Positions 1 through 64,000 of a stretch of 64,000 nucleotides of DNA are shown here, piece by piece. The stretch is from Peptococcaceae bacterium (GTDB lineage Bacteria > Bacillota > Peptococcia > Peptococcales > Peptococcaceae), in the NCBI GenBank assembly GCA_017399005.1, contig JAFQEO010000004.1, positions 62,001-126,000 of the forward strand. The letters are read 5' to 3'. The notes beneath the pieces are model-generated. The model worked only from the letters and a program-made list of their open reading frames with translations, was not told the DNA's origin and ran no database searches. Each line of letters begins with the position of its first letter. Positions within the stretch are counted from its first letter, which is position 1. The translations under genes were made by a program, and so were the position numbers.

Positions 1-1210
1 ACGGGAAGTACATGGTCGGCGGATGAATATCGTGGTCAATCAGAGATTTTGCCACATCCAGAGCCGATACACCGGTTTCTTTTTTCAGTTCTTCCAGAGT
101 CAGTACAAATTCATGCATGCAGTGGTCACCGGCATACGCTACCGGATATACATCTTTCAGACCATGCATCATGTAGTTGGCATTTAACACAGCACCCTCG
201 CAGGCATTTCGAATGCCTTCCGCACCCAGTGTCAGCATGTAGGTCATAGCTTTCAGCACTACCAGGAAGTTGCCGTAGAATGCTTTCAGCTGCAGTCTGC
301 CTTCGGTGCCGTCCTGCCCGTTCTGAATTGCAGAAGCAGGCAGATAAGGAGCCAGAATCGCCTTGCATGCAACCGGACCACTGCCAGGACCGCCACCGCC
401 GTGCGGTGTTGCAAACGTTTTATGCAGGTTCAGATGAACCACATCAAAACCCATATCACCAGGGCGAACTACACCCATGATAGCGTTAAAGTTTGCGCCG
501 TCATAGTAGTTCAGACCGCCTGCCTGATGGATAATCTCGGTGATTTCTAAAATATTCGGGTCAAAAATTCCGACAGTATTCGGATTGGTCAGCATTAAAC
601 CGGCGGTATCTTCACCAACACTGGCACGCAGCGCATCTAAATCTACACAGCCGTGTTCGTTGGATGGAATGGTCACAACAGTAAACCCTGCCATAACAGC
701 ACTTGCCGGGTTAGTACCATGTGCCGCATCCGGAATAATGATTTTTTTACGGTTAAAGTCGCCATTTGCTTCATGATACGCTTTCATCAGAAGCAGACCG
801 GTAAATTCGCCATGCGCACCGGCTGCAGGCTGGAAGGTGATATCGTCCATGCCGGTTGCTTCGCACAGATACTGTTTTGCTGTATCCAGAACCTGTTTGC
901 AGCCCAGCACGGTATCGGCAGGCTGTAATGGATGGATGCCGGTAAAGCCAGGCAGAGCCGCCATTTCTTCATCAATTCTCGGATTGTATTTCATGGTACA
1001 GGAGCCCAGAGGATAAAAACCATCGTTCACACCGTGCGCCCGTTTTGCCAGCGCTGTATAGTGACGGCTGATTTCGGTTTCAGATAATTCCGGTAACCGC
1101 AGTGCCTCTTCACGCTGTAATTCTTCCGGCAGAGCTACCTCCGGCACATCACAGGCCGGCAGCAGCACACTGCCTCTTCCCTGTCTGCTTTTTTCAAAAA
1201 TCAGTTGCAT
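1..1210 (-). CDS. gcvPB: Glycine dehydrogenase (decarboxylating) subunit 2, 3' end outside window
   Basis: This is the C-terminal half (subunit beta) of the split P protein of the glycine cleavage system. It decarboxylates glycine with PLP and passes the aminomethyl group to the lipoyl arm of GcvH. About 403 residues are visible before the gene runs off the left edge. The PLP-lysine motif LHKTFATPHGGGG is present, with Lys at about residue 264, and the upstream PLP-fold motif IPDAAHGTNPASA is intact. The ATG at 1210 overlaps the end of gcvPA by 10 nt and is preceded by GGAGGT at 8 nt spacing, so the two halves are probably translationally coupled. It is the last visible gene of the riboswitch-led gcvT-H-PA-PB operon. 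Confidence 0.96.
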   Translation of the reverse strand, partial: MQLIFEKSRQGRGSVLLPACDVPEVALPEELQREEALRLPELSETEISRHYTALAKRAHGVNDGFYPLGSCTMKYNPRIDEEMAALPGFTGIHPLQPADTVLGCKQVLDTAKQYLCEATGMDDITFQPAAGAHGEFTGLLLMKAYHEANGDFNRKKIIIPDAAHGTNPASAVMAGFTVVTIPSNEHGCVDLDALRASVGEDTAGLMLTNPNTVGIFDPNILEITEIIHQAGGLNYYDGANFNAIMGVVRPGDMGFDVVHLNLHKTFATPHGGGGPGSGPVACKAILAPYLPASAIQNGQDGTEGRLQLKAFYGNFLVVLKAMTYMLTLGAEGIRNACEGAVLNANYMMHGLKDVYPVAYAGDHCMHEFVLTLEELKKETGVSALDVAKSLIDHDIHPPTMYFP

Positions 1211-2526
1211 GCTGCACACACCTCCCTGATGATGGCTGCTGCTTTGTCAAGCTGCGCTTTGCTTACTACTTCGGTTACACACCACAGTACGCCGTCTTTT
1301 ACCGGCAGACCGCCTAAAATATCTTTTTCCGCCAGTGCATCCAGCACTTTTTCTGCTGGAACCGGCAGGGTAGTTACAAATTCATGGAACCATGCACCCT
1401 GGTTCTGTACGGTTACGCCAGGGACAGCAGCCAGCAGATCTGCAAAATAATGTGCTTTGCTCATAGACTGGCCTGCAGCCTGTTTTACACCTTCAGGCCC
1501 CATGGTACTCATATAAACAGCGGCTGTTAACGCACACAGCGCCTGGTTGGAGCAAACATTGCTGGATGCTTTCTCACGGCGGATGTGCTGTTCACGAGCC
1601 TGTAAGGTTAATACATAGGCACGGTTGCCATCGGCATCTTTGGTTTCCCCAACGATACGGCCAGGCAGTTTGCGGGTCATGGCAGAGGTTGCCGCCATAA
1701 AGCCCAGGTATGGACCGCCGTATGCCAGAGGCATACCCAGCGGCTGGCCTTCGCCTACAGCGATATCAGCACCGCATGCAGCCGGTGTTTTCATCAGAGC
1801 CAGAGCCATCGGGTTGCAGCCCATGATATATTTGGCACCGCCATTGTGAACCACTTCGCCTAATGCAGTACAGTCCTCAAAATTTCCGTAGAAGTTCGGC
1901 TGCTGTACATAGAAGCAGCAAACATCAGAAGTCACAGCCTCTGCCAGCGCCTCCATATCGGTACGGCCGTCTTTTTCCGGCACCATGCGCATTTCAAAAC
2001 CGGCACCGTAGCAATACGTGCGGATGGTAGCCACCACATCCGGATGAGTGGTAGCCGATACCAGTGCAACAGAACGCTTGCGGTCACGGCACATTGCCAC
2101 AGCTTCCGCAGCTGCCGATGCACCATCATACATGCTGGCATTGGATGCATCCATACCGGTCAGTTCACAGATCATAGTCTGGTATTCAAAGATAGACTGC
2201 AGAATCCCCTGGCTCATTTCAGCCTGATACGGGGTGTATGCGGTCACAAATTCCTCTTTGGAGGTAATGTATTTTACAATCGATGGAATGTAGTGCTGAT
2301 ACGCACCAGCACCGCGCAGAACAGTGCCGAACACTTTATTCAGACGGCTCATGCCTTCTACTTCTCTGCGCACTTCCAGTTCGGATTTGCCGGATGGCAG
2401 ATTTAACGGTTCTTTTAACAGAACCGATTCCGGAACATCCGCAAAAAACGCTGCCGGCGATTCCGCACCGATGGCAGACAGCATTGCCTGCTGTTCCTCT
2501 CTGGTAGATGGAATGTAATGTCCCAT
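1201..2526 (-). CDS. gcvPA: Glycine dehydrogenase (decarboxylating) subunit 1
   Basis: The N-terminal half (subunit alpha) of the two-gene P protein, 441 residues, the usual length for the split form found in many Bacillota. It starts MGHYIPSTREEQQ and carries the family block SMYDGASAAAEA and the later EGQPLGMPLAYGGPYLGF region. It forms a heterodimer or tetramer with GcvPB, which supplies the PLP lysine. It sits between gcvH (2 nt upstream) and gcvPB (overlapping 10 nt), so all are probably on one transcript under glycine control. Confidence 0.97.
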   Translation of the reverse strand: MGHYIPSTREEQQAMLSAIGAESPAAFFADVPESVLLKEPLNLPSGKSELEVRREVEGMSRLNKVFGTVLRGAGAYQHYIPSIVKYITSKEEFVTAYTPYQAEMSQGILQSIFEYQTMICELTGMDASNASMYDGASAAAEAVAMCRDRKRSVALVSATTHPDVVATIRTYCYGAGFEMRMVPEKDGRTDMEALAEAVTSDVCCFYVQQPNFYGNFEDCTALGEVVHNGGAKYIMGCNPMALALMKTPAACGADIAVGEGQPLGMPLAYGGPYLGFMAATSAMTRKLPGRIVGETKDADGNRAYVLTLQAREQHIRREKASSNVCSNQALCALTAAVYMSTMGPEGVKQAAGQSMSKAHYFADLLAAVPGVTVQNQGAWFHEFVTTLPVPAEKVLDALAEKDILGGLPVKDGVLWCVTEVVSKAQLDKAAAIIREVCAACN

Positions 2527-2528
2527 AA

Positions 2529-2909
2529 TTATTCTCCCTGTGCAATAAATGCTTCGTATTCTGCTGCGCTCAGCAGTTCTTCGCTGCCGCTTACGCTTTC
2601 TACTTTAATCAGCCATGCTTCATATGGCTGTTCGTTGATTAACTGAGGAGCATCTAATAACTCTTCGTTTACTTCTGCTACCACACCGCTTACAGGGCAG
2701 AATACATCCGATACAGCTTTTACGGATTCCACATCGCCCAGAGGTTCGCCAGCGGTTACATCATCACCGGCTGCAGGCAGATTTACAAATACCAGATCGC
2801 CCAGCTCCTGCTGTGCATAGTCAGTTAAACCTACTGTTACAGTACCGTCAGCGTTTTCCAGTACCCATTCATGAGATTTTGTGTATTTCAGATTTTCTAA
2901 AGTTGCCAT
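2529..2909 (-). CDS. gcvH: Glycine cleavage system H protein
   Basis: Lipoyl carrier protein that shuttles the aminomethyl group between P and T proteins. The start at 2909 ([15 protein letters not shown], 126 residues) is chosen over an ATG five codons upstream because GGAGGAATT lies about 8 nt before it and because GcvH proteins begin this way. The lipoylation site is in [12 protein letters not shown] (Lys after ESV). The fold-defining [19 protein letters not shown] segment is intact. It lies between gcvT and gcvPA in the operon. Confidence 0.97.
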
Positions 2910-2942
2910 AATAAATTCCTCCAAATTGATTTTAATTATTTT

Positions 2943-4034
2943 TTATTTTTTAGGACGTTTATAAAATGGAAGTGCAATTACTTCTGCCGTTACTTTGCGG
3001 CCGCGAATTTCAATTTCCACTTCTGTGCCGATTTCACCGTACGCTTTATCCACCAGTGCCATTGCTACCGGCATCCCGATGAACGGACAGTGGGTGCCGG
3101 ATGTCGTCATACCAATCTGCTGGTCGCCCACAAATACCGGGCAGTGTTCACGGGCAATGCCGCGGCCTGTTACTTTTAAGCCAACGCGGCAGCGGGATGG
3201 TTCCCCTGCAGCCACCAGAGCATCTTTGCCGATGAAATCCTCTTTGTCCAGTTTTACAAAGAAGCCTAAATCGGTTTCCAGCGGTGTTACAGTATCATCC
3301 ATTTCATGACCGTACAGAGGCATTGCTGCTTCCAGACGCAGTGTATCACGAGCACCTAAACCGCAAGGAATCATGTCAAATTCCTTCCCGGTTTCCAGAA
3401 GCAGATCCCATAATTTCGGGCCGTCTTCCGCAGCGCAGTACAGTTCATAGCCCAGTTCGCCGGTATAGCCGGTGCGGGAAATCAGGCATTTGATGCCTTT
3501 TACATCGGCTTCCTGTACGAAACTGTAGTATTTTTTTGGAATCTGTTCATCAGCCACCAGACTTGCCAGCATTGGCACCGCATTTGGCCCCTGCAGTGCA
3601 ACCTGTGCAACCGATTCCGAAATATCTTCAAATTTTACATCACCGGATAAGTGGCTGGAAATCCACGCCGCATCCTTATCCTTATTAGATGCGTTTACTA
3701 CCAGCAGATATGCGTTGTCGTTCACTTTGTAAACCAGAATATCGTCCACTACACCGCCCTGTTCGTTGCACATCGGGCTGTAACGCACCTGGCCGTCGTA
3801 CATGCCGCTGCAGTCATTGGTAGTCACCATCTGCACATTTTTCAGTGCATCCGGACCGGTCAGCACAATTTCGCCCATGTGGGAAACATCAAACAGACCG
3901 CAGGCAGTACGCACTGCCATATGTTCCTTGATTACACCTGTTTCATACTGTACCGGCAGCAGATAACCGCCAAACGGCACAATTTTGCCGTTTGCTGCCA
4001 CATGGCAGTCATACAGCGGAGTTTTTTTCTCCAT
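2943..4034 (-). CDS. gcvT: Aminomethyltransferase (glycine cleavage T protein)
   Basis: Transfers the methylene group from the H-protein lipoyl arm to tetrahydrofolate and releases ammonia. I place the start at 4034 (MEKKTPLYDCHVAANGK, 363 residues), because GGAGGAGGA then sits at normal spacing. An ATG two codons upstream (4040) is possible but too close to the ribosome binding site. A longer reading frame to 4145 would run into the riboswitch terminator and is unlikely. Family motifs are FDVSHMGEI near the N-terminus, the folate-site region RTGYTGELGYELYC, and GLGARDTLRLEAAMPLYGHEMD. It is the first gene of the operon, directly after the glycine riboswitch. Confidence 0.96.
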   Translation of the reverse strand: MEKKTPLYDCHVAANGKIVPFGGYLLPVQYETGVIKEHMAVRTACGLFDVSHMGEIVLTGPDALKNVQMVTTNDCSGMYDGQVRYSPMCNEQGGVVDDILVYKVNDNAYLLVVNASNKDKDAAWISSHLSGDVKFEDISESVAQVALQGPNAVPMLASLVADEQIPKKYYSFVQEADVKGIKCLISRTGYTGELGYELYCAAEDGPKLWDLLLETGKEFDMIPCGLGARDTLRLEAAMPLYGHEMDDTVTPLETDLGFFVKLDKEDFIGKDALVAAGEPSRCRVGLKVTGRGIAREHCPVFVGDQQIGMTTSGTHCPFIGMPVAMALVDKAYGEIGTEVEIEIRGRKVTAEVIALPFYKRPKK

Positions 4035-4103
4035 ATTCATTCCTCCTCCAGTTTTCCCAAGCCGCTGCATACAGCCATTGCTTGTGAAAAAAATAATAAG
4101 TAT

Positions 4104-4161
4104 AAAAAAAACAGAGGCACAAGAACTATGATAACGCATTATCACAATTCTTATGCCTCTG
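4104..4161 (-). terminator. Riboswitch-controlled intrinsic terminator
   Basis: On the minus strand, ACAGAGGC pairs with GCCTCTGT across a long stem (arms 4111-4118 and 4154-4161, with further pairing such as TTATCA/TGATAA inside), followed by a run of seven or more T residues. It lies between the second glycine aptamer and gcvT. The 5' arm overlaps the 3' end of that aptamer, the arrangement expected of an on-switch in which glycine binding prevents terminator folding. Confidence 0.85.
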
Positions 4162-4362
4162 TGCCTTTACCTGAAAGATTCTCTTTGAACGCCTCTATAT
4201 CATATTTATGCAGCATTCACAGATTGCTTCGTCGGTGCAATTAATTTGCTTTCCAGAGTCCCGTCAGAATCCAGTCCTTTTGCCTGAGAGTTTTCGCTCT
4301 TGCACCTTCGGCGATGTGCATACAGATTTCTCCGCCACATGCTCTCCCAGATTCCTCAACCG
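4152..4362 (-). promoter_or_regulatory. Tandem glycine riboswitch
   Basis: Reading the minus strand, the first aptamer has the hallmarks CTGGGAGAGC, then CGCCGAAGGTGCAAG, then AACTCTCAGGCAAAAGGAC. A second aptamer follows with TGCACCGACGAAGCAATCTG and CTTTCAGGTAAAGGCACAG. This is the classical two-aptamer glycine riboswitch, and it precedes gcvT with a terminator between. Established behaviour is activation of the cleavage operon at high glycine. Boundaries are approximate. The remaining bases up to about 4525 hold a probable promoter region in which I could not define boxes. Confidence 0.9.
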
Positions 4363-4525
4363 GGCAGTATTCCCTTGTCTGCAATTAGTATACGCATTCC
4401 TGTTTTTGTTGTCAACGCTTCTATCCGAAATACAATAAAAAAACATTGTCCATGGTATGTATACATTAGTCTCTTATAGAATCTATATCAGTATATAAAA
4501 AAACTATCACAAAGAGTTAACATAC

Positions 4526-4554
4526 AAAAAGAGCCGGGGATTTCTCCTCGGCTC
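4526..4554 (-). terminator. Intrinsic terminator of rplS
   Basis: On the minus strand, GAGCCGAGG pairs with CCCCGGCTC around AGAAAT and is followed by TTTTTG. It starts 9 nt after the rplS stop codon. Confidence 0.85.
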
Positions 4555-4562
4555 CTGACATC

Positions 4563-4910
4563 TTAGCGACGTACTTCTTTGATTCTTGCAGCTTTCCCGA
4601 AGCGTTCTCTCATGTAGTACAGTTTTGCACGTCTTACTTTACCGTGACGAACTACTGTAATTTTGTCCACGCGTGGGGAATGGATTGGGAAACATCTTTC
4701 TACAGCTACGCCGTAAGCTACACGACGTACAGTAAATGTTTCGCTTAAGCCTGTGCCGCGACGTTTGATTACAACGCCTTCGAACGCCTGAATACGTTCT
4801 TTGTTACCTTCAACTACCTTTACGTCAACACGTACTGTGTCACCAGGTCTGAAGTCTGGGATATCAGATCTTAACTGTTCCTGTTCAATACTTCTAATAA
4901 TATTATTCAT
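4563..4910 (-). CDS. rplS: Large ribosomal subunit protein bL19
   Basis: A 115-residue bL19, the usual length, located at the 30S-50S interface. It starts [13 protein letters not shown] and has the family signature [20 protein letters not shown] and the basic end [10 protein letters not shown]. The ATG at 4910 has AAGGAGGA about 9 nt upstream. It appears monocistronic here, with its own promoter (boxes at 5012-5017 and 4989-4994) and its own terminator. Confidence 0.98.
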
Positions 4911-5017
4911 CTTTTTTTCCTCCTTCCCGCTAGACGTTCTTAACTTAGCTCATCTAAGACAGCGGACCGTCCTTCTCAAAACACAAGTAGTATACCAGAA
5001 TCTCAACGGGGAGGCAA
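4911..5017 (-). promoter_or_regulatory. rplS promoter and possible structured leader
   Basis: On the minus strand a sigma-A-type promoter reads TTGCCT (5012-5017), 17 nt, TATACT (4989-4994). The roughly 75-nt leader that follows can fold: TCCGCT pairs with AGCGGGA just before the ribosome binding site, enclosing a CTTAG/CTAAG hairpin. Leaders before rplS that bind L19 are known in Bacillota. I see the potential helix but cannot confirm membership of that RNA family. Confidence 0.55.
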
Positions 5018-5093
5018 GCATCCTTTTTGCTTTATTCAATTTAGAAAATTTATCTGTTCTATTATTAAAACTTTTCATATGTTATCTATGTAC

Positions 5094-5113
5094 CGGCCGC
5101 ATTCAGGCGGCCT
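5094..5113 (-). terminator. Weak hairpin after rubrerythrin gene
   Basis: GGCCGC (5095-5100) pairs with GCGGCC (5107-5112) around a 6-nt loop, about 25 nt after the rubrerythrin stop. There is no clear T-run, so a terminator role is only likely from its position. Confidence 0.35.
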
Positions 5114-5135
5114 TCTAAAGGATACACCATCACAC

Positions 5136-5732
5136 TCAGCATGTCCACGGAGCCATATCCACCGGCACAAAATATCCCCGGTTATGCTGGCATACAGGGC
5201 ACTGCTCCGGCACCTGTTTCCCCTTGTGCAGATGTCCGCAGTTTAAACACATCCACACATCCTCTCCGGCTGCCGCAAACAGCTGCCCCTGTTCCACCAG
5301 TTTTGCAATGTGCTGAAACCGCATGGCATGGTTTTGTTCCACCTGGGCAATCATACGGAAAGAGGCCGCCACCGGAAGGAACCCTTCCTCCTCCGCCACC
5401 TTTGCAAAAGCGGGATAAACATCCTCAAACTCCTCCATTTCATTGTGATGAGCCATATGCAGCAGGTCAAGCAGATTATCGGCAGCATCCACCGGGTAAG
5501 TGCCATCTACTGTGATGTTATGCCCGGCAAGCCCTGCCAGATGGTCGTAAAATACTTTGGCATGGGCCCGTTCCTGTTCGGCAGTAAACTCAAAAATTTC
5601 GGATAACACATACAGGTTGGACTCTTTTGCCTGCTCGGCAGCAAATGTATAGCGATTGCGAGCCTGACTCTCACCGGCAAAGGCTTTCATCAGGTTTTCC
5701 TTTGTTCTGCTGTTTTGAAATTCTGCTGTCAT
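5136..5732 (-). CDS. Rubrerythrin
   Basis: A 198-residue cytoplasmic non-haem di-iron peroxidase that protects anaerobes against H2O2. The N-terminal ferritin-like four-helix domain carries diiron ligands in AFAGESQARNRY, EQERAHAKVFYDHL and EQNHAMRFQHI. The C-terminal rubredoxin-like domain has two Cys pairs (CLNCG and CPVCQ) for an iron-Cys4 site. The ATG at 5732 has a good AAGGAGGT site. It is transcribed divergently from the DUF1836 gene. No PerR box was recognised with confidence in the 167-bp gap. Confidence 0.95.
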   Translation of the reverse strand: MTAEFQNSRTKENLMKAFAGESQARNRYTFAAEQAKESNLYVLSEIFEFTAEQERAHAKVFYDHLAGLAGHNITVDGTYPVDAADNLLDLLHMAHHNEMEEFEDVYPAFAKVAEEEGFLPVAASFRMIAQVEQNHAMRFQHIAKLVEQGQLFAAAGEDVWMCLNCGHLHKGKQVPEQCPVCQHNRGYFVPVDMAPWTC

Positions 5733-5839
5733 TGTAAAAACCTCCTTATATATCAGGACATATTGTCCTCTTCCTGTTATTAGTATGTCGGATTATACAA
5801 TATTATATTCGGCATTTTCTGCCCGCTGCCGAATTCTGA

Positions 5840-5868
5840 TTGACGAATTTTCTCATTTAAGATAAGAT
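5840..5868 (+). promoter_or_regulatory. Promoter of the DUF1836 gene
   Basis: TTGACG (5840-5845), 17-nt spacer, TAAGAT (5863-5868), followed 31 nt later by the ATG of the DUF1836 gene. Confidence 0.6.
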
Positions 5869-5899
5869 GTAAGTAGCATTTTCAGAAAGAAGGGATCAT

Positions 5900-6472
5900 A
5901 TGCCTGAACAGGAACATAAAATGCTGACCTGGCTAAATGAGATTCAGCAGTACCACCTGCCGCGCTGGGAAGAGCTGCCGGATATCGAATTATATATGGA
6001 TCAGGTTATCACACTGATTGAACGGTACCTGTCTCCTCTGGTGGGGCAGTATGACAATAAAGTTATCACACCGGCCATGATTAACAACTATGTAAAATTA
6101 AACATCATGCCGAAACCGGTCAAAAAACGCTATGAGCGGGAACATCTGGCTTATCTGATTGTTATCACGATTTTAAAACAGGTGCTTCTGATTACCGAAG
6201 TGCAGGAGGGCATTTTCCTGCAGTCTAAACTCTGCAGTATTCCGGAAGCCTATAATCTGTTCTGCGACATGCAGGAGAAAGCTCTGGGCGAAATGGCAGA
6301 AACCTATAAATGTGCTTACTCCAGAAAACAGCTGGAACCATTTGAACAGGTCAGTCTGGATTCCATGGGACTTTATATGGCATGTACCTCTTTTGCAGGT
6401 AAAACCTTTGCCGAAAAAATTATTTTTACCCGTCATGAAGACCGCGCAGCAATCATCACTGAAACCATGTAA
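5900..6472 (+). CDS. DUF1836 domain protein
   Basis: A 190-residue protein. The segment ITPAMINNYVKLNIMPKP followed by KKRYEREHLAYLIVITILKQ is the DUF1836 pattern, a winged-helix-like (MerR-like) N-terminal fold common in Bacillota and presumed to bind DNA. Its target is unknown. The ATG at 5900 has GAAGGG upstream. It is a single gene with its own promoter and terminator. I infer a transcription-regulator role only from the fold resemblance. Confidence 0.8.
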   Translation: MPEQEHKMLTWLNEIQQYHLPRWEELPDIELYMDQVITLIERYLSPLVGQYDNKVITPAMINNYVKLNIMPKPVKKRYEREHLAYLIVITILKQVLLITEVQEGIFLQSKLCSIPEAYNLFCDMQEKALGEMAETYKCAYSRKQLEPFEQVSLDSMGLYMACTSFAGKTFAEKIIFTRHEDRAAIITETM

Positions 6473-6505
6473 GCTTATAGAATCTGCTATTGACATATAT
6501 GTACG

Positions 6506-6539
6506 AAACCTCGTTTCCCGCTGTGGAAACGGGGTTTTC
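6506..6539 (+). terminator. Intrinsic terminator of the DUF1836 gene
   Basis: AAACCTCGTTTCC (6506-6518) pairs with GGAAACGGGGTTT (6525-6537) and ends in a T-run. Confidence 0.8.
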
Positions 6540-6640
6540 TATTCTTTAACAGCTAATACTGCAACAGCTCTCTATTATTCATTTCTTATAATTATATTAT
6601 ACGATTCTATTATGCTTTCAGTTTTTAGCCTTCCAAATAG

Positions 6641-6670
6641 TTGACAGCAGTAATTATAGCATGCTATTAT
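6641..6670 (+). promoter_or_regulatory. Promoter with overlapping palindrome before the DUF819 gene
   Basis: TTGACA (6641-6646), 18-nt spacer, TATTAT (6665-6670). A perfect 12-bp palindrome ATAGCATGCTAT (6656-6667) overlaps the -10 box, so a repressor could block RNA polymerase there. The regulator is not identifiable from this window. Confidence 0.55.
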
Positions 6671-6729
6671 AAAATCAGATTATAAATTACCATCGCTATA
6701 TTTTATATATTATGCAGGGAGATGATTCT

Positions 6730-7893
6730 ATGGCTTTACTGGCAAACATACTGTTAACCATCTTGTTTGTACTGTTTCCGGCACTGATTATCTGGCTCAG
6801 CGGTCGTGTCAAACTGATTGAAAAACTTGGCGTTGTAATCGTATGTTATCTGTGCGGTATGATTCTGGGCAACTCCGGATTGCTGCCGGAAAGTTTCCGT
6901 GTCGTGCAAACCAATCTGCAAGATATCAGCGTCTGTCTGGCACTGCCGTTTGTACTTTTCTCACTTGACTTTAAAAAATGGCTTAAAACTGCCCGAAGCG
7001 CCATTGTCAGCATGCTGCTGGCAATCGTATCTTTAGCCGTTATGGTGCTGGTACTGCATTTACTGTTCTTCCGCATTGACCCGAACACCGCCAGCTATGC
7101 CGGGCTTTCCATGGGCGTATACACCGGCGGCACACCAAATATCGCCTCTATTAAAACGGCCATTGGTGTGGACGAGGAAACTTTTATTCTGTTCACCACT
7201 TATGATGCCGTTTTAGGGATGGCCTATATTCTGTTTGTGACCTCCGTTGCACAGAAATTCTTCCAGAAGGTATTCAAACTGCGTCCGTACAGTGCGGAAC
7301 TGAAAGAACAGATTAGCGTATCAAAAGAGGAATACGATGACTCCTATCAGGGGATTTTTGAGCCGGCTGTATTCAAAAAACTGTGTCTGGCATTTCTGCT
7401 GTCCGCCGTGATTCTGGGCATCTCTTTTGTGGCAGGGCTTCAGGTGCCCGGTTACGAAACCGCCATCACCATTCTCTGTATCACAACAATCTCAATTATC
7501 TGCTCATTTATTGAACCGATTCGCAATATTAAAAAAACTACACCGGCCGGTATGTACATTATTTATGTTTTCTGCTTTACCGTTGCCACCATGGCTGATT
7601 TCAGCAAACTCATCAACCTGAACTGGGTAATCGTGCTGTTTATCGTTATCGCCATGTTCGGCTCCATGACGCTGCACGCTATTCTGTGCCGTCTGGCCGG
7701 TATCGATTCGGATACCATGATTATTACATCTGTATCGGCAATCTGTTCGCCGCCGTTTGTGCCCGTTGCCGCCGATGCACTGAAAAACCGTGCTGTTATG
7801 GTATCAGGGCTTGCCACCGGGATTATCGGCTATGCCATCGGTAACTATCTGGGAATTCTGGTCTATACCATATTCCAGCACTTCCCGTTCTAA
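6730..7893 (+). CDS. DUF819 family membrane protein
   Basis: A 387-residue polytopic membrane protein of the DUF819 (YjcL-like) family, related by fold to anion and amino-acid transporters. The block GLSMGVYTGGTPNIASIKTA, followed by LFTTYDAVLGMAYILF, is the family signature. About ten hydrophobic segments are visible with a charged cytosolic loop around residue 200. The start at 6730 (MALLANILL) is preferred because GGGAG lies about 9 nt before it; an ATG six codons upstream has no ribosome binding site. It is 42 nt upstream of a PLP lyase/decarboxylase, probably one operon, so it may move that enzyme's substrate or product. The substrate is unknown. Confidence 0.85.
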   Translation: MALLANILLTILFVLFPALIIWLSGRVKLIEKLGVVIVCYLCGMILGNSGLLPESFRVVQTNLQDISVCLALPFVLFSLDFKKWLKTARSAIVSMLLAIVSLAVMVLVLHLLFFRIDPNTASYAGLSMGVYTGGTPNIASIKTAIGVDEETFILFTTYDAVLGMAYILFVTSVAQKFFQKVFKLRPYSAELKEQISVSKEEYDDSYQGIFEPAVFKKLCLAFLLSAVILGISFVAGLQVPGYETAITILCITTISIICSFIEPIRNIKKTTPAGMYIIYVFCFTVATMADFSKLINLNWVIVLFIVIAMFGSMTLHAILCRLAGIDSDTMIITSVSAICSPPFVPVAADALKNRAVMVSGLATGIIGYAIGNYLGILVYTIFQHFPF

Positions 7894-7935
7894 TACCCGA
7901 CATTATTTTATCGTTTCCTAAAAGGAGGAGTTTCT

Positions 7936-9489
7936 ATGAGCAACTACGCACCACAGCAGGGGCGTCCATATGAGGAGATTCTGGCTCAGCTGGACAGTTT
8001 CGGCGCTGACGACCCCAACTATAAAGATGCAAAAACATGGAGTCTGGTTTATTACAAAGACGAGGCCTATACACAGTTTCTGGCCGAAGCCTATGCTAAA
8101 TATTTCTCAGCCAACGGGCTGAATCCGACAGCCTTTAAAAGCCTGAAACGCTTTGAAAAAGAAATTCTCGGCTTCACCGCCGAACTGCTGCATGTGGATG
8201 AAAACGCCTGCGGCGTTGTAACATCCTGCGGCACCGAAAGCTGTATGCTGGCCGTTAAAACCTATCGGGATTTAGGCCGCACGAAGGGCATCCGCAAACC
8301 GGAAATGATTATCCCGGAAACTGCCCACGTCGCATGGGACAAAGGGGCTGCCTATTTTAATGTAAAAATCCGCCGTGCACCGCTGGCCGACAACTGGGGC
8401 GTTGACGTGGAAGCCGTAAAAAAAATGATTAACAAAAACACCATTATGATTCTGGGCGGTGCTCCCGAATATCCGCACGGCATCATTGACCCTATTGAAG
8501 AACTGGGTGCTCTGGCAAAAGAACATAATATCCCGTTCCATGTAGATGCCTGCGTAGGCGGCTATATCCTGCCGTTTATTGAAAAGGCCGGTTACAGTGT
8601 ATCGGTTTGGGATTTCCGCGTAGAAGGCGTAACCTCCATGTCCGCCGATATTCATAAATACGGATTTGCAGCAAAAGGCGCATCCTGTATCCTGTACCGC
8701 AATATGGACTATTTCAAGCATCAGGTATTTGTGCACGAAACCTGGCCGGGCGGCGTGTTTGCCTCCCCTGCCTTTCTGGGCACACGGCCGGGCGGTGCTT
8801 ATGCGGCTGCATGGGCAGCCATTCAGGCCAATGGTATCGAAGGCTATACCGAACTGGCCCGCCGCACCATGGACGCCACCAATCGGCTGAAAGAAGGCAT
8901 TAAAGCTATGGGCTGCTTTGAAATCATCGGCAGTCCGGTTGCCAGTCTGTTCGCCTACCGCTCCATCGACAAACGGGTGAACGCTTTCGCCGTTGGCGAT
9001 GTGATGGAACAGAAAGGCTGGCATATCGACCGGCTTCAGCATCCGGATGCACTGCACGCCATGGTAACCGCCTCCCACGATAAAGTGGTGGATCAGTATC
9101 TGGCTGATTTAAAAGATGCCGTGGAAATTGTAAAAGCTCATCCTGAACTGATTGATGAAGGACAGGCTGCTACCTACGGTATGATTTCCCACATTCCACT
9201 GCGAGGCGTTGTGCGCCAGCAGGTGCTGGACATGTTTGCCAGCTCCTATCAGCTCAGCGCCAAAGAACTGGATTTGTCTGACAGCAGTGCCATGACACCT
9301 GGCGGCAAAGGCAAAGCCGTTCTCGACCGGCTCATCAGCCTGTATGTGCGCAAGCAGTCCCAGCGTAAAAACCAGCAGGCTGCGGCAGGCTCTGCACAGC
9401 CATCTCTGCCGGTAAAAGCATCGGCACTTAAAACACTGCGCCACAACCCGGTCACAGCTGCAGTGCAGAAACTGCGAAACCGCAAATAA
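7936..9489 (+). CDS. PLP-dependent sphingosine-1-phosphate lyase-like / group II decarboxylase
   Basis: A 517-residue PLP enzyme. Motifs are CGTESCMLAVKTYRD, TAHVAWDKGAAYF, ILGGAPEYPHGIIDPIEEL, HVDACVGGYILPF and the PLP lysine in SADIHKYGFAAKG (Lys241). This set matches the S1P-lyase branch of the group II decarboxylase fold better than glutamate decarboxylases. The family cleaves phosphorylated long-chain bases to phosphoethanolamine and an aldehyde, but bacterial relatives may be amino-acid decarboxylases, so the reaction is open. A basic tail of about 45 residues, rich in Gln/Ala/Lys, follows the catalytic domain. It lies in a probable operon with the DUF819 transporter; the ribosome binding site AAAGGAGGAG is strong. 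Confidence 0.85.
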   Translation: MSNYAPQQGRPYEEILAQLDSFGADDPNYKDAKTWSLVYYKDEAYTQFLAEAYAKYFSANGLNPTAFKSLKRFEKEILGFTAELLHVDENACGVVTSCGTESCMLAVKTYRDLGRTKGIRKPEMIIPETAHVAWDKGAAYFNVKIRRAPLADNWGVDVEAVKKMINKNTIMILGGAPEYPHGIIDPIEELGALAKEHNIPFHVDACVGGYILPFIEKAGYSVSVWDFRVEGVTSMSADIHKYGFAAKGASCILYRNMDYFKHQVFVHETWPGGVFASPAFLGTRPGGAYAAAWAAIQANGIEGYTELARRTMDATNRLKEGIKAMGCFEIIGSPVASLFAYRSIDKRVNAFAVGDVMEQKGWHIDRLQHPDALHAMVTASHDKVVDQYLADLKDAVEIVKAHPELIDEGQAATYGMISHIPLRGVVRQQVLDMFASSYQLSAKELDLSDSSAMTPGGKGKAVLDRLISLYVRKQSQRKNQQAAAGSAQPSLPVKASALKTLRHNPVTAAVQKLRNRK

Positions 9490-9507
9490 AATAACCATTA
9501 TACAAGC

Positions 9508-9538
9508 AATGCCTGACAGAACAAATCTGTCAGGCATT
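9508..9538. terminator. Bidirectional terminator
   Basis: AATGCCTGACAGA (9508-9520) and TCTGTCAGGCATT (9526-9538) form a perfect 13-bp stem between the convergent PLP enzyme gene and yfcC. Confidence 0.85.
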
Positions 9539-9567
9539 CTCTGTTTTTCGGTATTCTTACTGTCCGC

Positions 9568-10986
9568 TTACAGTATTGACCCTGCGGCCAGAAAGCCGAT
9601 GGTCAGCACCAGTACAATGGCTACCAGCCCGATAACATACCGAAGCCATCGGTCATACGGGATATGCGCCACTGCCAGAGCACCCATCACAACGGCACTG
9701 GTCGGCGTTAAGAGATTTACCAGCCCGGAAGCTGACTGAAAGGCAGTGATAATCAGCGCACTGCTGATATTGGTGAACTCGCCCAGAGGCACCATAATCG
9801 GGATAGACAGTGTTGCCAGCCCGGAACTGGACGGAATCAGAAACGACAGCGGCAGATACAGAAGGTAAGTCAGCACGATAAACAGCACCGAGCTGGCACC
9901 TGCCAGCGCCTGTTCCCCCCAGTTTAAAATGGTATCGGTAATAAAACCCGAGTTCATAATTACCGTGATGCCCCGGGAGATAGCGATGATAAAGGCAACC
10001 CCCAGCAGTTCTGATGCGCCCTGCACAAAACCTTCAATCAGCTCCTGCTCCTTCATGCGCACTGCCAGCCCGGCAATAATGCCCGCCACCAGAAACAGCG
10101 CCGATAATTCCGTAAAGTACCAGCCCAGCGTCGGCAAAAAGGTGATGCCTAAATCATTGAACGGAATCACCGAGTAAATCATCAGCAGGAATGTACCGGC
10201 AAAAATAATCAGTGCCAGTTTGCGCTTGCCCGTCAGTTCCATGCCCTCCTGGTCGTCCCAGTTGATAGCAAACCGCTTGCGGTTTTCCTCATACTGGCTG
10301 GCTACAATCGATGCCTGCGGATTGGCGTGTACCTTTGCCGCATAGCGCATTACATAGGTAATGGCAACAGCCTCCAGTATCAGCAGCATCAGCAACCTTA
10401 AAAACAGCCCGTCACCCAGCGAGATTCCGGCAAAACCGGAGGCAATGCCGGTGGCAAAAGGGTTTACCGTGGAACACAGCGTGCCGATACCGGCCCCCAG
10501 CATAATAACCGACACCGCGGTGATAGAATCGTATCCGGCGGCGATAAACACCGGCAGCAAGAGCGGATAAAAGGCCATGGTTTCCTCCCACATGCCGAAG
10601 CTGGTACCGCCCAGCCCGAATAAAATCATCAGGATGGGAATCATGAATTTCTCACGGCCGTTTAACAGCCGGATAACCCGTGCAATGCCGGCATTGATGG
10701 CACCGGTTTTCATAATAACGCCCAGAAATCCACCCACCATCAGAATGAACAACGCAATCTCCACCGCCTCGTAGAAGCCGTGAAAGGATGCAAGCATTAC
10801 ATCAAAAATGCTCTGTGCGTTGGAATCCACCCGGTGGTAGGTTCCGGCAATGGGCTGCGCCACATCGCCGTTTTGTGTGTACTCGTACTGCCCGGCAGGA
10901 ATCACCCAGGTGAGAAGCATCATAATCAGGATAATGCCAAACAGAATGGTGTATGCACTAGGCATCCGAAAGGTTCTGCTTTTCAT
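9568..10986 (-). CDS. YfcC-family transporter of the arginine deiminase operon
   Basis: A 472-residue membrane protein of the YfcC branch of the DcuC-like superfamily, with roughly 12 hydrophobic segments. It starts MKSRTFRMPSAYTILFG, continues with WVIPAGQYEY, and has conserved GGTSFGMWEETMAFYPLL. The start at 10986 is preferred because GAGGGG is 8 nt upstream; ATG 10992 and GTG 10995 are further upstream. The ATG at 10992 overlaps the arcC stop (TGATG). As the last gene of arcA-arcB-arcC, it is the likely arginine/ornithine (or citrulline) exchanger, in place of the APC-type ArcD. That substrate is inferred from context. Confidence 0.85.
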   Translation of the reverse strand: MKSRTFRMPSAYTILFGIILIMMLLTWVIPAGQYEYTQNGDVAQPIAGTYHRVDSNAQSIFDVMLASFHGFYEAVEIALFILMVGGFLGVIMKTGAINAGIARVIRLLNGREKFMIPILMILFGLGGTSFGMWEETMAFYPLLLPVFIAAGYDSITAVSVIMLGAGIGTLCSTVNPFATGIASGFAGISLGDGLFLRLLMLLILEAVAITYVMRYAAKVHANPQASIVASQYEENRKRFAINWDDQEGMELTGKRKLALIIFAGTFLLMIYSVIPFNDLGITFLPTLGWYFTELSALFLVAGIIAGLAVRMKEQELIEGFVQGASELLGVAFIIAISRGITVIMNSGFITDTILNWGEQALAGASSVLFIVLTYLLYLPLSFLIPSSSGLATLSIPIMVPLGEFTNISSALIITAFQSASGLVNLLTPTSAVVMGALAVAHIPYDRWLRYVIGLVAIVLVLTIGFLAAGSIL

Positions 10987-10991
10987 CGGCA

Positions 10992-11939
10992 TCACCCCTC
11001 AATCACGGTGCCGGTACGGCCTGCCAGCGCATCTTCCGCCTTATACAGCGAGGTGATAATGGCTTTGCGCCCCGGCTTTGAGTGTGCAAACCGGATAGCA
11101 GCCTGCATCTTTGGAAGCATGCTGCCCGGTGCAAAATGGCCCTCGTTCACATACTGCTTTGCCTCTTCCACCGTAATGGCACCCAGCGCTTTCTGATTCG
11201 GCTGGTTAAAGTTGAGACAGACCTGTTCCACCTCGGTCAGAATCATCAGGATATCGGCCGACATCCCCTCTGCCAGCCGTTCTGCCGCCAGATCCTTATC
11301 GATTACCGCCGCCACACCGCGCAGCGAGCCGTCGGCATTGCGCACCACAGGAATGCCGCCCCCGCCGCAGGTTACCGTGATGGTGCTGTCCCACAGGGTT
11401 TTGATGGTATCGATTTCTACAATATCCAGAGGTTCCGGCGAGGCCACCACACGGCGCCAGCCTCTGCCCGCATCCTCTTTCATCACATAGCCTTTTTCCT
11501 TTTCCAGAGCCTTTGCCTCCTGCTCGGTATAAAACGGGCCGATTGGCTTGGATGGATTGGAAAAAGCAGGGTCATTCTCATCCACCACCATCTGGGTAAT
11601 CACCGTAACCACCGGCAGATGGCGATTGCGTTTTTCCAGCGATTTGCGCAGCGCCTGCTGAATATGATAGCCGATATACCCCTGGCTCATAGCGCCGCAT
11701 ACATCAAAAGGCAGAGCCGGTGTTACATGGCTGGCCGCTTCCGTTGCCAGCAGAATACGACCCACCTGCGGCCCGTTGCCGTGCACAATGGCCAGTTCAT
11801 AGCCGCTGGCGCTCAACTGTGCAATATATTCGCTGGTCTTCGCCACCACATTCATCTGCGACTGGGAGGTGGGCGGCAGACCCTTTTCCTCCAGCGCATT
11901 GCCGCCCAGCGCAATTACTACTTTAATCGGCTGTGCCAT
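10992..11939 (-). CDS. arcC: Carbamate kinase
   Basis: A 315-residue enzyme that makes ATP from carbamoyl phosphate and ADP, the energy-yielding last step of arginine deiminase catabolism. It starts with KVVIALGGNAL, followed by the nucleotide/substrate motifs VHGNGPQVG and CGGGGIPVV, and DKDLAAERLAEGMSADI near the middle. Length is typical. The stop codon overlaps a potential yfcC start. It is separated from arcB by about 95 nt that hold a short palindromic element. Confidence 0.97.
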   Translation of the reverse strand: MAQPIKVVIALGGNALEEKGLPPTSQSQMNVVAKTSEYIAQLSASGYELAIVHGNGPQVGRILLATEAASHVTPALPFDVCGAMSQGYIGYHIQQALRKSLEKRNRHLPVVTVITQMVVDENDPAFSNPSKPIGPFYTEQEAKALEKEKGYVMKEDAGRGWRRVVASPEPLDIVEIDTIKTLWDSTITVTCGGGGIPVVRNADGSLRGVAAVIDKDLAAERLAEGMSADILMILTEVEQVCLNFNQPNQKALGAITVEEAKQYVNEGHFAPGSMLPKMQAAIRFAHSKPGRKAIITSLYKAEDALAGRTGTVIEG

Positions 11940-11979
11940 AAAATCACTCCTTTTTTATAATTCGTTCAACACTCAAGAC

Positions 11980-12034
11980 GCAGTTATTTTTTCGTATCGC
12001 AAGGCAACAAAGCGATACGGAAAAAGAACCAGCC
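11980..12034 (-). repeat. Palindromic repeat, short form (copy A)
   Basis: TTTTTTCGTATCGC (11987-12000) pairs with GCGATACGGAAAAAG (12012-12026) around AAGGCAACAAA. The outer arms and the AAGGC and CAA core pieces match the longer copies B-E, but the two inner stems are missing. It begins directly after the arcB stop codon, as the other copies do after their genes. Confidence 0.65.
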
Positions 12035-13027
12035 CTAAATAGTGGCTACCATGACTGCTTTGATCGTATGCATTCTATTTTCTGCCTCGTCAAATACAAC
12101 CGAGTGCGGGCCGCGGAACACCTCATCGGTCACTTCACGGATATCGATGCCTTTTGCATTCCACTCGGCCGCCATTTTGGTGTTGAAATCATGGAACGAT
12201 GGCAGACAGTGCAGATACAGCACATTTGGATTTTTTGTCATCTTCAGCACGTCCTCCGTAATACGGTATGGAGTCAGCAGTTTTACACGCTCCGGAATCA
12301 GGTCTTCCTCGCCCATGGATGCCCAGATATCACCGTAGATTACATCAGCACCTTCCACCGCTTTCATATCATCGGTAATCTCAATTTTTGCACCGGTCTG
12401 GGCAGCTACTTTCTGTACTTCCTGCATCACGGTTTTATCAATACCGTCAATCAGACTCTTCGGCCCGATACCTACAAAGTGCATACCCATTTTGGCACAG
12501 CCGTACATCCAGGCATAGCACATGTTATTGCGTACATCGCCCGGGAATACCACCTTCACTTTGTTCAGAGGAATAGCCAGATGCTCCTCGATGGTAAGCA
12601 TATCCGCCAGAATCTGGGTCGGGTGGTCGGCATCGGTCAGGCCGTTAAACACCGGCACGCCGGCATGCTGCGCCAGCTGTTCCACCACCACCTGGTCGAA
12701 GCCGCGGTACTCGATACCGTCAAAGAACCGCCCCAGCACCTTTGCCGTATCCTCCAGCGATTCCTTTTTGCCCATCTGGGAACTGCCCGAATCCAGAAAT
12801 GTTACATGGGCACCTTCGTCATGGGCCGCCACCTCAAAGGCACAGCGAGTACGGGTGGATGTTTTCTCAAACAGCAGAACAATATTTTTGCCTTTCAGAT
12901 TCTGTTCACAGATACCGGCCCGTTTTTTCGATTTTAAATCATGCGCCAGATCCAGCAGATAGCGAATCTGCGCAGGCGTTAAATCCATTAATGTTAAAAA
13001 GCTCTTACCTTTTAAATTTACAGCCAT
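12035..13027 (-). CDS. arcB: Ornithine carbamoyltransferase (catabolic)
   Basis: A 330-residue enzyme converting citrulline and phosphate to ornithine and carbamoyl phosphate when run in the catabolic direction. It has the carbamoyl-phosphate motif STRTRCAFEVA, HPTQ in TDADHPTQILADML, and the ornithine-site motif HCLPSFHD (often HCLPAFHD). The start at 13027 (MAVNLKGKSFLTL) has CAGGAGG about 9 nt upstream; ten extra upstream codons are not needed. It lies between arcA and arcC, flanked on both sides by palindromic elements. Confidence 0.96.
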   Translation of the reverse strand: MAVNLKGKSFLTLMDLTPAQIRYLLDLAHDLKSKKRAGICEQNLKGKNIVLLFEKTSTRTRCAFEVAAHDEGAHVTFLDSGSSQMGKKESLEDTAKVLGRFFDGIEYRGFDQVVVEQLAQHAGVPVFNGLTDADHPTQILADMLTIEEHLAIPLNKVKVVFPGDVRNNMCYAWMYGCAKMGMHFVGIGPKSLIDGIDKTVMQEVQKVAAQTGAKIEITDDMKAVEGADVIYGDIWASMGEEDLIPERVKLLTPYRITEDVLKMTKNPNVLYLHCLPSFHDFNTKMAAEWNAKGIDIREVTDEVFRGPHSVVFDEAENRMHTIKAVMVATI

Positions 13028-13111
13028 TATTGACAGCCTCCTGTAAAAAAATTTCAACCTTAATTATCAGGGCTCAGATATTTTTTAGAATATTTTCCTG
13101 TACCCTATAAG

Positions 13112-13225
13112 CGCCGTTATTTTTCTGTTTGACAAGGCGGCTTTTTGAACAGTGCGCGACGCGTACTTAAAGTACGCAAGGCGTGCTGTTCAAAAAACAA
13201 CGCCGTCAAACGGGAAAAGAACAAG
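13112..13225 (-). repeat. Nested palindromic repeat, copy B
   Basis: Three nested stems. Outer: TTTTTCTGTTTGAC with GTCAAACGGGAAAAG. Middle: TTTTTGAACAG with CTGTTCAAAAA. Inner: GCGTACTT with AAGTACGC. AAGGCG appears after the outer left arm and again after the inner stem. The copy ends 2 nt from the arcA stop codon, in the arcA-arcB gap. Arm sequences differ from other copies but remain complementary. Confidence 0.85.
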
Positions 13226-13226
13226 C

Positions 13227-14456
13227 TTAGATATCTTCACGAATGAGCGGCATACTCATACATCTCGGCCCCCCGCGTCCCCGCGACAACTCCGACGACG
13301 GCATCACATAAGTTTTCACGCCGTTTTCCTGTAAAATCTCGTTGGTCACATAGTTGCGGGAGTACACCACCACTTCACCCGGTGCAATAGCCAGTGTGTT
13401 GGAACCGTCATTCCACTGCTCGCGGGCCGAATCAATCACATGGTTGCTGCCGCATTTAATCAGTGTCACTTTGTCCAGATGCAGATGCCGTTTGAGGATG
13501 TCCTCTAAACTGCCGCTCTCCTGCGTAATGCGGATGCGCTGGCCGTTTTCCCGCTCGATAACAAACACGTCCATATCGCGCATAATATTCGGATGAATGG
13601 TGAATTTGTCGTAGTCCACCATGGTAAACACAGTATCCAGATGCATAAAGGTACGCTGTTTTGGAATGTTAATGGCCAGGATTTTTTTAAAGTATGTCTC
13701 TTCGGTCAGCACCTTCTGGGCAAATTTCTCAATGGCATTTTCATGGGTGCGCTGAGAAATGCCGATGGCAATCGTCTCTTTGTTTAAAATCAGAATATCG
13801 CCGCCCTCCAGCGAGAAGTTCTCGTTGCGGTCATACCACACGTCGGTATTCTTATACAGCGGATGATATTCAAAAATAAATTTGGCAAACAGAGTTTCCC
13901 GGTGCCGTGTCTCGGTAAACATTTTGTGAATGCTTACGCCGTTGCCGATAGACGCAAACGGGTCACGAGTAAAGTACAGGTTTGGCATAGGGTCCAGCAC
14001 AAAGGGATAATCGTTGTTCAGGTTGCGCAGGAAATCGCCCAGGCTTTTGCCTTCCGCCTGCTGAATCTCGGTTTTACGAATACCGGCCATCATTTTGGCA
14101 ATCATAGTTTTGTTGTCCAGTGAACGGAAGTAATCGGTTAAGATATCCCGCTCCCGGCTGGTGGTAATGCTGGCGTCGTCAATCAGCTCCTTAATCAGCT
14201 GTTCCTTCACATCCTGATTGATGATGGACTCCGCCACCAGGTCGCTTAAATATACCACTTCCACGCCGTTCTGGCGTAAAATATCAGCAAAACTGTTATG
14301 CTCCTCCTGTGCAATGCGCAGATAGGGGATATCATCAAACAGGAGCCGTTCCAGATATTCTGGCATCAGGTTTTCAAGCTCCTGCCCCGGACGGTGAAGC
14401 ATTACTTTTTTCAGCCTGCCGATTTCAGAGTTTACATGAATTGCTGGGATCTGCAA
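13227..14456 (-). CDS. arcA: Arginine deiminase
   Basis: A 409-residue enzyme hydrolysing arginine to citrulline and ammonia. Motifs are [31 protein letters not shown] and the catalytic Cys399 in [12 protein letters not shown]. The start is the TTG at 14456 ([17 protein letters not shown]), with TGAGGTG about 7 nt upstream; no ATG lies in a sensible position, and ADI proteins begin with this [17 protein letters not shown] block. First gene of the arc operon, transcribed away from the FAH-family gene. Confidence 0.97.
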
Positions 14457-14779
14457 GTTAACACCTCATTTCAGATTTCTTTTCAAAAGTATATCAAAAG
14501 CATCGCGTGCATGCTGCGTAACGCAGATGTATTCCATCCACAGCACGCATTTTCTGCTGTACTGTTATCTTGCAGCATCCTGCAGCCGGATATACTGTCA
14601 GTTTTCTCCTGTTTTTATTATGTTTTTGTTATGTTTTTTTGCATTTTTCCAGCACTTCAGCACAGATAGTTCTTGCACATCAGATATGAAAAAAATATAA
14701 TAAGTATATTGCAAATCGTTTTACTTTTGTTTTTATCAGTTTGTTTCGTTATTTCACAGACCGCACGGAGGAATCACCC
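14457..14779. other. Divergent control region arcA / FAH hydrolase
   Basis: A 323-bp gene-free stretch. On the plus strand a near-consensus promoter TTGCAC (14673-14678), 17 nt, TATAAT (14696-14701) serves the FAH gene. On the arc side I see a short CTGCGTAACGCAG palindrome (about 14514) but no clear ArgR operator or promoter I can defend. Confidence 0.6.
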
Positions 14780-15676
14780 ATGAAATTTTATACTTATAAA
14801 AATAAACAGACCGGAAAAGAAGAACTGGCTATCGGCTGTGCCGTAAACGAGGAACGCCTGTATCCGCTGAGCCAGTTTGATATGCAGTTTGCCGATATGA
14901 CCGACCTGATTACACGCATTACACCGGCGGAACTGCAGATTCTGCAAATCGCAAGCCTCAAAGAGGAAGGGCTGCGCTTTATTCCAAAAGAGGACGTGAT
15001 TGCCTGTGCACCGATTCCCCGTCCCCGCCAGGATGTTATCTGCCTGGGCATTAACTATATGGCACATGCAGAAGAATCGGCACGTTACAAAAAAGAAGCC
15101 TTCGGCGGCGACCGTCCGTATCCGATTTATTTTGCCAAACGGGTAAACGAGGCAGTGGGTGACAACGGCATTGTGTCTGCCTATGAAAATCTGGTGGACA
15201 GCCTGGATTACGAGGTGGAACTGGCTGTGGTAATCGGCAAAGATGCTAAAAACGTAGCAAAAGAAGATGCCTATGACTATGTATTCGGCTACACCATTTT
15301 AAACGATATCAGTGCCCGCAATCTGCAGACTCGCCATAAACAATGGTATTTCGGCAAAAGCCTGGACGGTTTTACACCAATCGGGCCATGCATCACCACT
15401 GTGGACGAGTTTCAGAATCCACCGGAACTGGCAATCAAAAGCTATGTAAACGGCGAACTGCGCCAGAACAGCAATACCAGTCTTCTTATTTTTGATGTGG
15501 CACATGTCATTTCCGAATTATCACAGGGCATGACACTGAAAGCCGGCACCATTATTGCAACCGGCACACCGGCCGGTGTGGGCATGGGCTTTGAACCGCC
15601 GAACTTCCTGAAACCAGGCGATACCGTCACCTGTGAAATTGAAAAAATCGGTACATTAACCTGCACCATTCAGTAA
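14780..15676 (+). CDS. Fumarylacetoacetate hydrolase (FAH) family protein
   Basis: A 298-residue FAH-family enzyme; these use a divalent metal to hydrolyse, decarboxylate or isomerise acylpyruvate-type keto acids. Motifs are DVICLGINYMAHAEES, the metal-binding DYEVELAVVIGK, GYTILNDISARNLQ and ATGTPAGVGMGFEPP. A family N-terminal extension of about 80 residues precedes the catalytic domain. The start at 14780 has GGAGGAATC upstream. It is a single gene with its own promoter and terminator, so the substrate cannot be read from context. Confidence 0.9.
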   Translation: MKFYTYKNKQTGKEELAIGCAVNEERLYPLSQFDMQFADMTDLITRITPAELQILQIASLKEEGLRFIPKEDVIACAPIPRPRQDVICLGINYMAHAEESARYKKEAFGGDRPYPIYFAKRVNEAVGDNGIVSAYENLVDSLDYEVELAVVIGKDAKNVAKEDAYDYVFGYTILNDISARNLQTRHKQWYFGKSLDGFTPIGPCITTVDEFQNPPELAIKSYVNGELRQNSNTSLLIFDVAHVISELSQGMTLKAGTIIATGTPAGVGMGFEPPNFLKPGDTVTCEIEKIGTLTCTIQ

Positions 15677-15714
15677 ACACACAAAAATCACACAAATATA
15701 TAAACAGACATAAA

Positions 15715-15768
15715 AAACAGGCTGACTGCCGGTCAACCCTCACGGGAAGCGGCAATCAGCCTGTTTTG
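15715..15768. terminator. Bidirectional terminator
   Basis: AAAACAGGCTGA pairs with TCAGCCTGTTTT, with an inner TGCCG/CGGCA helix, between the convergent FAH gene and the 15797 gene. Confidence 0.8.
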
Positions 15769-15796
15769 TTTATTCGTTTTCCGTTATCTTTTTTTC

Positions 15797-16522
15797 TTAT
15801 TCATTTGCACATTTGCCGTAGGGTCTGCACTGAAATTTCGGCTGTGTTGGCTGATACGCCTTCGGTTTGCCAAGAATTTCAGACCAGATAATCCCCTGAA
15901 TCAGCGCCTCTGAATCGGTTTTCACTTCGATAGAAGCTGTTTGAGAAGCCTTCCGCTCTCTGTCCTGATTCTGCTTGCTGTACTGAATGTTTGGATTCAG
16001 CTCAATGCGGTGTTCACAGTTTTCCTGATTTTCAAATGCGTTTTTCAGAGGTTTTACGCTGGCTGTCACTTTTGTGTGTTCTTCGCGTTTTTCCCGGTCA
16101 GGCCGCATTTCCATCAGAGTTTTGGTAGGCAGTGCAGCCGGGGATTTCTTCTCCGCCTGCGGCGCAGCCTTCCGTTTTTTTAGCATAGCGCTCTGTTTTT
16201 TTGGAGAAGTCTGAACCACAACCTGTTTTTCTCTTGCCGGTTTTGCAGGATGTTCTTCCGCATCCATGGCATTGACCCAGTCCTCCAGGTCTTTCAGGAA
16301 ACCTCCAAACGGAGAGTCCGATGCCTGCTGCGGCTTCCGGGAAACCGGTTCGGCAGCTTTGGGCTTTGCCTGACTCTGCTGCCTTGCTGCACTTTCACTG
16401 CGATATACCGGCTGACCCTGCATCTTCTGCCGCTGCTCCCGCTGCTGCTTTGCCTGTTCACTTTTCTTTTTGCTGTCCAGAATGGAAACCACTATGAACG
16501 CAATAATCATCAGCCATTCCAT
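15797..16522 (-). CDS. Uncharacterised membrane-anchored protein downstream of floA
   Basis: I do not recognise this 241-residue protein. It has one N-terminal membrane segment (MEWLMIIAFIVVSIL), then a long charged, Gln/Lys-rich and probably disordered region (residues 20-200), and a short conserved-looking end with LIQGIIWSEILGKP. The start is 11 nt after the floA stop, so it is probably the third gene of nfeD-floA. The layout (anchor, flexible linker, C-terminal motif) suggests a scaffold or adaptor at flotillin-rich membranes; this is inference from position only. Confidence 0.7.
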   Translation of the reverse strand: MEWLMIIAFIVVSILDSKKKSEQAKQQREQRQKMQGQPVYRSESAARQQSQAKPKAAEPVSRKPQQASDSPFGGFLKDLEDWVNAMDAEEHPAKPAREKQVVVQTSPKKQSAMLKKRKAAPQAEKKSPAALPTKTLMEMRPDREKREEHTKVTASVKPLKNAFENQENCEHRIELNPNIQYSKQNQDRERKASQTASIEVKTDSEALIQGIIWSEILGKPKAYQPTQPKFQCRPYGKCANE

Positions 16523-16533
16523 ATGGCATCACC

Positions 16534-17514
16534 CTATTCTTTATCAACAGCCGGGCTGGTCGCAGTTGCAATATTGTCACGCATGGAGGTATCTGCCTGT
16601 ACGTTCAGCATGTTGTAATAATCCATAACGCCCAGATTGCCGTTTCTTAACGCTTCGGCCATTGCAATCGGCACTTCTGCCTCTGCTTCTACTACACGCG
16701 CTCTCATTTCCTGAACGCGGGCTTTCATTTCCTGTTCCTGTGCAACTGCCATTGCACGGCGTTCTTCGGCTTTTGCCTGCGCAATGTTTTTATCTGCTTC
16801 TGCCTGGTCAATCTGTAATTCAGCACCGATGTTTTTACCAACATCTACGTCTGCAATATCGATGGACAGAATTTCAAAGGCTGTACCGGAGTCCAGACCT
16901 TTTGCCAGTACGGTTTTGGAGATGTTGTCCGGGTTTTCCAGCACATCTTTATGGCTTTCCGCACTACCAACGGTACTTACAATCCCTTCCCCTACACGGG
17001 CAATGATTGTTTCCTCACCGGCACCGCCGACTAAGCGGTCAATGTTTGCACGCACGGTTACACGGGCAATTGCTTTTACCTGAATCCCGTTTTTCGCCAT
17101 AGCAGCGATAACCGGAGTTTCAATTACTTTTGGTGTTACCGATACCATAACCGCTTCTTTTACATCACGGCCTGCCAGGTCAATAGCAGCCGCTCTGGAG
17201 AAGTTCAGTTCGATACCTGCACGTTCTGCCGCAATCAGCGCGTCGATAACTTTATCAACGTTACCGCCTGCCAGATAGTGCGCTTCCAGTTTGGAAGTAT
17301 CCATATCCAGACCTGCTTTGATTGCTTTAATTAACGGCATAACGATTTTGTGCGGAGGTACCCGTCTTAAACGCATACCTACCAGATTAAACAGACCTAC
17401 TTTAACACCTGCTGCCAGAGCAGAAATCCACAGGCCGATTGGTACAAATCTGAAAAATACCATCAGTAAAATCAGTACCAGTAAAATTGCAATCAGTAAT
17501 CCACCTAAACCCAT
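16534..17514 (-). CDS. floA: Flotillin-like protein FloA
   Basis: A 326-residue membrane-anchored protein that organises functional membrane microdomains. It has an N-terminal hydrophobic hairpin (residues 3-45), then the family block [20 protein letters not shown] and [19 protein letters not shown], then an Ala/Glu-rich coiled coil (about 225-290) with repeated AEA/QEM heptads. The start overlaps the stop of nfeD (TAATG), which implies coupling. The nfeD-floA pair is the classical arrangement in Bacillota. Confidence 0.95.
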
Positions 17515-18839
17515 TATTCTTGTGTCCTCCTTTTTTCAACGATAAGCCAGGTGCCGTCTTTGCGCACCACCTGTACCTCTTCGCCTTTTTCTATAAATTC
17601 CCCCGCGGTTACCACATCAATGCGTGTGCCGTCATCCAGTTCCACCGTGCCTGCAGGGCGCAGTGTGGTTGCCGCTGTGCCGTAACGGCCGATATAATCG
17701 GCATGTTCTTTGCGACCTGCAACATAACCCTCTTCTGTTGTAAGTCGTTCCCGCACAAGCAGACGGTCAAACACTTTGCTCTTACTGAACAGTTTCAGCA
17801 GAATCGGTGCTGCCACCACCATAATCAGCAGCACGATGGCCAGATATTTCAGTGCAGTGGCCATGTCCGGTGTGGTCAGGAAAATACTGCCCACAATACA
17901 GCCAATGCCGCCCACAGCAAAAATACCAAACCCCGGTATTAGAATTTCCAGAATGCATAAAATAATCCCTGCCAGGAAAAGCAGCAGGGCAAACCAGCTT
18001 GCCATACCTGCTATCATATGCCCTCCAAAATACAATGCTAAAAGTAAAATCCCGGCAACCGCCAGTATCCCGATTCCCGGTGCCAGCAGTTCAAACACCA
18101 GGCAGAGAATCCCTACAGAAAGCAGCACAGGTGCCACATTCGGGTGTGTGATAAATCTGGTGATTTTTTCAGCACCGTTCATTTCACTGTAAAACAGTTC
18201 CGCCTCATCGGCATTCAGCCAGCTCAGCAGTTCCTCCCGGCTATCCACAATCACATCGGCCATGCCTAGTTCCACAGCTTTCTGCGGTGTCAGTGTCAGC
18301 AGCTTGCCTTCCTCTACAATGCCCTCTATGGCAATATCCCGGTCTACAAACGCTTTTGCAATTTCCGGATTGCGGCCTTTATCTTCTGCAATGGCGGCAA
18401 ATTCCTCACGCCACGGCCCCAGATATTTTTCATCGGCCCGCTCACCGTTCACCAGCATCTCAGCATCACCAAGTGTACTGCCCGGCATCATGGCAATTTT
18501 ATCACAGCACATGGCAATATACGCCCCGGCCGATAACGCCTGATCTTTCACCAGCGCCACTGTTTCAATATCACAGCCGTATAAAATTCGTTTCATGTCC
18601 TGCGCCGCGTCTACACGACCGCCCGGTGTATCCAGCTCCAGAATCAGCAAATCAGCGCCTTTCTCCTCAGCCGTTGCAATGTTCCGTTCCAGATAGGACG
18701 ACAGCCCCAGTTCCACGGCATCATCCACGGTGATAATCATCACCTTCTGCGGTGCTTCATCGGCAAAAACCGCCGGTGCAAACCCCAGAAAGCAGAAACA
18801 CAGGAATACCAGTATCGCTATTTTCTTTTTCACATACAC
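17514..18839 (-). CDS. NfeD family membrane serine protease (long form)
   Basis: A 441-residue NfeD1b-type protein. A signal peptide (residues 1-26, cut near VFADEA) precedes a ClpP-like protease domain (30-220) with DTPGGRV and the catalytic-serine region [14 protein letters not shown] and GSTLGDAEM. About five membrane segments (225-370) follow, then an OB-fold NfeD domain (380-440, [19 protein letters not shown]). Long NfeD proteins cleave stomatin/flotillin-type partners, which agrees with floA immediately downstream. Confidence 0.92.
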
Positions 18840-18882
18840 ACCTCCTGCTTCTTATTATATCATAGTTCTATCATAGAAAATA

Positions 18883-20640
18883 TTAAGATATCTTCAAGAA
18901 TTGACATTTTGTGATAAATCGTTTCTGCGAGGCATCATACATCCAGCTGAAGGTTCCGCCGTAGCGGGCAGTCATGCGCTGAATCTGTGCCACCCCTTTG
19001 CCGTGCAGCTCCGCCTCTTCCTTCTGCGTTGCAAGCACACCGTTGTATACCTCCGGCGCCTGCTCGCAGCTGTTTTCCATACGAATAAGAATCGCCTGCC
19101 CGTTTTCTTCTGTTCCGGCTGTTCCTTCTGTGATATCCAGATACAGATAGGCATCCTCCCGGCTGCCGGAATGTTCAATGCCGTTATCCAGCAAATTGCC
19201 AAGCAAGGTACACAAATCATAGTCACTGATAAAATCCAGCAGTCCATCGGTGCAGTGAATCTCCACATCCATCCCCTGCCTCTGCGCCTGCTGCGCCTTC
19301 TGGTTCAGCAGAATATTCAGTATGGTGCGGCTGCTGTAGGTTTTCTGTACTGCCTGAGGCACCGCGGCTATCATCTGGTTCAGATAGGCCATGGCCTGAT
19401 TTGTCTCACCGCACTGCAAAAGCCCGGACAGACAGGCCAGATGATTGTTAAAGTCATGCCGGTAAACCCGGAAATTCTCCTCCAGTGCAGAAAGGTCTGC
19501 CAGCTGCTTTTTTATCATATCATTCAGCGGACAATCGTCCTGATGTTCTGCTCCATCTGGAGCCTTCAAAGCTTCATCCGGTTTTTCCGATGCCGGTTTA
19601 CGGAAATGATTGTAGCCCTTTTGCTCTATCGGCTGTTTCTGATCATCCTGTAACAGATATACCCCGCTTCCCGGCTCCGCAAACCCGACAATGGTCAGTT
19701 GCTTTCCTGTTTCCGCCTGATAGCGCCGGCAGATTTTATCCGCCTGTTCCGCCGCCATGGTACCCACAAGCTGATAGTCCTCACCGCCGGTCATGGCCCA
19801 TTGCAGACCATCCGCCCCCAGATATTCCGCCAGACGGGCACAGCTTTCATTTACCGGAACCTGTTCAGGCTTCAGCACGATGGAAATATTGCTCGCGGCT
19901 GCAATTTCACTGCACTCCGACACCAGCCCGTCACTGATATCGTTTAGCGCATGCAAAGCATCCCCGGCAAGCCGGTTTAATACAAGGATTTCCTCGCAGC
20001 AAGGCTCTGGCCTGCAGTGGCACTGCATCAGCTGTTCCCGGTGTTCTGCGGAAATATCCATTGTTTTATTCAATGTTTCATTCAATGGTTCATGCAGCGT
20101 TTCATCCAGCAGCAGTTCCAGCCCGGCACGGCTTCCGCCCAGAGAGCCGGTTACAAACACAGCATCGCCCGGTTCCGCATGGCTGCGCAGATGCAGATGC
20201 TGTTTTTCCACCAGCCCCAGCACCGTTACGTTGATAGCCAGCCGGTCTTTGCTGGATGTGGTATCGCCGCCGATAACATTTACACCGTACCTGCGGCAAA
20301 TCTCATCCACGCCCTGATAAAACCCCTGCCACTCCGCTACGGTGTAATCAGGCGGCAATGCAAGGGATAACAGAATATGAACCGGTTTCCCGCCCATTGC
20401 CGCCACATCGCTCAAATTCACAGCCACCGCTTTATAGCCCAGCTGCTGTGGCGTTATCCGGCTGCGGATAAAATGCACATCCTCGATTAGTAAATCACAG
20501 CTTAACACCTGATAATGCTTTTCATCAAAGGGCAGCACCGCGCAGTCATCGCCGCGGCCCAGAATTACCTGTTCCGGAGAATAAGCCGGGATATTTATTA
20601 AATCTATCAGTCCAAATTCGCCAAGCGATTGCAAATCCAC
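18883..20640 (-). CDS. Thiamine-monophosphate kinase (ThiL) fused to a GHKL histidine kinase domain
   Basis: One uninterrupted frame encodes two modules. Residues 1 to about 350 are ThiL, which phosphorylates thiamine phosphate to thiamine diphosphate (GRGDDCAVLPF, CDLLIEDVHF, VAVNLSDVAAMGG, VIGGDTTSSKD, NDISDGL). Residues about 375-585 form a cytosolic sensor-kinase core: H-box YRHDFNNHL with His395 followed by a helical SpoOB/AgrC-type dimer domain, N-box TLLGNLLDNGIEHS, and a G-box-like HGKGVAQIQRM. No membrane segment or sensor domain exists other than ThiL. The start is probably GTG at 20640 (VDLQSLGEFGLI), since AAGAAGGTGG precedes it; an ATG 17 codons upstream lacks a ribosome binding site. 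A Leu/Asn/Thr-rich insertion near residue 190 comes from short tandem duplications. ThiL is normally about 330 residues and unfused. Confidence 0.88.
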   Translation of the reverse strand: MDLQSLGEFGLIDLINIPAYSPEQVILGRGDDCAVLPFDEKHYQVLSCDLLIEDVHFIRSRITPQQLGYKAVAVNLSDVAAMGGKPVHILLSLALPPDYTVAEWQGFYQGVDEICRRYGVNVIGGDTTSSKDRLAINVTVLGLVEKQHLHLRSHAEPGDAVFVTGSLGGSRAGLELLLDETLHEPLNETLNKTMDISAEHREQLMQCHCRPEPCCEEILVLNRLAGDALHALNDISDGLVSECSEIAAASNISIVLKPEQVPVNESCARLAEYLGADGLQWAMTGGEDYQLVGTMAAEQADKICRRYQAETGKQLTIVGFAEPGSGVYLLQDDQKQPIEQKGYNHFRKPASEKPDEALKAPDGAEHQDDCPLNDMIKKQLADLSALEENFRVYRHDFNNHLACLSGLLQCGETNQAMAYLNQMIAAVPQAVQKTYSSRTILNILLNQKAQQAQRQGMDVEIHCTDGLLDFISDYDLCTLLGNLLDNGIEHSGSREDAYLYLDITEGTAGTEENGQAILIRMENSCEQAPEVYNGVLATQKEEAELHGKGVAQIQRMTARYGGTFSWMYDASQKRFITKCQFLKIS

Positions 20641-20718
20641 TGCCCCACCTTCTTTCCTGTTAACCGGCGGTTCTGCCTGCCGGTTAATCATTTCTGTTTT
20701 TACAGATTTACAGCTTCT

Positions 20719-21129
20719 CTATAAAGCAATCCGGTTTTCCCCGTTCTCAAAAGCTGTTATCATCCGTTCCAGCACATACTTCACCTTTTCTGCACTGGGG
20801 CCTCTGTTTTCCACGGCACCATCAACGCCAATCCATACACGGTTTTCCTCTTCGCCTTCCAGCCAGGTGGAGGCAAAGCCGTCCATCTGAGGCCTGTCCG
20901 CTAAACAGGAGGCTTCTGCCAGCGCCACATATTCCGTTACGCCGCTGTTGTAATAGGCCATCAGATATTTGCGAAAGGTCAGCGGCAGATGCTCCTGCTG
21001 CTGACGGCAGCTGTGCAGAATCTGTGCAAGCTGGCTTAACTGACGGTTATCCAGCACGGAGCCGTCCTGGCCTTCCTCGTCCTCCAGCTGAAAAGAACCC
21101 GATGTCTGTGTAATTTTATAAAACTCCAT
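20719..21129 (-). CDS. Uncharacterised protein after aroK
   Basis: I do not recognise this soluble, acidic protein of 136 residues (MEFYKITQTSGSFQLEDEE to ENGENRIAL). No membrane segment, signal or Cys motif is seen. The start at 21129 is chosen because GGGAG lies 10 nt upstream; it then overlaps the aroK end by 14 nt. An ATG 7 codons further up is possible. Probably cotranscribed with aroK, with the thiL fusion gene 78 nt downstream. Confidence 0.7.
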   Translation of the reverse strand: MEFYKITQTSGSFQLEDEEGQDGSVLDNRQLSQLAQILHSCRQQQEHLPLTFRKYLMAYYNSGVTEYVALAEASCLADRPQMDGFASTWLEGEEENRVWIGVDGAVENRGPSAEKVKYVLERMITAFENGENRIAL

Positions 21130-21640
21130 GCTGTTCACGCTCCCGGACATCGCAAATCATCTGTACAATCTCATCAAACGGTTTATTCGTTGTATCAATC
21201 ACAAGGTCAGCCACTCGCTCCCAGCATTCCGTATCCGCATAAAGCTGCTGCATCCTGCCTTTTTCTTTGCCGAAGCGCAGCAGCGGACGGTTCTGCTTGC
21301 GTGCCACTCGCTGCTGAATACTGTCTGCATTGGCTTTCAGGCATATCAGCATTCCCGACCGGCGTATAGCCTCCAGCCGTTCATCATACAGCTCCAGCGT
21401 GCCGCCGGTGGCAATCACACAGTTTTCTTTCTGCAACAGCTTGCACAGCACCAGTTCCTCCTCCGACTGAAAGCGGATTTTCCCGCACTTCCAGTACAGC
21501 GTCATCAGATCCAGCCCGGTTACTCTGGCCATCTCCTCATCGGTATCATAAAAATCCATATTCAGCTGCTGCGCCAGCCGCCGCCCCACAGAGCTTTTGC
21601 CGGTGCCCATAAAACCAACCAGAATTATATTGTTTGTCAT
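21116..21640 (-). CDS. aroK: Shikimate kinase
   Basis: A 174-residue P-loop kinase that makes shikimate 3-phosphate in aromatic amino-acid synthesis. It has Walker A GFMGTGKSS (residues 9-17), the shikimate-binding YDTDEEMARVTG, IATGGT (GG motif), and the lid arginine in QNRPLLRFG. The start at 21640 (MTNNIILVGF) has GGGAG 8 nt upstream. No other aro genes are nearby. Confidence 0.93.
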   Translation of the reverse strand: MTNNIILVGFMGTGKSSVGRRLAQQLNMDFYDTDEEMARVTGLDLMTLYWKCGKIRFQSEEELVLCKLLQKENCVIATGGTLELYDERLEAIRRSGMLICLKANADSIQQRVARKQNRPLLRFGKEKGRMQQLYADTECWERVADLVIDTTNKPFDEIVQMICDVREREQHGVL

Positions 21641-21674
21641 CCTATCCACTCCCAGCCAGATTGTATCCGATACG

Positions 21675-21713
21675 AAAAACAGACCAGCCCGCAATTACGG
21701 GTGATCTGTTTTT
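21675..21713 (-). terminator. Intrinsic terminator after the cupin gene
   Basis: AAAAACAGA (21675-21683) pairs with TCTGTTTTT (21705-21713), with a CCCG/CGGG inner helix, just after the cupin stop on the minus strand. Confidence 0.75.
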
Positions 21714-21724
21714 GTCATATTGAA

Positions 21725-22072
21725 TTATGCTTCTCCTCTGGTTGGCACAATGCAGATAAATTCCAGCGGCGCATCACCGGTATTGGTGAAACAGTGCTGT
21801 TCATTGGATGGTACATAAGCGCAGGTGCCCGCTTCAATCGGATGGTCCTCCCCGGCAATCATCAGGTTCCCGGTACCGGAAATTACATAGTTAATATGCG
21901 GCCAGTCATGGGCATGTTCCGGAGAACTGCCGCCAGGTTCCACTGTCATAATACGCATAACATGATCTTCCCAGCCCTGTGCAGGTCCTACCGCAACCTG
22001 TTTTACAGTGCCGGTAGCACCGCCCGGTGTCATATCAATTTTCGGCATATCTTTTACATTTCCTACAAACAT
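21725..22072 (-). CDS. Small cupin-domain protein
   Basis: A 115-residue single-domain cupin. Motif 1 is the PEHAHDWPHINYVISGTG stretch with metal-binding His residues and Glu; motif 2 is Ala/Tyr-Val-Pro with HCFTNTGDAPLEFICIVP. The start at 22072 (MFVGNVKDMPKI) has GAGGTG 8 nt upstream. Single-cupin proteins of this size are sugar- or metal-binding or small dioxygenase-like; no function can be assigned. It lies as a single gene between spo0A and aroK. Confidence 0.85.
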   Translation of the reverse strand: MFVGNVKDMPKIDMTPGGATGTVKQVAVGPAQGWEDHVMRIMTVEPGGSSPEHAHDWPHINYVISGTGNLMIAGEDHPIEAGTCAYVPSNEQHCFTNTGDAPLEFICIVPTRGEA

Positions 22073-22149
22073 GATTATCACCTCATTTAAATATTTGTTT
22101 TTATTATAACAATATTTCCTGAGAAGATAAACAAAAATCTGTTAATAGA

Positions 22150-22956
22150 TTAATAGTCCAGTCGGATTCTGTCGGACACCATCGCAATAAATTCGGCGTT
22201 GGTCGGTTTTCCCCGTTCAAAATTGATGGTATAGCCGAAATATTCGGTCATCAGGTCCACATTGCCCCGGTCCCATGCCAGTTCAATGGCATGGCGAATG
22301 GCCCGTTCCACGCGGCTCGGCGTTGTATTATATTTTTCGGCAATTTTCGGGTACAGATCTTTTGTGATAGCGGTAAGCAGCTGCTGGTCATTCAAAATCA
22401 TCAGAATGGCATCCCGCAGATACTGATACCCTTTTACATGAGCCGGAACACCCATATCATGCAAAAGCGCTGTCACTTCCACCTCCATTGGTTTCCGTTT
22501 GCGTACAGGATACGACACATGATATGCCGCTGCGGTATCTGCCAGCGCCAGATTGCCGTTCATGCCGCCGCACTCCATAACCATCGAAGGATACAGAACG
22601 CCCACATCTTTTACACGCTCATAGATTCCCTCCAGGTCAAAGGGTTTTATTAAATAATCAACGGCGCCTTTCATCATAGCACGCTGAATCATGCTCTCAT
22701 TCAGATAGGCGGTCAGCATAACTACTTTCGGGCGTAATGGCATAGCCTGTATACGGTCCAGAACGCCAAGCCCGTCCAGACGGGGCATAATCATATCCAG
22801 CAGCACAACATCGGGCCGGTTCTGTTCTATCAGTTCCAGACAGGTCCAGCCGTCTGCTGCAATGCCAACAAGCTCTACATCGTTTTTCTCTCTGAAAAAA
22901 TTCTCCAGTACACAGGTAAAGTGCTGGTTGTCGTCGGCCAGTAAAACTTTTAACAT
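22150..22956 (-). CDS. spo0A: Sporulation master regulator Spo0A
   Basis: A 268-residue response regulator. The receiver domain (1-120) has the acidic pocket ADDN and phospho-acceptor Asp54 in LLDMIMP, switch Thr in MLTAYL, and Lys in LIKPF. The C-terminal DNA-binding domain (about 150-268) has the highly conserved HDMGVPAHVKGYQYLRDAI, TPSRVERAIRHAIE and NAEFIAMVSDR segments. The ATG at 22956 is preceded by GAGGAG. This places the organism in a spore-forming lineage, though loss of sporulation is common in gut relatives. The upstream region has one TGTCGAT sequence (around 23032) resembling a 0A box. Confidence 0.97.
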   Translation of the reverse strand: MLKVLLADDNQHFTCVLENFFREKNDVELVGIAADGWTCLELIEQNRPDVVLLDMIMPRLDGLGVLDRIQAMPLRPKVVMLTAYLNESMIQRAMMKGAVDYLIKPFDLEGIYERVKDVGVLYPSMVMECGGMNGNLALADTAAAYHVSYPVRKRKPMEVEVTALLHDMGVPAHVKGYQYLRDAILMILNDQQLLTAITKDLYPKIAEKYNTTPSRVERAIRHAIELAWDRGNVDLMTEYFGYTINFERGKPTNAEFIAMVSDRIRLDY

Positions 22957-23168
22957 ATCATCGCTCTCCTCATTTGTTTCCAGTCGAAATCATTATTGGA
23001 AATTAAATTTAATTACTGGTAATGTTTTCCTTGTCGATATATTACCTGATTTTTACAGGAAATGCAAGAACTTTTTTCCTAAAATTCACAATTATTTTCC
23101 AACAGCTGTAAATTTAGAGAGAGGATGAAGGATATTGTCGGCAGCAAAACGAAATAAGGATGTAGCCG

Positions 23169-23951
23169 TCAGTAAATTACAAACGGCAGCGGGATACTGA
23201 TACCTACCGCCCGGTTTACCCCCCACAGCGTCAGCTGCTGCGGACGAACCCACGCCCCGGTATTGCCTACCTGATTCCAGACATATTCGGCCATTTCCGC
23301 CTGTCCCGGGGCAATTACCACCTCACGGGGAAGCGTGGTATCCACAATATTGTCAGAAAAACGGTATACTTCACGCCCGCTGGCATCGGAAATATAAAAA
23401 TCAAACAGTTCTTCCGACGGGTATCTCAGCACAATGGTGTCGTCTGAGATGTTCCGCTTGCGGAATGTGATACGAACCGCCTCGCCCTGGGTGTATCGGG
23501 CTTTGTTTGTTGTCAGAATATAACGGAAATCGCCGATTTCCTCCCAGGTATAGTTAAAACCATTCAGTTCAGGCTCGGTTCCGGGCGGATTGTAAACCGG
23601 TGTATCCGGGAAACTTGGTAATGTCTGCGGTGTATCGCCATCGCCCGGATAAGCCGGAATATCCGGAAAACTCGGCAAGGTTTGCGGTGTATCTGCCGGC
23701 GGAAAATACTGGTCAGGCAGACAGGTTACCCCGAGCGCACGCCATGTGGCATCGTCTACATTGCCGGTGCGGGACAGATTATTATTGCGCTGAAATGCCA
23801 GCACTGCATTTCTGGTCTGACTGCCGTACACACCGTCCACACGCACCGCATACCGGCGCTGGCGCAGCAGGTTCTGTACAAACGCCACAGCGGAGCCGCG
23901 GTTTCCCGGTTTCAGTACCGGGCATTTTCCAGAACAGTTACAATTGGTCAT
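23169..23951 (-). CDS. Peptidoglycan-binding domain plus BsuPI-type domain protein
   Basis: A 260-residue protein. The start at 23951 (MTNCNCSGKCPVLKPG) is favoured by AAAGGGGGT about 8 nt upstream. Order: a Cys-rich leader (C4, C6, C10), a PG_binding_1 domain (about 14-72, VAFVQNLLRQRRYAVRVDG and TRNAVLAFQRNN), a Pro-rich linker containing a repeat of TPQTLPSFPD, and a C-terminal beta-domain resembling BsuPI, the intracellular proteinase inhibitor (YTQGEAVRITFRKRNIS). There is no signal peptide. A lead to spore or envelope function comes only from the domain types and the nearby spo0A. Confidence 0.8.
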   Translation of the reverse strand: MTNCNCSGKCPVLKPGNRGSAVAFVQNLLRQRRYAVRVDGVYGSQTRNAVLAFQRNNNLSRTGNVDDATWRALGVTCLPDQYFPPADTPQTLPSFPDIPAYPGDGDTPQTLPSFPDTPVYNPPGTEPELNGFNYTWEEIGDFRYILTTNKARYTQGEAVRITFRKRNISDDTIVLRYPSEELFDFYISDASGREVYRFSDNIVDTTLPREVVIAPGQAEMAEYVWNQVGNTGAWVRPQQLTLWGVNRAVGISIPLPFVIY

Positions 23952-24089
23952 ACAGATGACCCCCTTTCTGTTTTCTCTGTAGTATATGTCAGGACGACTA
24001 CTTGTTGACACAAAATCTTTCATTGACTAACACTGCAGAATAGTATAAATTTATACATAAGAATGATGTAAATTAAGGAGGAGATTTTT

Positions 24090-26930
24090 TTGAAAAACCT
24101 ACTGGCTAAACTAGGCAAATTTGGCATTCTGATTGCTGTGCTGGTTGTGCTGGTTCTCTGCTCGCCGCAGATTGCCCATTTCGCCACCGATTATCTCTGG
24201 TTCGACGAAGTCGGCTACCAGTCCGTATTCCTCACCTTCACCTTTGCCAAATTCGCTGTCGGGTTTGTGGTATTTCTGCTGGTATTCCTGCTGTCTTACC
24301 TGACCCTGCACTTCACAACAAAATATGAACCAACCGTTCAGGTGGAAGACGACACCGTTGTGAATGTGCCGAATAAAAAAGGCGGAAAACGAATTCTGGC
24401 TCTGCTGCCGTCGCTGGTACTGGGCCTGATGGCCGGTTATCTGGCCGCAACTGTGCTCTGGCAGGACATTCTGCTGTTCCTGCAGCAGACAAAAGCCGGT
24501 GTTGTGGACCCTGTATTCGGCCGTGATATCAGTTTTTATTTCTTCAGCCTGTCGCTGTTTGAAACCGTGTACGCACTGGCCTTCCTGTTCCTGGCCGTGA
24601 TTTTCCTGTTTAACCTGCTGATGACACTCTATCTGCAGGGCTTCAGCAAACACTCGTTTAAACTGATGGGCAAACGCATTATTTATTTTGCCGTTGCTTT
24701 TGTACTGCTGCTGATTTTCGGCTTCCAGCTGCAGGCGGCAAATCTGCTGTATGCAGCGGACGGTGCCGTATTCGGTGCCGGTTACACCGACCTGCATGTT
24801 ACTCTGCCGATGTACCATATTGCCTCTGCAGCCTGTGTATTGACAGCCGTATGCCTGCTGGTGGCAATGAAGAAGAAAAGCGCAAAAATCGCAGCCATCG
24901 GTCCGATTGTGCTGGCAGCTGTTTTAGTAATCGGCGGTTTAGCAGCCACCGGTGTACAGAACTTTATTGTACAGCCGGCTGAAATTGCAAAAGAACAGCC
25001 ATACATCACCAACAATATTGAAATGACCAACAAAGCCTACGGGCTGGAAAATATCAAAGAGGTAGAGTTCAGCGGCAGCGGTACTCTGACTGCCACCGAT
25101 TTACAGGAAGAGATGGACACCATCAAAAATATCCGTTTAATCGACTACCGCCCTACCAGCACCGTATTCAACCAGCTGCAGAGTATGCGCCTGTACTACA
25201 AATTTGTAGACGTTGACATCGACCGTTACGATATTAACGGCAGTCAGCAGCAGGTGTACCTGTCGGCCCGCGAACTGGACCAGAGCAGCCTGGATGACAG
25301 CGCACAGACCTGGGTAAACAAATATCTGAAATACACACACGGCTACGGTGCCGTTGTATCTCCGGTAAACCAGGTAACCAGCCAGGGCCAGCCGGAAATG
25401 TGGGTGGAAAATATTCCTCCGGTCAGTGAAATTCCAGAGCTGGAAATCACCCGTCCGGAAATCTATTACGGCCAGCTGACCAACGATTATGTTATTGTAA
25501 ACACCAAAGAACCGGAATTTGACTATCCGGTGGGCGACAGCAATGCCCAGTCCCAGTACGAGGGCGATGCCGGTATCCCGATGAACTTTTTGAATAAAAC
25601 ACTGTTCTCTCTGGACCGCGCCAACTACAAAATTCTGTTCTCCAACCTGATTACCGGCGACAGCAAAATTCTGCTGAACCGTAATATTCTGGATCGTGTA
25701 GAAAAAATCGCTCCGTTCCTGACCTTTGACACCGACCCTTATCTGGTGGTGCACGAAGGCGGCCTGGTATGGGTGATTGATGCCTACACCGCCACCGACA
25801 AATATCCGTATGCGGCAAAAGTAACCAACCGGGAATCCATTTTCCATGGTCAGAACTATATCCGCAACTCGGTAAAAGTAACCGTGAACGCTTACAACGG
25901 CGACACCAATTTCTATATCGTAGATGAAACCGACCCGCTGGTACAGAGTTATGCAAAAGTGTTCCCTGGCCTGTTCAAAACAATGAATGAAATGCCGGAA
26001 AACCTGCAGAAGCATCTGAAATACTCCACTACCCTGTTTGAAGTACAGACTGAGATTTATCAGCAGTATCACATGAAAAATCCGACTGTTTTCTACAACA
26101 AGGAAGACGTATGGAGTATCGCCAACGAGATTTACGGCAGCGACACCCAGCAGATGGAACCGTACTATGTAAACATGCGCCTGCCTGGCTCTGATGAACT
26201 GGAATATCTGCTGATGCGTCCGTTCACTCCAACCCAGAAGCAGAACATGGTTGCATGGCTGGCTGCCCGCAACGACGACAGCCATTACGGTGAACTGGTA
26301 CTGTTCAAATTCCCGAAACAGACCACCATCTACGGCCCGATGCAAGTAGAAGCCCGTATCAGCAACGACTCGGAGATTTCCCAGAACCTGAACCTGTGGG
26401 ATCAGCAGGGGTCGTCGGTAATCCGCAGCAACCTGCTGGTGGTACCGATTAAAGACTCCATTCTGTATATTGAGCCAATCTATCTGACCATGAACAGTGA
26501 AAACAGTCTGCCGGAAGTGGTGCGTATCATCGTATCCTACAAAGACCAGATTGTCATGGAAAAAACGCTGGATGATGCATTAAGTAAACTGTTCGGCACC
26601 GACTTCCGCACCGAAGGCGTAACCGAATCCCGGCCGGATGACGAAACCGATTCGCCGTCCTCCAGCACCATCATGACCTACGATGAAGTGGTAGAACAGA
26701 TTAAGGCCGCTTACCAGAATGCGAAAACATCGGCACAGAACGGCAACTGGGCAGATTACGGCCGCTATCTGGATCAGCTGGAACAGGCAATCAGCCAGCT
26801 GGACAAAGCAGGCAGCAGCTCTTCTGATAACACAGATAACAACACCGATACCAATGCTGATGCCGACATTCAGAACAGCACAGAAAGCGCTACCGCAGAG
26901 GGATCCGCCGATGCTGACATGACCGTGTAG
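24090..26930 (+). CDS. UPF0182 family membrane protein
   Basis: A 946-residue protein. Residues 1-300 carry about seven membrane segments, including the signature TDYLWFDEVGYQSVFLTFTF near the start; the rest is a large domain probably outside the membrane. Family blocks seen are DYRPTSTVFNQLQSMRLYYKF and YVNMRLPGSDELEYLLMRPF. The C-terminus ends in a Ser/Asp/Asn/Thr-rich acidic tail. Function of the family is unknown. The start is TTG at 24090 with AAGGAGGAG at good spacing. It is a single gene with a TTGACT box upstream and a strong terminator. Confidence 0.92.
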   Translation: MKNLLAKLGKFGILIAVLVVLVLCSPQIAHFATDYLWFDEVGYQSVFLTFTFAKFAVGFVVFLLVFLLSYLTLHFTTKYEPTVQVEDDTVVNVPNKKGGKRILALLPSLVLGLMAGYLAATVLWQDILLFLQQTKAGVVDPVFGRDISFYFFSLSLFETVYALAFLFLAVIFLFNLLMTLYLQGFSKHSFKLMGKRIIYFAVAFVLLLIFGFQLQAANLLYAADGAVFGAGYTDLHVTLPMYHIASAACVLTAVCLLVAMKKKSAKIAAIGPIVLAAVLVIGGLAATGVQNFIVQPAEIAKEQPYITNNIEMTNKAYGLENIKEVEFSGSGTLTATDLQEEMDTIKNIRLIDYRPTSTVFNQLQSMRLYYKFVDVDIDRYDINGSQQQVYLSARELDQSSLDDSAQTWVNKYLKYTHGYGAVVSPVNQVTSQGQPEMWVENIPPVSEIPELEITRPEIYYGQLTNDYVIVNTKEPEFDYPVGDSNAQSQYEGDAGIPMNFLNKTLFSLDRANYKILFSNLITGDSKILLNRNILDRVEKIAPFLTFDTDPYLVVHEGGLVWVIDAYTATDKYPYAAKVTNRESIFHGQNYIRNSVKVTVNAYNGDTNFYIVDETDPLVQSYAKVFPGLFKTMNEMPENLQKHLKYSTTLFEVQTEIYQQYHMKNPTVFYNKEDVWSIANEIYGSDTQQMEPYYVNMRLPGSDELEYLLMRPFTPTQKQNMVAWLAARNDDSHYGELVLFKFPKQTTIYGPMQVEARISNDSEISQNLNLWDQQGSSVIRSNLLVVPIKDSILYIEPIYLTMNSENSLPEVVRIIVSYKDQIVMEKTLDDALSKLFGTDFRTEGVTESRPDDETDSPSSSTIMTYDEVVEQIKAAYQNAKTSAQNGNWADYGRYLDQLEQAISQLDKAGSSSSDNTDNNTDTNADADIQNSTESATAEGSADADMTV

Positions 26931-26983
26931 CAAAATCGAATATACGATACAAATGACACAAACAATACAAACGGTACAAAATA

Positions 26984-27023
26984 AAAAAACTGTATGCAGA
27001 GCCTTTCTGCATACAGTTTTTTT
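26984..27023. terminator. Bidirectional terminator
   Basis: AAAACTGTATGCAGA pairs perfectly with TCTGCATACAGTTTT around CCT, between the convergent UPF0182 and XRE genes. Confidence 0.88.
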
Positions 27024-27038
27024 GTTGTCTGCATGTAT

Positions 27039-27272
27039 TCAGCTGACCGCCGGTTCCATACTGCCATCATCCGACAATAACGCCGACTGGCTCAACCCCG
27101 TTGCACGAGCCAGCTTATCCAGGGTTTCCAGCGATGGATGCACCTCACCCCGCTCAATTTTACCATAACCTCTTGTACTCAGCTCCGCTCTTGCCGCCAG
27201 TTCCTCCTGTGAAATGCGATGGTCCTGCCGATATTTTTTCAGATTTTCCGATAAGATTTTTTTAGAATGCAT
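27039..27272 (-). CDS. Small XRE-family DNA-binding protein
   Basis: A 77-residue protein that is almost entirely a Cro/C1 helix-turn-helix: NLKKYRQDHRISQEELAAR, then GYGKIERGEVHPSLETLDKLA. The start at 27272 (MHSKKIL) has GGAGG about 9 nt upstream; a TTG three codons earlier sits too close to it. No partner gene is adjacent, so its target is unknown. It may control itself. Confidence 0.88.
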   Translation of the reverse strand: MHSKKILSENLKKYRQDHRISQEELAARAELSTRGYGKIERGEVHPSLETLDKLARATGLSQSALLSDDGSMEPAVS

Positions 27273-27436
27273 GTGAATCAACCTCCAGAATCATTGTATA
27301 ATTTCTGGTATTTATATACTAGGTACCATAATTCAGGAATTTTAGTTATTTTTTTAATTTTCTATAAATTATTATCTATTTTATAAAAAGATGATAATAA
27401 TCAGCACTTCCTGCCGCCCTCTGTTCGAAACGGCAT

Positions 27437-27471
27437 AAAAAATAGAGATGCACAAATTTGTACATCTCTAT
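27437..27471 (-). terminator. Intrinsic terminator of tyrS
   Basis: On the minus strand TAGAGATGTACAAA pairs with TTTGTGCATCTCTA (one mismatch) and is followed by TTTTTT, 38 nt after the tyrS stop. Confidence 0.8.
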
Positions 27472-27508
27472 CAAAATATAATCAAAACATTAATATTTTA
27501 TTTTTCGA

Positions 27509-28747
27509 TTATTCAACAACCACACGGCGGAAGTTTTTCTTACCGCGTTTTACAACCAGACCGTCACCGGCAAACTGTTCCAGTGCAAATGTCTGTTTGA
27601 TATCCGCAACTTTTTCACCTTCTACGGTTACACCGCCCTGTTCTACTGCGCGACGGCCATCGGATTTCGAAGTTACCAGGCCTGCTTTGTGTACCAGGGT
27701 TACCACATCGATAACGCCATCGGTAAAGTCAGCAGCGGTCAGGGTTTCGGTTGGCATGTCAGCAGCAGCGCCGCCGGAAAACAGTGCGCGGGCACTTTCC
27801 TGTGCTCTTGCAGCTTCTTCTTCGCCGTGAACCAGTTTGGTTAATTCATATGCCAGGATTTCTTTTGCCTGGTTCAGCTGGCTGCCTTCCCAGCTTTCCA
27901 TTTCCTCAATCTGAGAGAGCGGCAGGAATGTCAGCATGCGCAGGCATTTGAGAACATCCGCATCATCCACATTGCGCCAGTACTGATAGAAATCGAACGG
28001 GCTTGTTTTATCAGGGTCCAGCCATACAGCGCCGGAAGCGGTTTTACCCATTTTTTTGCCTTCCGAGTTTAACAGCAGTGTGATAGTCATGGCATGAGCG
28101 TCTTTGCCCAGTTTACGGCGAATCAGCTCGGTACCGCCCAGCATGTTGCTCCACTGGTCGTTGCCGCCAAACTGCATATTGCAGCCGTATTTCTGGAACA
28201 TGTAATAGAAGTCGTAGCTCTGCATAATCATATAGTTGAATTCCAGGAAGCTCAGACCTTTTTCCATACGCTGTTTGTAACATTCTGCACGCAGCATGTT
28301 GTTTACAGAGAAGCATGCGCCTACTTCACGCAGCAGTTCAATGTAGTTCAGCGGTTTGAGCCATTCAGAGTTGCGCAGCATCAGGGCTTTGCCGTCGGAG
28401 AAATCGATAAATTTCTCCATCTGTTTTTTGAAGCATTCAGCATTGTGCTGGATGGTTTCCTCGGTCAGCATCTGACGCATATCGGTACGGCCGGAAGGGT
28501 CGCCAATCATGGTGGTGCCGTCGCCAATCAGAGCGATTGGTTTGTTGCCTGCCATCTGCAGGCGTTTCATCAGGCACAGAGCCATAAAATGGCCTACATG
28601 CAGAGAATCGGCAGTACAGTCAAAGCCGATATAGAACGTAGCTTTCCCGTTGTTTACCATTTCACGAATCTGTTCTTCATCGGTTACCTGCGCGATTAAC
28701 CCGCGGGCAACCAGTTCATCATAAATTGTCATGTTTGGTTCAGTCAT
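27509..28747 (-). CDS. tyrS: Tyrosyl-tRNA synthetase
   Basis: A 412-residue class I synthetase. The HIGH motif appears as HVGH (in DSLHVGHFMAL) and the KMSKS motif as KMGKT. The tyrosine-pocket region QSYDFYYMFQKY and QFGGNDQW are intact, and an S4 RNA-binding domain closes the C-terminus (GRRAVEQGGVTVEGEKV). The start at 28747 has AAAGGAG upstream. The short leader (less than 120 nt before the promoter of the divergent gene) leaves no room for a T-box. Confidence 0.97.
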   Translation of the reverse strand: MTEPNMTIYDELVARGLIAQVTDEEQIREMVNNGKATFYIGFDCTADSLHVGHFMALCLMKRLQMAGNKPIALIGDGTTMIGDPSGRTDMRQMLTEETIQHNAECFKKQMEKFIDFSDGKALMLRNSEWLKPLNYIELLREVGACFSVNNMLRAECYKQRMEKGLSFLEFNYMIMQSYDFYYMFQKYGCNMQFGGNDQWSNMLGGTELIRRKLGKDAHAMTITLLLNSEGKKMGKTASGAVWLDPDKTSPFDFYQYWRNVDDADVLKCLRMLTFLPLSQIEEMESWEGSQLNQAKEILAYELTKLVHGEEEAARAQESARALFSGGAAADMPTETLTAADFTDGVIDVVTLVHKAGLVTSKSDGRRAVEQGGVTVEGEKVADIKQTFALEQFAGDGLVVKRGKKNFRRVVVE

Positions 28748-28952
28748 GATGATTGCTCCTTTACTTTGTTTGATTCCATATAAATCCTGCCCGATAGCGG
28801 CCAGGAGACTATTCTAAGCCTTATCTAACATCTTATGTTATCATATCGAATCCTTAAAGTAAAGTGATAAAAATATCGGAATTATGCCTTGTTTTCTGCC
28901 CGCAGATTTGTTACACTGAACAACAGAAATACAATACAGGAGGAATCATCCT

Positions 28953-29375
28953 ATGTGGAAAGAATTTAAAGAGTTTGCCTTCAAAGGCAATGTGCTGGAT
29001 ATGTCCATCGGGGTTATCATCGGTGGCGCATTTGGTAAAATTGTAACCTCTCTGGTAAATGACATCATTATGCCGTTCTTTGGCTTTATCACAGCAGGCA
29101 CCGACTTCACCAGCCTGAAACTGGTACTGAGCCCGGCTGTATTAGACGCTGCCGGTGAAGTTCTCAAACCGGAAGCTGCTATCATGTACGGCAACTTTAT
29201 TCAGAATATTTTCGACTTTTTCATCGTTGCATTCTGTATCTTCTTCTTTGTACAGCAAATCAGCAAACGGAGAAAGAAAAACGAAGAACCGGCTCCGGAA
29301 CCAGCACCAGCCGGCCCAACCACAGAAGAATTACTGGCTGAAATTCGTGATTTACTGAAACAGCAGAACAACTAA
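28953..29375 (+). CDS. mscL: Large-conductance mechanosensitive channel
   Basis: A 140-residue inner-membrane channel that opens on hypo-osmotic shock. It starts [18 protein letters not shown], followed by the pore helix [20 protein letters not shown], and has a second membrane helix around 75-100 ([16 protein letters not shown]) and a charged cytosolic end with a Pro/Ala-rich linker. GGAGGAATC precedes the ATG. It is divergent from tyrS and followed by its own terminator. Confidence 0.97.
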
Positions 29376-29382
29376 AACTACC

Positions 29383-29409
29383 GGCTGTCCGATTATGGAC
29401 AGCCTTTTT
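29383..29409 (+). terminator. Intrinsic terminator of mscL
   Basis: GGCTGTCC (29383-29390) pairs with GGACAGCC (29397-29404), followed by TTTTT. Confidence 0.88.
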
Positions 29410-29539
29410 CATTACCGCAATAATGTTTACAGAAACAAAAATGTGCGTACTTGTTTTTTTTTCCCGTATGTTATACTAACGGCAAAAGCTAGCTTATATT
29501 CCAGTTGCACTGTATGTTAACGAGAATGGAGCGATGAAT

Positions 29540-30145
29540 ATGGATTTACAGAATGTTGCGAAAGCGTTAGAAAAAAATCGATATGCAGTAAAAGTGTTTG
29601 ACACGAAAGAAGAAGCGATACAATATCTGGACGGTCTGTTTGACAATCTCATCGTGGGGTTCGGTGATTCAGAAACCATGGAGCAAATGCATCTGTATGA
29701 AACCTTATCAGCACATAATACCGTGATTGACCCGAAACAGAGCGTGGATAATGATGATTTCCTGCGTATAGCCAGAGACTGTTTAACCACAGAGGTATTT
29801 CTTACTTCTGTCAACGGTATGACCGAAGACGGTGTGCTGATTAATCTGGACGGCACCGGAAACCGGGTGGCTGGTTCGCTGTTCGGACACAGGAAAGTGT
29901 ATTATATTGTCGGACGCAATAAAATTGCACCTGATATTGAGCAGGCCATCTGGCGGGTACGGAATATCGCTGCGCCGAAAAACGCCAAACGGTTACAGCT
30001 GCGCACCCCTTGCGCCATCAAAGGAGACAAATGTTATAACTGTGCCAGCCCGGACCGTATCTGTAACGGTTTGCTGATTCAGATGAAAAAAATGAACGAT
30101 ATTGATATGGAAGTTGTATTGATTAACGAAGATTTGGGATTTTAG
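29540..30145 (+). CDS. LUD-domain protein (lactate utilisation-like)
   Basis: A 201-residue LUD-domain (LutC/YkgG-like) protein. Seen: VAKALEKNRYAVKVFDTKEEA, the Gly-rich VGFGDSETMEQ, and a Cys-rich tail TPCAIKGDKCYNC. It lacks any visible 4Fe-4S ferredoxin domain. The start at 29540 is preferred to 29534 because GGAG is then 8 nt away. LUD proteins belong to lactate oxidation complexes, but stand-alone copies of this type have no settled role. It runs 10 nt ahead of an HxlR regulator, so probably one operon. Confidence 0.85.
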   Translation: MDLQNVAKALEKNRYAVKVFDTKEEAIQYLDGLFDNLIVGFGDSETMEQMHLYETLSAHNTVIDPKQSVDNDDFLRIARDCLTTEVFLTSVNGMTEDGVLINLDGTGNRVAGSLFGHRKVYYIVGRNKIAPDIEQAIWRVRNIAAPKNAKRLQLRTPCAIKGDKCYNCASPDRICNGLLIQMKKMNDIDMEVVLINEDLGF

Positions 30146-30155
30146 GAGGTACGCA

Positions 30156-30533
30156 ATGCAGAAAACCTACAACGCAAAGGAAGTGCCGGATCTGGCGCAG
30201 GAAAAATGCGGTGTGATATATGCACTGGAGCTGATTGGCGGAAAATGGCGTCTGCCTGTGTTGTGGAAATTATCGAAACAGGACACCATCCGCTACAACG
30301 AACTGCGCCGCCAGCTGCACGGCATCACCAACACCATGCTGACCCGTGTGCTGATGGATTTAGAAAACAGCGGCCTGGTACTGCGCCATGAGTTTGAAAC
30401 CATACCGCCCCATGTGGAATACAGCCTTACCGAGAGCGGAAAATCCATCATACCGGCACTGGAAATTATCGGTGCCTGGGGACGGAGCAAAATGGCGGAG
30501 GATAATCCGGAGCATACAATATCCAGTAAATGA
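30156..30533 (+). CDS. HxlR-family transcriptional regulator
   Basis: A 125-residue winged-helix protein. It has the HxlR pattern: a Cys near the N-terminus (EKCGVIYALELIGGKWRLPVLW), RYNELRRQLHGITNTMLTR, and the wing YSLTESGKSIIPALE. A single Cys at about residue 15 is typical of redox or aldehyde-sensing members. GGAGGTACGC precedes the ATG and overlaps the LUD gene end. Likely regulates its own operon; ligand unknown. Confidence 0.92.
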   Translation: MQKTYNAKEVPDLAQEKCGVIYALELIGGKWRLPVLWKLSKQDTIRYNELRRQLHGITNTMLTRVLMDLENSGLVLRHEFETIPPHVEYSLTESGKSIIPALEIIGAWGRSKMAEDNPEHTISSK

Positions 30534-30543
30534 ATTTAAGAAA

Positions 30544-30605
30544 ATACGGCATAGACATTGCTTTCCTCGCTAATGCGGACGAATCAGCAATTGCCTGTGC
30601 CGTAT
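30544..30605. terminator. Bidirectional terminator-like hairpin
   Basis: ATACGGCATAGACATTGCT pairs imperfectly with AGCAATTGCCTGTGCCGTAT between the convergent hxlR-type and EamA genes. Confidence 0.6.
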
Positions 30606-30624
30606 CTGTTTATCTGTTTTTAGT

Positions 30625-31575
30625 TTAATGCTTTTTCAGCAATCCCGGCAGAATGTTGGTCATCGACCCGGCCAGAATCAGCAGAATCCCCAGAATCATA
30701 TTCAGCGGGATTGCCTCATGCAGGATAAAAAACGCTAAAATCGGAGCCAGCACCGGCTTAAAGAAGAATACCAGCGCCGCTGTGTTGGCCGATGTTTTCT
30801 CCATAGCCGTAAAGTAAGATGCAAACCCAAGCCCCGTTACCCCCAGATACACAAACAGCACAATCGGCAGATTCTGCAGTGTGTAGCCGCTGATAAACGG
30901 CACACAGGCAAATTTCTGCAGCCCGTTTGCAATCAGCACATCGGCCACCGCTGGGATGTGCCCCAAAAGCACCATCAGAATCAGTTCTGCACTGCCGAAT
31001 AAAAAGCCAAAGCAGGTTACCACCATACCGCTGAATTTGGCACATTTCCGTTTGCCCAGCACCGTGTACAGCGCAAACAGCAGCGTTGCCGATAACGTCA
31101 GCACCACACCCAGCACCTGTACGTGCATATTCCACGGGTCAATGATAAAAATAATCCCGATAATATCCAGCACCAGTGCCACAATATTGCGAATATGAAT
31201 AGGCTCACGCAGAATCAGATATGCCAGCACCAGCACAAACAGCGGATTGCTGCTGAACAGCACCGCCACCACCGATGCATTGGCATATAAAATCGACAGC
31301 TGATACAGCGTCATGCTGACCGCCATCCCCACAAAGCCCAGAAACGCAAAATAGAGCAAATCCTGTTTTTCCATAGAAACGCCCTGCGCTTTTAAATGAT
31401 TCAGCTTACGCAGCGCAAAAGGCAGCAGCACAAGGCCGCCGAATAAAAAGCGGGAAAAATTAATCTGTATCGGGTTCAAATCCCCGCTGATAAATTTTAA
31501 TGCAATTTCCATCAGGCTGAACATCAGCGTTGTAAACGCAATGCATAAAAACCCCTGTTTCTGATTGCTCGTCAT
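30625..31575 (-). CDS. EamA (DMT superfamily) transporter
   Basis: A 316-residue membrane protein made of two EamA repeats (about 10-145 and 160-305), with ten hydrophobic segments. Signatures are FSRFLFGGLVLLPFALRKLN in the first repeat and TAALVFFFKPVLAPILAFFI in the second. The family exports metabolites or amino acids. AAGAGG precedes the ATG. It stands alone, so the substrate is open. Confidence 0.9.
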   Translation of the reverse strand: MTSNQKQGFLCIAFTTLMFSLMEIALKFISGDLNPIQINFSRFLFGGLVLLPFALRKLNHLKAQGVSMEKQDLLYFAFLGFVGMAVSMTLYQLSILYANASVVAVLFSSNPLFVLVLAYLILREPIHIRNIVALVLDIIGIIFIIDPWNMHVQVLGVVLTLSATLLFALYTVLGKRKCAKFSGMVVTCFGFLFGSAELILMVLLGHIPAVADVLIANGLQKFACVPFISGYTLQNLPIVLFVYLGVTGLGFASYFTAMEKTSANTAALVFFFKPVLAPILAFFILHEAIPLNMILGILLILAGSMTNILPGLLKKH

Positions 31576-31682
31576 AGTAAAAACCTCTTTTCCAGTAATA
31601 ACGAATCCTCATTCAGTTTTTCATTATAGCACTGTGAAAAGAATTTGCAATCGCTTTGAAGCATAAAAATAGTACTATCGTT

Positions 31683-33122
31683 TTATATTTTCTGCTTAGA
31701 AAAATAAACTGCCAAAATACCTGTGAAAAAACACAATATAATCAAATGAAATAGATCACTCATTGCTGAGCAATAACTCATTTTATACAATAGTTCATTT
31801 GGAACATTATGTATTTCATCCATATAGTATTCTGTTCTTGATTTTTGAAAGGTCTGAGCCAATCCAATTGAAAGTGATGTTACACATTGACGTGCCCAAG
31901 ATGTTACTGCAGCAGCATGTGTTATATATTCTATAGGTATTGACTGCATTCCCATGTTAGTTGCTGGCATATTTAATGTCCCGGCTCCTATATCACGCAA
32001 AATTAGTGCTATTATGATAAAAAAAACAGACGATTCTAAATTTATCATCCCAAGTGTAATACATGCAACTATACCACAACTTAAAATTGTATATAACATT
32101 TTTTGTGGGCCAATTCTGTTGTAGTATTTACCTAGCATCGGAACAATAAACATAATAGTCAATGGCGCAGGTAAAAAAATTAATGCCGATTTTGTAGTCG
32201 TAAATCCTCTTATATCCTGAAGAAAGACTGGAATTATGTTATTAGAAGAATGAATCAACGTCGAACCTACGCACAATACAATTACACTACTCAAAAAACC
32301 TTTATAAGAAAATACTTTTACATGGAGCAACGGAAATTCTTTTTTACTTTCAACAAAAAAGAACAACCCCATTGTCAATAGCCCAATCACAATTAATGCA
32401 AGTACAGGAAAACTTAACATCCCCCATACTGTAATATTACTAAAAGCAAGTAACAGACTTACCGATCCAATAACAGAAAGAATTAACCCTGAAAAGTCAA
32501 ATTTATGCTGTGTTGTTTTTTCTAAAGGTGGTCTTGCCGGTAACAATTTTGTTGCAATAGCAATTACAATAAATATAATCGGAGCAACAAAAAAGAAAAT
32601 ATATCTCCAGCTTAATGTATCCTCAATTGCACCAGCTATACTCGGTGCAATTGTAGGTGCAATCAAATTAGTAGTGGCCCAGATACTAATTGCTTTCGCC
32701 TGCTTTTCCAATGGGAAATAACGATAAATCATAGATTGCGTTAACGGCATCAGCATCCCGCCAAATATCCCTTGCATAATACGCATAGCTATTAAACTAT
32801 AAATATTTGATGCAAACCCCAAAAACAATGTGCACAAACCGAAACCACTTGCAGCTATTAGAAAGGTTTTTTTTACACTGATTCGATCAGAAATATATCC
32901 TACTACCAGAGCAATTATACAAGTCGCTAAAATATATGCGGTTACAACCCATTGTACCAAAATGATATCTGCTTGAAACTCATCCATAAATACAGGAAGC
33001 AAAATTGAAATAGCCGTAGTATTCATTTGAGCAGAAAAATTTGTAATCGCTATCATTACAAGAATCGGTATAAATGGTACTGTATATTTCGATATATAAT
33101 TACTTTGTTTCAACTGCGGCAT
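31683..33122 (-). CDS. MFS transporter of the DHA2 (EmrB/QacA) type
   Basis: A 479-residue protein with about 13-14 hydrophobic segments. The start at 33122 (MPQLKQSNYISKYTVPF) has GAGGAAGAG upstream; a longer frame to 33203 runs through a hairpin and is unlikely. Motifs are ILVQWVVTAYILATCIIALVV and the loop-2-type GYISDRISVKKTFLIAASG. Base composition is strongly AT-rich compared with the flanks. It follows the amidohydrolase gene by 82 nt that contain a hairpin. It may export the end product of that cassette, or be an unrelated drug exporter. Confidence 0.88.
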   Translation of the reverse strand: MPQLKQSNYISKYTVPFIPILVMIAITNFSAQMNTTAISILLPVFMDEFQADIILVQWVVTAYILATCIIALVVGYISDRISVKKTFLIAASGFGLCTLFLGFASNIYSLIAMRIMQGIFGGMLMPLTQSMIYRYFPLEKQAKAISIWATTNLIAPTIAPSIAGAIEDTLSWRYIFFFVAPIIFIVIAIATKLLPARPPLEKTTQHKFDFSGLILSVIGSVSLLLAFSNITVWGMLSFPVLALIVIGLLTMGLFFFVESKKEFPLLHVKVFSYKGFLSSVIVLCVGSTLIHSSNNIIPVFLQDIRGFTTTKSALIFLPAPLTIMFIVPMLGKYYNRIGPQKMLYTILSCGIVACITLGMINLESSVFFIIIALILRDIGAGTLNMPATNMGMQSIPIEYITHAAAVTSWARQCVTSLSIGLAQTFQKSRTEYYMDEIHNVPNELLYKMSYCSAMSDLFHLIILCFFTGILAVYFSKQKI

Positions 33123-33159
33123 CTCTCTTCCTCGTTTCATCCTGTATTTAACAATTCTA

Positions 33160-33200
33160 AAGCATCCCCCATCTATTAACCAAGACGGGGGATGCTTTAT
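33160..33200 (-). terminator. Hairpin between amidohydrolase and MFS genes
   Basis: On the minus strand AAAGCATCCCCC pairs perfectly with GGGGGATGCTTT around a 16-nt loop, 4 nt after the amidohydrolase stop. No long T-run follows, so it may be a partial terminator or a processing/stabilising structure giving less MFS expression. Confidence 0.65.
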
Positions 33201-33204
33201 CAAA

Positions 33205-34200
33205 TTATTTTAATCCAAATAACTCTTCGGCATTTTTGTACAAAATTTTCTCTAAATCATTCTGAGATACATTAATTTCTTTCATAAATGCCGCAACATC
33301 TTCTAATGTTTCATACGGATAATCAGAACCTAACATAATCTTGTCGATACCGAAAACATCTTTTGTGCACTGGAATGCTTCATGAGAATACACACCACTT
33401 GTTGTTACCCAGATATTATTTTTAAAATAATATTCAGGGATGTGTTTGTTCACTGCCGGAGCAATTTTATGATAGGTTTTTAATCTTAAAGTCATACGCT
33501 GAATAATGAATGGGAACACTTCACCCAGATGCCCTAAAATTAGTTTCAGATTTGGACATTCATCAAAAACACCTTTGCAAATCAGACGCATTGTTGTAAT
33601 AGAAGTATCGATACCAAAGCCAAATGGAGAACCTGCCAGTTGTCCGCCCAAACCTGCTAAACGACCAGTTACCGGATGGGTTGGATGCAGATAAATTGCT
33701 GCATTCAACTCATTTGCTTTTTTCAGTAATGGCAGGAATCTGTCATCATCTAAATGTTCTTCCCCATAATTCGAGAATGTCAGCCAGCCGATGAACCCTA
33801 ATTCTTTAACACAACGCTCTAATTCTTCACATGCCGCATCAATGTCATCTGTCTGTAAAGCGGCAAACCCGATAAAACGTCCTGGATACTTCTGTGTTGC
33901 TTCGTATACATAATCATTTGCTTCCCTTACTTTTTCGATTGCTGTTTTTGTATCCAGTAATTCAATCCCTGGAGAAAGACTTAATACCTGCGTATCAAAA
34001 CCGTTCGCATCCATGATTGCAATTCTTTCTTCCAGAGTTTCAGGTAGATGTGTCATTTTGTATTCGTGTTTAATAGAAAAGTTGTCATTAAACTTCAGTT
34101 CATACCGGTCTGGATAATAAATCGGACACTCTGTTCTCGTTGCAAAATAGTCCATTAACGATGCTGGATAATAATGCGCTTCTAAGTCGATTTTTTTCAT
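33205..34200 (-). CDS. Amidohydrolase-superfamily decarboxylase-like enzyme
   Basis: A 331-residue TIM-barrel protein of the amidohydrolase-related group. Instead of HxH, the first metal motif is Glu7-x-His9 (DLEAHYYP). The second is YLHPTHPV, and the catalytic Asp293 lies in GSDYPYE. An ExH first site is the mark of the ACMSD / gamma-resorcylate decarboxylase branch (Zn or Mn), so decarboxylation of an aromatic or unsaturated acid is the best guess. KKIDLEAHYYPASLMDYFAT is its start; the ribosome binding site GAGGAG is good. It lies 39 nt after an SLC13 carboxylate permease and downstream of a flavin reductase. Confidence 0.85.
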   Translation of the reverse strand: MKKIDLEAHYYPASLMDYFATRTECPIYYPDRYELKFNDNFSIKHEYKMTHLPETLEERIAIMDANGFDTQVLSLSPGIELLDTKTAIEKVREANDYVYEATQKYPGRFIGFAALQTDDIDAACEELERCVKELGFIGWLTFSNYGEEHLDDDRFLPLLKKANELNAAIYLHPTHPVTGRLAGLGGQLAGSPFGFGIDTSITTMRLICKGVFDECPNLKLILGHLGEVFPFIIQRMTLRLKTYHKIAPAVNKHIPEYYFKNNIWVTTSGVYSHEAFQCTKDVFGIDKIMLGSDYPYETLEDVAAFMKEINVSQNDLEKILYKNAEELFGLK

Positions 34201-34239
34201 AATAAGCTCCTCCTCATTTAATTAATTTAAATTGTAAAA

Positions 34240-35685
34240 CTAAAACAAAAACATACTCATCACTGTAATCACTACTGCAAATGCGATAAATGTCAAGAGC
34301 ACGCTATAAACAGATGCTTTCACAAGATATTTTTTGTCCAGATATTCATTCCCATGCAGTAATGCCGCACTTGAACTCGCCGATGGGGTCAATAAAGCTA
34401 ATAATACACACATGGCAACCATAATACTAGCAATTTCGCCATTAAACCCTAACGAAGAGGCATATGCATAGATAACTGGCATTAATGCGACCCCTACCGC
34501 AATATTATTAACAAAGTTTGTGATAATAGTAGCTGCTAAACCAATCACAATAACAAACATTATCGAAGAACGTCCTTCAAACACAGGCTGCATTATATTT
34601 ACGAGAAAAGCTGTAATCCCTGTTACCTCATCGCTCATCGCAGTTGAAATAGGCTGTACAACTGCTAACAGGAGTATAATCCCCCACATAACACCTTGGT
34701 TTACCATTTCTTTAAACCCGAATAATGGTTTTCCTTCTGGTCTTACAATCATCATTAAAACAATGATTAACATAACAGTTCCTGCTGTTCCAATATTGTT
34801 AATAAAGGTTGTAATAAACCATTCTTTCGGACCAAAGCTTGGCCATACCAACATCACTATCAATACTGCAAAAAAGCCAAATACAATCTTCTGAGTTTTA
34901 CTTAAAACTAATTCATCAGCCACGTCCATTTTTTCTAAGCTCAATTCTTTCAATTTGCTTACATCTGGTCTGAATACAAATTTTGCAATCGCTAAATAAA
35001 CCAAGATAGCGATAAATGTACAAACAGCTGCGATTAGCATGTATTTCATATAGTCCACTGGCTGTCCAGACATATTTTCCCAAGCACCTAACACTGCCAA
35101 TGGGACATTTTTAAATGGAATTAAACTCATACCAATCTGCGATGAAAAAGCTAAACCGAAAATCATCATCAGATTATATCCGTCTGTACGTTTATATCCC
35201 AAAACATCACTGATACTGTAAAGGATGCTCCAGCCAATAACTGTTGCAGCCACAGCACTTGTCAGACCGCTTAAAAGCGCAATTGATAATAAAAATATAA
35301 ATGTGAATGTCCATGGTTTTCCTAATACCGATTTTCTGGTAATAAACCATAATGAAATAAATCGGGATAAGCCATGATGATCTAAAATCGCACAGAAAAT
35401 TAAAATAAAAATCAGCATAATAATTAACGGTGCACCAAAGCTCGCCTTCAAAACTCCACCCAGATTCATATAACCTGTCAGAACGATGGCAATCATCCCT
35501 AATAAACTCGGCCAAATCAAATCAACAAATACCCAACCATATAAGCATCCAAAGAATATGCCGAGAATTTTCATACCCATTTCTGTCAGCGGTTCTACTG
35601 GTGGGATATAGCCAAAACCAAAGGTTAAAATAAAAACCATAGCACAATGGAAATAATACATCATCGAATTTTTCTTTTCGCTCAT
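34240..35685 (-). CDS. SLC13-type (DASS) anion/dicarboxylate permease
   Basis: A 481-residue membrane protein with about 11-12 hydrophobic segments. ITNFVNNIAVGVALMPVIY (about 390) and TPSASSSAALLHGNEYLDKK (about 430) are the C-terminal repeat signatures that hold the Na+ and carboxylate sites, and the first repeat shows LLSGLTSAVAATVIGWS. The DASS family imports di- and tricarboxylates or related organic anions. Lying 38 nt after the flavoprotein reductase and 39 nt before the decarboxylase-like gene, it probably imports their substrate. Confidence 0.88.
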   Translation of the reverse strand: MSEKKNSMMYYFHCAMVFILTFGFGYIPPVEPLTEMGMKILGIFFGCLYGWVFVDLIWPSLLGMIAIVLTGYMNLGGVLKASFGAPLIIMLIFILIFCAILDHHGLSRFISLWFITRKSVLGKPWTFTFIFLLSIALLSGLTSAVAATVIGWSILYSISDVLGYKRTDGYNLMMIFGLAFSSQIGMSLIPFKNVPLAVLGAWENMSGQPVDYMKYMLIAAVCTFIAILVYLAIAKFVFRPDVSKLKELSLEKMDVADELVLSKTQKIVFGFFAVLIVMLVWPSFGPKEWFITTFINNIGTAGTVMLIIVLMMIVRPEGKPLFGFKEMVNQGVMWGIILLLAVVQPISTAMSDEVTGITAFLVNIMQPVFEGRSSIMFVIVIGLAATIITNFVNNIAVGVALMPVIYAYASSLGFNGEIASIMVAMCVLLALLTPSASSSAALLHGNEYLDKKYLVKASVYSVLLTFIAFAVVITVMSMFLF

Positions 35686-35723
35686 TTCATTTCACATCCA
35701 TTCTATATATAACTACGACAACA

Positions 35724-37430
35724 TCACTCAAATTTAAAGTTATCCTGATAGTACCGTTCAATCGGATGTTTGTATGTCTCAATTGGAACATCTACTGTAT
35801 GCGCTTCCGCAACACCATCTTCCAGCCCAATCACAATCCATTTCAGCCAATTATCATCATGGTCCGGATAGTCTTCCCTGTAGTGCCCGCATCTGGATTC
35901 TGTTCTCATCAGCGATGCTTTGATATACCATTCGGTGATAAACGCAATGGCTTCTACTTCTTTCAGCTTCATCAGATAATGGGCATCCGGCGCACCCATC
36001 TGCGGTAATAATTCTGCTTTCAAGGTCTCCATTTTATGCAGCGCATTCTGTAAAGCCCCATCTGATTTAATGATACTTACTTCATACGGATACACAATAT
36101 TCTGAATGCAACGCAGCACTTCTTTCGCTGGAACGCCTGTCCCGTTTAACGGTGCATACAGTTTTCCCTTCAGCTGTTCTACCTCTGCCTGATTCAGTTC
36201 AACCAGCGGTAACTCCTGTACATAATCTACCATTGACTCTCCGGCTATCTTACCGCTTGTCGCTGTAGATGCCAGCGCAAATCCGCCTGTATATACACCT
36301 GGATCAATACTGCGGCATCTCCCCGCTGCGTATAACCCAGGCACACGAGTTGCTCCTTTTAAATCTGCCACAAGACCTCCGTAACTCATCAACGGCTGCG
36401 GCATCCATTCTGTTTTCTGTTCAAAAAAGTCTATCCCGCAATCATCTTTTAACCGATTATAGTTGATATACTGCCAGCCTAATTTTGGTTTTACCACCGC
36501 TGCATCTTCCGGTTTCAAGGCACTGGTATCCATATAACATGGTCCACGCCCTGCCCGCATTTCTAACGCCATCCCGATGGTACTGTAGTGCGGGTCTGTA
36601 TTACTACCCAGTGTTTTGGAATACCGCTCCATAAAGTTTTCTCCTCTGGCATTTACAAAACGAGCACCCAGTGGCAGCAGGGTTGTCTGGCCTTCCCAGC
36701 CAAACAGCTTCGGTACATTCCATACACGGGCAAATTCCATATTCCGAATTTCTGCACCAGCCCGGAATGCCATCGCAATGCCTTCCCCTGTGCTTGGGTT
36801 CTTCATATAAGAGCTTTTCCATCCGCCCATACCGGTTGCAATCAATACGGCTTTCGCCTTAATCTGTACAAAACTGCCATCAATTGTGTTGAATCCGATA
36901 GCACCAATCACACGGCCTGTTTCATCTTTCAGTAAATCGGTCAACATAGTGCGGCCTAGACTTTCCACGCCAGCCTCTTTGATGGCTTTTGCTAGGGCTT
37001 TCGCCATACGCAGGCCACCACTGCCTTTTACCTTGGTCACATACAATTTGATATGCTCTAAACCGCGCTGCGGTACACCCACGGTATCCATGCGGCCATT
37101 TTCATCGGTCAAATACTCACAGCCCCATTTCTGATACTGTTCCAGAATTTCATACGTATCTTTGAACAGCGTTTCCATCAGTTCCTGGTCACATAGACCA
37201 TCATAGTAGTAAACCCAGTCTTTCACCCAGTCCTGAATATCCTCACCCGGCATGACAATATCCAAATCGCCGCCTGCACAGGCCATCAGACCGCCCCAGT
37301 TTTCCGGGCCTTTATCTACAATCATTACATTTATATCTTTATTTTTCTGCTTTGCACTGTATGCAGCCCATAACCCAGCAGAGCCACTGCCTACAATTAA
37401 AAGGTCTGTTTCATATATATGTTCTTTCAT
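35724..37430 (-). CDS. FAD-dependent fumarate reductase / AprA-like flavoprotein
   Basis: A 568-residue cytosolic flavoprotein of the SdhA/FrdA/AprA superfamily. Dinucleotide motif: LLIVGSGSAGLWAAYSAKQK. FAD domain: ENWGGLMACAGGDLDI, with a second Gly-rich stretch VLIATGMGGWKSSYM; then GLYAAGRCRSIDPGVYTGG near residue 390, and a helical C-terminal domain (460-568). No signal peptide or flavin-attachment motif for covalent FMN. The start at 37430 has GAGGTG 8 nt upstream. It is 36 nt after a small ferredoxin, resembling AprB-AprA-like pairs. The natural electron acceptor is unknown; the nearby permease and decarboxylase suggest an unsaturated carboxylic acid. Confidence 0.85.
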   Translation of the reverse strand: MKEHIYETDLLIVGSGSAGLWAAYSAKQKNKDINVMIVDKGPENWGGLMACAGGDLDIVMPGEDIQDWVKDWVYYYDGLCDQELMETLFKDTYEILEQYQKWGCEYLTDENGRMDTVGVPQRGLEHIKLYVTKVKGSGGLRMAKALAKAIKEAGVESLGRTMLTDLLKDETGRVIGAIGFNTIDGSFVQIKAKAVLIATGMGGWKSSYMKNPSTGEGIAMAFRAGAEIRNMEFARVWNVPKLFGWEGQTTLLPLGARFVNARGENFMERYSKTLGSNTDPHYSTIGMALEMRAGRGPCYMDTSALKPEDAAVVKPKLGWQYINYNRLKDDCGIDFFEQKTEWMPQPLMSYGGLVADLKGATRVPGLYAAGRCRSIDPGVYTGGFALASTATSGKIAGESMVDYVQELPLVELNQAEVEQLKGKLYAPLNGTGVPAKEVLRCIQNIVYPYEVSIIKSDGALQNALHKMETLKAELLPQMGAPDAHYLMKLKEVEAIAFITEWYIKASLMRTESRCGHYREDYPDHDDNWLKWIVIGLEDGVAEAHTVDVPIETYKHPIERYYQDNFKFE

Positions 37431-37466
37431 CGCTCTCACCTCAATTTATTTTCTAATATGATTCTC

Positions 37467-37688
37467 TTAATAACAATTCGGCAGTGACCGAGGTAATAAT
37501 TCTTTAAACGGATGTACATAAATAGCACCGTTTGGACAGTTCATCTCACATAAATAGCAGGTCATACAATCTTCCGGATAAGCAATGAATGCTTTCCCGT
37601 TTTCATTCACACGAATGGTATCTAATGGGCAGGTTCTGGCACAGATACCACAGCCGATACATTTTTCTGAATCAATTTTTGTAATCAT
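37467..37688 (-). CDS. 2[4Fe-4S] ferredoxin (AprB-like small subunit)
   Basis: A 73-residue ferredoxin starting MITKIDSEKCIGCGICARTC, with a second cluster motif CMTCYLCEMNCP. Each carries CxxCxxC...CP for one 4Fe-4S cluster. The start at 37688 is favoured by GAGGTGG 8 nt upstream. First gene of the probable five-gene AT-rich cassette; it would pass electrons to the flavoprotein encoded next. It ends with a short hydrophobic tail that could contact the flavoprotein. Confidence 0.92.
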   Translation of the reverse strand: MITKIDSEKCIGCGICARTCPLDTIRVNENGKAFIAYPEDCMTCYLCEMNCPNGAIYVHPFKELLPRSLPNCY

Positions 37689-37835
37689 ATCATCCACCTC
37701 ACTCTGACAATACATTCCTATTCCAGTTTCAAAGATTTGCCGACAGTTCTTTGATTTGTTATCTTTATCATAAAATAAACCGTCTTATTTGAAAAATACG
37801 TGCTTTTCATACTACATATCAACCATTATAAAAAC

Positions 37836-37850
37836 TGATAACTTTTATCA
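37836..37850. promoter_or_regulatory. Possible LysR operator before the ferredoxin operon
   Basis: TGATAACTTTTATCA is a 15-nt inverted repeat of the T-N11-A form bound by LysR proteins, 148 bp upstream of the ferredoxin gene and beside two lysR genes. TTATCA half-sites recur upstream of the first lysR gene (about 39803-39826). Suggestive only. Confidence 0.4.
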
Positions 37851-37866
37851 ATTTTTCATATAAAGA

Positions 37867-37908
37867 AAGAGCATGTTCAAGTGGTTTTAAACAATTGAAC
37901 ATGCTCTT
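37867..37908 (-). terminator. Intrinsic terminator after the lysR pair
   Basis: AAGAGCATGTTCAA (37867-37880) pairs perfectly with TTGAACATGCTCTT (37895-37908), followed on the minus strand by TCTTTAT. Confidence 0.75.
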
Positions 37909-37922
37909 GTTATTATCTATAT

Positions 37923-38855
37923 TTATTCTATTGTCGCAGGTCGCAACTCAAACAGTTTATTAACAAACATCTCTTCCGCCCAGTTTAATTCTCTGTTTTT
38001 TCTCAAACAGCCAACCTTTCTGGTCCAATAAAAGTTTTCTAACTGCAGCACTTCTAACTCTGTTCCATGAATACGGTCACTTTGTGCAAGTTCATACTGC
38101 GGCATTACAGAAATGGCATCGGTACTGGCCAGGTAACGCCTAATCCCCGTTTGCGTTTCCATTACCAATGTATCGGATAAACAGAATGTTTCTCCATAAA
38201 CTGCAGTAATATACGAATTTAAATTATTATCATCAAAAATACATGGATAGTTTTTTAAATCCAGAAGTGTAATCCGTTTATTGCTTAATGGATGCCCTTT
38301 ACGGGCTACCACATAAAGCTGCTCTGTATACAATTCGTCAAATACCAAATTTTCTTTTTTGATTAATTCCATCCGTTCCACTTCATGATAACTGTTAATT
38401 TTTGCAATAGCCAAATCCAGCTGACCGCACAGTAAATTTTCAATCATCGTTTCCCATTTCTGCTTTTCCATTGTATTGGCGAAACGATATTTTCGACACT
38501 GTATACATTCCTGCTGTAATGCTAAAATTGTCTCTGCCAGCATATTCGTGCCACTGAAAAAATTAGATGCTAAAGACATAGAGCGGCTTTCCATTGTCTC
38601 TAAATCTGATGGAATCTGCTGAATCTCAGCAACATTTTGCAAAATCCGCTGACTGTAAGCATACACTTCATCGCCAACTGCAGTAAAAACGACACCATTG
38701 TTATTCCGTTGCATCAGAACAACACCTAACTCCGTTTCCAACTCTTTTAATGCTGTACTCAAAGATGGCTGAGAGATATAGAGTTTTTCAGCAGCACCAG
38801 TAATGGTGCCGCATTCTTTTACAGCAACTAAAATTTCTAATTGTCGCAACTTCAT
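37923..38855 (-). CDS. LysR-family regulator, second of a pair
   Basis: A 310-residue LysR protein with an N-terminal winged helix-turn-helix (MKLRQLEILVAVKECGTITGA and LYISQPSLSTALKELE) and a substrate-binding co-inducer domain (about 90-300). It overlaps the preceding lysR gene by 4 nt (ATGA), so both are probably made together. Downstream lie a terminator and then the ferredoxin/flavoprotein cassette, which it likely controls. Confidence 0.92.
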   Translation of the reverse strand: MKLRQLEILVAVKECGTITGAAEKLYISQPSLSTALKELETELGVVLMQRNNNGVVFTAVGDEVYAYSQRILQNVAEIQQIPSDLETMESRSMSLASNFFSGTNMLAETILALQQECIQCRKYRFANTMEKQKWETMIENLLCGQLDLAIAKINSYHEVERMELIKKENLVFDELYTEQLYVVARKGHPLSNKRITLLDLKNYPCIFDDNNLNSYITAVYGETFCLSDTLVMETQTGIRRYLASTDAISVMPQYELAQSDRIHGTELEVLQLENFYWTRKVGCLRKNRELNWAEEMFVNKLFELRPATIE

Positions 38856-39790
38856 CTTTCACTCTCAACCCCTTGTAAATTCATCCAGGTCTGCTGAATC
38901 AATTGTATAATTTTCTTTTCACGAACAGAATAATTGTCCTTCCGATAAACCCATCCAGATTTATATGTCCATTTAAAATCAGATATATAAACTTCCTTCA
39001 AATTTTGCTGATAATTTTTGTTATCAGAATGAAGACCAAATCTTGGAAGAAATGTTGTATAATAATTGGATTTTTCCACTAAATGCCTTGATGTATAAAT
39101 ATCGTGCAAAATTGCAATACGTTCTTTATATCCGTGTTTTTGAAAAAAGCTTAAAAATATTTCACTTACCTGATATCTCGATGCCAATATCGAATGCTGT
39201 AAAAATTCTTCCAGACACACAGCATCCCTGTGATATAGCGGATGATTCGGCCCTATCGCAAAACACATGTCTCCTTGAGTAACCGTTGAAAAAACCAGAT
39301 TGTTTTTTTTCAGCTCATCTTGATAAAACTCTTCATCCACACTGTTTAACTGTAAAAGTCCCATCAGATAATTTCCTTGTGCGACTTCTCGAATAATTTC
39401 TAAATTATTACGATCCTCTAAACAAATTTGTAATCTTGAATATTGTTTCTGCAATTGTATAATTAAATCTACTAACTGCAGATTATACCCGTGAGAAGCA
39501 CCTGCAATAAAAACCTTTCCTGACATTTCATCCAAAAAAGTATTTTTGAGGTTTAATAATTCTCGTATATCCATATCAATTAGAGCGGCTATTTCTAATA
39601 CCTGCTGCCCTTTTTCCGTGAAAGAGATTCCTTTATTGCTCCTCTTTACAATCTGATAATTCAGTTCATCCTCAAGATTTTTAATGGCCATACTAATTGT
39701 AGACTGCGATACATTTAACCGTTTTGCGGTTTTTAAATACGAACCCTCTTTTGATAAGGCCAGTAAAAATTGCAATTGATTCAGTTGCAT
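38852..39790 (-). CDS. LysR-family regulator, first of a pair
   Basis: A 312-residue LysR protein (MQLNQLQFLLALSKEGSYLK, helix-turn-helix RLNVSQSTISMAIKNLEDEL, effector domain 90-300). It is AT-rich. It is clearly a paralogue of the next gene but diverged. Two coupled LysR genes could form a heteromer or respond to two ligands. Confidence 0.92.
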   Translation of the reverse strand: MQLNQLQFLLALSKEGSYLKTAKRLNVSQSTISMAIKNLEDELNYQIVKRSNKGISFTEKGQQVLEIAALIDMDIRELLNLKNTFLDEMSGKVFIAGASHGYNLQLVDLIIQLQKQYSRLQICLEDRNNLEIIREVAQGNYLMGLLQLNSVDEEFYQDELKKNNLVFSTVTQGDMCFAIGPNHPLYHRDAVCLEEFLQHSILASRYQVSEIFLSFFQKHGYKERIAILHDIYTSRHLVEKSNYYTTFLPRFGLHSDNKNYQQNLKEVYISDFKWTYKSGWVYRKDNYSVREKKIIQLIQQTWMNLQGVESER

Positions 39791-39858
39791 TCTATCACGC
39801 CCTAGTTATCATAATATAGTTTCATATTATCACAAAACACAAATAAATTACAAATATT

Positions 39859-40377
39859 TTAACTGTACCACGCCGCCACAAATAACAGGTTTTCATAATA
39901 CTTGCCATCGCCCAGTTTTACCTCCGGGGCAAACACAAGGAGCAGGCAATCATCATCATATCCATGTATATCATGATTAACTACAAAATAATAAACCTCT
40001 TGCTCCAGTTCCCGCGGCAGGAAATACCCTTCTGGATGCTCGCTTCTTTCCGGATTCATCATCCATTCAAAATTTTCATGCTGAAATGCCTTCCCTTTCT
40101 GCCAGTTGAATTTTGCCATTAGCTTATCCGGATTGCGATATTGCCATACGCTGTAATCTTCTCCATCACCCATCCAGCCCTGTGTATTATATTCATATAA
40201 TCGGGCTGCTCCGTCAGTTGGAATCTCCACACCAAAATTAGACTGAACACTGCTCAAATCCATACGTGGAAACAGAGTTACACCCCCGGCAATAAAAAGA
40301 AGCACTACCAGACAGCCCGCCAGAAAAATCTTAAACCACTTCGTATCTTTCCACCATTCTTTCTCGATAAATACCAT
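39859..40377 (-). CDS. Uncharacterised single-pass membrane protein
   Basis: I do not recognise this 172-residue protein. One membrane helix (about 12-34, FKIFLAGCLVVLLFIAGGVTL) follows a charged start with EKEWWKD; the rest is a probable extracytoplasmic domain rich in Tyr, Trp and Asp. The start at 40377 has GGAGAGG 7 nt upstream. It is isolated between the lysR pair and the nitroreductase terminator. Confidence 0.75.
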   Translation of the reverse strand: MVFIEKEWWKDTKWFKIFLAGCLVVLLFIAGGVTLFPRMDLSSVQSNFGVEIPTDGAARLYEYNTQGWMGDGEDYSVWQYRNPDKLMAKFNWQKGKAFQHENFEWMMNPERSEHPEGYFLPRELEQEVYYFVVNHDIHGYDDDCLLLVFAPEVKLGDGKYYENLLFVAAWYS

Positions 40378-40470
40378 ATAGCCTCTCCTTTCCTCTATTG
40401 CATCAACTGTACTATTCAATACCATACACTTATATCATATCAATTATTTACCTATTGTCAAGCAAAATAA

Positions 40471-40508
40471 AAACAGACCTTACATTCATCCGAATGTAAA
40501 GTCTGTTT
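40471..40508. terminator. Intrinsic terminator of the nitroreductase
   Basis: AAACAGACCTTACATT (40471-40486) pairs with AATGTAAAGTCTGTTT (40493-40508); it lies just after the nitroreductase stop. Confidence 0.82.
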
Positions 40509-40518
40509 GCTTTGATGT

Positions 40519-41040
40519 TTAAAATACTTCGTTATGGATTTTTCCGTACTGTAATGTTTCTAAATCTCTCCCTGGTTTCTCCTCATCCGGTACGCCCAGT
40601 GCCAGTACTGCCAGAACTTCATACTGCTCTGGAATATGCAGCAATTCCTTAATAAATGCACTGCTCATCTGCTCCTCGCCCTGTGCCGTGCGGTTGCGAA
40701 TCTGAATCCAGCAGGAGCCAAGGCCCAAGGTTTCTGCCTCCATCTGCATGATGGTCATGGCAATGCTGCAGTCCTCCACCCACACATCGGTTACCGAGGT
40801 ATCGCCCAGCACCACAATGGCTGCCGGTGTGTCCGGTAAAAATGCCTGCTGCGGATGGCGGCATCTGCCCAGCGCTTTTAAGGTTTCCCGGTTCTGCACC
40901 ACCACAAATTCCCACGGGGTTCGGCCGCGAGACGACGGCGACAGCAGCGCTGCCTGCATGATTTTTTCCAGCTTTGCCGCCTCTACCGGCTCCTGTTTAT
41001 ATTTGCGGATACTTCTTCGTTTCATTAATAAATCCAGCAT
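40519..41040 (-). CDS. Nitroreductase-family protein
   Basis: A 173-residue FMN enzyme of the NfsB-like fold: FMN-phosphate arginines in MKRRSIRKYKQEPVE, SPSSRGRTPWEFVVVQ, and a C-terminal VLALGVPDEEKPGRD. These are NAD(P)H-dependent reductases with unknown natural substrates. The start at 41040 has AGGAGTGAT upstream. Separated from mqo by a strong terminator. Confidence 0.9.
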   Translation of the reverse strand: MLDLLMKRRSIRKYKQEPVEAAKLEKIMQAALLSPSSRGRTPWEFVVVQNRETLKALGRCRHPQQAFLPDTPAAIVVLGDTSVTDVWVEDCSIAMTIMQMEAETLGLGSCWIQIRNRTAQGEEQMSSAFIKELLHIPEQYEVLAVLALGVPDEEKPGRDLETLQYGKIHNEVF

Positions 41041-41091
41041 GATTATCACTCCTGAAAACAGTTTTGCTCTCATTATACCTCATATACACAG

Positions 41092-41130
41092 AAAAAAGCC
41101 ACTGTTTCTGAATCATCGGAAACAGTGGCC
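41092..41130 (-). terminator. Intrinsic terminator of mqo
   Basis: GCCACTGTTTC pairs with GAAACAGTGGC, followed by TTTTTTC on the minus strand, 17 nt after the mqo stop. Confidence 0.88.
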
Positions 41131-41146
41131 TGATGTTAAGCAATTT

Positions 41147-42604
41147 CTAGTTCAGTTTTAAGGTTGCTGCGGTGGAAGCCTGTACCTGTTTTAACAGGTC
41201 TGGATTTTTTTCCAGAGGGATGCCGTAGGTTGGAATCATTTCCCGGATTCTGCCTTCCCACTGCGGGAATTCCTGCGGGAAGCAGCGTTTTAATAAATTC
41301 ACCATAACATCCACAGCCACCGATGCCCCTGGAGAAGCGCCCAGCAGAGCAGCGATGCTGCCATCGGCTGCACATACCACTTCGGTACCGAACTGCAGAA
41401 CACCTTTTGGCTTGATAACCTGTACACGCTGACCGGCTACGATTAAGTCCCAGTCTTCCAGTTTTGCATTTGGCACAAAGTTCTGTAAATCCTTCAGACG
41501 AGCCTCGTCGTTTAACATCAGCTGGCCAATCAGATATTTTACCAGCCCCAGCTCTTTTACGGCACACAGCAGCATGGTTGCCAGGTTGTGCGGTTTTACG
41601 GATAACGGTAAATCCAGGAACGAGCCTGTTTTCAGGAATTTTGGAGAGAACCCTGCAAACGGCCCGAACAGCAGAGATTCCTCGCCGTCAATGTAGCGGG
41701 TATCCAGATGCGGAACCGACATTGGAGGCGCCCCCACTTTTGCCTTGCTGTATACTTTGGCGTGATGTTCTTTCACCACTTCCGGATTTTTGCAAACCAT
41801 AAACAGACCGCTGATTGGGAACCCGCCGATGCCTTTGCCCTCGGTGATGCCGGATTTCTGCAACAGCGGCAGGCTGCCGCCGCCGGCACCTAAAAATACA
41901 AAACGGGCTGTCACCGTTTCGGTGTGATGACCGCTGCGCATTTTAATATCCCACTGGCCGTCGCTGTTGCGGGATACATCTTTTACCGTTGTATTGTAAT
42001 GCACGGTAACGCCTTTTTTCACCAGGTTGTCAATCAGCTTGGTAGTCAGAGCACCAAAGTTTACATCGGTGCCGTTTTCAATGCGGGTTGCCGCCATCGG
42101 GTCATTGCCGGTGCGGCTTTCCATCATCAGAGGAACCCATTCTTTCATTTTTTCCGGGTCCTCGGTATATTCCATGCCTTCAAACAAAGGATTCTGCGAT
42201 AACACCGCATAGCGTTTTCTTAAAAAGTCCACATTTTTTTTGCCTTCGATAAAGCTCATGTGCGGAATCGGCATGATGAAATCCTGCGGATTGTCAATCT
42301 GCCCGCTGTTTACCAGATAAGACCAGAACTGACGGCTCACCTGGAACTGCTCATTGATTTTAATGGCTTTTGTTACATCCATAGTGCCATCCGGCTGTTC
42401 CACCGAATAGTTCAGTTCACACAGAGCCGAGTGGCCTGTGCCGGCGTTGTTCCAAGGGTCGGTACTTTCCAGCCCGGCAGCGCCCAGTTTTTCCACAATG
42501 ATAATATTCCATTCCGGTTCCAGTTCTTTAATTAAAGTACCCAGGGTAGCACTCATAACCCCGGCACCGACTAACACAACATCTGCTTTCTTCTGTTTTG
42601 CCAT
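41147..42604 (-). CDS. mqo: Malate:quinone oxidoreductase
   Basis: A 485-residue peripheral membrane FAD enzyme that oxidises malate to oxaloacetate and reduces quinone. It begins with the FAD motif [20 protein letters not shown], then [20 protein letters not shown], and later [19 protein letters not shown] and IGGFPISG. Length fits the Mqo family. Mqo is less common in strict anaerobes. The fumarase genes lie immediately upstream on the same strand, consistent with fumarate to malate to oxaloacetate flow, or the reverse. Confidence 0.94.
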
Positions 42605-42740
42605 AAGTCACCATTCTCTCTGAAAAAATATTTATCAAATATGTTTATTCCAACGGGCGGATGTGCTGGCGCGTTCTTCTGCGCTGAATCCGCCCCTACA
42701 AATTTATCTCAATTAACACAGCCCTGTAAAATCCGGGACG

Positions 42741-42848
42741 ACGGATTTTTTTCGCAGAACAAGGCGGATTTTGATTTTTTGAGCGACGCGTATTAAACAT
42801 ACGCAAGGCGAGAAAAATCAAAAACAACGCAGTTATGCGGAAAAAAGA
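42741..42848 (-). repeat. Nested palindromic repeat, copy C
   Basis: Outer arms TTTTTTCGCAGAAC and GTTATGCGGAAAAAAG (imperfect), middle TTTTGATTTTT with AAAAATCAAAA, inner GCGTAT with ATACGC, AAGGCG after the left outer arm and after the inner stem. It starts directly at the fumB stop codon and lies between fumB and mqo. Confidence 0.82.
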
Positions 42849-43409
42849 CTAGTCCTGCTTATATTGTTTAATACCCAGTTCGTACAGATTATTCCCCTCA
42901 CTGTCAATCGCCACGATACAAGGCAAATCCTCCACCTCTAACCGGCGGATAGCTTCGGTGCCCAGTTCGTCGTAGGCAATCACCTCGGCTTTTTTCACCG
43001 CATGGGAGATGGAAACGCCGGTGCCGCCGATGGCTGCCAGATACACGGCATTGCATTCCACCATGGCATCCACCACATTCTGCCCGCGAGGGCCTTTGCC
43101 CAGCATGCCCTTTAACCCGGCCTGACGCATCAGCACCGGTGCATAGCTGTCCATACGGCTGCTTGTGGTCGGCCCGCAGGAGCCGATTGGCTGGCCCGGT
43201 TTTGCAGGTGCCGGCCCCACATAGTAAATCAGCTGATTGTGTAAATCCACCGGCAGTTCGTTCCCGGCTGCCAGTGCTTCCACCATCCGTTTATGCGCCT
43301 TGTCGCGGGCTGTGTAAATCACACCGGATAAGGCAACGCTGTCACCGGCTTTTAAGCCTTTCACAGCTTCCTCCGTCAGAGGCGTGGTCAGTTTTTTAAT
43401 GTCACTCAT
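42849..43409 (-). CDS. Fumarate hydratase class I, beta (C-terminal) subunit
   Basis: A 186-residue subunit of the 4Fe-4S-dependent fumarase, split into two genes in many Bacillota. Motifs: VALSGVIYTARDKAHKRM, IGSCGPTTSSRMDSYAPVL and GKGPRGQNVVDAM. The beta subunit completes the active site with the alpha subunit, encoded 14 nt upstream. Tartrate dehydratase is the alternative, but the neighbouring mqo favours fumarase. Confidence 0.92.
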   Translation of the reverse strand: MSDIKKLTTPLTEEAVKGLKAGDSVALSGVIYTARDKAHKRMVEALAAGNELPVDLHNQLIYYVGPAPAKPGQPIGSCGPTTSSRMDSYAPVLMRQAGLKGMLGKGPRGQNVVDAMVECNAVYLAAIGGTGVSISHAVKKAEVIAYDELGTEAIRRLEVEDLPCIVAIDSEGNNLYELGIKQYKQD

Positions 43410-43423
43410 GTTGCACAGCCTCC

Positions 43424-44269
43424 TTATAATACCACTTCTTTATGACGCGCTGCATGGCAGTTGATGTTTACCGCCACCGGCAGCATGGCAATGTGGGTTG
43501 GATAATACTCAATATGCACAGCCAGAGCGGTTACTCTGCCGCCTAAGCCCTGCGGCCCGATACCGGTTTTATTGATTTCAGCCAGCAGTTCTTCTTCCAG
43601 TGCGGCATATAACTCGTTTTCATTGCGGGAACCGATTTCACGGGTCAGCGCTTTTTTGGCCAGCATCGGTGCTTTTTCCATAGTGCCGCCAACGCCAATG
43701 CCAACCACAATCGGCGGGCACGGATTGCCGCCTGCATTGCGCACGGTATCCAGAATAAACTGTTTTGCCCCTTCCAGACCATCGGCCGGCTTCAGCATTT
43801 TCATCGCACCCATGTTTTCGCTTCCGGCACCTTTCGGCACCACCATAATACGCAGCTTGTCCCCCGGCACGATTTCGGTGTGGATGACAGCCGGTGTGTT
43901 ATCGCCGGTGTTATTGCGGTCAAACAGCGGCTCATGCACCACCGATTTGCGCAGATAGCCATCCTCGTAGCCCTGACGCACCCCTTCGTTTACAGCATCG
44001 GTTAAGCTGCCGTCTGTAATATGCACATCCTGGCCCACTTCCAGATACACCACTGCAATGCCGGTATCCTGGCACATAGCCTGACGGCTCTCCCTTGCCA
44101 TCTGGCAGTTCTGCACAATCTGTTCCAGGCAGTACCTGCCAAAAGGCGATTCCTCCCGTTTCAGGCCATCCTGCAGCGCCTGTTCCACATCGGCAGGCAG
44201 GTCATAGTTCACATCCATGCAGAGCTGACGCACAGCTGCGGTTACCTCCTGCACCGAAATTGATTTCAT
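43424..44269 (-). CDS. Fumarate hydratase class I, alpha (N-terminal) subunit
   Basis: A 281-residue subunit holding the 4Fe-4S cluster. Cluster and active-site blocks: SRQAMCQDTGIAVVYLEVGQ, PKGAGSENMGAMKMLKPADG, and GGNPCPPIVVGIGVGGTMEKAP. It starts MKSISVQEVTAAV. A perfect inverted repeat lies 47 bp upstream of the start and may be an operator. Confidence 0.92.
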   Translation of the reverse strand: MKSISVQEVTAAVRQLCMDVNYDLPADVEQALQDGLKREESPFGRYCLEQIVQNCQMARESRQAMCQDTGIAVVYLEVGQDVHITDGSLTDAVNEGVRQGYEDGYLRKSVVHEPLFDRNNTGDNTPAVIHTEIVPGDKLRIMVVPKGAGSENMGAMKMLKPADGLEGAKQFILDTVRNAGGNPCPPIVVGIGVGGTMEKAPMLAKKALTREIGSRNENELYAALEEELLAEINKTGIGPQGLGGRVTALAVHIEYYPTHIAMLPVAVNINCHAARHKEVVL

Positions 44270-44697
44270 ATATACATCCCCCGTTCCTGTTCTGGTTTAT
44301 CCGGAACAATTCCCCCGTGTTTCACTACACTTGAAACACGTTACCCGGCAATCGAAAAATTCACAATTCTTAATCTATTTATTATACACCTTTCTGTTTT
44401 ATTCGTCACTAGTAAATCCTCCGGCTGTATGCGGATTCCACATATTTTCTTTTCTTCTATCCGCACTTCTGGCCGCTCTTCCGGCTGCTCTTCTGTACGC
44501 CCCTTTGGCCTTCCCTTCCGCTTTCGCTCCTGTCCTGTATCTCTGTTCTGTATACAATGTTCAGAATAATCAGAAATTTTTAATGATAAAATATTTTTGT
44601 CAGAAAAATAACCGGTTTCCCGGTTTCCCGAATTGTCTTTTCCACTTAATTGTGCGATAATGAAAAAATACTATTCATATTTTTTAGGAGGAATATC
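44270..44697. other. Divergent control region fumarase / putP
   Basis: A 428-bp gene-free stretch. It holds CGTGTTTCA-N7-TGAAACACG (44316-44340), a perfect 9-bp dyad near fumarase, and a putP promoter TTGTCT (44633-44638), 17 nt, GATAAT (44656-44661). The middle part is T/C-rich with no gene I can support. Confidence 0.6.
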
Positions 44698-46194
44698 ATG
44701 GATCGTCAATTTGGTATTTTTATGGTCATTGCGATTTATATGGTCATCATGATTAGCATTGGTTTCTACTATGCACGCCGCAATACCACCGTATCCGATT
44801 ACGTATTAGGCGGCCGCAGCCTTGGCCCGTGGGTAACCGCACTGAGTGCCCAGGCATCCGACATGAGCGGCTGGCTCTTAACCGGCTTACCAGGGCTGGC
44901 ATATCTGTCTCTGGCAGGCTTTAAAGAAGCAAGCTGGACAGCCATCGGTTTATTAATCGGTACATTTTTAAACTGGGTATTCGTTGCAAGACGTTTACGC
45001 AGCTTTACAGAAGTATCCCAGAACTCTTTAACCCTGCCGGACTACCTGCAGAACCGTTTCCGGGACAAATCTTCCATTCTGAAAACCGCTACTGCTGTGG
45101 CAAGTGTTGTGTTCTTCTTAGTATACACATCCTCCATGTTTGTAGCCGGTGCAAAACTGTTCTCCACCATCTTCCCGTTAACCTATACACAGGGCTTACT
45201 GGTAGGCAGCTTGATTATCATCTCCTACACCTTCCTGGGCGGGTTCCTGGCCGTATGTACCACTGACGCCATTCAGGGCATGCTGATGTTCTTTGCGCTG
45301 ATGGTTGTTCCTATGACAGTTGTTTCCGCGGTAGGCGGCGTAGGCACCACATTTGCAAGCATCGACCCTGCAAACTGGCAGCTGTTCCCGAACGGCGACG
45401 GCAGTGTTACCTGGCTGTTAATCGCATCTTCTCTGGCATGGGGGCTTGGTTACTTTGGCCAGCCGCACATCCTGGTGCGTTTCATGGCAATTGAAAAACC
45501 AAAAGATATCAAACCGGCAACCATCGTTGCTATGGTATGGGTATCCATCACCTTATTTGCCGCTGTTATGATTGGGCCTCTGGGGCACCTGTTCCTGGAT
45601 GCACCACTGGCAGACGGCCAGCACGAAACCATCTTTATGGTGCTGATTAACTCCATGTTCGGCCCTATTTTAACTGGTGTATTCATGTCTGCCATTCTGG
45701 CGGCTATCATGTCCACTGCAGCATCCCAGCTGCTGGTAGCTTCTTCCGCACTGTCCAACGACCTGTACAAAGGCCTGTTCCGTAAAAACGCATCGGAAAG
45801 AGAAACCATGAACGTAAGCCGTATTGCTGTACTGGTTATCTCCTTTACCGCCATCTTCCTGGGTATGGACCCGAACAGCTCCATCTTTGGTATCGTAAGC
45901 TTTGCATGGGCTGGTTTAGGGGCATCCTTCGGTCCGGCTGTACTGATGAGCCTGTACTGGAAACGCATGACCTTAAAAGGTGCCATTGCCGGCGTTATCA
46001 CCGGTGCTGTAGGCAGCGTGGCTTTCTACTGGCTGAAAGTAAACGTGGGCGGTATCTTCTCCGTATACGAACTGCTGCCAGCCTTCATTCTGGCAATTGC
46101 AGCAATCGTAGTATTCTCCCTGCTGGATAAAGAACCATCCAAAGACATGCTGGATGAATTCGACGCAGCAGTGAAACACTCGAAAGAAAACTAA
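44698..46194 (+). CDS. putP: Sodium/proline symporter (SSS family)
   Basis: A 498-residue protein with about 13 membrane segments. PutP hallmarks: YYARRNTTVSDYVLGGRSLG near the N-terminus, LSAQASDMSGWLLTGLPG (Na+ site region), and SAILAAIMSTAASQLLVASS. It imports proline with Na+. The start at 44698 has TTAGGAGGAATATC upstream. Single gene with its own promoter and terminator. Confidence 0.94.
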   Translation: MDRQFGIFMVIAIYMVIMISIGFYYARRNTTVSDYVLGGRSLGPWVTALSAQASDMSGWLLTGLPGLAYLSLAGFKEASWTAIGLLIGTFLNWVFVARRLRSFTEVSQNSLTLPDYLQNRFRDKSSILKTATAVASVVFFLVYTSSMFVAGAKLFSTIFPLTYTQGLLVGSLIIISYTFLGGFLAVCTTDAIQGMLMFFALMVVPMTVVSAVGGVGTTFASIDPANWQLFPNGDGSVTWLLIASSLAWGLGYFGQPHILVRFMAIEKPKDIKPATIVAMVWVSITLFAAVMIGPLGHLFLDAPLADGQHETIFMVLINSMFGPILTGVFMSAILAAIMSTAASQLLVASSALSNDLYKGLFRKNASERETMNVSRIAVLVISFTAIFLGMDPNSSIFGIVSFAWAGLGASFGPAVLMSLYWKRMTLKGAIAGVITGAVGSVAFYWLKVNVGGIFSVYELLPAFILAIAAIVVFSLLDKEPSKDMLDEFDAAVKHSKEN

Positions 46195-46226
46195 TCACAC
46201 AAAACTCAAAACAAGACGGTAAAGTA

Positions 46227-46259
46227 AAACCGGGCTTCCCTGCGGAGGCCCGGTTTTTT
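46227..46259 (+). terminator. Intrinsic terminator of putP
   Basis: AAACCGGGC pairs with GCCCGGTTT with further TCC/GGA pairing, then TTTTTT. Confidence 0.88.
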
Positions 46260-46291
46260 GTGGTTATGTGTAGTTTTTTATCATTTGTTAA

Positions 46292-46321
46292 CCAGCAAAT
46301 CGTTCTGTATACATGCCCTCT
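46292..46321. repeat. Direct repeat, left copy
   Basis: A 30-bp sequence with the core TGTATACATGCCCTCT is 25/30 identical to 46737-46766. The pair brackets the type I toxin-antitoxin locus. Confidence 0.6.
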
Positions 46322-46424
46322 CCGTCAGGCTGTCGGCTCAGATTCTTCCTAATAGCGGATTTATTTAATAAAGTAATTTTATGGAAGTACAGTACATAAT
46401 TCGACAAGGTTTTTGGAAGTGCTG

Positions 46425-46471
46425 TGCTATACTCCTCTCTGTTGCCGTGCCCAGAATCTGGTAACAGAGAG
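46425..46471 (+). promoter_or_regulatory. Extended -10 promoter and 5' hairpin of the small toxin mRNA
   Basis: TGCTATACT (46425-46433) is an extended -10 element. Just at the expected start, CTCTCTGTTGCC (46435-46446) pairs with GGTAACAGAGAG (46460-46471), forming a stem whose 3' arm reaches into the ribosome binding site GAGAGGGGGTG. Such a 5' hairpin limits toxin translation in Fst-like systems. Confidence 0.6.
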
Positions 46472-46482
46472 GGGGTGACATC

Positions 46483-46566
46483 GTGGATATCCAAATCTTC
46501 ATTTCATCCGTTATTGCTGGTCTTGTTGCCAATTTTCTTTGGTGGCTTGTAACTCGCAAACGGTAA
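46483..46566 (+). CDS. Putative type I toxin, 27-residue hydrophobic peptide
   Basis: A GTG-started frame of 27 residues: MDIQIFISSVIAGLVANFLW, followed by WLVTRKR. It has one membrane helix (residues 3-23) and a positive C-terminal end, the form of Fst/Ldr-type membrane toxins. A very strong ribosome binding site (GAGAGGGGGTG) precedes it. It lies between a 5' hairpin and a perfect bidirectional terminator, with a convergent antisense RNA. Function is inferred from this layout; no family hit was checked. Confidence 0.65.
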   Translation: MDIQIFISSVIAGLVANFLWWLVTRKR

Positions 46567-46597
46567 CGGCAACATAACTTCTATGAAAGGAGGTATA

Positions 46598-46643
46598 CAC
46601 AAAGAAAAAAGCAGCGGGCCCAAACCGCTGCTTTTTTCTTTGT
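46598..46643. terminator. Shared bidirectional terminator of the toxin and antitoxin RNAs
   Basis: CACAAAGAAAAAAGCAGCGG pairs perfectly with CCGCTGCTTTTTTCTTTGTG around GCCCAAA (20-bp arms). T-runs occur on both strands, so convergent transcripts end here. Confidence 0.9.
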
Positions 46644-46694
46644 GCTCTGGTTATACGAATCTCATGGACTCCTTTACCTTCGCTTTCATCCGTT
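46601..46694 (-). ncRNA. Putative antisense antitoxin RNA
   Basis: A near-consensus promoter on the minus strand, TTGAAA (46724-46729), 17 nt, TATAGT (46701-46706), predicts a start near 46694 and an RNA of about 94 nt ending at the shared terminator. Its 5' end, AACGGATGAAA, is exactly complementary (11 nt) to 46502-46512 inside the toxin coding sequence. The 3' ends also overlap at the terminator. This is the par/Fst plan. Confidence 0.65.
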
Positions 46695-46725
46695 GCCTTT
46701 ACTATACCACATAGCATCGGCAATT

Positions 46726-47337
46726 TCAAGTATATTCCAGTAAACAGTTTTGTATACACGCCCTCTGGTTTGTGTTATGAATCCCTCCGGGCGGCTGCGT
46801 CATGTTTGTATCGTCGGGCTTCTTTTTTATTTCATCATTTAAGGCTTTCGTAAGGCGGATTTTATCCTCCAGCACGCGTGGATTATCGTACACGCGCACA
46901 CGGGTGCCGCCGGTAAAGCCGATATATACACCGGTGTTATCCTGTATGAGCGTTGCGGCATGGCCGAGGACGATATAGCCGGTTACGGCGTCGTATTCGC
47001 CGATTTTCTCCCGCCCTTTTACCGGCACCAGGGTAAAGGCCGGTTTCAGCACCAGCGGCACCCGGCGGGCATGTTTGCCCAGCACAGTGCGGCTCTGCCG
47101 TGTCAGCACCTCTGTACTGCTTTGCAGGTGAAAGAGCAAATCATCCAGCACCCGGCACAGCCGATGCGGAATCTGCTCCACGGTGCCGTCCAGATAAATA
47201 ATCTCCGTGCCGTTGGCGCCATCGGGCAGATAGGCGGGCAGGATGGCGCAGATGTGCTGCCAGTCGGTCTGATACCGGGGCGGCTGCAGATTTTTATAAA
47301 TAAGGCAGCGCCTCCTTTTTGGGTTCGCATATAGCAT
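46726..47337 (-). CDS. ComK-like protein
   Basis: A protein of up to 203 residues. The central part resembles competence factor ComK: ICAILPAYLPDGANGTEIIY, HLQSSTEVLTRQSRTVLG, VPLVLKPAFTLVPVKG and VYIGFTGGTRVRVYDNPR follow the order and spacing of ComK blocks. ComK binds DNA to switch on competence; here it is last in a phage-like gene row. The start is uncertain: the ATG at 47337 has a poor ribosome binding site, while a strong AAAGGAGG lies inside the frame 9 nt before an ATT codon (47301). The C-terminal end (from about 165) is unrelated to ComK. Confidence 0.45.
   Translation of the reverse strand: MLYANPKRRRCLIYKNLQPPRYQTDWQHICAILPAYLPDGANGTEIIYLDGTVEQIPHRLCRVLDDLLFHLQSSTEVLTRQSRTVLGKHARRVPLVLKPAFTLVPVKGREKIGEYDAVTGYIVLGHAATLIQDNTGVYIGFTGGTRVRVYDNPRVLEDKIRLTKALNDEIKKKPDDTNMTQPPGGIHNTNQRACIQNCLLEYT
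46737..46766. repeat. Direct repeat, right copy
   Basis: Matches 46292-46321 at 25 of 30 bases. It lies within the last codons of the ComK-like gene, so the left copy is a detached duplicate of that gene end, beyond the toxin locus. Confidence 0.6.
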
Positions 47338-47370
47338 GCGTAACTGGATTCTGCGTTCTTCTGCTGTGCC

Positions 47371-47925
47371 TTATACACAGTTTGCAAGCAAAAATTCCCC
47401 GCTTAAATGCTGCAGTGCATCCACATACACCAGAATATCATCTGCAAGCGGGTTGAACACCATTCCGGTAACGGGCTGCAGCGCTGCCGCACGCATAATG
47501 GCATCCTCCATGGGAATCAGCTGGAACTGGTCGTCTGCCAGCCAGTGCTGCGCTTTCTCCATGCTGGTAAACACCGGCAGCCACACCTCATTTGCGGCTC
47601 TGCCAAGAGCACCCCAGATTCGCTGGCCATTCTCCTCCACCACCGGAATCACAAAGGCGCCGCCTGCCGTCATGCAGTCGTGGAGCAAATCCAGAAACAG
47701 CAGATAGCTTGTTTCATCTTGTCGCACCTTCACACTGTGCACGCCGTCTTCCACCCATTGCATCACGTCGGTATCGGCTTCCTGCGGCGGAATGCACAAG
47801 TCCTCCAGCGGTGCCATTGCACAGTACACCAGCGGCGACACCCGGCTTTCGTCTTTTCGGATGGTTTCCTCAAGGATTGGTTTCAGTACCTGTTTCATTT
47901 CGGCAGTCAGTTTGTAGTCTCTCAT
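47371..47925 (-). CDS. SseB-domain-like protein
   Basis: A 184-residue soluble protein. The C-terminal two thirds resemble the SseB N-terminal domain: GGAFVIPVVEENGQRIWGAL, VWLPVFTSMEKAQHWLADD, and GMVFNPLADDILVYVDALQH. The domain is of unknown function and is common in Bacillota and some phage-borne loci. The start at 47925 (MRDYKLTAEM) has AGGAGG upstream; an extension upstream is low-complexity Gln/Asn-rich. Fourth or fifth gene of the phage-like row. Confidence 0.7.
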   Translation of the reverse strand: MRDYKLTAEMKQVLKPILEETIRKDESRVSPLVYCAMAPLEDLCIPPQEADTDVMQWVEDGVHSVKVRQDETSYLLFLDLLHDCMTAGGAFVIPVVEENGQRIWGALGRAANEVWLPVFTSMEKAQHWLADDQFQLIPMEDAIMRAAALQPVTGMVFNPLADDILVYVDALQHLSGEFLLANCV

Positions 47926-47993
47926 GTTGGTTTCCTCCTGTTTTGCTGTCCTGTTGTTATTCTGTTGTTCTTGTTCTGTTGCTGCTGTGCCTC

Positions 47994-48155
47994 TTACCAG
48001 GCGGCTCTGTCCCACGCCAGTTCTTTCTGCAGGCTGTGGATTTCTGCAGCGATGTCCTGTAAATGCTCCACCGCATCGGTGTTGCTGCGCAGCTCCTGCA
48101 CCAGCTCAGCCAGCAGCTGTTTTTCGGTTAAGGTTTGCAGATTTTCGTTGTCCAT
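47994..48155 (-). CDS. Small acidic coiled-coil protein
   Basis: A 53-residue protein (MDNENLQTLTEKQLLAELVQ to QKELAWDRAAW), likely one or two helices with Leu heptads. GAGGTG precedes the ATG. I do not recognise it; small helical proteins like this are frequent in phage-type operons. Confidence 0.55.
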   Translation of the reverse strand: MDNENLQTLTEKQLLAELVQELRSNTDAVEHLQDIAAEIHSLQKELAWDRAAW

Positions 48156-48420
48156 GTTGTCACCTCGATTCACGATTATCATTTTGTGCTGTGACAGGAA
48201 GGCCGGACGTGTTCCTTCTCCTGTTTAATGATGGACATTCTCTCGATTGTTCCGCTTTGTAAGACTTCGTCTTCCACGCGACGAACAATCTTCGACAATC
48301 TCCATCGTGCCCGACGCCTTTCTGGTCGGGTATGCAGAATTCAGTCCACACGTTCCGGGCTTCCTGCCACTTACCTGAATATAGTACAAGCCCAGGAACG
48401 CAGGATTTTGAAGCGCGCTT
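48156..48420. other. Gene-free stretch before repeat D
   Basis: I see no defensible gene. There are small hairpins, AAGACTTCGTCTT (about 48259) and CCCGAC/GTCGGG (about 48309-48331), that could end transcription from the upstream phage-like genes. Confidence 0.4.
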
Positions 48421-48533
48421 TTCTGCGCAAATGCGGCTGGCAAGGCGGCTTTGAAATTTGTGAAGCGCCGCGTACAGATGGTACGCAAGCAAGCAAATTT
48501 CAAAACAACGCAGCCAGGCACAAAAAAGACCAG
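48421..48533 (-). repeat. Nested palindromic repeat, copy D
   Basis: Middle arms TTTGAAATTTG and CAAATTTCAAA, inner GCGTAC and GTACGC, right outer arm GCCAGGCACAAAAAAG with a partly degenerate left arm (CTGGC), AAGGCG after the left arm. It begins 3 nt after the stop of the DnaD-like gene. Confidence 0.82.
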
Positions 48534-48536
48534 TTC

Positions 48537-49469
48537 CTACGCGATTTCACCACGCTGCCACTCGTATTCTTTCTCCACCGCCTCTTCCACGGTGCGGATG
48601 CGGCGCTCGTCAAATTTTTTGTAAATGCCCTCGATGTAGCTCCAGGTGCAGCCGTTCTGCATGGCGGCCTGCTGAAAGGCGTAGCGCAGCAGGTCAGATT
48701 TTTCTGTGCTGAATACGGCACCCCATTCGCCGTTTGGCAGTGTTCCCGGCATATAGCATTTGTCGTACACTTTCTCCACATCATTCTCGCACGCTGCCCG
48801 GCCCCAGTATTTGCGCACCAGCTCGGCAGCAAAATCCTCCATCTGCACGATGACCCCCCGGGTGGTAAGGTGCTGATTCTCGCCGTAGCGGGTAAGCTCG
48901 TCCGGATTGTCCGGATTGTCTGAATTGCCTGCAGCATTTTCTTCGCTCGCACCTGTGCCTCCGCTGCACGGACGAAGAAGAAGACTGGTTTTATGATTTG
49001 TGTCTGTATCTGTGTCTATATCCGTCTCCGTCTCCATATCTGTATCCGTATCTGTTTCTGTATCGGCTTTTTTCGCTTTTTCAGAAAAACCGTTCGCTTT
49101 TTTCGGTTTTTTTGGTTTTTTCGGTTTATCTTCATCAGCTCTGGATATGGTTTCTGTTTTGGCTTCTGGTTTTACTTCCAGTGTGGTTTCTTTTTTCGGG
49201 CGACCGCCCTGTTTGCCGTTTTCGCTGTTTTTCTGACAGGTATCCACATAATTGCGGGTATCAAATTCCAGCCGCTCCCCGATAAAATCAAAGGCGCTGT
49301 CCACACGCGGGTCTTCGCTTTCTAACAGTTCACCGGTGTTGACAAAGTGCAGAATCATTTTAAAGAGTTCTCCCGCCTGTTCATTGGTCATCTTTTCTAC
49401 CGACCGGATGTAGTTTTTATACAGATGAAATTTGTTTTTCTTTTGAAAAAATTCATTATCTTCAATCAT
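48537..49469 (-). CDS. Phage-type replication protein (DUF6291 / DnaD-like)
   Basis: A 310-residue protein. Residues 1-95 follow the DUF6291 pattern (HLYKNYIRSVEKMTNEQAGE and QKNSENGKQGGRPKK). Residues 100-165 are low complexity: Lys/Pro repeats and a Thr/Asp/Glu run from a degenerate hexamer repeat. The C-terminal part (215-310) resembles a DnaD-like domain (CTWSYIEGIYKKFDERRIRT). Such proteins start phage or plasmid replication. The start at 49469 (MIEDNEFFQKKN) follows the antirepressor-like gene. Confidence 0.7.
   Translation of the reverse strand: MIEDNEFFQKKNKFHLYKNYIRSVEKMTNEQAGELFKMILHFVNTGELLESEDPRVDSAFDFIGERLEFDTRNYVDTCQKNSENGKQGGRPKKETTLEVKPEAKTETISRADEDKPKKPKKPKKANGFSEKAKKADTETDTDTDMETETDIDTDTDTNHKTSLLLRPCSGGTGASEENAAGNSDNPDNPDELTRYGENQHLTTRGVIVQMEDFAAELVRKYWGRAACENDVEKVYDKCYMPGTLPNGEWGAVFSTEKSDLLRYAFQQAAMQNGCTWSYIEGIYKKFDERRIRTVEEAVEKEYEWQRGEIA
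48993..49080 (-). repeat. Degenerate hexanucleotide repeat in the DnaD-like gene
   Basis: A run of near-identical 6-bp units of the form GTATCT/GTCTCC (plus strand) encodes alternating Asp/Thr/Glu. Hexamer steps keep the frame, so length can change without breaking the protein. Confidence 0.7.
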
Positions 49470-49493
49470 CGCCTGCTGCCTCCTGTTGTTTTG

Positions 49494-50093
49494 TTATGCG
49501 CCCTGTTGTTTTTTTGCCTCCCGGATTTTGCGCAGTTCGTAATCCCGTTGCCGTTTTGCTCTGCGTTTTTCTTCCTCCCGGGCGTTGATTGCATCCTTCT
49601 CCCGGCTGATGACCCCCATGAAATATTCCACCCCTTTCCGGGTAATTCTAGTGCTGCGCCGCACTTTTACCGTGCCTCTTGCACCCACCACGGCCTGCTC
49701 CTGCATTTCCAGAATGCCCAGTTCCAGGCTGCGCTGTGTGGGCAGATTATGTTCGCTTTCCCGGCTTTGCAGATAGCCGTGCTCCCGCATCCACTGAAAA
49801 AGCCTGTCCCGGCCGGTCTCGATGCCGCTCTGTTTTAACATGCTGGCAAGGTCGCCCACAGTGATGCTGTCGCGGCTTTCCATCACCGCATCGGCAAAGC
49901 GCACCTTGTTTTTCTGTTTCTCCAGCTGTGCCTCCGCATCCATACGCAGCAGCCGTTCTTTCTCAAGTTCTTTTACCACCAGTTCCATGGCCTCATCGGT
50001 CCACAGTCTGTACGCTTTCGCTGATGGCAGCATCGGTGCCGCACTTTCGTTCCGGCTCTCACATGAATTGCTGTCTGGTTCTTTGTAAGTCAT
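49494..50093 (-). CDS. Phage antirepressor-type protein with KilAC-like domain
   Basis: A 199-residue protein. A coiled region (35-70) is followed by a KilAC/ANT-like domain (about 70-160): FADAVMESRDSITVGDLASM, RLFQWMREHGYLQ, TRKGVEYFMG. The C-terminal 30 residues are a basic Glu/Arg/Lys helix. KilAC domains are found in phage antirepressors. The start at 50093 (MTYKEPDSNS) has AGGAGG 8 nt upstream. Confidence 0.78.
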   Translation of the reverse strand: MTYKEPDSNSCESRNESAAPMLPSAKAYRLWTDEAMELVVKELEKERLLRMDAEAQLEKQKNKVRFADAVMESRDSITVGDLASMLKQSGIETGRDRLFQWMREHGYLQSRESEHNLPTQRSLELGILEMQEQAVVGARGTVKVRRSTRITRKGVEYFMGVISREKDAINAREEEKRRAKRQRDYELRKIREAKKQQGA

Positions 50094-50111
50094 AAGCATT
50101 TCCTCCTGTTG

Positions 50112-50501
50112 TTATTTGCGGGAAAACACGATGAGCTCCCGCTTTGCATATTCCAGATAACCCCGCATAAAGATATCAAAAAACACATCAGGCTCCAGCT
50201 CCATGGCATAGGCAAATCCCGCCAGAGCACGGATATCGGGGATAGTTTCCCCTCTTACAATGCTGTGTATGGTGGATTTGGGAATGGATGCATGGCGTCC
50301 CAGTTTGGACACATTCATGTTGAACTGTTCACCCATAATCGCCCAGAACCGCTTCATATCCCAGAACTCGGTTTCATTGATTCTGGATGGCCGGTCGGCC
50401 TCTTTCTCTTTTTCTGCACCCGTACTGCCGACCGGATGCGGCATCCCGCCCGGAAGCAGTATGGTTTTCTGATGGATTAGAATTTCGTTTTCTCTCTGCA
50501 T
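50112..50501 (-). CDS. XRE-type phage repressor-like protein
   Basis: A 129-residue protein with a Cro/C1-like domain (FNMNVSKLGRHASIPKSTIH and SIVRGETIPDIRALAGFAYA). The start at 50501 (MQRENEILIHQK) has AAAGGGG about 9 nt upstream; the much longer frame to 50654 is not supported. It is first of the phage-like row. On the minus strand, TTGTAT, 17 nt, TACTAT (about 50575-50605) is a possible promoter. Confidence 0.75.
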   Translation of the reverse strand: MQRENEILIHQKTILLPGGMPHPVGSTGAEKEKEADRPSRINETEFWDMKRFWAIMGEQFNMNVSKLGRHASIPKSTIHSIVRGETIPDIRALAGFAYAMELEPDVFFDIFMRGYLEYAKRELIVFSRK

Positions 50502-50685
50502 GCTGATTACCCCTTTGATTATAATTTGTACTGCATATTGGTTAGATAATCTATACGAGAATTCCCTCGCCCGTTCATAGTAGCATTGCCTGCAATGCAA
50601 TACAAGACCTTGCGGGCAATCGTCTACAGCGGTGGACAATTTTAGCAAATCCAAAAAAAATACAGGAAAGAAGCAGGATTTTTAA

Positions 50686-50718
50686 ACAAAAAAACACCCC
50701 TGCGCATTGCAGGAGTGC
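50686..50718 (-). terminator. Intrinsic terminator of the YoeB/RelB pair
   Basis: CACTCCTG pairs with CAGGGGTG, followed by a run of T on the minus strand, 29 nt after the toxin stop. Confidence 0.82.
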
Positions 50719-50746
50719 TTAATTTGATACAATATGCAATTTAAAA

Positions 50747-51013
50747 CTATTTGTCTTCATAATGCCCTTTGCATTGCTGAACAATAATTGTTCCATCCAT
50801 TACTTCATATACCAGCCGGTCTTTGTCGTTAATTCGTCTACTCCATTTCCCTTCGAGATTTCCTTTTAAAGGTTCCGGCTTACCGGTTCCTTCATAAGGT
50901 GTTCTCTGTACTTCTTTCAGCAATGTATTAATCTTCTTCAGCGTCTTTTTGTCCTGTACCTGCCAGTACAGATATTCCTCCCACGCATCTTCTGCAAAGG
51001 TAATACTAGTCAA
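50747..51013 (-). CDS. YoeB-family mRNA interferase toxin
   Basis: An 88-residue RelE/YoeB toxin. Features: ITFAEDAWEEYLYWQVQDKK at the start, then PLKGNLEGKWSRRINDKDRLVYEV and the end CKGHYEDK, where the catalytic Arg/His/Tyr set of YoeB lies. It cleaves mRNA at the ribosome. The start overlaps the antitoxin end by 8 nt. Confidence 0.93.
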   Translation of the reverse strand: MTSITFAEDAWEEYLYWQVQDKKTLKKINTLLKEVQRTPYEGTGKPEPLKGNLEGKWSRRINDKDRLVYEVMDGTIIVQQCKGHYEDK

Positions 51014-51278
51014 GTTCCATTGCCTCCAGTTCTTCCATCGTTTTTACAACTACGCGACCTTTCTGAACCTGCTGGTCGGCTTTTTTTATCTGAGCTATAT
51101 TGGCCTCGCAATAAAACGGGTCAGCTGGTGCTGTAATCTCAAACGGGATTTTCCTGTCGCGTAATGCTTTTTTGGCATAAATCATAAAAAATGTTGTGAT
51201 GTTCATTCCCATTTCGGCACACATTGCATCCAGCTCTTTTTTCATGTCGTCATCCAGACGAAGGCTGATGGTTGTCAT
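51006..51278 (-). CDS. RelB/DinJ-family antitoxin
   Basis: A 90-residue ribbon-helix-helix antitoxin: TTISLRLDDDMKKELDAMCAEM at the start, FFMIYAKKALRDRKIPFEI as the second helix, and a flexible C-terminal toxin-binding arm (VVVKTMEELEAMELD). It neutralises the toxin encoded next and usually represses the operon. Pairing of a RelB/DinJ antitoxin with a YoeB toxin is a mixed but known combination. Confidence 0.92.
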   Translation of the reverse strand: MTTISLRLDDDMKKELDAMCAEMGMNITTFFMIYAKKALRDRKIPFEITAPADPFYCEANIAQIKKADQQVQKGRVVVKTMEELEAMELD

Positions 51279-51420
51279 GGAATCACCCCTTTTCTATATT
51301 TATATTATGCATCAAAAAGCATTTATTTGCAAGCATTTGCATTCATTCTCTTTCTTTTTATTATATTTTAAATGACTCTTGCCAGATAGAGTATTGCCTG
51401 TAAACATACAATATGCATAC

Positions 51421-51450
51421 AAAAAAGCGGCTCTCGAAAGAGAACCGCTT
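51421..51450 (-). terminator. Intrinsic terminator of the hydrogenase operon
   Basis: AAGCGGTTCTC pairs with GAGAGCCGCTT around TTTC and is followed by TTTT, about 20 nt after the nrfD stop. Confidence 0.85.
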
Positions 51451-51471
51451 TGATTTTGCGTAATATTCAAA

Positions 51472-52674
51472 TTACAGAACAGCCTGGTTGAAGCCGCTTT
51501 CAGATTCGTTTACTACATCTTTATCAGCGTCACCGGCAACCCCAAAGAAGAATGGGAAGTTTTCGGTTACCCACATGTAAGCCAGGAATGCTACGAAGAA
51601 CAGACCTACGGTAGAAACGATTTCCATGAAGGATGGGAAGTAGCTGCCGCCCAGAGCGCCGATGTGTGCGCTCATACCGGTGAACACTACGTTCAGACGG
51701 GTCAGTACCAGACCAATCATACCAACGATACCGAATGTCAGTAAACCGCCTTTGGTTCTGCCGAACGGAATCAGGTGAATGATGATTGGAACAACGCACA
51801 GTAACAGCATTTCCAGTAAGAACATGTTGCTTACAAAGTTGAAAGCAAATACGTTGCCTAACTGGCCGCGCATTACCAGGTCAGCGCATTTCAGTACGAA
51901 GTATACGCCCATCAGTACTGCGGAGATACGGCACAGACCGTACAGCATTTCTGTATCGATTTTCATGTTGTAACGGCTGTTGGTCCAGATGTATTCAACG
52001 GTAGCCACGCAAGGGCCTACGAAGAATGCACTCAGAACGAATAACCAAGGCATCATCTGGGTAGCCCAGATTGGGTCCAGTTTAGCAGGCATTGCTAAGT
52101 ACAGGGAACCCAGGGAAGCCTGATGGCCCAGAGGTACAGTACATGCAGCGATGAATACGATCTGCATGATTGGAGCCATTTTTTTCTTTAATTTTGGAGC
52201 AACTTTTTCTGCGCCAACTTCGATTAATTCGATTACCTGTAATACCAGGTAAGCTACGATACACATGTAAACTTCGAACATTGGGGAGTGGATACCAGGA
52301 GATACAAATGGTGTCCAGAAGTTATCCCAGCGGCCGATTTCCACAATCAGGATTAACAGTACCAGTACATAACCGATGAAGCTTAACAGTAAGCATCTTC
52401 TGGATACTGGATCGTATTTTTCTGCGTGGAAAATATGTGTGATGATGGCGGTACTGAAACCAGCACCTGCCAGTGCGATTACGTTCATGTCAGCGCCAAT
52501 CCATGCACCCCATGGCATTAAGTCGCTCAGGTTGGTCCAGTAGCCCAGACCAGCGTAATATCTTGCTAAAATCATAACCAGGGAGAAGGCGATAAATGCC
52601 AGCATACCCAGTCTGACTGGTGTTAATCTTAAGTTCCATCTACCTGTTGGACTCTTGAAAACCCATTCTTTCAT
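51472..52674 (-). CDS. NrfD/HybB-type membrane subunit of an exported hydrogenase complex
   Basis: A 400-residue integral membrane protein with about 9-10 hydrophobic segments, of the NrfD/PsrC quinone-interacting family (NLSDLMPWGAWIGADMNVIA, SRRCLLLSFIGYVLVLLI, NFWTPFVSPGIHSPMFEVYM). It links the outer Fe-S subunit to the quinone pool. It is last in an operon of [FeFe] hydrogenase, 16Fe ferredoxin and NrfD, 15 nt after the Fe-S gene, and is followed by a terminator. Confidence 0.9.
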   Translation of the reverse strand: MKEWVFKSPTGRWNLRLTPVRLGMLAFIAFSLVMILARYYAGLGYWTNLSDLMPWGAWIGADMNVIALAGAGFSTAIITHIFHAEKYDPVSRRCLLLSFIGYVLVLLILIVEIGRWDNFWTPFVSPGIHSPMFEVYMCIVAYLVLQVIELIEVGAEKVAPKLKKKMAPIMQIVFIAACTVPLGHQASLGSLYLAMPAKLDPIWATQMMPWLFVLSAFFVGPCVATVEYIWTNSRYNMKIDTEMLYGLCRISAVLMGVYFVLKCADLVMRGQLGNVFAFNFVSNMFLLEMLLLCVVPIIIHLIPFGRTKGGLLTFGIVGMIGLVLTRLNVVFTGMSAHIGALGGSYFPSFMEIVSTVGLFFVAFLAYMWVTENFPFFFGVAGDADKDVVNESESGFNQAVL

Positions 52675-52689
52675 CTTGAAGACCTCCCT

Positions 52690-53511
52690 TTACTCTTCGC
52701 TTTTGTGGTCTGCATGGCCTTCATGTGCAACTGCATGACGACGTTTCGCATACAGACTTACACCTGTCCACGCTGCAGCACCTACAGCAAAAATTGGAAT
52801 TGTGAAGCGGGTGAAACCATGTACATTCTGCGGAATGGATTTTTCCGGCAGGTTGGTTGGGAAGCCCAGTTCGCCGAAGTCTACGTCGGAGATATACAGC
52901 CAGCTGGTACCGCCAACTTCTTTTTCACCGTATACATGGTTCAGGTATCTGCTATCGCTAGCAATGATTTCATGAGCTTTCGCCAGCAGTTCATCACGGT
53001 TGCCAAACATCAGTGCATCGGTAGGACATACGCTTGCACATGCAGGCGCTTCGCCTTCCGCCAGTTTAGAAGAGCAGAACTGACATTTCATAACGGATGG
53101 CAGAACTTTTTCCCATTCGTATTTTGGAATATCGAACGGGCAGGCAATCATGCAGTAACGGCAGCCTACGCATACGCTAGGGTCGTACTGAACAGCGCCC
53201 TGTTCGGTCTGATGGAATGCATGTGCGAAACATACGGAGGAACATGCTGGTTCCAGGCAGTGCATGCACTGACGTTTTACGAAACGCCATACTTCCTGAC
53301 CGTCTTTTTCTACTTTTTTATGCTCTACAGTTGTCCAGGTATTGCTGTCTAACTGTACGCCAACGCCGTGAGCGTTTTCAAATTCGTTTGTCTGAGGGTT
53401 CTGGAAACTCTGATTATTCCACAGTTTGCAGGCAACCGTACAGCTGCCGCAACCTACGCATTTTGTTAAGTCAACCAGAACGCTTTTCTGATTTGTAACA
53501 GCATTAGCCAT
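52690..53511 (-). CDS. HybA/DmsB-type 4x[4Fe-4S] subunit with C-terminal membrane anchor
   Basis: A 273-residue electron-transfer subunit with four cluster motifs: CVGCGSCTVACKLW, CMHCLEPACSSVC, CVGCRYCMIACPFDIPKYEW, and CQFCSSKLAEGEAPACASVC. A single membrane helix near residue 240 (FAVGAAAWTGVSLYA) is followed by a His-rich tail. It starts MANAVTNQKSVLVDLTK, with no signal peptide. It probably rides outside with the TAT-exported hydrogenase subunit and passes electrons to NrfD. Confidence 0.92.
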   Translation of the reverse strand: MANAVTNQKSVLVDLTKCVGCGSCTVACKLWNNQSFQNPQTNEFENAHGVGVQLDSNTWTTVEHKKVEKDGQEVWRFVKRQCMHCLEPACSSVCFAHAFHQTEQGAVQYDPSVCVGCRYCMIACPFDIPKYEWEKVLPSVMKCQFCSSKLAEGEAPACASVCPTDALMFGNRDELLAKAHEIIASDSRYLNHVYGEKEVGGTSWLYISDVDFGELGFPTNLPEKSIPQNVHGFTRFTIPIFAVGAAAWTGVSLYAKRRHAVAHEGHADHKSEE

Positions 53512-53530
53512 TATTTATTCCTCCCCCTTC

Positions 53531-55135
53531 TTACACATCTTTTCTGACTAAGGAGCCAGATCTGTCTTCATAATGAGTATGACACAGGTCATGTGCCAGG
53601 TGGCTTAATGGTTTTTCCAGGAAGTCTGCATAGATTTCAGCAATCTGAGGGTTTTCATGGCTCAGACGCAGGGAACCTTTTGCAGTTTCCATCTGACCGG
53701 CACCTGCAGCAGCACCGTTAATCACACCAGCAGCATCATGGCCGTACATGGTTGCTGTACGAGCTTCGCGTACCCAGTCCTGAGGTGGTACAGCTGTTTT
53801 TGGCTGACCGCCGCCGGAGATACAGCCGCCCGGGCATGCCATAACTTCTAAGAAGTGGAAATCTGCTTTACCAGCTTTGATTTCTTCACATAACTGACGG
53901 GCATTTGCTAAACCGGATGCTACTACTACTTTTACATCGCCAACGCCCGGTACGTTTACAGAAGCACGTTTGATGCCTTCCAGACCACGAACTGGTTCCA
54001 GGTTGTACAGGGATGTTGGTGGTGCATTTTTGGTAATCAGATAGTAAGCGGAACGTACAGCAGCTTCCATTACACCACCGGTGTTACCGAAGATTAAGCC
54101 TGCTGTGGAACCGATCTGATCGTACTGGCCTTCCGGCAGGTTTGCAAAGTCGATGTCGCCTAATTTTTCGCGAATCATGTCTGCCAGTTCGCGTACGCTC
54201 AGTACATAGTCCATATCTTTTACAGTGTCGTCGTTGTAGTATTTACCAGCGCCGCCTTCTAAACCAGCAAACTGAGAACGGCTTGCTTCGAATTTTTTAG
54301 CAACACATGGCATAATTGCTACGTTTACAATTTTGTTGTATGGTACACCCAGTTTTTCCGCATTGTAGGTTTTCAGGGTGGAACCATGCATCATCATTGG
54401 AGAACGTGCAGAGGACAGGTTTGGAATTAATTCAGGGTAGTAGTATTCTACGAATTTAACCCAGCCTGGACAGCAGGATGTCATCTGTGGCAGTACACCG
54501 CCTGTTGTCACACGTTCAACCAGTTCAGAACCTTCTTCCATGATGGTTAAGTCCGCACTGAAGTTGGTATCTACAACCACGTCGAAACCTAATTCACGCA
54601 GTGCAGTAACCATCTGACCTTCCGCCCATGCGCCTGCGCCCATGCCGAACTCTTCACCGATACCTACACGAGTTGCCGGAGCAGTCTGAACGATTACGGT
54701 TGTTTCAGGGTCCTGAATTGCTTTCCATACATTTTCTACATCACTGCGTTCTGCGATAGCGCCGGTTGGGCACCACAGAGAACACTGACCGCAGTGTACG
54801 CAGATGAACTGATCCATTACAGGCAGTTCATAGTACCCGAATACGCTCTGTACTTTTTCGCACGCTTCAATACACTGACCGCACAGGATACATTTTTCGT
54901 CATTACGTACCAGAGATACGTTGTCTGGATCCAGAGGAACACGACCTTTTACCTGTGCAGGCATTGCGCTTGCGTTCAGGTACTGATTCGGCAGCCAGCC
55001 GGTGCCACTTGGATCACTGACAGGTCTGCAACCAGTCATGGTTGCAGCAGCGCCTACTACGCCGGCACCTGCCATAACACTTAGAAAACGACGTCTGCTC
55101 ATGCCTTTGTTTTCTAAATTTTTGTGTTTTTCCAT
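53531..55135 (-). CDS. Exported iron-only [FeFe] hydrogenase with TAT signal
   Basis: A 534-residue catalytic subunit. A twin-arginine signal (SRRRFLSVMAGAGVVGAAA) precedes two 4Fe-4S clusters (CILCGQCIEAC and CVHCGQCSLWCP). H-cluster motifs are complete: TSCCPGW, MPCVAKKFE and EVMACPGGCISGGGQP. A small-subunit-like C-terminus (RLSHENPQIAEIYADFLEKP) is fused. The start at 55135 (MEKHKN) has GAGGTG 8 nt upstream; a GTG three codons earlier is possible. Genes for maturation (hydEFG) are not in the window. With the Fe-S and NrfD subunits it should be a periplasmic or cell-surface H2-uptake complex feeding quinone. Confidence 0.94.
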   Translation of the reverse strand: MEKHKNLENKGMSRRRFLSVMAGAGVVGAAATMTGCRPVSDPSGTGWLPNQYLNASAMPAQVKGRVPLDPDNVSLVRNDEKCILCGQCIEACEKVQSVFGYYELPVMDQFICVHCGQCSLWCPTGAIAERSDVENVWKAIQDPETTVIVQTAPATRVGIGEEFGMGAGAWAEGQMVTALRELGFDVVVDTNFSADLTIMEEGSELVERVTTGGVLPQMTSCCPGWVKFVEYYYPELIPNLSSARSPMMMHGSTLKTYNAEKLGVPYNKIVNVAIMPCVAKKFEASRSQFAGLEGGAGKYYNDDTVKDMDYVLSVRELADMIREKLGDIDFANLPEGQYDQIGSTAGLIFGNTGGVMEAAVRSAYYLITKNAPPTSLYNLEPVRGLEGIKRASVNVPGVGDVKVVVASGLANARQLCEEIKAGKADFHFLEVMACPGGCISGGGQPKTAVPPQDWVREARTATMYGHDAAGVINGAAAGAGQMETAKGSLRLSHENPQIAEIYADFLEKPLSHLAHDLCHTHYEDRSGSLVRKDV

Positions 55136-55369
55136 TTGATTCACCTCAACGAAATAAATTTAATGAAACCATTACATAAAGCTTTTAAACTTTAAAATGA
55201 GCAATCCGTTCTCCCGCTGATGCAGACCGCCACTTGTCCGCTGTTACAGCCGGAACTGGATGTCTCAAAAATTAATGAGTGTTCAAAGATAGCATAACTA
55301 TAACAGCCTAACTATCCCTAGTATCATTCTATACTGATTTGCAGGTTTTCCGCAATCTTTTTTTATTGT

Positions 55370-55396
55370 GAAAAACGATGCAAACCCTCATCGTTG
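55370..55396 (-). terminator. Intrinsic terminator after the ArsR-family gene
   Basis: AACGATG (minus strand) pairs with CATCGTT around AGGGTTTG, followed by TTTC, 16 nt after the gene. Confidence 0.7.
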
Positions 55397-55411
55397 AGCA
55401 ATTTGTATTTT

Positions 55412-55756
55412 TTATAATGCCAGTGCTTCCAGCAGCAGCTGCCGCACATGCTCACTGCAAATACTGTAAAAAACCTGTTTTCCATCTTTTCTGCCCTGCA
55501 CAATCCGCAGATTTCGCAAAACCCGCAGCTGGTGCGATACAGCCGACTGGCTACTGCCTACCAGAACGGTTAAATCACAGACACACAACTCTGCCTGAAG
55601 CAGATAATACAGTATTTTTACTCTGGTATTGTCGCCCAGAACCTTGAACAGCTCGGCTGTCTGCTGGCTTTTTTCCTCTGGAATAGGGTTATTCTGCAAC
55701 AGCTCGCGTGCATGATTGTGTATACAGAATTCTTCGCACTGCCACTGTTCTTCCAT
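55412..55756 (-). CDS. CadC/SmtB-type ArsR-family metal sensor
   Basis: A 114-residue winged-helix repressor starting MEEQWQCEEFCIHNHARELL. The N-terminal Cys pair plus ELCVCDLTVLVGSSQSAVSH (two Cys spaced by one residue) match the four-Cys thiolate site that lets CadC sense Cd/Pb/Zn. The start at 55756 has GGAGG about 9 nt upstream; ten more codons upstream lack a site. No cadA pump is in the window, so its target is open; the hydrogenase operon is the nearest gene downstream. Confidence 0.9.
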   Translation of the reverse strand: MEEQWQCEEFCIHNHARELLQNNPIPEEKSQQTAELFKVLGDNTRVKILYYLLQAELCVCDLTVLVGSSQSAVSHQLRVLRNLRIVQGRKDGKQVFYSICSEHVRQLLLEALAL

Positions 55757-55885
55757 TACACCAGCCTCCTTTTCTGATTGTATCATTTTTAATTTTTATA
55801 TAGTTTTTCTGTTTTTTTGATTGTGAACAAAGATGCAAATCAATCTTAACATTTTCTTAAAAATGAAAGAAATAAAAAATGCTTA

Positions 55886-56431
55886 TTATCGGCGGCGGAG
55901 CTGAACCGCATTTACCGTTTTGCGAGGCATCTGTTTTTCTTTCGCCATCAGGGCTGCATCGCCTGGACGACCCAGCGCCACAATGCCGTAAATTTCTAAA
56001 TCTTCGGATGCCTGAAACTCGCTGCGCATATCCACACGGTCAAAGGAACCAATGCAGTGAGTCACATACCCTCTTCTCTGTGCCTCCAGACTCATATAGC
56101 CCCATGCACAGCCGGTATCAAACGGTGTCCAGTAGTTATATAAGCCGTTGTGGGTATCACCCATGTTGCCAGCCAGCAGAATCAGCACCGGCGCTTTGGA
56201 AATCCATTCCTTTTCGCCAGGCAGCATATATTCCATCAGCATTTCCTTATCCTGCGGTGTCTTTGCTACGAAGAATCTCCATGGCTGTTCGTTATAGGCA
56301 TTAGGCGCCTGGGTAGCAGCCAGCAGAATTCCTTTGATATCCTCATCATCCACCGGTTCTTCCGAGAAGTACATGGTGGAGTAGCGCTCCATCATTTCCT
56401 CCATGATTTCCTGTTCCAATACACGTCTCAT
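55886..56431 (-). CDS. Nitroreductase-family protein
   Basis: A 181-residue FMN enzyme (RYSTMYFSEEPVDDEDIKGI, QAPNAYNEQPWRFFVAKTPQ, and the end YGIVALGRPGDAALMAKEKQ). It differs from the 40.5 kb copy and is more like nitro- and flavin-reductases with a short lid. The start at 56431 (MRRVLEQEIMEEM) has GAGGG upstream; the further 25 upstream codons include no better site. Substrate unknown. Confidence 0.88.
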   Translation of the reverse strand: MRRVLEQEIMEEMMERYSTMYFSEEPVDDEDIKGILLAATQAPNAYNEQPWRFFVAKTPQDKEMLMEYMLPGEKEWISKAPVLILLAGNMGDTHNGLYNYWTPFDTGCAWGYMSLEAQRRGYVTHCIGSFDRVDMRSEFQASEDLEIYGIVALGRPGDAALMAKEKQMPRKTVNAVQLRRR

Positions 56432-56693
56432 GTTTTTTCCCTCTTTCTTCCCCCACAATCTCTTTACACACATATCTGCGGTAAAGCTTTCATATACTTT
56501 TTTCATATACGTGTGGTAACTTTCTTACTATAACTATACCACAAAATGTCCATTCTCAAAACACTGCATGCACATAAAAAAAAATTTATCATTTCCCGGC
56601 GCTATTTCTGAAAAATATATGTACTTTGCTAATAATTGTGATATAATTAATTTATCATATTTTAGACACGTATCTTTAAGGAGGTCATTTATT

Positions 56694-57044
56694 ATGAATT
56701 TACAGGAAATTCAGGCAATTGCACTGGCTGCATCCACCGAGGAACTGATTGCGGCAGATGAAAAATTCGCTCAGCCAGTTGTACTCTCTGACGAGGAAGT
56801 AGCCGAAGCACTGCTGAAAGGCGACACAAAATCGGAAAAACTGCTGGCAGAAACTGTACTGCCGGAAGAAGAAGCGTTAAAACATCTGGTTCTGGAACTG
56901 ATTGCTCTGAACCGTGAAATCGAAATCGCAGAAGCAAAATACCGTAAAGCTTCCGCTGAGGAAGGCTATGCACTGGCAGCTCGCATCAGCACCTTACAGA
57001 ATCACAAAACAACTGTAAGCACTATGTTTGTTGCCAATATGTAA
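56694..57044 (+). CDS. Uncharacterised helical protein
   Basis: I do not recognise this 116-residue acidic protein (MNLQEIQAIALAASTEELIA to TTVSTMFVANM). Predicted to be almost all helix with Ala/Glu-rich heptads, no signal or membrane segment. AAGGAGG is at good spacing. It is a single gene with its own terminator, and its codons look like those of well-expressed genes. Confidence 0.75.
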   Translation: MNLQEIQAIALAASTEELIAADEKFAQPVVLSDEEVAEALLKGDTKSEKLLAETVLPEEEALKHLVLELIALNREIEIAEAKYRKASAEEGYALAARISTLQNHKTTVSTMFVANM

Positions 57045-57076
57045 TCTACCTAATAATTAATACGAACGGGTGCACC

Positions 57077-57116
57077 AAAACCGCTGTACACAGGTGATTC
57101 TGTGAACAGCGGTTTT
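57077..57116 (+). terminator. Intrinsic terminator
   Basis: AAAACCGCTGT pairs with ACAGCGGTTTT with an inner ACAG/CTGT helix, downstream of the helical protein gene. Confidence 0.82.
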
Positions 57117-57228
57117 CTTGTTGCAGTTTTCTTGTTGCGGTTTTCTTTGACAGCAGCGCCGGAACCCTGTAAGATAAAGAACAGTATTGTATTTCTGTAC
57201 GATAACTTTACGCAAAGGATTGATAAGC

Positions 57229-58590
57229 TTGCGCCAGTTTCTACTGGATTTTTATCATGACCGTACTTTTTCATCCACGCTTTTGAAAATTGCGGTCCCT
57301 ATCATTTTGCAGAATTTAATATCCTCCTCGCTGAATATGATTGATACTATTATGATTGGTCGTGTCGGCACGGTTGAGCTGGCAGCCGTCGGTGTGGCCA
57401 CACAGTTTTTCTTTTTCAATATTGTGGCACTGGTTGGCGTGTGCAGCGGCTACTGTATTTTTATTGCCCAGTACTGGGGCAAACAGGATATCCCGTCGAT
57501 AAAGCGCTACCTGGGACTGATTATCCTTTATGCTCTCGGAATCGGGCTTCTGTTTACCCTTGCCGGGCTGCTTTTTGCAGAACAGATTATCCTGCTGTTT
57601 AACGATGACCCGGAAGTGGTACAGCTCGGTGCTGTTTATATCCGCACGCTGGCGGCTGGAACGCTGTTTTCCGGGCTGACCTATGCCTTCGGCTATGCAT
57701 CCCGCAGTATTGAAAACACCTTCCTGCCGATGATTGCCAGCACGATTGCGCTTGGAGCCAACACACTGCTGAACTACATTCTTATTTTCGGTAAATTCGG
57801 GGCGCCGGCTCTGGGCGTGGAAGGGGCTGCACTGGCAACACTTTTCGCCCGTATGTTAGAAGCAGCCATTCTGCTTGGCTATATTTACTGGAAACGGATG
57901 CCAATCGCGATCCATCCTTCCGATTTTGACCTGCGGCCTGCCTTTTTTATGCAGGATTTCCGCACGGTACTGCCGGTTATGCTGAACGAACTTTGCTGGG
58001 GTCTGGCTACCATCGTTTACACGGCGGCATACGGCCGAATCAATACCGATGCACTAGCCAGCATTCAGATTGCAAACACGGTACAGAACCTGTTTCTGAT
58101 TTTCGGTATCGGCGTTTCCGGTGCAACCGCCACCATGGTTGGCAACACCATTGGCCGCGGGCTGGCAAAACGGGCGGAGACCTATGCCTACCGTTCTATT
58201 CTGCTCTGTCTGGTTATCGGTGTTCTCTTAACCATACTGATTCTGATTTTTGCACCTGTCTTCCTCTGGTTCTACCAGCTGGATTCGGCACAGGTGGCAA
58301 ACGATGCGCTACTGATGATTCGTGTTCTGGCGCTTTCGATGCCGCTTAAATTAATCAATATGACGGTTATTATGGGAATTCTCCGTGCCGGCGGCGATGT
58401 GGTATTCTCGCTGTTATTTGAAAGCTGCACCATGTGGTTTATCGGTGTACCGCTTGCCTTTATCGGTGCATTGCTTTTACAGTGGCCGGTATATCTGGTA
58501 TACGCGCTGGTAATTACCGAGGAAGTGGTGAAATTTGTACTGTGCCTGTGGCGCTCCTTCAGCGGCCGGTGGATGAAAGTATTTGTGTAA
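57229..58590 (+). CDS. MATE-family multidrug/metabolite exporter
   Basis: A 453-residue protein with 12 membrane segments in two repeats. MATE signatures: IAVPIILQNLISSSLNMIDT, ATQFFFFNIVALVGVCSGYC, and GISGATATMVGNTIGRGLA-like VSGATATMVGNTIGRGL in the second half. It uses a Na+ or H+ gradient. The TTG at 57229 (MRQFLLDFYHD) with AAAGGA 9 nt upstream is the best start; the open frame goes further, to 57187. Substrate unknown. Confidence 0.9.
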   Translation: MRQFLLDFYHDRTFSSTLLKIAVPIILQNLISSSLNMIDTIMIGRVGTVELAAVGVATQFFFFNIVALVGVCSGYCIFIAQYWGKQDIPSIKRYLGLIILYALGIGLLFTLAGLLFAEQIILLFNDDPEVVQLGAVYIRTLAAGTLFSGLTYAFGYASRSIENTFLPMIASTIALGANTLLNYILIFGKFGAPALGVEGAALATLFARMLEAAILLGYIYWKRMPIAIHPSDFDLRPAFFMQDFRTVLPVMLNELCWGLATIVYTAAYGRINTDALASIQIANTVQNLFLIFGIGVSGATATMVGNTIGRGLAKRAETYAYRSILLCLVIGVLLTILILIFAPVFLWFYQLDSAQVANDALLMIRVLALSMPLKLINMTVIMGILRAGGDVVFSLLFESCTMWFIGVPLAFIGALLLQWPVYLVYALVITEEVVKFVLCLWRSFSGRWMKVFV

Positions 58591-58603
58591 AACGGCATAT
58601 AAC

Positions 58604-58642
58604 AAAAAAAGAGATTCCGGCTGACCGAAATCTCTTTTTTTA
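58604..58642 (+). terminator. Intrinsic terminator of the MATE gene
   Basis: AAAAAAAGAGATT pairs with AATCTCTTTTTTT around a CCGG/CTGACCG loop. Confidence 0.85.
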
Positions 58643-58678
58643 TTTATGTTCATTCAATTGTATTTCATATTGTATTTC

Positions 58679-58800
58679 ATGACATAAGATTTTTTGTGTC
58701 TGGCAAGGCGGCTTTGAATTTTTCGAACGACGCGTATAAAACATACGCAAGGTGAGAAAAATTCAAAACAACACAGCCAGGCGCAAAAAAGATATGTCAT
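58679..58800 (-). repeat. Nested palindromic repeat, copy E
   Basis: The best-preserved copy. Outer arms ATGACATA...TTTTTTGTGTCTGGC and GCCAGGCGCAAAAAAG...TATGTCAT, middle TTTGAATTTTTC with GAAAAATTCAAA, inner GCGTATAAAACATACGC, AAGGCG after the left outer arm. The pairing extends to the first base of the stop codon of the 58800 gene. Confidence 0.87.
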
Positions 58801-59042
58801 CAGAATGCCGTGTGGTCGCCGTCCCTCTGCCACACCATATACCCATCGTCCTGCGTAATTTTTGACAGCATCTCATACACATCATCGATGGCTTCATCTT
58901 TTGTGCGATAGCAGTTGTGCATACTGATATGATACATATCCATCCAGTCGTTGACACAGGCTTTTGTCATAAAGGTCCATTTATCCTCTTCGTTCTGGCC
59001 CAGGTACCAGTAAACCTCTTCCCATTTTGGACGAAAATACAT
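58800..59042 (-). CDS. Uncharacterised small protein
   Basis: An 80-residue protein rich in Trp, Tyr, Asp and Met (MYFRPKWEEVYWYLGQNEED to GYMVWQRDGDHTAF). Not recognised. It starts 2 nt after the rRNA methyltransferase gene, with GGAGGAG in that gene's end, so both are cotranscribed. Copy E of the repeat follows directly. Confidence 0.75.
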   Translation of the reverse strand: MYFRPKWEEVYWYLGQNEEDKWTFMTKACVNDWMDMYHISMHNCYRTKDEAIDDVYEMLSKITQDDGYMVWQRDGDHTAF

Positions 59043-59044
59043 TG

Positions 59045-59827
59045 TTATCTCTCCTCCCTGCCAGTGCGAATAGCATACAGTAAAATCCCGGCCGCCACGG
59101 CCACATTCAGCGACTCTGCCTGCTGATACAATGGAATTTTTACCATGATATCGCCTTCTTTTATCAGCTGCGGGCCGTTTGCCTCGTTACTTACCACCAG
59201 CGCTGTTTTTTCGGGGAACTGCATCTGGTAATGATACTGCTCCGCACGGATGTCGGCTACCGCCAGCTGAAAGCCCCAGCGGTGCAGGTCATCCTGCATG
59301 GATGCAGCATCATCGGCATGATAGACCGGCAGACGGAATACCGCTCCCATGGTGGAGCGCAGTGTTTTATCATTATATAAATCCACCGTGCCTTTTAAAC
59401 AGATCATGGCCTCGGTATCGGATGCCAGCGCAGTACGCATGATGGTGCCCAGGTTGCCCGGGTCCTGCACGCCGTCAATAATGATAATCTGCTTCATGCC
59501 GGCAACGTCCTGCCAGTTCCACTGTTTCTGCTGTGCAACCGCAGCAATGCCCTGCGGGTTTACCGTGTTCAGCGCTTTTGCCAGCAATCCGTTTTTCACC
59601 AGATAAACCGGTGTATCGGTATCCGGCAGCTGATGCAGCATCTCCTGATGGGCTTCATCCAGCAGGATTACCTGTGCCGCCTGATTTTCAACGGCCTCCT
59701 GCACAAAGCGCAGCCCTTCGGCTACAAACTGGCCATACTGCTGACGGTATTTTTTCTGCTGCAAGGCCTTGCATCGCTTCAGCCACTGATTCTGTTCCGA
59801 TTGAATGACTTCCACTTGTCTTGTCAT
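59045..59827 (-). CDS. TrmH/SpoU-family RNA 2'-O-methyltransferase
   Basis: A 260-residue SPOUT enzyme. An L30e-like N-terminal RNA-binding domain (1-95, QNQWLKRCKALQQKKYRQQY) precedes the knotted methyltransferase domain with IDGVQDPGNLGTIMRTALA (motif 1), LVVSNEANGPQ (motif 2) and IPLYQQAESLNVAVAAGILL (motif 3). It most resembles stand-alone 23S rRNA/tRNA ribose methylases; the exact target is open. Confidence 0.9.
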   Translation of the reverse strand: MTRQVEVIQSEQNQWLKRCKALQQKKYRQQYGQFVAEGLRFVQEAVENQAAQVILLDEAHQEMLHQLPDTDTPVYLVKNGLLAKALNTVNPQGIAAVAQQKQWNWQDVAGMKQIIIIDGVQDPGNLGTIMRTALASDTEAMICLKGTVDLYNDKTLRSTMGAVFRLPVYHADDAASMQDDLHRWGFQLAVADIRAEQYHYQMQFPEKTALVVSNEANGPQLIKEGDIMVKIPLYQQAESLNVAVAAGILLYAIRTGREER

Positions 59828-59873
59828 ACGCGATCCTCTTTCACTTTATACTTCCCACTTTATACTTCTGTTT

Positions 59874-61214
59874 TTAACTGTTTGTTTTTAACTGTTCTAA
59901 CAGCCATTCCCGTTCATTGCGGGCCGGTTCCTCCAGAACCAGCTGTAACAGCCGGTTTAAACATTCTCCTACCTGACGGCCTTTATACCCCAGCGCCGTT
60001 AAGTCCTTCCCGGATACAGCCAGCTGTTTTAACGAGCAGCAGTCGCCCCGCTGTTCTATCTGATTCAGTATGGTCTCTATCTGGTCAAATACCTCCAGCG
60101 GCAGTCTGGCCATGGCATCGCTGTGAGCCCGTACATCGGCCCGTTTTACTGCAATCAGATTGCGCACACCGTCAAAGCCGAGGTCCGCCACGGCTTTCCG
60201 CAGACAGATTTCATCGGGCAGAAGCATGCGTTCATGCTGGCCAATCAGCTGCTGCACCTGTGCAATGGTCTTTTTATCGTAACGAAGCCGTTCCAGCATC
60301 TGCCCTGCCAGAGCTGCACCTGCCTCGCTGTGCCCGTCAAAGCAGTCTTTGTCCTGCTGCTGTTTCCACACAAAAGGTTTCCCGATATCGTGCAGCAGCA
60401 TGGTTAACCGCAGCACCACCTCCGGCGGTGCCAGCGCCACCGCTTTTACTGAATGGGTAAATATATCGTACTGATGGGAGCCGCCGTTCTGGGCAAACTG
60501 CCAGGTATGGCAGATTTCCGGCAGGAAATACGGAAAACAATCCAGCCGTGCCAGTGTCTCCAGCCCGTAGGCAGCCCAGGAGCTGGTCAGAATTTTATCA
60601 AATTCCACCTGAATCCGCTCTCTGGCAATATTGCGCAGTAAATAACTGTATTCCCGGATTGCCCGCTCGGTTTCCGGCTCAAACTGAAAATTCAGCACAC
60701 AGGCAAACCGCACCGCCCGCATAATCCGCAGTCCGTCTTCCTGATAACGGCTGGCCGCATCCCCCACACAGCGGATAACACCCCGTTTTAAATCACCCAG
60801 GCCGTCAAAACAGTCAATCACACCTTCATCGGGATGATATGCCAGCGCATTGATGGTAAAATCACGGCGGCTCAAATCCTCCTGCAGGCTGCGGGTAAAG
60901 AATACTTCCTTTGGCCGTCGGTTATCCTCATATTCGCCGTCAATCCGATAGGTAGTAATCTCCACAGGCATCCCGCCTGTCATAACGGTCACCGTTCCGT
61001 GCTGCAGCCCTGTTAAAATCACTTTATAATCTTTAAATAGTTCGATTACCTGTTCCGGCAATGCCTCGGTACAAATGTCCCAGTCTTTCGGCTCTTTGCC
61101 TAACAGGCTGTCACGCACACAGCCCCCGACCAGATACGCCTGTATTCCATGCGCTGCAAATCGTTTCAGTATTTCCTCGCACTGCCATGGAATCTGCATC
61201 TTCACATCTATCAT
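59874..61214 (-). CDS. cca: CCA tRNA nucleotidyltransferase with HD domain
   Basis: A 446-residue class II CCA-adding (or poly(A) polymerase-like) enzyme. Catalytic head: AYLVGGCVRDSLLGKEPKDW with the acidic DICTEA; neck motif LRIMRAVRFACVLNFQFEPE; HD domain LLHDIGKPFVWKQQ; RNA-binding tail. The start at 61214 has AGGTG 8 nt upstream; MQIPW at 61199 is an alternative. The 3' end carries a short tandem duplication of GTTTTTAACTGTT. Confidence 0.93.
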   Translation of the reverse strand: MIDVKMQIPWQCEEILKRFAAHGIQAYLVGGCVRDSLLGKEPKDWDICTEALPEQVIELFKDYKVILTGLQHGTVTVMTGGMPVEITTYRIDGEYEDNRRPKEVFFTRSLQEDLSRRDFTINALAYHPDEGVIDCFDGLGDLKRGVIRCVGDAASRYQEDGLRIMRAVRFACVLNFQFEPETERAIREYSYLLRNIARERIQVEFDKILTSSWAAYGLETLARLDCFPYFLPEICHTWQFAQNGGSHQYDIFTHSVKAVALAPPEVVLRLTMLLHDIGKPFVWKQQQDKDCFDGHSEAGAALAGQMLERLRYDKKTIAQVQQLIGQHERMLLPDEICLRKAVADLGFDGVRNLIAVKRADVRAHSDAMARLPLEVFDQIETILNQIEQRGDCCSLKQLAVSGKDLTALGYKGRQVGECLNRLLQLVLEEPARNEREWLLEQLKTNS

Positions 61215-61574
61215 GTATATCACCTGCTTTCGCACGGGCTTTTCTCATTTATCTTTATATCATAACAGGAAATATGCAAAATAACAAATATAAAATCCTT
61301 TTCAATCGCCAATAGCCCGCTTCCGGCCAAAATGCTCTTTACTTTTCTTTTAAAATCAGTTAGACTACTAGTAATTGATTTTCATGCGGCAGCATAAAAC
61401 GACACAGGCTACTGCAGGAATTTTTGTTTATCCTGAAATTATTTATTGTAATTATATAAAAAATTTTATATAATATAATAAATAGGATATTCGATTTAAG
61501 TTTATTAATGTTCTGAATTTGTATACCGGGTTTATACGAGAACAAATTATTATTTTAACTGGAGGGCATCTATC
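61215..61574. other. AT-rich control region between cca and the PRTase gene
   Basis: A 360-bp stretch without a gene. It contains a 24-nt AT-only inverted repeat (ATTATATAAAA / TTTTATATAAT, 61451-61474) and several TATAAT-like sequences. Probably the promoter area of the gene at 61575; I could not choose one promoter. Confidence 0.45.
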
Positions 61575-62180
61575 ATGAAAATGCATCGCTATTATTACCC
61601 AGATGGTAACTTTGAATTATTATACCTGTGCGACTACTACCCAGTAGATATGTACAAACAGGAATTCTACAACAACCACTGTAACCGTCTGTTAGACTTC
61701 AGACAGAACCTCGATGACTCCCTGGACTACATCCGTGGTTATCTGTACAACGACCCATACTGGGACAAACTGACAAAAGAACTGGAAGGTGAAGACGTAC
61801 ATCTGTATGCATTCCCATCCTGCACAATCGACAACTACCGTTCCGGTTTATATCCGCTGGTAGAAGACTTATGCCGCGCGAACGAATCCTTCTTTGACGC
61901 TGCAAAATGTCTGGTTCGTACAAGAACTGTCGGCGCAGTGGACGATAAAGTATCCGGTCACATGGCTTCCATCGAAAAATCCCGCTGCTGTGAAATCACT
62001 GATGAATCCATCGCAATTCTGTTTGACGATGTAACCACCAACGGTGCATCCCTGAAAGCCGGTCACGACATTCTGAAAGCTGCCGGCTACAAAACCATCA
62101 TCTGCATTGCAATCGGCAAAAACTACATGCCGGAAGACGAAGCAGAAGATATTGTAATGCCTGTACTGAACAGAGCATAA
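61575..62180 (+). CDS. Phosphoribosyltransferase-fold protein (ComF-like)
   Basis: A 201-residue cytosolic protein. The PRPP-binding motif ILFDDVTTNGASLKAGHDIL (about 148-167) is typical of PRTases of the ComF/amidophosphoribosyltransferase type; the N-terminal half (Tyr/Asp-rich, MKMHRYYYPDGNFELLYL) replaces the zinc finger of ComF and has no Cys pairs of that kind. TGGAGGGC precedes the ATG. Codon use is strongly biased to the preferred set, suggesting high expression. Single gene, function unknown. Confidence 0.8.
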   Translation: MKMHRYYYPDGNFELLYLCDYYPVDMYKQEFYNNHCNRLLDFRQNLDDSLDYIRGYLYNDPYWDKLTKELEGEDVHLYAFPSCTIDNYRSGLYPLVEDLCRANESFFDAAKCLVRTRTVGAVDDKVSGHMASIEKSRCCEITDESIAILFDDVTTNGASLKAGHDILKAAGYKTIICIAIGKNYMPEDEAEDIVMPVLNRA

Positions 62181-62217
62181 TCCGGTTATATAAACATTTA
62201 GAACAACAATTTATAAA

Positions 62218-62248
62218 GGCTGTGCCATTACTGGCACAGCCTCTTTTT
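62218..62248 (+). terminator. Intrinsic terminator of the PRTase gene
   Basis: GGCTGTGCC pairs with GGCACAGCC around a 6-nt loop, followed by TCTTTTTG. Confidence 0.9.
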
Positions 62249-62304
62249 GTCTACTTTCTTTTCTACTTTCTTTTCATGTATTATGCTTATTATGATTCTT
62301 CCAG

Positions 62305-63474
62305 TCAGTCCATATATTCCGGCTCCACGGCAGTGCTAACCGGAATGCCGCCGTAACTCTGCAGCGCATACATATTGCCGTTCTGGCGAAAATCCGCAAA
62401 ACCGGTCAGTGAAATCTGATAAAGCTGCACATACGGTTCCAGCACTTCCTCGGCAGCATCCATAAACGCTGCCCAGTCGTAACAGATACAATCCAGATAT
62501 GCATACTGATACCCGGAAGCACTCCCCACACATTCGCCCAGGCCGCGTTCCGCCAGTACACGGTTTAAATCATCCTCGATAGCTCCGCGCACATTTACCC
62601 GCTGTTCCGCATCAATATCGCCGCTGGTATAAAACAGAAAGCCCCACACAACGCCCTCACTGGCCGCATCATTGTACAGGTCGTTCTCACCAATGTAATA
62701 GCCGTTTAAAATCGGCAGTGCAGCCGCAGAGGTGTTGCCAAAATAGATATCATCGCGCAGATACACCTGATGCTCCGGCGGTTCCATGCTATAGCTGGTA
62801 AACAGCCCCAGCGGGTCATCCTGCGGAGGCAGCTGACCGCTCATCTGCAAATCGGCAATATAGACATCCAGTTCCGACAATGGAATTGCCGGCTCCATTG
62901 CCGGCTGTTCCAGTACATTCACATACTCCACATTGCTCATCAGGCACAGTTCCCCGATGCATTGCTCCAGAAGCGTGCAGAATGCCGTATAGGCACCGTT
63001 TGGCCCCAGCGATACCAGTTCCTCACTGTAGGCCTCCACACCCATTCTGCCGTCCGCCAGAAGCACCGGCCAGACCTGAATATCGGTAGCATTCAGCATA
63101 AACCGTCCCATATCCAGTGAAGCCATTTCCGGGAATTCAACAGGCGGCACACCGATAATCATCTCCCAGTTTTCAGCCAGTTCCTCCGGTGCCTGCATCC
63201 GCCAGTAAGCCAGCTGGTATAACCGGCTCCCGCTTCCATCAGGCGAAACCACCAGTTCATAATGGTCTTCCTGCCGTTTCAACTGAAAGACCGGTCTTGA
63301 AAATACGTTCTGCAGCATCCTGTACATAAACGGATAACTGCTATGAGAAGGATCCAGTTCATTGTCTATGCGGTGTCGAAGCTCCTGCTCATGGTCGATA
63401 AACAGCTGCCAGAAGTCCTGTACACGCTGCCGAAACGACACAGGGGATTCGCCTGCCTGTTCTGCCTCATTCAT
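62305..63474 (-). CDS. Uncharacterised 389-residue protein
   Basis: Not recognised. A soluble acidic protein with no signal or membrane segment. Two halves can be seen: a 60-180 region with IIGVPPVEFPEMASLDMGRF and a 225-389 region with DDIYFGNTSAAALPILNGYY. The style (many Asp/Glu/Tyr, short beta-like stretches) recalls DUF4261/SUKH-type proteins of immunity or contact-dependent loci, but I cannot place it. It follows a DUF4261-like gene on the same strand. Confidence 0.7.
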   Translation of the reverse strand: MNEAEQAGESPVSFRQRVQDFWQLFIDHEQELRHRIDNELDPSHSSYPFMYRMLQNVFSRPVFQLKRQEDHYELVVSPDGSGSRLYQLAYWRMQAPEELAENWEMIIGVPPVEFPEMASLDMGRFMLNATDIQVWPVLLADGRMGVEAYSEELVSLGPNGAYTAFCTLLEQCIGELCLMSNVEYVNVLEQPAMEPAIPLSELDVYIADLQMSGQLPPQDDPLGLFTSYSMEPPEHQVYLRDDIYFGNTSAAALPILNGYYIGENDLYNDAASEGVVWGFLFYTSGDIDAEQRVNVRGAIEDDLNRVLAERGLGECVGSASGYQYAYLDCICYDWAAFMDAAEEVLEPYVQLYQISLTGFADFRQNGNMYALQSYGGIPVSTAVEPEYMD

Positions 63475-63507
63475 CTGTGATCCTCCCTCGTTTACAATTG
63501 ATTGATT

Positions 63508-63549
63508 CTTTCAGATTCTTACTTTCAGATTCTTGCCTTCAGATTTTTA
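63508..63549. repeat. Short tandem repeat, three units
   Basis: CTTTCAGATTCTTA, CTTTCAGATTCTTGC and CTTCAGATTTTTA follow one another between the last two genes and reach into the stop codon of the right-hand gene. Confidence 0.75.
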
Positions 63550-64000
63550 AAACTGAATCTGGATGCTGTGGCCTTCTACCGCCACGCCGTCGCCGCGTTT
63601 CATCGTATATTCCTCTTCTTCGGAGAACCCGATGGTTTCACCGCTTTTCAGGGTAACATCGCCCTGCAGCACATAGTAGGCAACATTATATAAAAATTCA
63701 CGCATCTCCTCGTCGGTGCGCTGACTTGCCAAAATTTCCAGCTCGTCCTTGCCAAACGCATCCATGCCGATGGTGTAGGCATTGTTGCCGTTTTCATTCT
63801 GATATGTGCCGATATAAATCCAGTTAAACAGCGGCAGCATACCTTCTTCCATCTCTGACACAACCGCCCGGTAAAAGGCAGGTTCCAGCACGGTGCCGGA
63901 TGTATACACAGCAACCGCATTCTGGCTTTCCAGACAGGACGCCATGATTTTCACATAGGTTTTCCCGGCTTCTACCGGTGCCATGTCTCTTGGCAGAACG
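63547..64000 (-). CDS. DUF4261-like protein, 5' end outside window
   Basis: At least 151 residues are visible; the frame stays open through the right edge (...VLPRDMAPVEAGKTYVKI), so the N-terminus is missing. Blocks seen: ESQNAVAVYTSGTVLEPAFY, LPLFNWIYIGTYQNENGNNA, YTIGMDAFGKDELEILASQR, and a tail VTLKSGETIGFSEEEEY. These match the DUF4261 pattern, of unknown function. Just after its stop come three near-copies of CTTTCAGATTCTT. Confidence 0.65.
   Translation of the reverse strand, partial: VLPRDMAPVEAGKTYVKIMASCLESQNAVAVYTSGTVLEPAFYRAVVSEMEEGMLPLFNWIYIGTYQNENGNNAYTIGMDAFGKDELEILASQRTDEEMREFLYNVAYYVLQGDVTLKSGETIGFSEEEEYTMKRGDGVAVEGHSIQIQF

Follow-up and report, generated by a model that had tools for sequence, protein, structure and literature searches.

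We have found, in a gut member of the family Peptococcaceae, a gene that joins a thiamine-phosphate kinase (ThiL) to a histidine kinase. It lies on the minus strand (18883..20640) of a window of 64,000 nucleotides, the whole stretch of DNA that was analysed, and judging from the sequence its product of 585 aa is a covalent join of ThiL and a soluble AgrC-like histidine kinase. The domain architecture is real, conserved and built from two known families, and it is apparently undescribed. The earlier note on this DNA knew of no such protein and, consistent with that, the open-access literature yielded no description of a ThiL-kinase protein. The best explanation, to which we give about an even chance of being right, is that a working ThiL is tethered to an orphan kinase/phosphatase directed to Spo0A, in a bifunctional protein that came from the fusion of operon neighbours.

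The fusion gene and its surroundings

ThiL and the kinase are read in one open frame that begins at GTG 20640, our preferred start. This is the same start point as in other ThiL proteins and a good ribosome-binding sequence (AGGAAAGAAGGTGG) is found just upstream; an in-frame ATG at 20691, upstream of the GTG, is a possible alternative. The single frame had been claimed before and is borne out here, with the addition of the coding strand, absent from the earlier note: the plus-strand frame across 18883-20640 contains many stops. We have rejected the production of a free kinase by internal re-initiation, since the linker has no in-frame start conserved across the fused species and, in one of them (G010), no start at all. 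No stretch hydrophobic enough for a membrane segment is seen in the protein (the highest mean hydropathy over 19 residues is 1.23). At the locus, no Rfam match that would indicate riboswitch control of the fusion gene was found. Elsewhere in the window there is a glycine riboswitch (4262-4359, minus strand, Rfam RF00504, 57 bits), located upstream of glycine-cleavage genes.

The gene belongs to a run on the minus strand. Directly downstream, after a gap of 43 bp, are nfeD and floA (16534..18839). Upstream follow a gene whose 143-aa product matches nothing in Pfam or NCBIfam (20719..21150) and which is also upstream of the kinase gene in several relatives, an aroK-like shikimate kinase (21116..21652), a cupin protein (21725..22081) and spo0A (22150..22956), the candidate phosphorylation target. 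This last gene is 1509 bp upstream of the fusion gene, on the same strand and four genes away, with intergenic gaps of at most 78 bp. It codes for a genuine Spo0A (Spo0A_C 150.8 bits, Response_reg 90.7 bits), and the distance of 1.5 kb given earlier was correct.

The two halves of the protein

ThiL usually exists as a protein on its own, some 330 residues long, and ThiL relatives form dimers. Here the domain occupies residues 1-347 (19600..20640, minus strand) and, as had been proposed, it is complete: the match to TIGR01379 covers residues 7-346 with 307.7 bits, far above the curated cut-off of 184.15, and the half could be aligned to the solved ThiL structures (PDB 1vqv and 3c9r). The whole domain is thus like that of known ThiL, from which the protein differs in the kinase added at its C-terminus. 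The six motifs for ATP/Mg and substrate (GDDCAVL, SCDLL, LSDVAAMGG, GGDTTSS, DISDGL and GGEDYQL) are intact, and all six are present in every fused species. It is the sole ThiL match in its own genome, where ThiC, ThiD, ThiG and two ThiE-family genes are found in one de novo thiamine operon. Given the intact motifs, the single copy and the thiamine operon, the ThiL half is probably an active thiamine monophosphate kinase. Most fused species of the genus carry within ThiL a cysteine cluster, CHCxPEPCCEE (19990-20022, minus strand, residues 207-217), which is missing from the free ThiL of the order and could be metal or redox related.

A variable linker (residues 348-375, 19516..19599, minus strand) leads into the kinase half. 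This half starts with SPOB_a-type dimerisation/phosphoacceptor helices (residues 376-427, 19360..19515, minus strand; Pfam PF14689, 38.0 bits against a cut-off of 28.1) that include the predicted phospho-accepting His395 (codon 19456..19458) in the H-box YRHDFNNHL. It ends with a GHKL ATP-binding domain, HATPase_c_5 (residues 471-578, 18907..19230, minus strand; PF14501, 53.9 bits against a cut-off of 22), containing the N-box NLLDNGIEH and the G-box HGKGVAQI. The HDxxN H-box, the N-box and the GxG box come in the right order. The earlier note had assigned the three boxes and had seen a weak point in a GHKL part that might lack ATP binding or conservation. Our analysis indicates the opposite: His395, Asp396, Asn399, Asn482, Asp485, Asn486, Lys540 and Gly547/Gly549 are all present. 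These positions, which cover the conserved residues of the H-box, the N-box and the two Gly of the G-box, are among twelve that do not vary in an alignment of 44 kinases.

The structural model points to the same family. The AlphaFold modelling that had been suggested worked for the kinase half, which is predicted with confidence (pLDDT 90), and failed for the full length, where the model from 8 sequences was poor (pLDDT 53) and has been set aside. Among the matches listed for the kinase half, the best was 4bxi, the ATP-binding domain of AgrC, with Z 15.6 and an rmsd of 2.7 over 133 residues. There were no Spo0B structures among the matches listed, to which we give no weight against a likeness to Spo0B. 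By sequence too, the closest PDB match is AgrC (E 1.1e-9). With its ATP-binding motifs intact, the kinase half is by these comparisons an AgrC-like (HPK10) histidine kinase. It has in common with AgrC-type kinases with HATPase_c_5 (PDB 6e52, 4bxi) the HDxxN H-box, the N-box, the G-box and the predicted fold. Unlike AgrC, it has no membrane sensor, and ThiL occupies the sensor position; nor does an adjacent LytTR regulator accompany the gene, as in the peptide-sensing systems of AgrC, the nearest receiver being Spo0A. A phosphatase activity is possible as well, HDxxN being similar to a kinase/phosphatase motif known from other kinases.

Distribution among relatives

When the fusion was looked for in relatives, as had been proposed, it was found in six species of the present gut genus of Peptococcaceae and in one further genus. 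Five of the six are other species of the genus with full-length, stop-free fusions at 58-69% identity. The further genus of the same family (G004) is represented by two contigs that break inside the gene; one (C52) runs in a single frame from ThiL into the H-box and the other (C5) has the remainder. An artefact of assembly or a frameshift joining two genes is therefore rejected with near certainty: independent assemblies keep the same full-length frame despite different linker lengths, and beyond one relative with two genes (G001) nothing speaks in its favour.

Both halves are, from the substitution ratios, under purifying selection. In the closest pair the Ka/Ks of ThiL was about 0.17 and that of the kinase about 0.18, rough ratios since Ks was above 1, and the linker was saturated even for amino-acid changes. 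The distance between the end of ThiL and the phospho-His was 39, 40, 42, 43, 45, 45 and 49 residues in the fused species; the spacing does not vary by heptads and the linker sequence is not conserved.

Searched with a profile of the kinase, the class yielded nine orthologues, all scoring at least 184 bits; the next sequence had 112 bits. All nine belong to the family Peptococcaceae; in seven the kinase is fused, in one it is adjacent to thiL and in one it is alone. Outside the family, ThiL genes had been expected to lack the fusion, and this held in a sample of 398 genomes of the phylum: ThiL was matched in 125 of them, and outside Peptococcaceae no match extended into a kinase. One read-through ThiL match (G018) was rejected as a fusion, the match stopping at the end of ThiL and the next gene being unrelated. 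A search of genome contigs with the kinase found close relatives only in the family, with the ThiL scan covering part of the distant loci.

Separate and kinase-only forms

In other families of the order thiL is free-standing and without the kinase; in two of these genomes it comes immediately after thiamine genes (thiD, thiM). In G001, a member of another genus of the family Peptococcaceae, thiL and the gene for a 210-aa kinase are distinct, with 29 bp between them. The earlier note had thought that relatives might show two genes, with a frameshift in this assembly; the first part is true of this one relative, where it is the unfused form of another genus, and the second is not, as no frameshift is found here. 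The fusion thus reads best as having arisen from a neighbouring operon pair, thiL plus kinase.

A different situation is found in G006, of the same genus as the fusion. Here thiL is gone and the kinase, 215 aa long and beginning from a start of its own, stands alone at the same site. A distance of 97 bp separates it from the upstream gene that it shares with the relatives; the genome (76% complete) gave no ThiL match and no ThiE-family match. In the kinase tree G006 is the sister of the fused G009 (99/95), which indicates descent from a fused gene that dropped thiL and retained the kinase. Since the kinase is kept at the same site without thiL, its retained role would not require ThiL. Another genome of the phylum has, by sequence, a ThiE-ThiL fusion (L215:1985-3832). 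There ThiL is likewise joined to the product of a neighbour, and the partner is a thiamine enzyme, not a signalling kinase.

Spo0A as the candidate partner

The genome is that of a spore former by gene content (SpoIVA, SpoIIIA, SpoVT) and has 16 receivers. Its six other AgrC-like kinases each have a response regulator no more than about 4 kb away. The fusion kinase has no regulator adjacent to it, and Spo0A, four genes off, is the only receiver within about 4 kb and the sole receiver on its contig. No Spo0F-like single-domain receiver was found among the 16, and no Spo0B gene after rpmA, where spoVT is found instead; Spo0B may be encoded at an unlinked site. In clostridia without the relay, orphan kinases act directly on Spo0A, and the verified Spo0A kinases are orphans (PMC6136694, PMC11210211). 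An apparently orphan kinase whose nearest regulator, on the same strand, is Spo0A, together with the failure to find Spo0F or, at its usual locus, Spo0B, makes Spo0A the leading candidate partner. The link to Spo0A and sporulation in the earlier note stands to this extent, without the part in which ThiL drives it.

The occurrence of Spo0A across genomes was also compared. Two genomes of the family (G002 and G012) have no Spo0A match, no SpoIVA and no orthologue of the ThiL-linked kinase. In G003, SpoIVA is present, the kinase is absent and the phospho-accepting Asp of Spo0A is a Gly. The sequence there (L192) is VVLGSIMP with an altered acidic pair, and this Spo0A may work without phosphorylation. 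In the Spo0A alignment, one position of helix 1 is occupied by Glu or Asp across the order, whereas all nine genomes of the g1/g5 clade have Gln, His or Lys there. This is the clade in which the fused or derived kinase occurs (its member G011, 68% complete, is without an orthologue match). By our own mapping onto the sequence, the same position is Glu in the three species of Table 1 in PMC6136694. This change is only suggestive, being one lineage event at most, which could be unrelated to the kinase. Taken together, these comparisons agree with Spo0A as the partner but fall short of proof.

Other observations speak against Spo0A as target. In G001 spo0A is not near the thiL/kinase pair. The genome analysed here has three other receivers without an adjacent kinase, a receiver-SpoIIE-type phosphatase and two ANTAR proteins. 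The first of these (L167:2480-3987) adjoins a STAS-like antagonist. Spo0A has also a rival donor, a second soluble orphan kinase of the same genome: a 237-aa HisKA protein (L166:3194-3907, contig C19) located 14 bp upstream of spoIIIAA and the spoIIIA run. Known sporulation kinases are mostly of the HisKA type and not of the AgrC type. The specificity residues of the kinase helix, ACGLQC, taken at positions from PMC6136694 anchored on the phospho-His, were not diagnostic for Spo0A when compared with Spo0B and other kinases.

Discussion

The sequence itself shows domains that are intact and, in relatives, separable, a covalent fusion that several species have kept, purifying selection on both halves, the order of the genes and a kinase with no regulator next to it. 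Beyond this, the explanation that we prefer infers both enzymatic activities, a coupling of dimers and Spo0A as the target. Two neighbouring operon genes would have fused to give one bifunctional protein. Its N-terminal half, the only ThiL of the cell, would make thiamine pyrophosphate from thiamine monophosphate. The C-terminal half, a soluble orphan AgrC-like kinase (SPOB_a plus GHKL ATPase), would autophosphorylate on His395 and most likely transfer the phosphate to Spo0A directly, or strip it from Spo0A, in a lineage with no recognisable Spo0F/Spo0B relay. The loosely linked ThiL may aid kinase dimerisation or co-expression without being required for the role that the kinase has retained. 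The protein resembles in this the orphan Spo0A kinases (CAC0903 and CAC3319 of C. acetobutylicum, PtpC of C. difficile). These are encoded by orphan genes, a status that the fusion gene may share, with Spo0A four genes away, and they too occur in spore formers without a recognisable relay, PtpC being cytosolic as well. The fusion protein differs from them in its AgrC-like core and the lack of a PAS domain, and in that Spo0A is only its candidate target.

The separability of thiL and kinase would also fit a fusion that brings mere co-translation, with a kinase whose target is not Spo0A but another regulator, such as the receiver-SpoIIE-type phosphatase, or more than one. We regard this as unlikely. 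In its favour, other receivers of the genome are without adjacent kinases, the linkage to Spo0A is lost in G001, and ThiL joins neighbours elsewhere, as in ThiE-ThiL. Against it, Spo0A is the nearest regulator and the linkage is kept in the other genus of G004, and the kinase is missing where Spo0A was not found or has no phospho-accepting Asp (G003).

Could ThiL be the sensor? The earlier note had proposed that thiamine-phosphate or ATP status, sensed by ThiL, could drive phosphotransfer to a response regulator. In a fuller form of this idea, binding or turnover of thiamine monophosphate or ATP in the ThiL dimer would shift the kinase dimer and the supply of vitamin B1 would set the phosphorylation of Spo0A. 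The fusion is retained in at least seven species of two genera, the kinase has no other sensor domain, the region around His395 is predicted as a single long helix (model residues 12-50), as in signalling helices, and the dimers of ThiL relatives would suit such a role. Even the loss in G006 of both thiL and ThiE-family matches may mean that signal and sensor disappeared together. However, the kinase is separate in G001 and outlives the loss of thiL in G006, and its independent retention weakens the case for ThiL as the sensor. The joining segment varies, with 39-49 residues between ThiL and the His that do not change by heptads, as if the linker were unconstrained, and ThiL retains all its enzyme motifs with no sign of becoming a pure sensor. 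The proposal is not supported by these comparisons and we consider it improbable; loose tethering would be simpler than a rigid in-register signalling helix, and the evidence leans against a sensory role.

Very unlikely, too, is a role like that of Spo0B, in which the kinase half would not use ATP and would serve as a phosphotransferase linking Spo0A with another soluble kinase. The SPOB_a helices and the cytosolic location are shared with Spo0B, the free-standing forms of 210-215 aa are close to its size (192-195 aa, PMC6136694) and the genome has the second soluble orphan kinase. Nevertheless the ATP-binding motifs are intact and invariant and the predicted fold comes nearest to the ATP-binding domain of AgrC, whereas the ATPase domain of Spo0B is degenerate and does not bind ATP. 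Such a relay would also need a Spo0F-like receiver, of which none was seen, and the fusion gene lies away from the rpmA-obg site of Spo0B.

The sensor regions of Spo0A kinases are diverse in the many uncultured clostridial families. Should ThiL regulate the kinase of the fusion, a metabolic enzyme would be wired straight into a developmental switch; if it is the sensor, the supply of a cofactor would be read directly into the decision to sporulate. As the kinase occurs in nature joined to ThiL, beside it and without it, the question of an enzyme as sensor can be tested by comparison.
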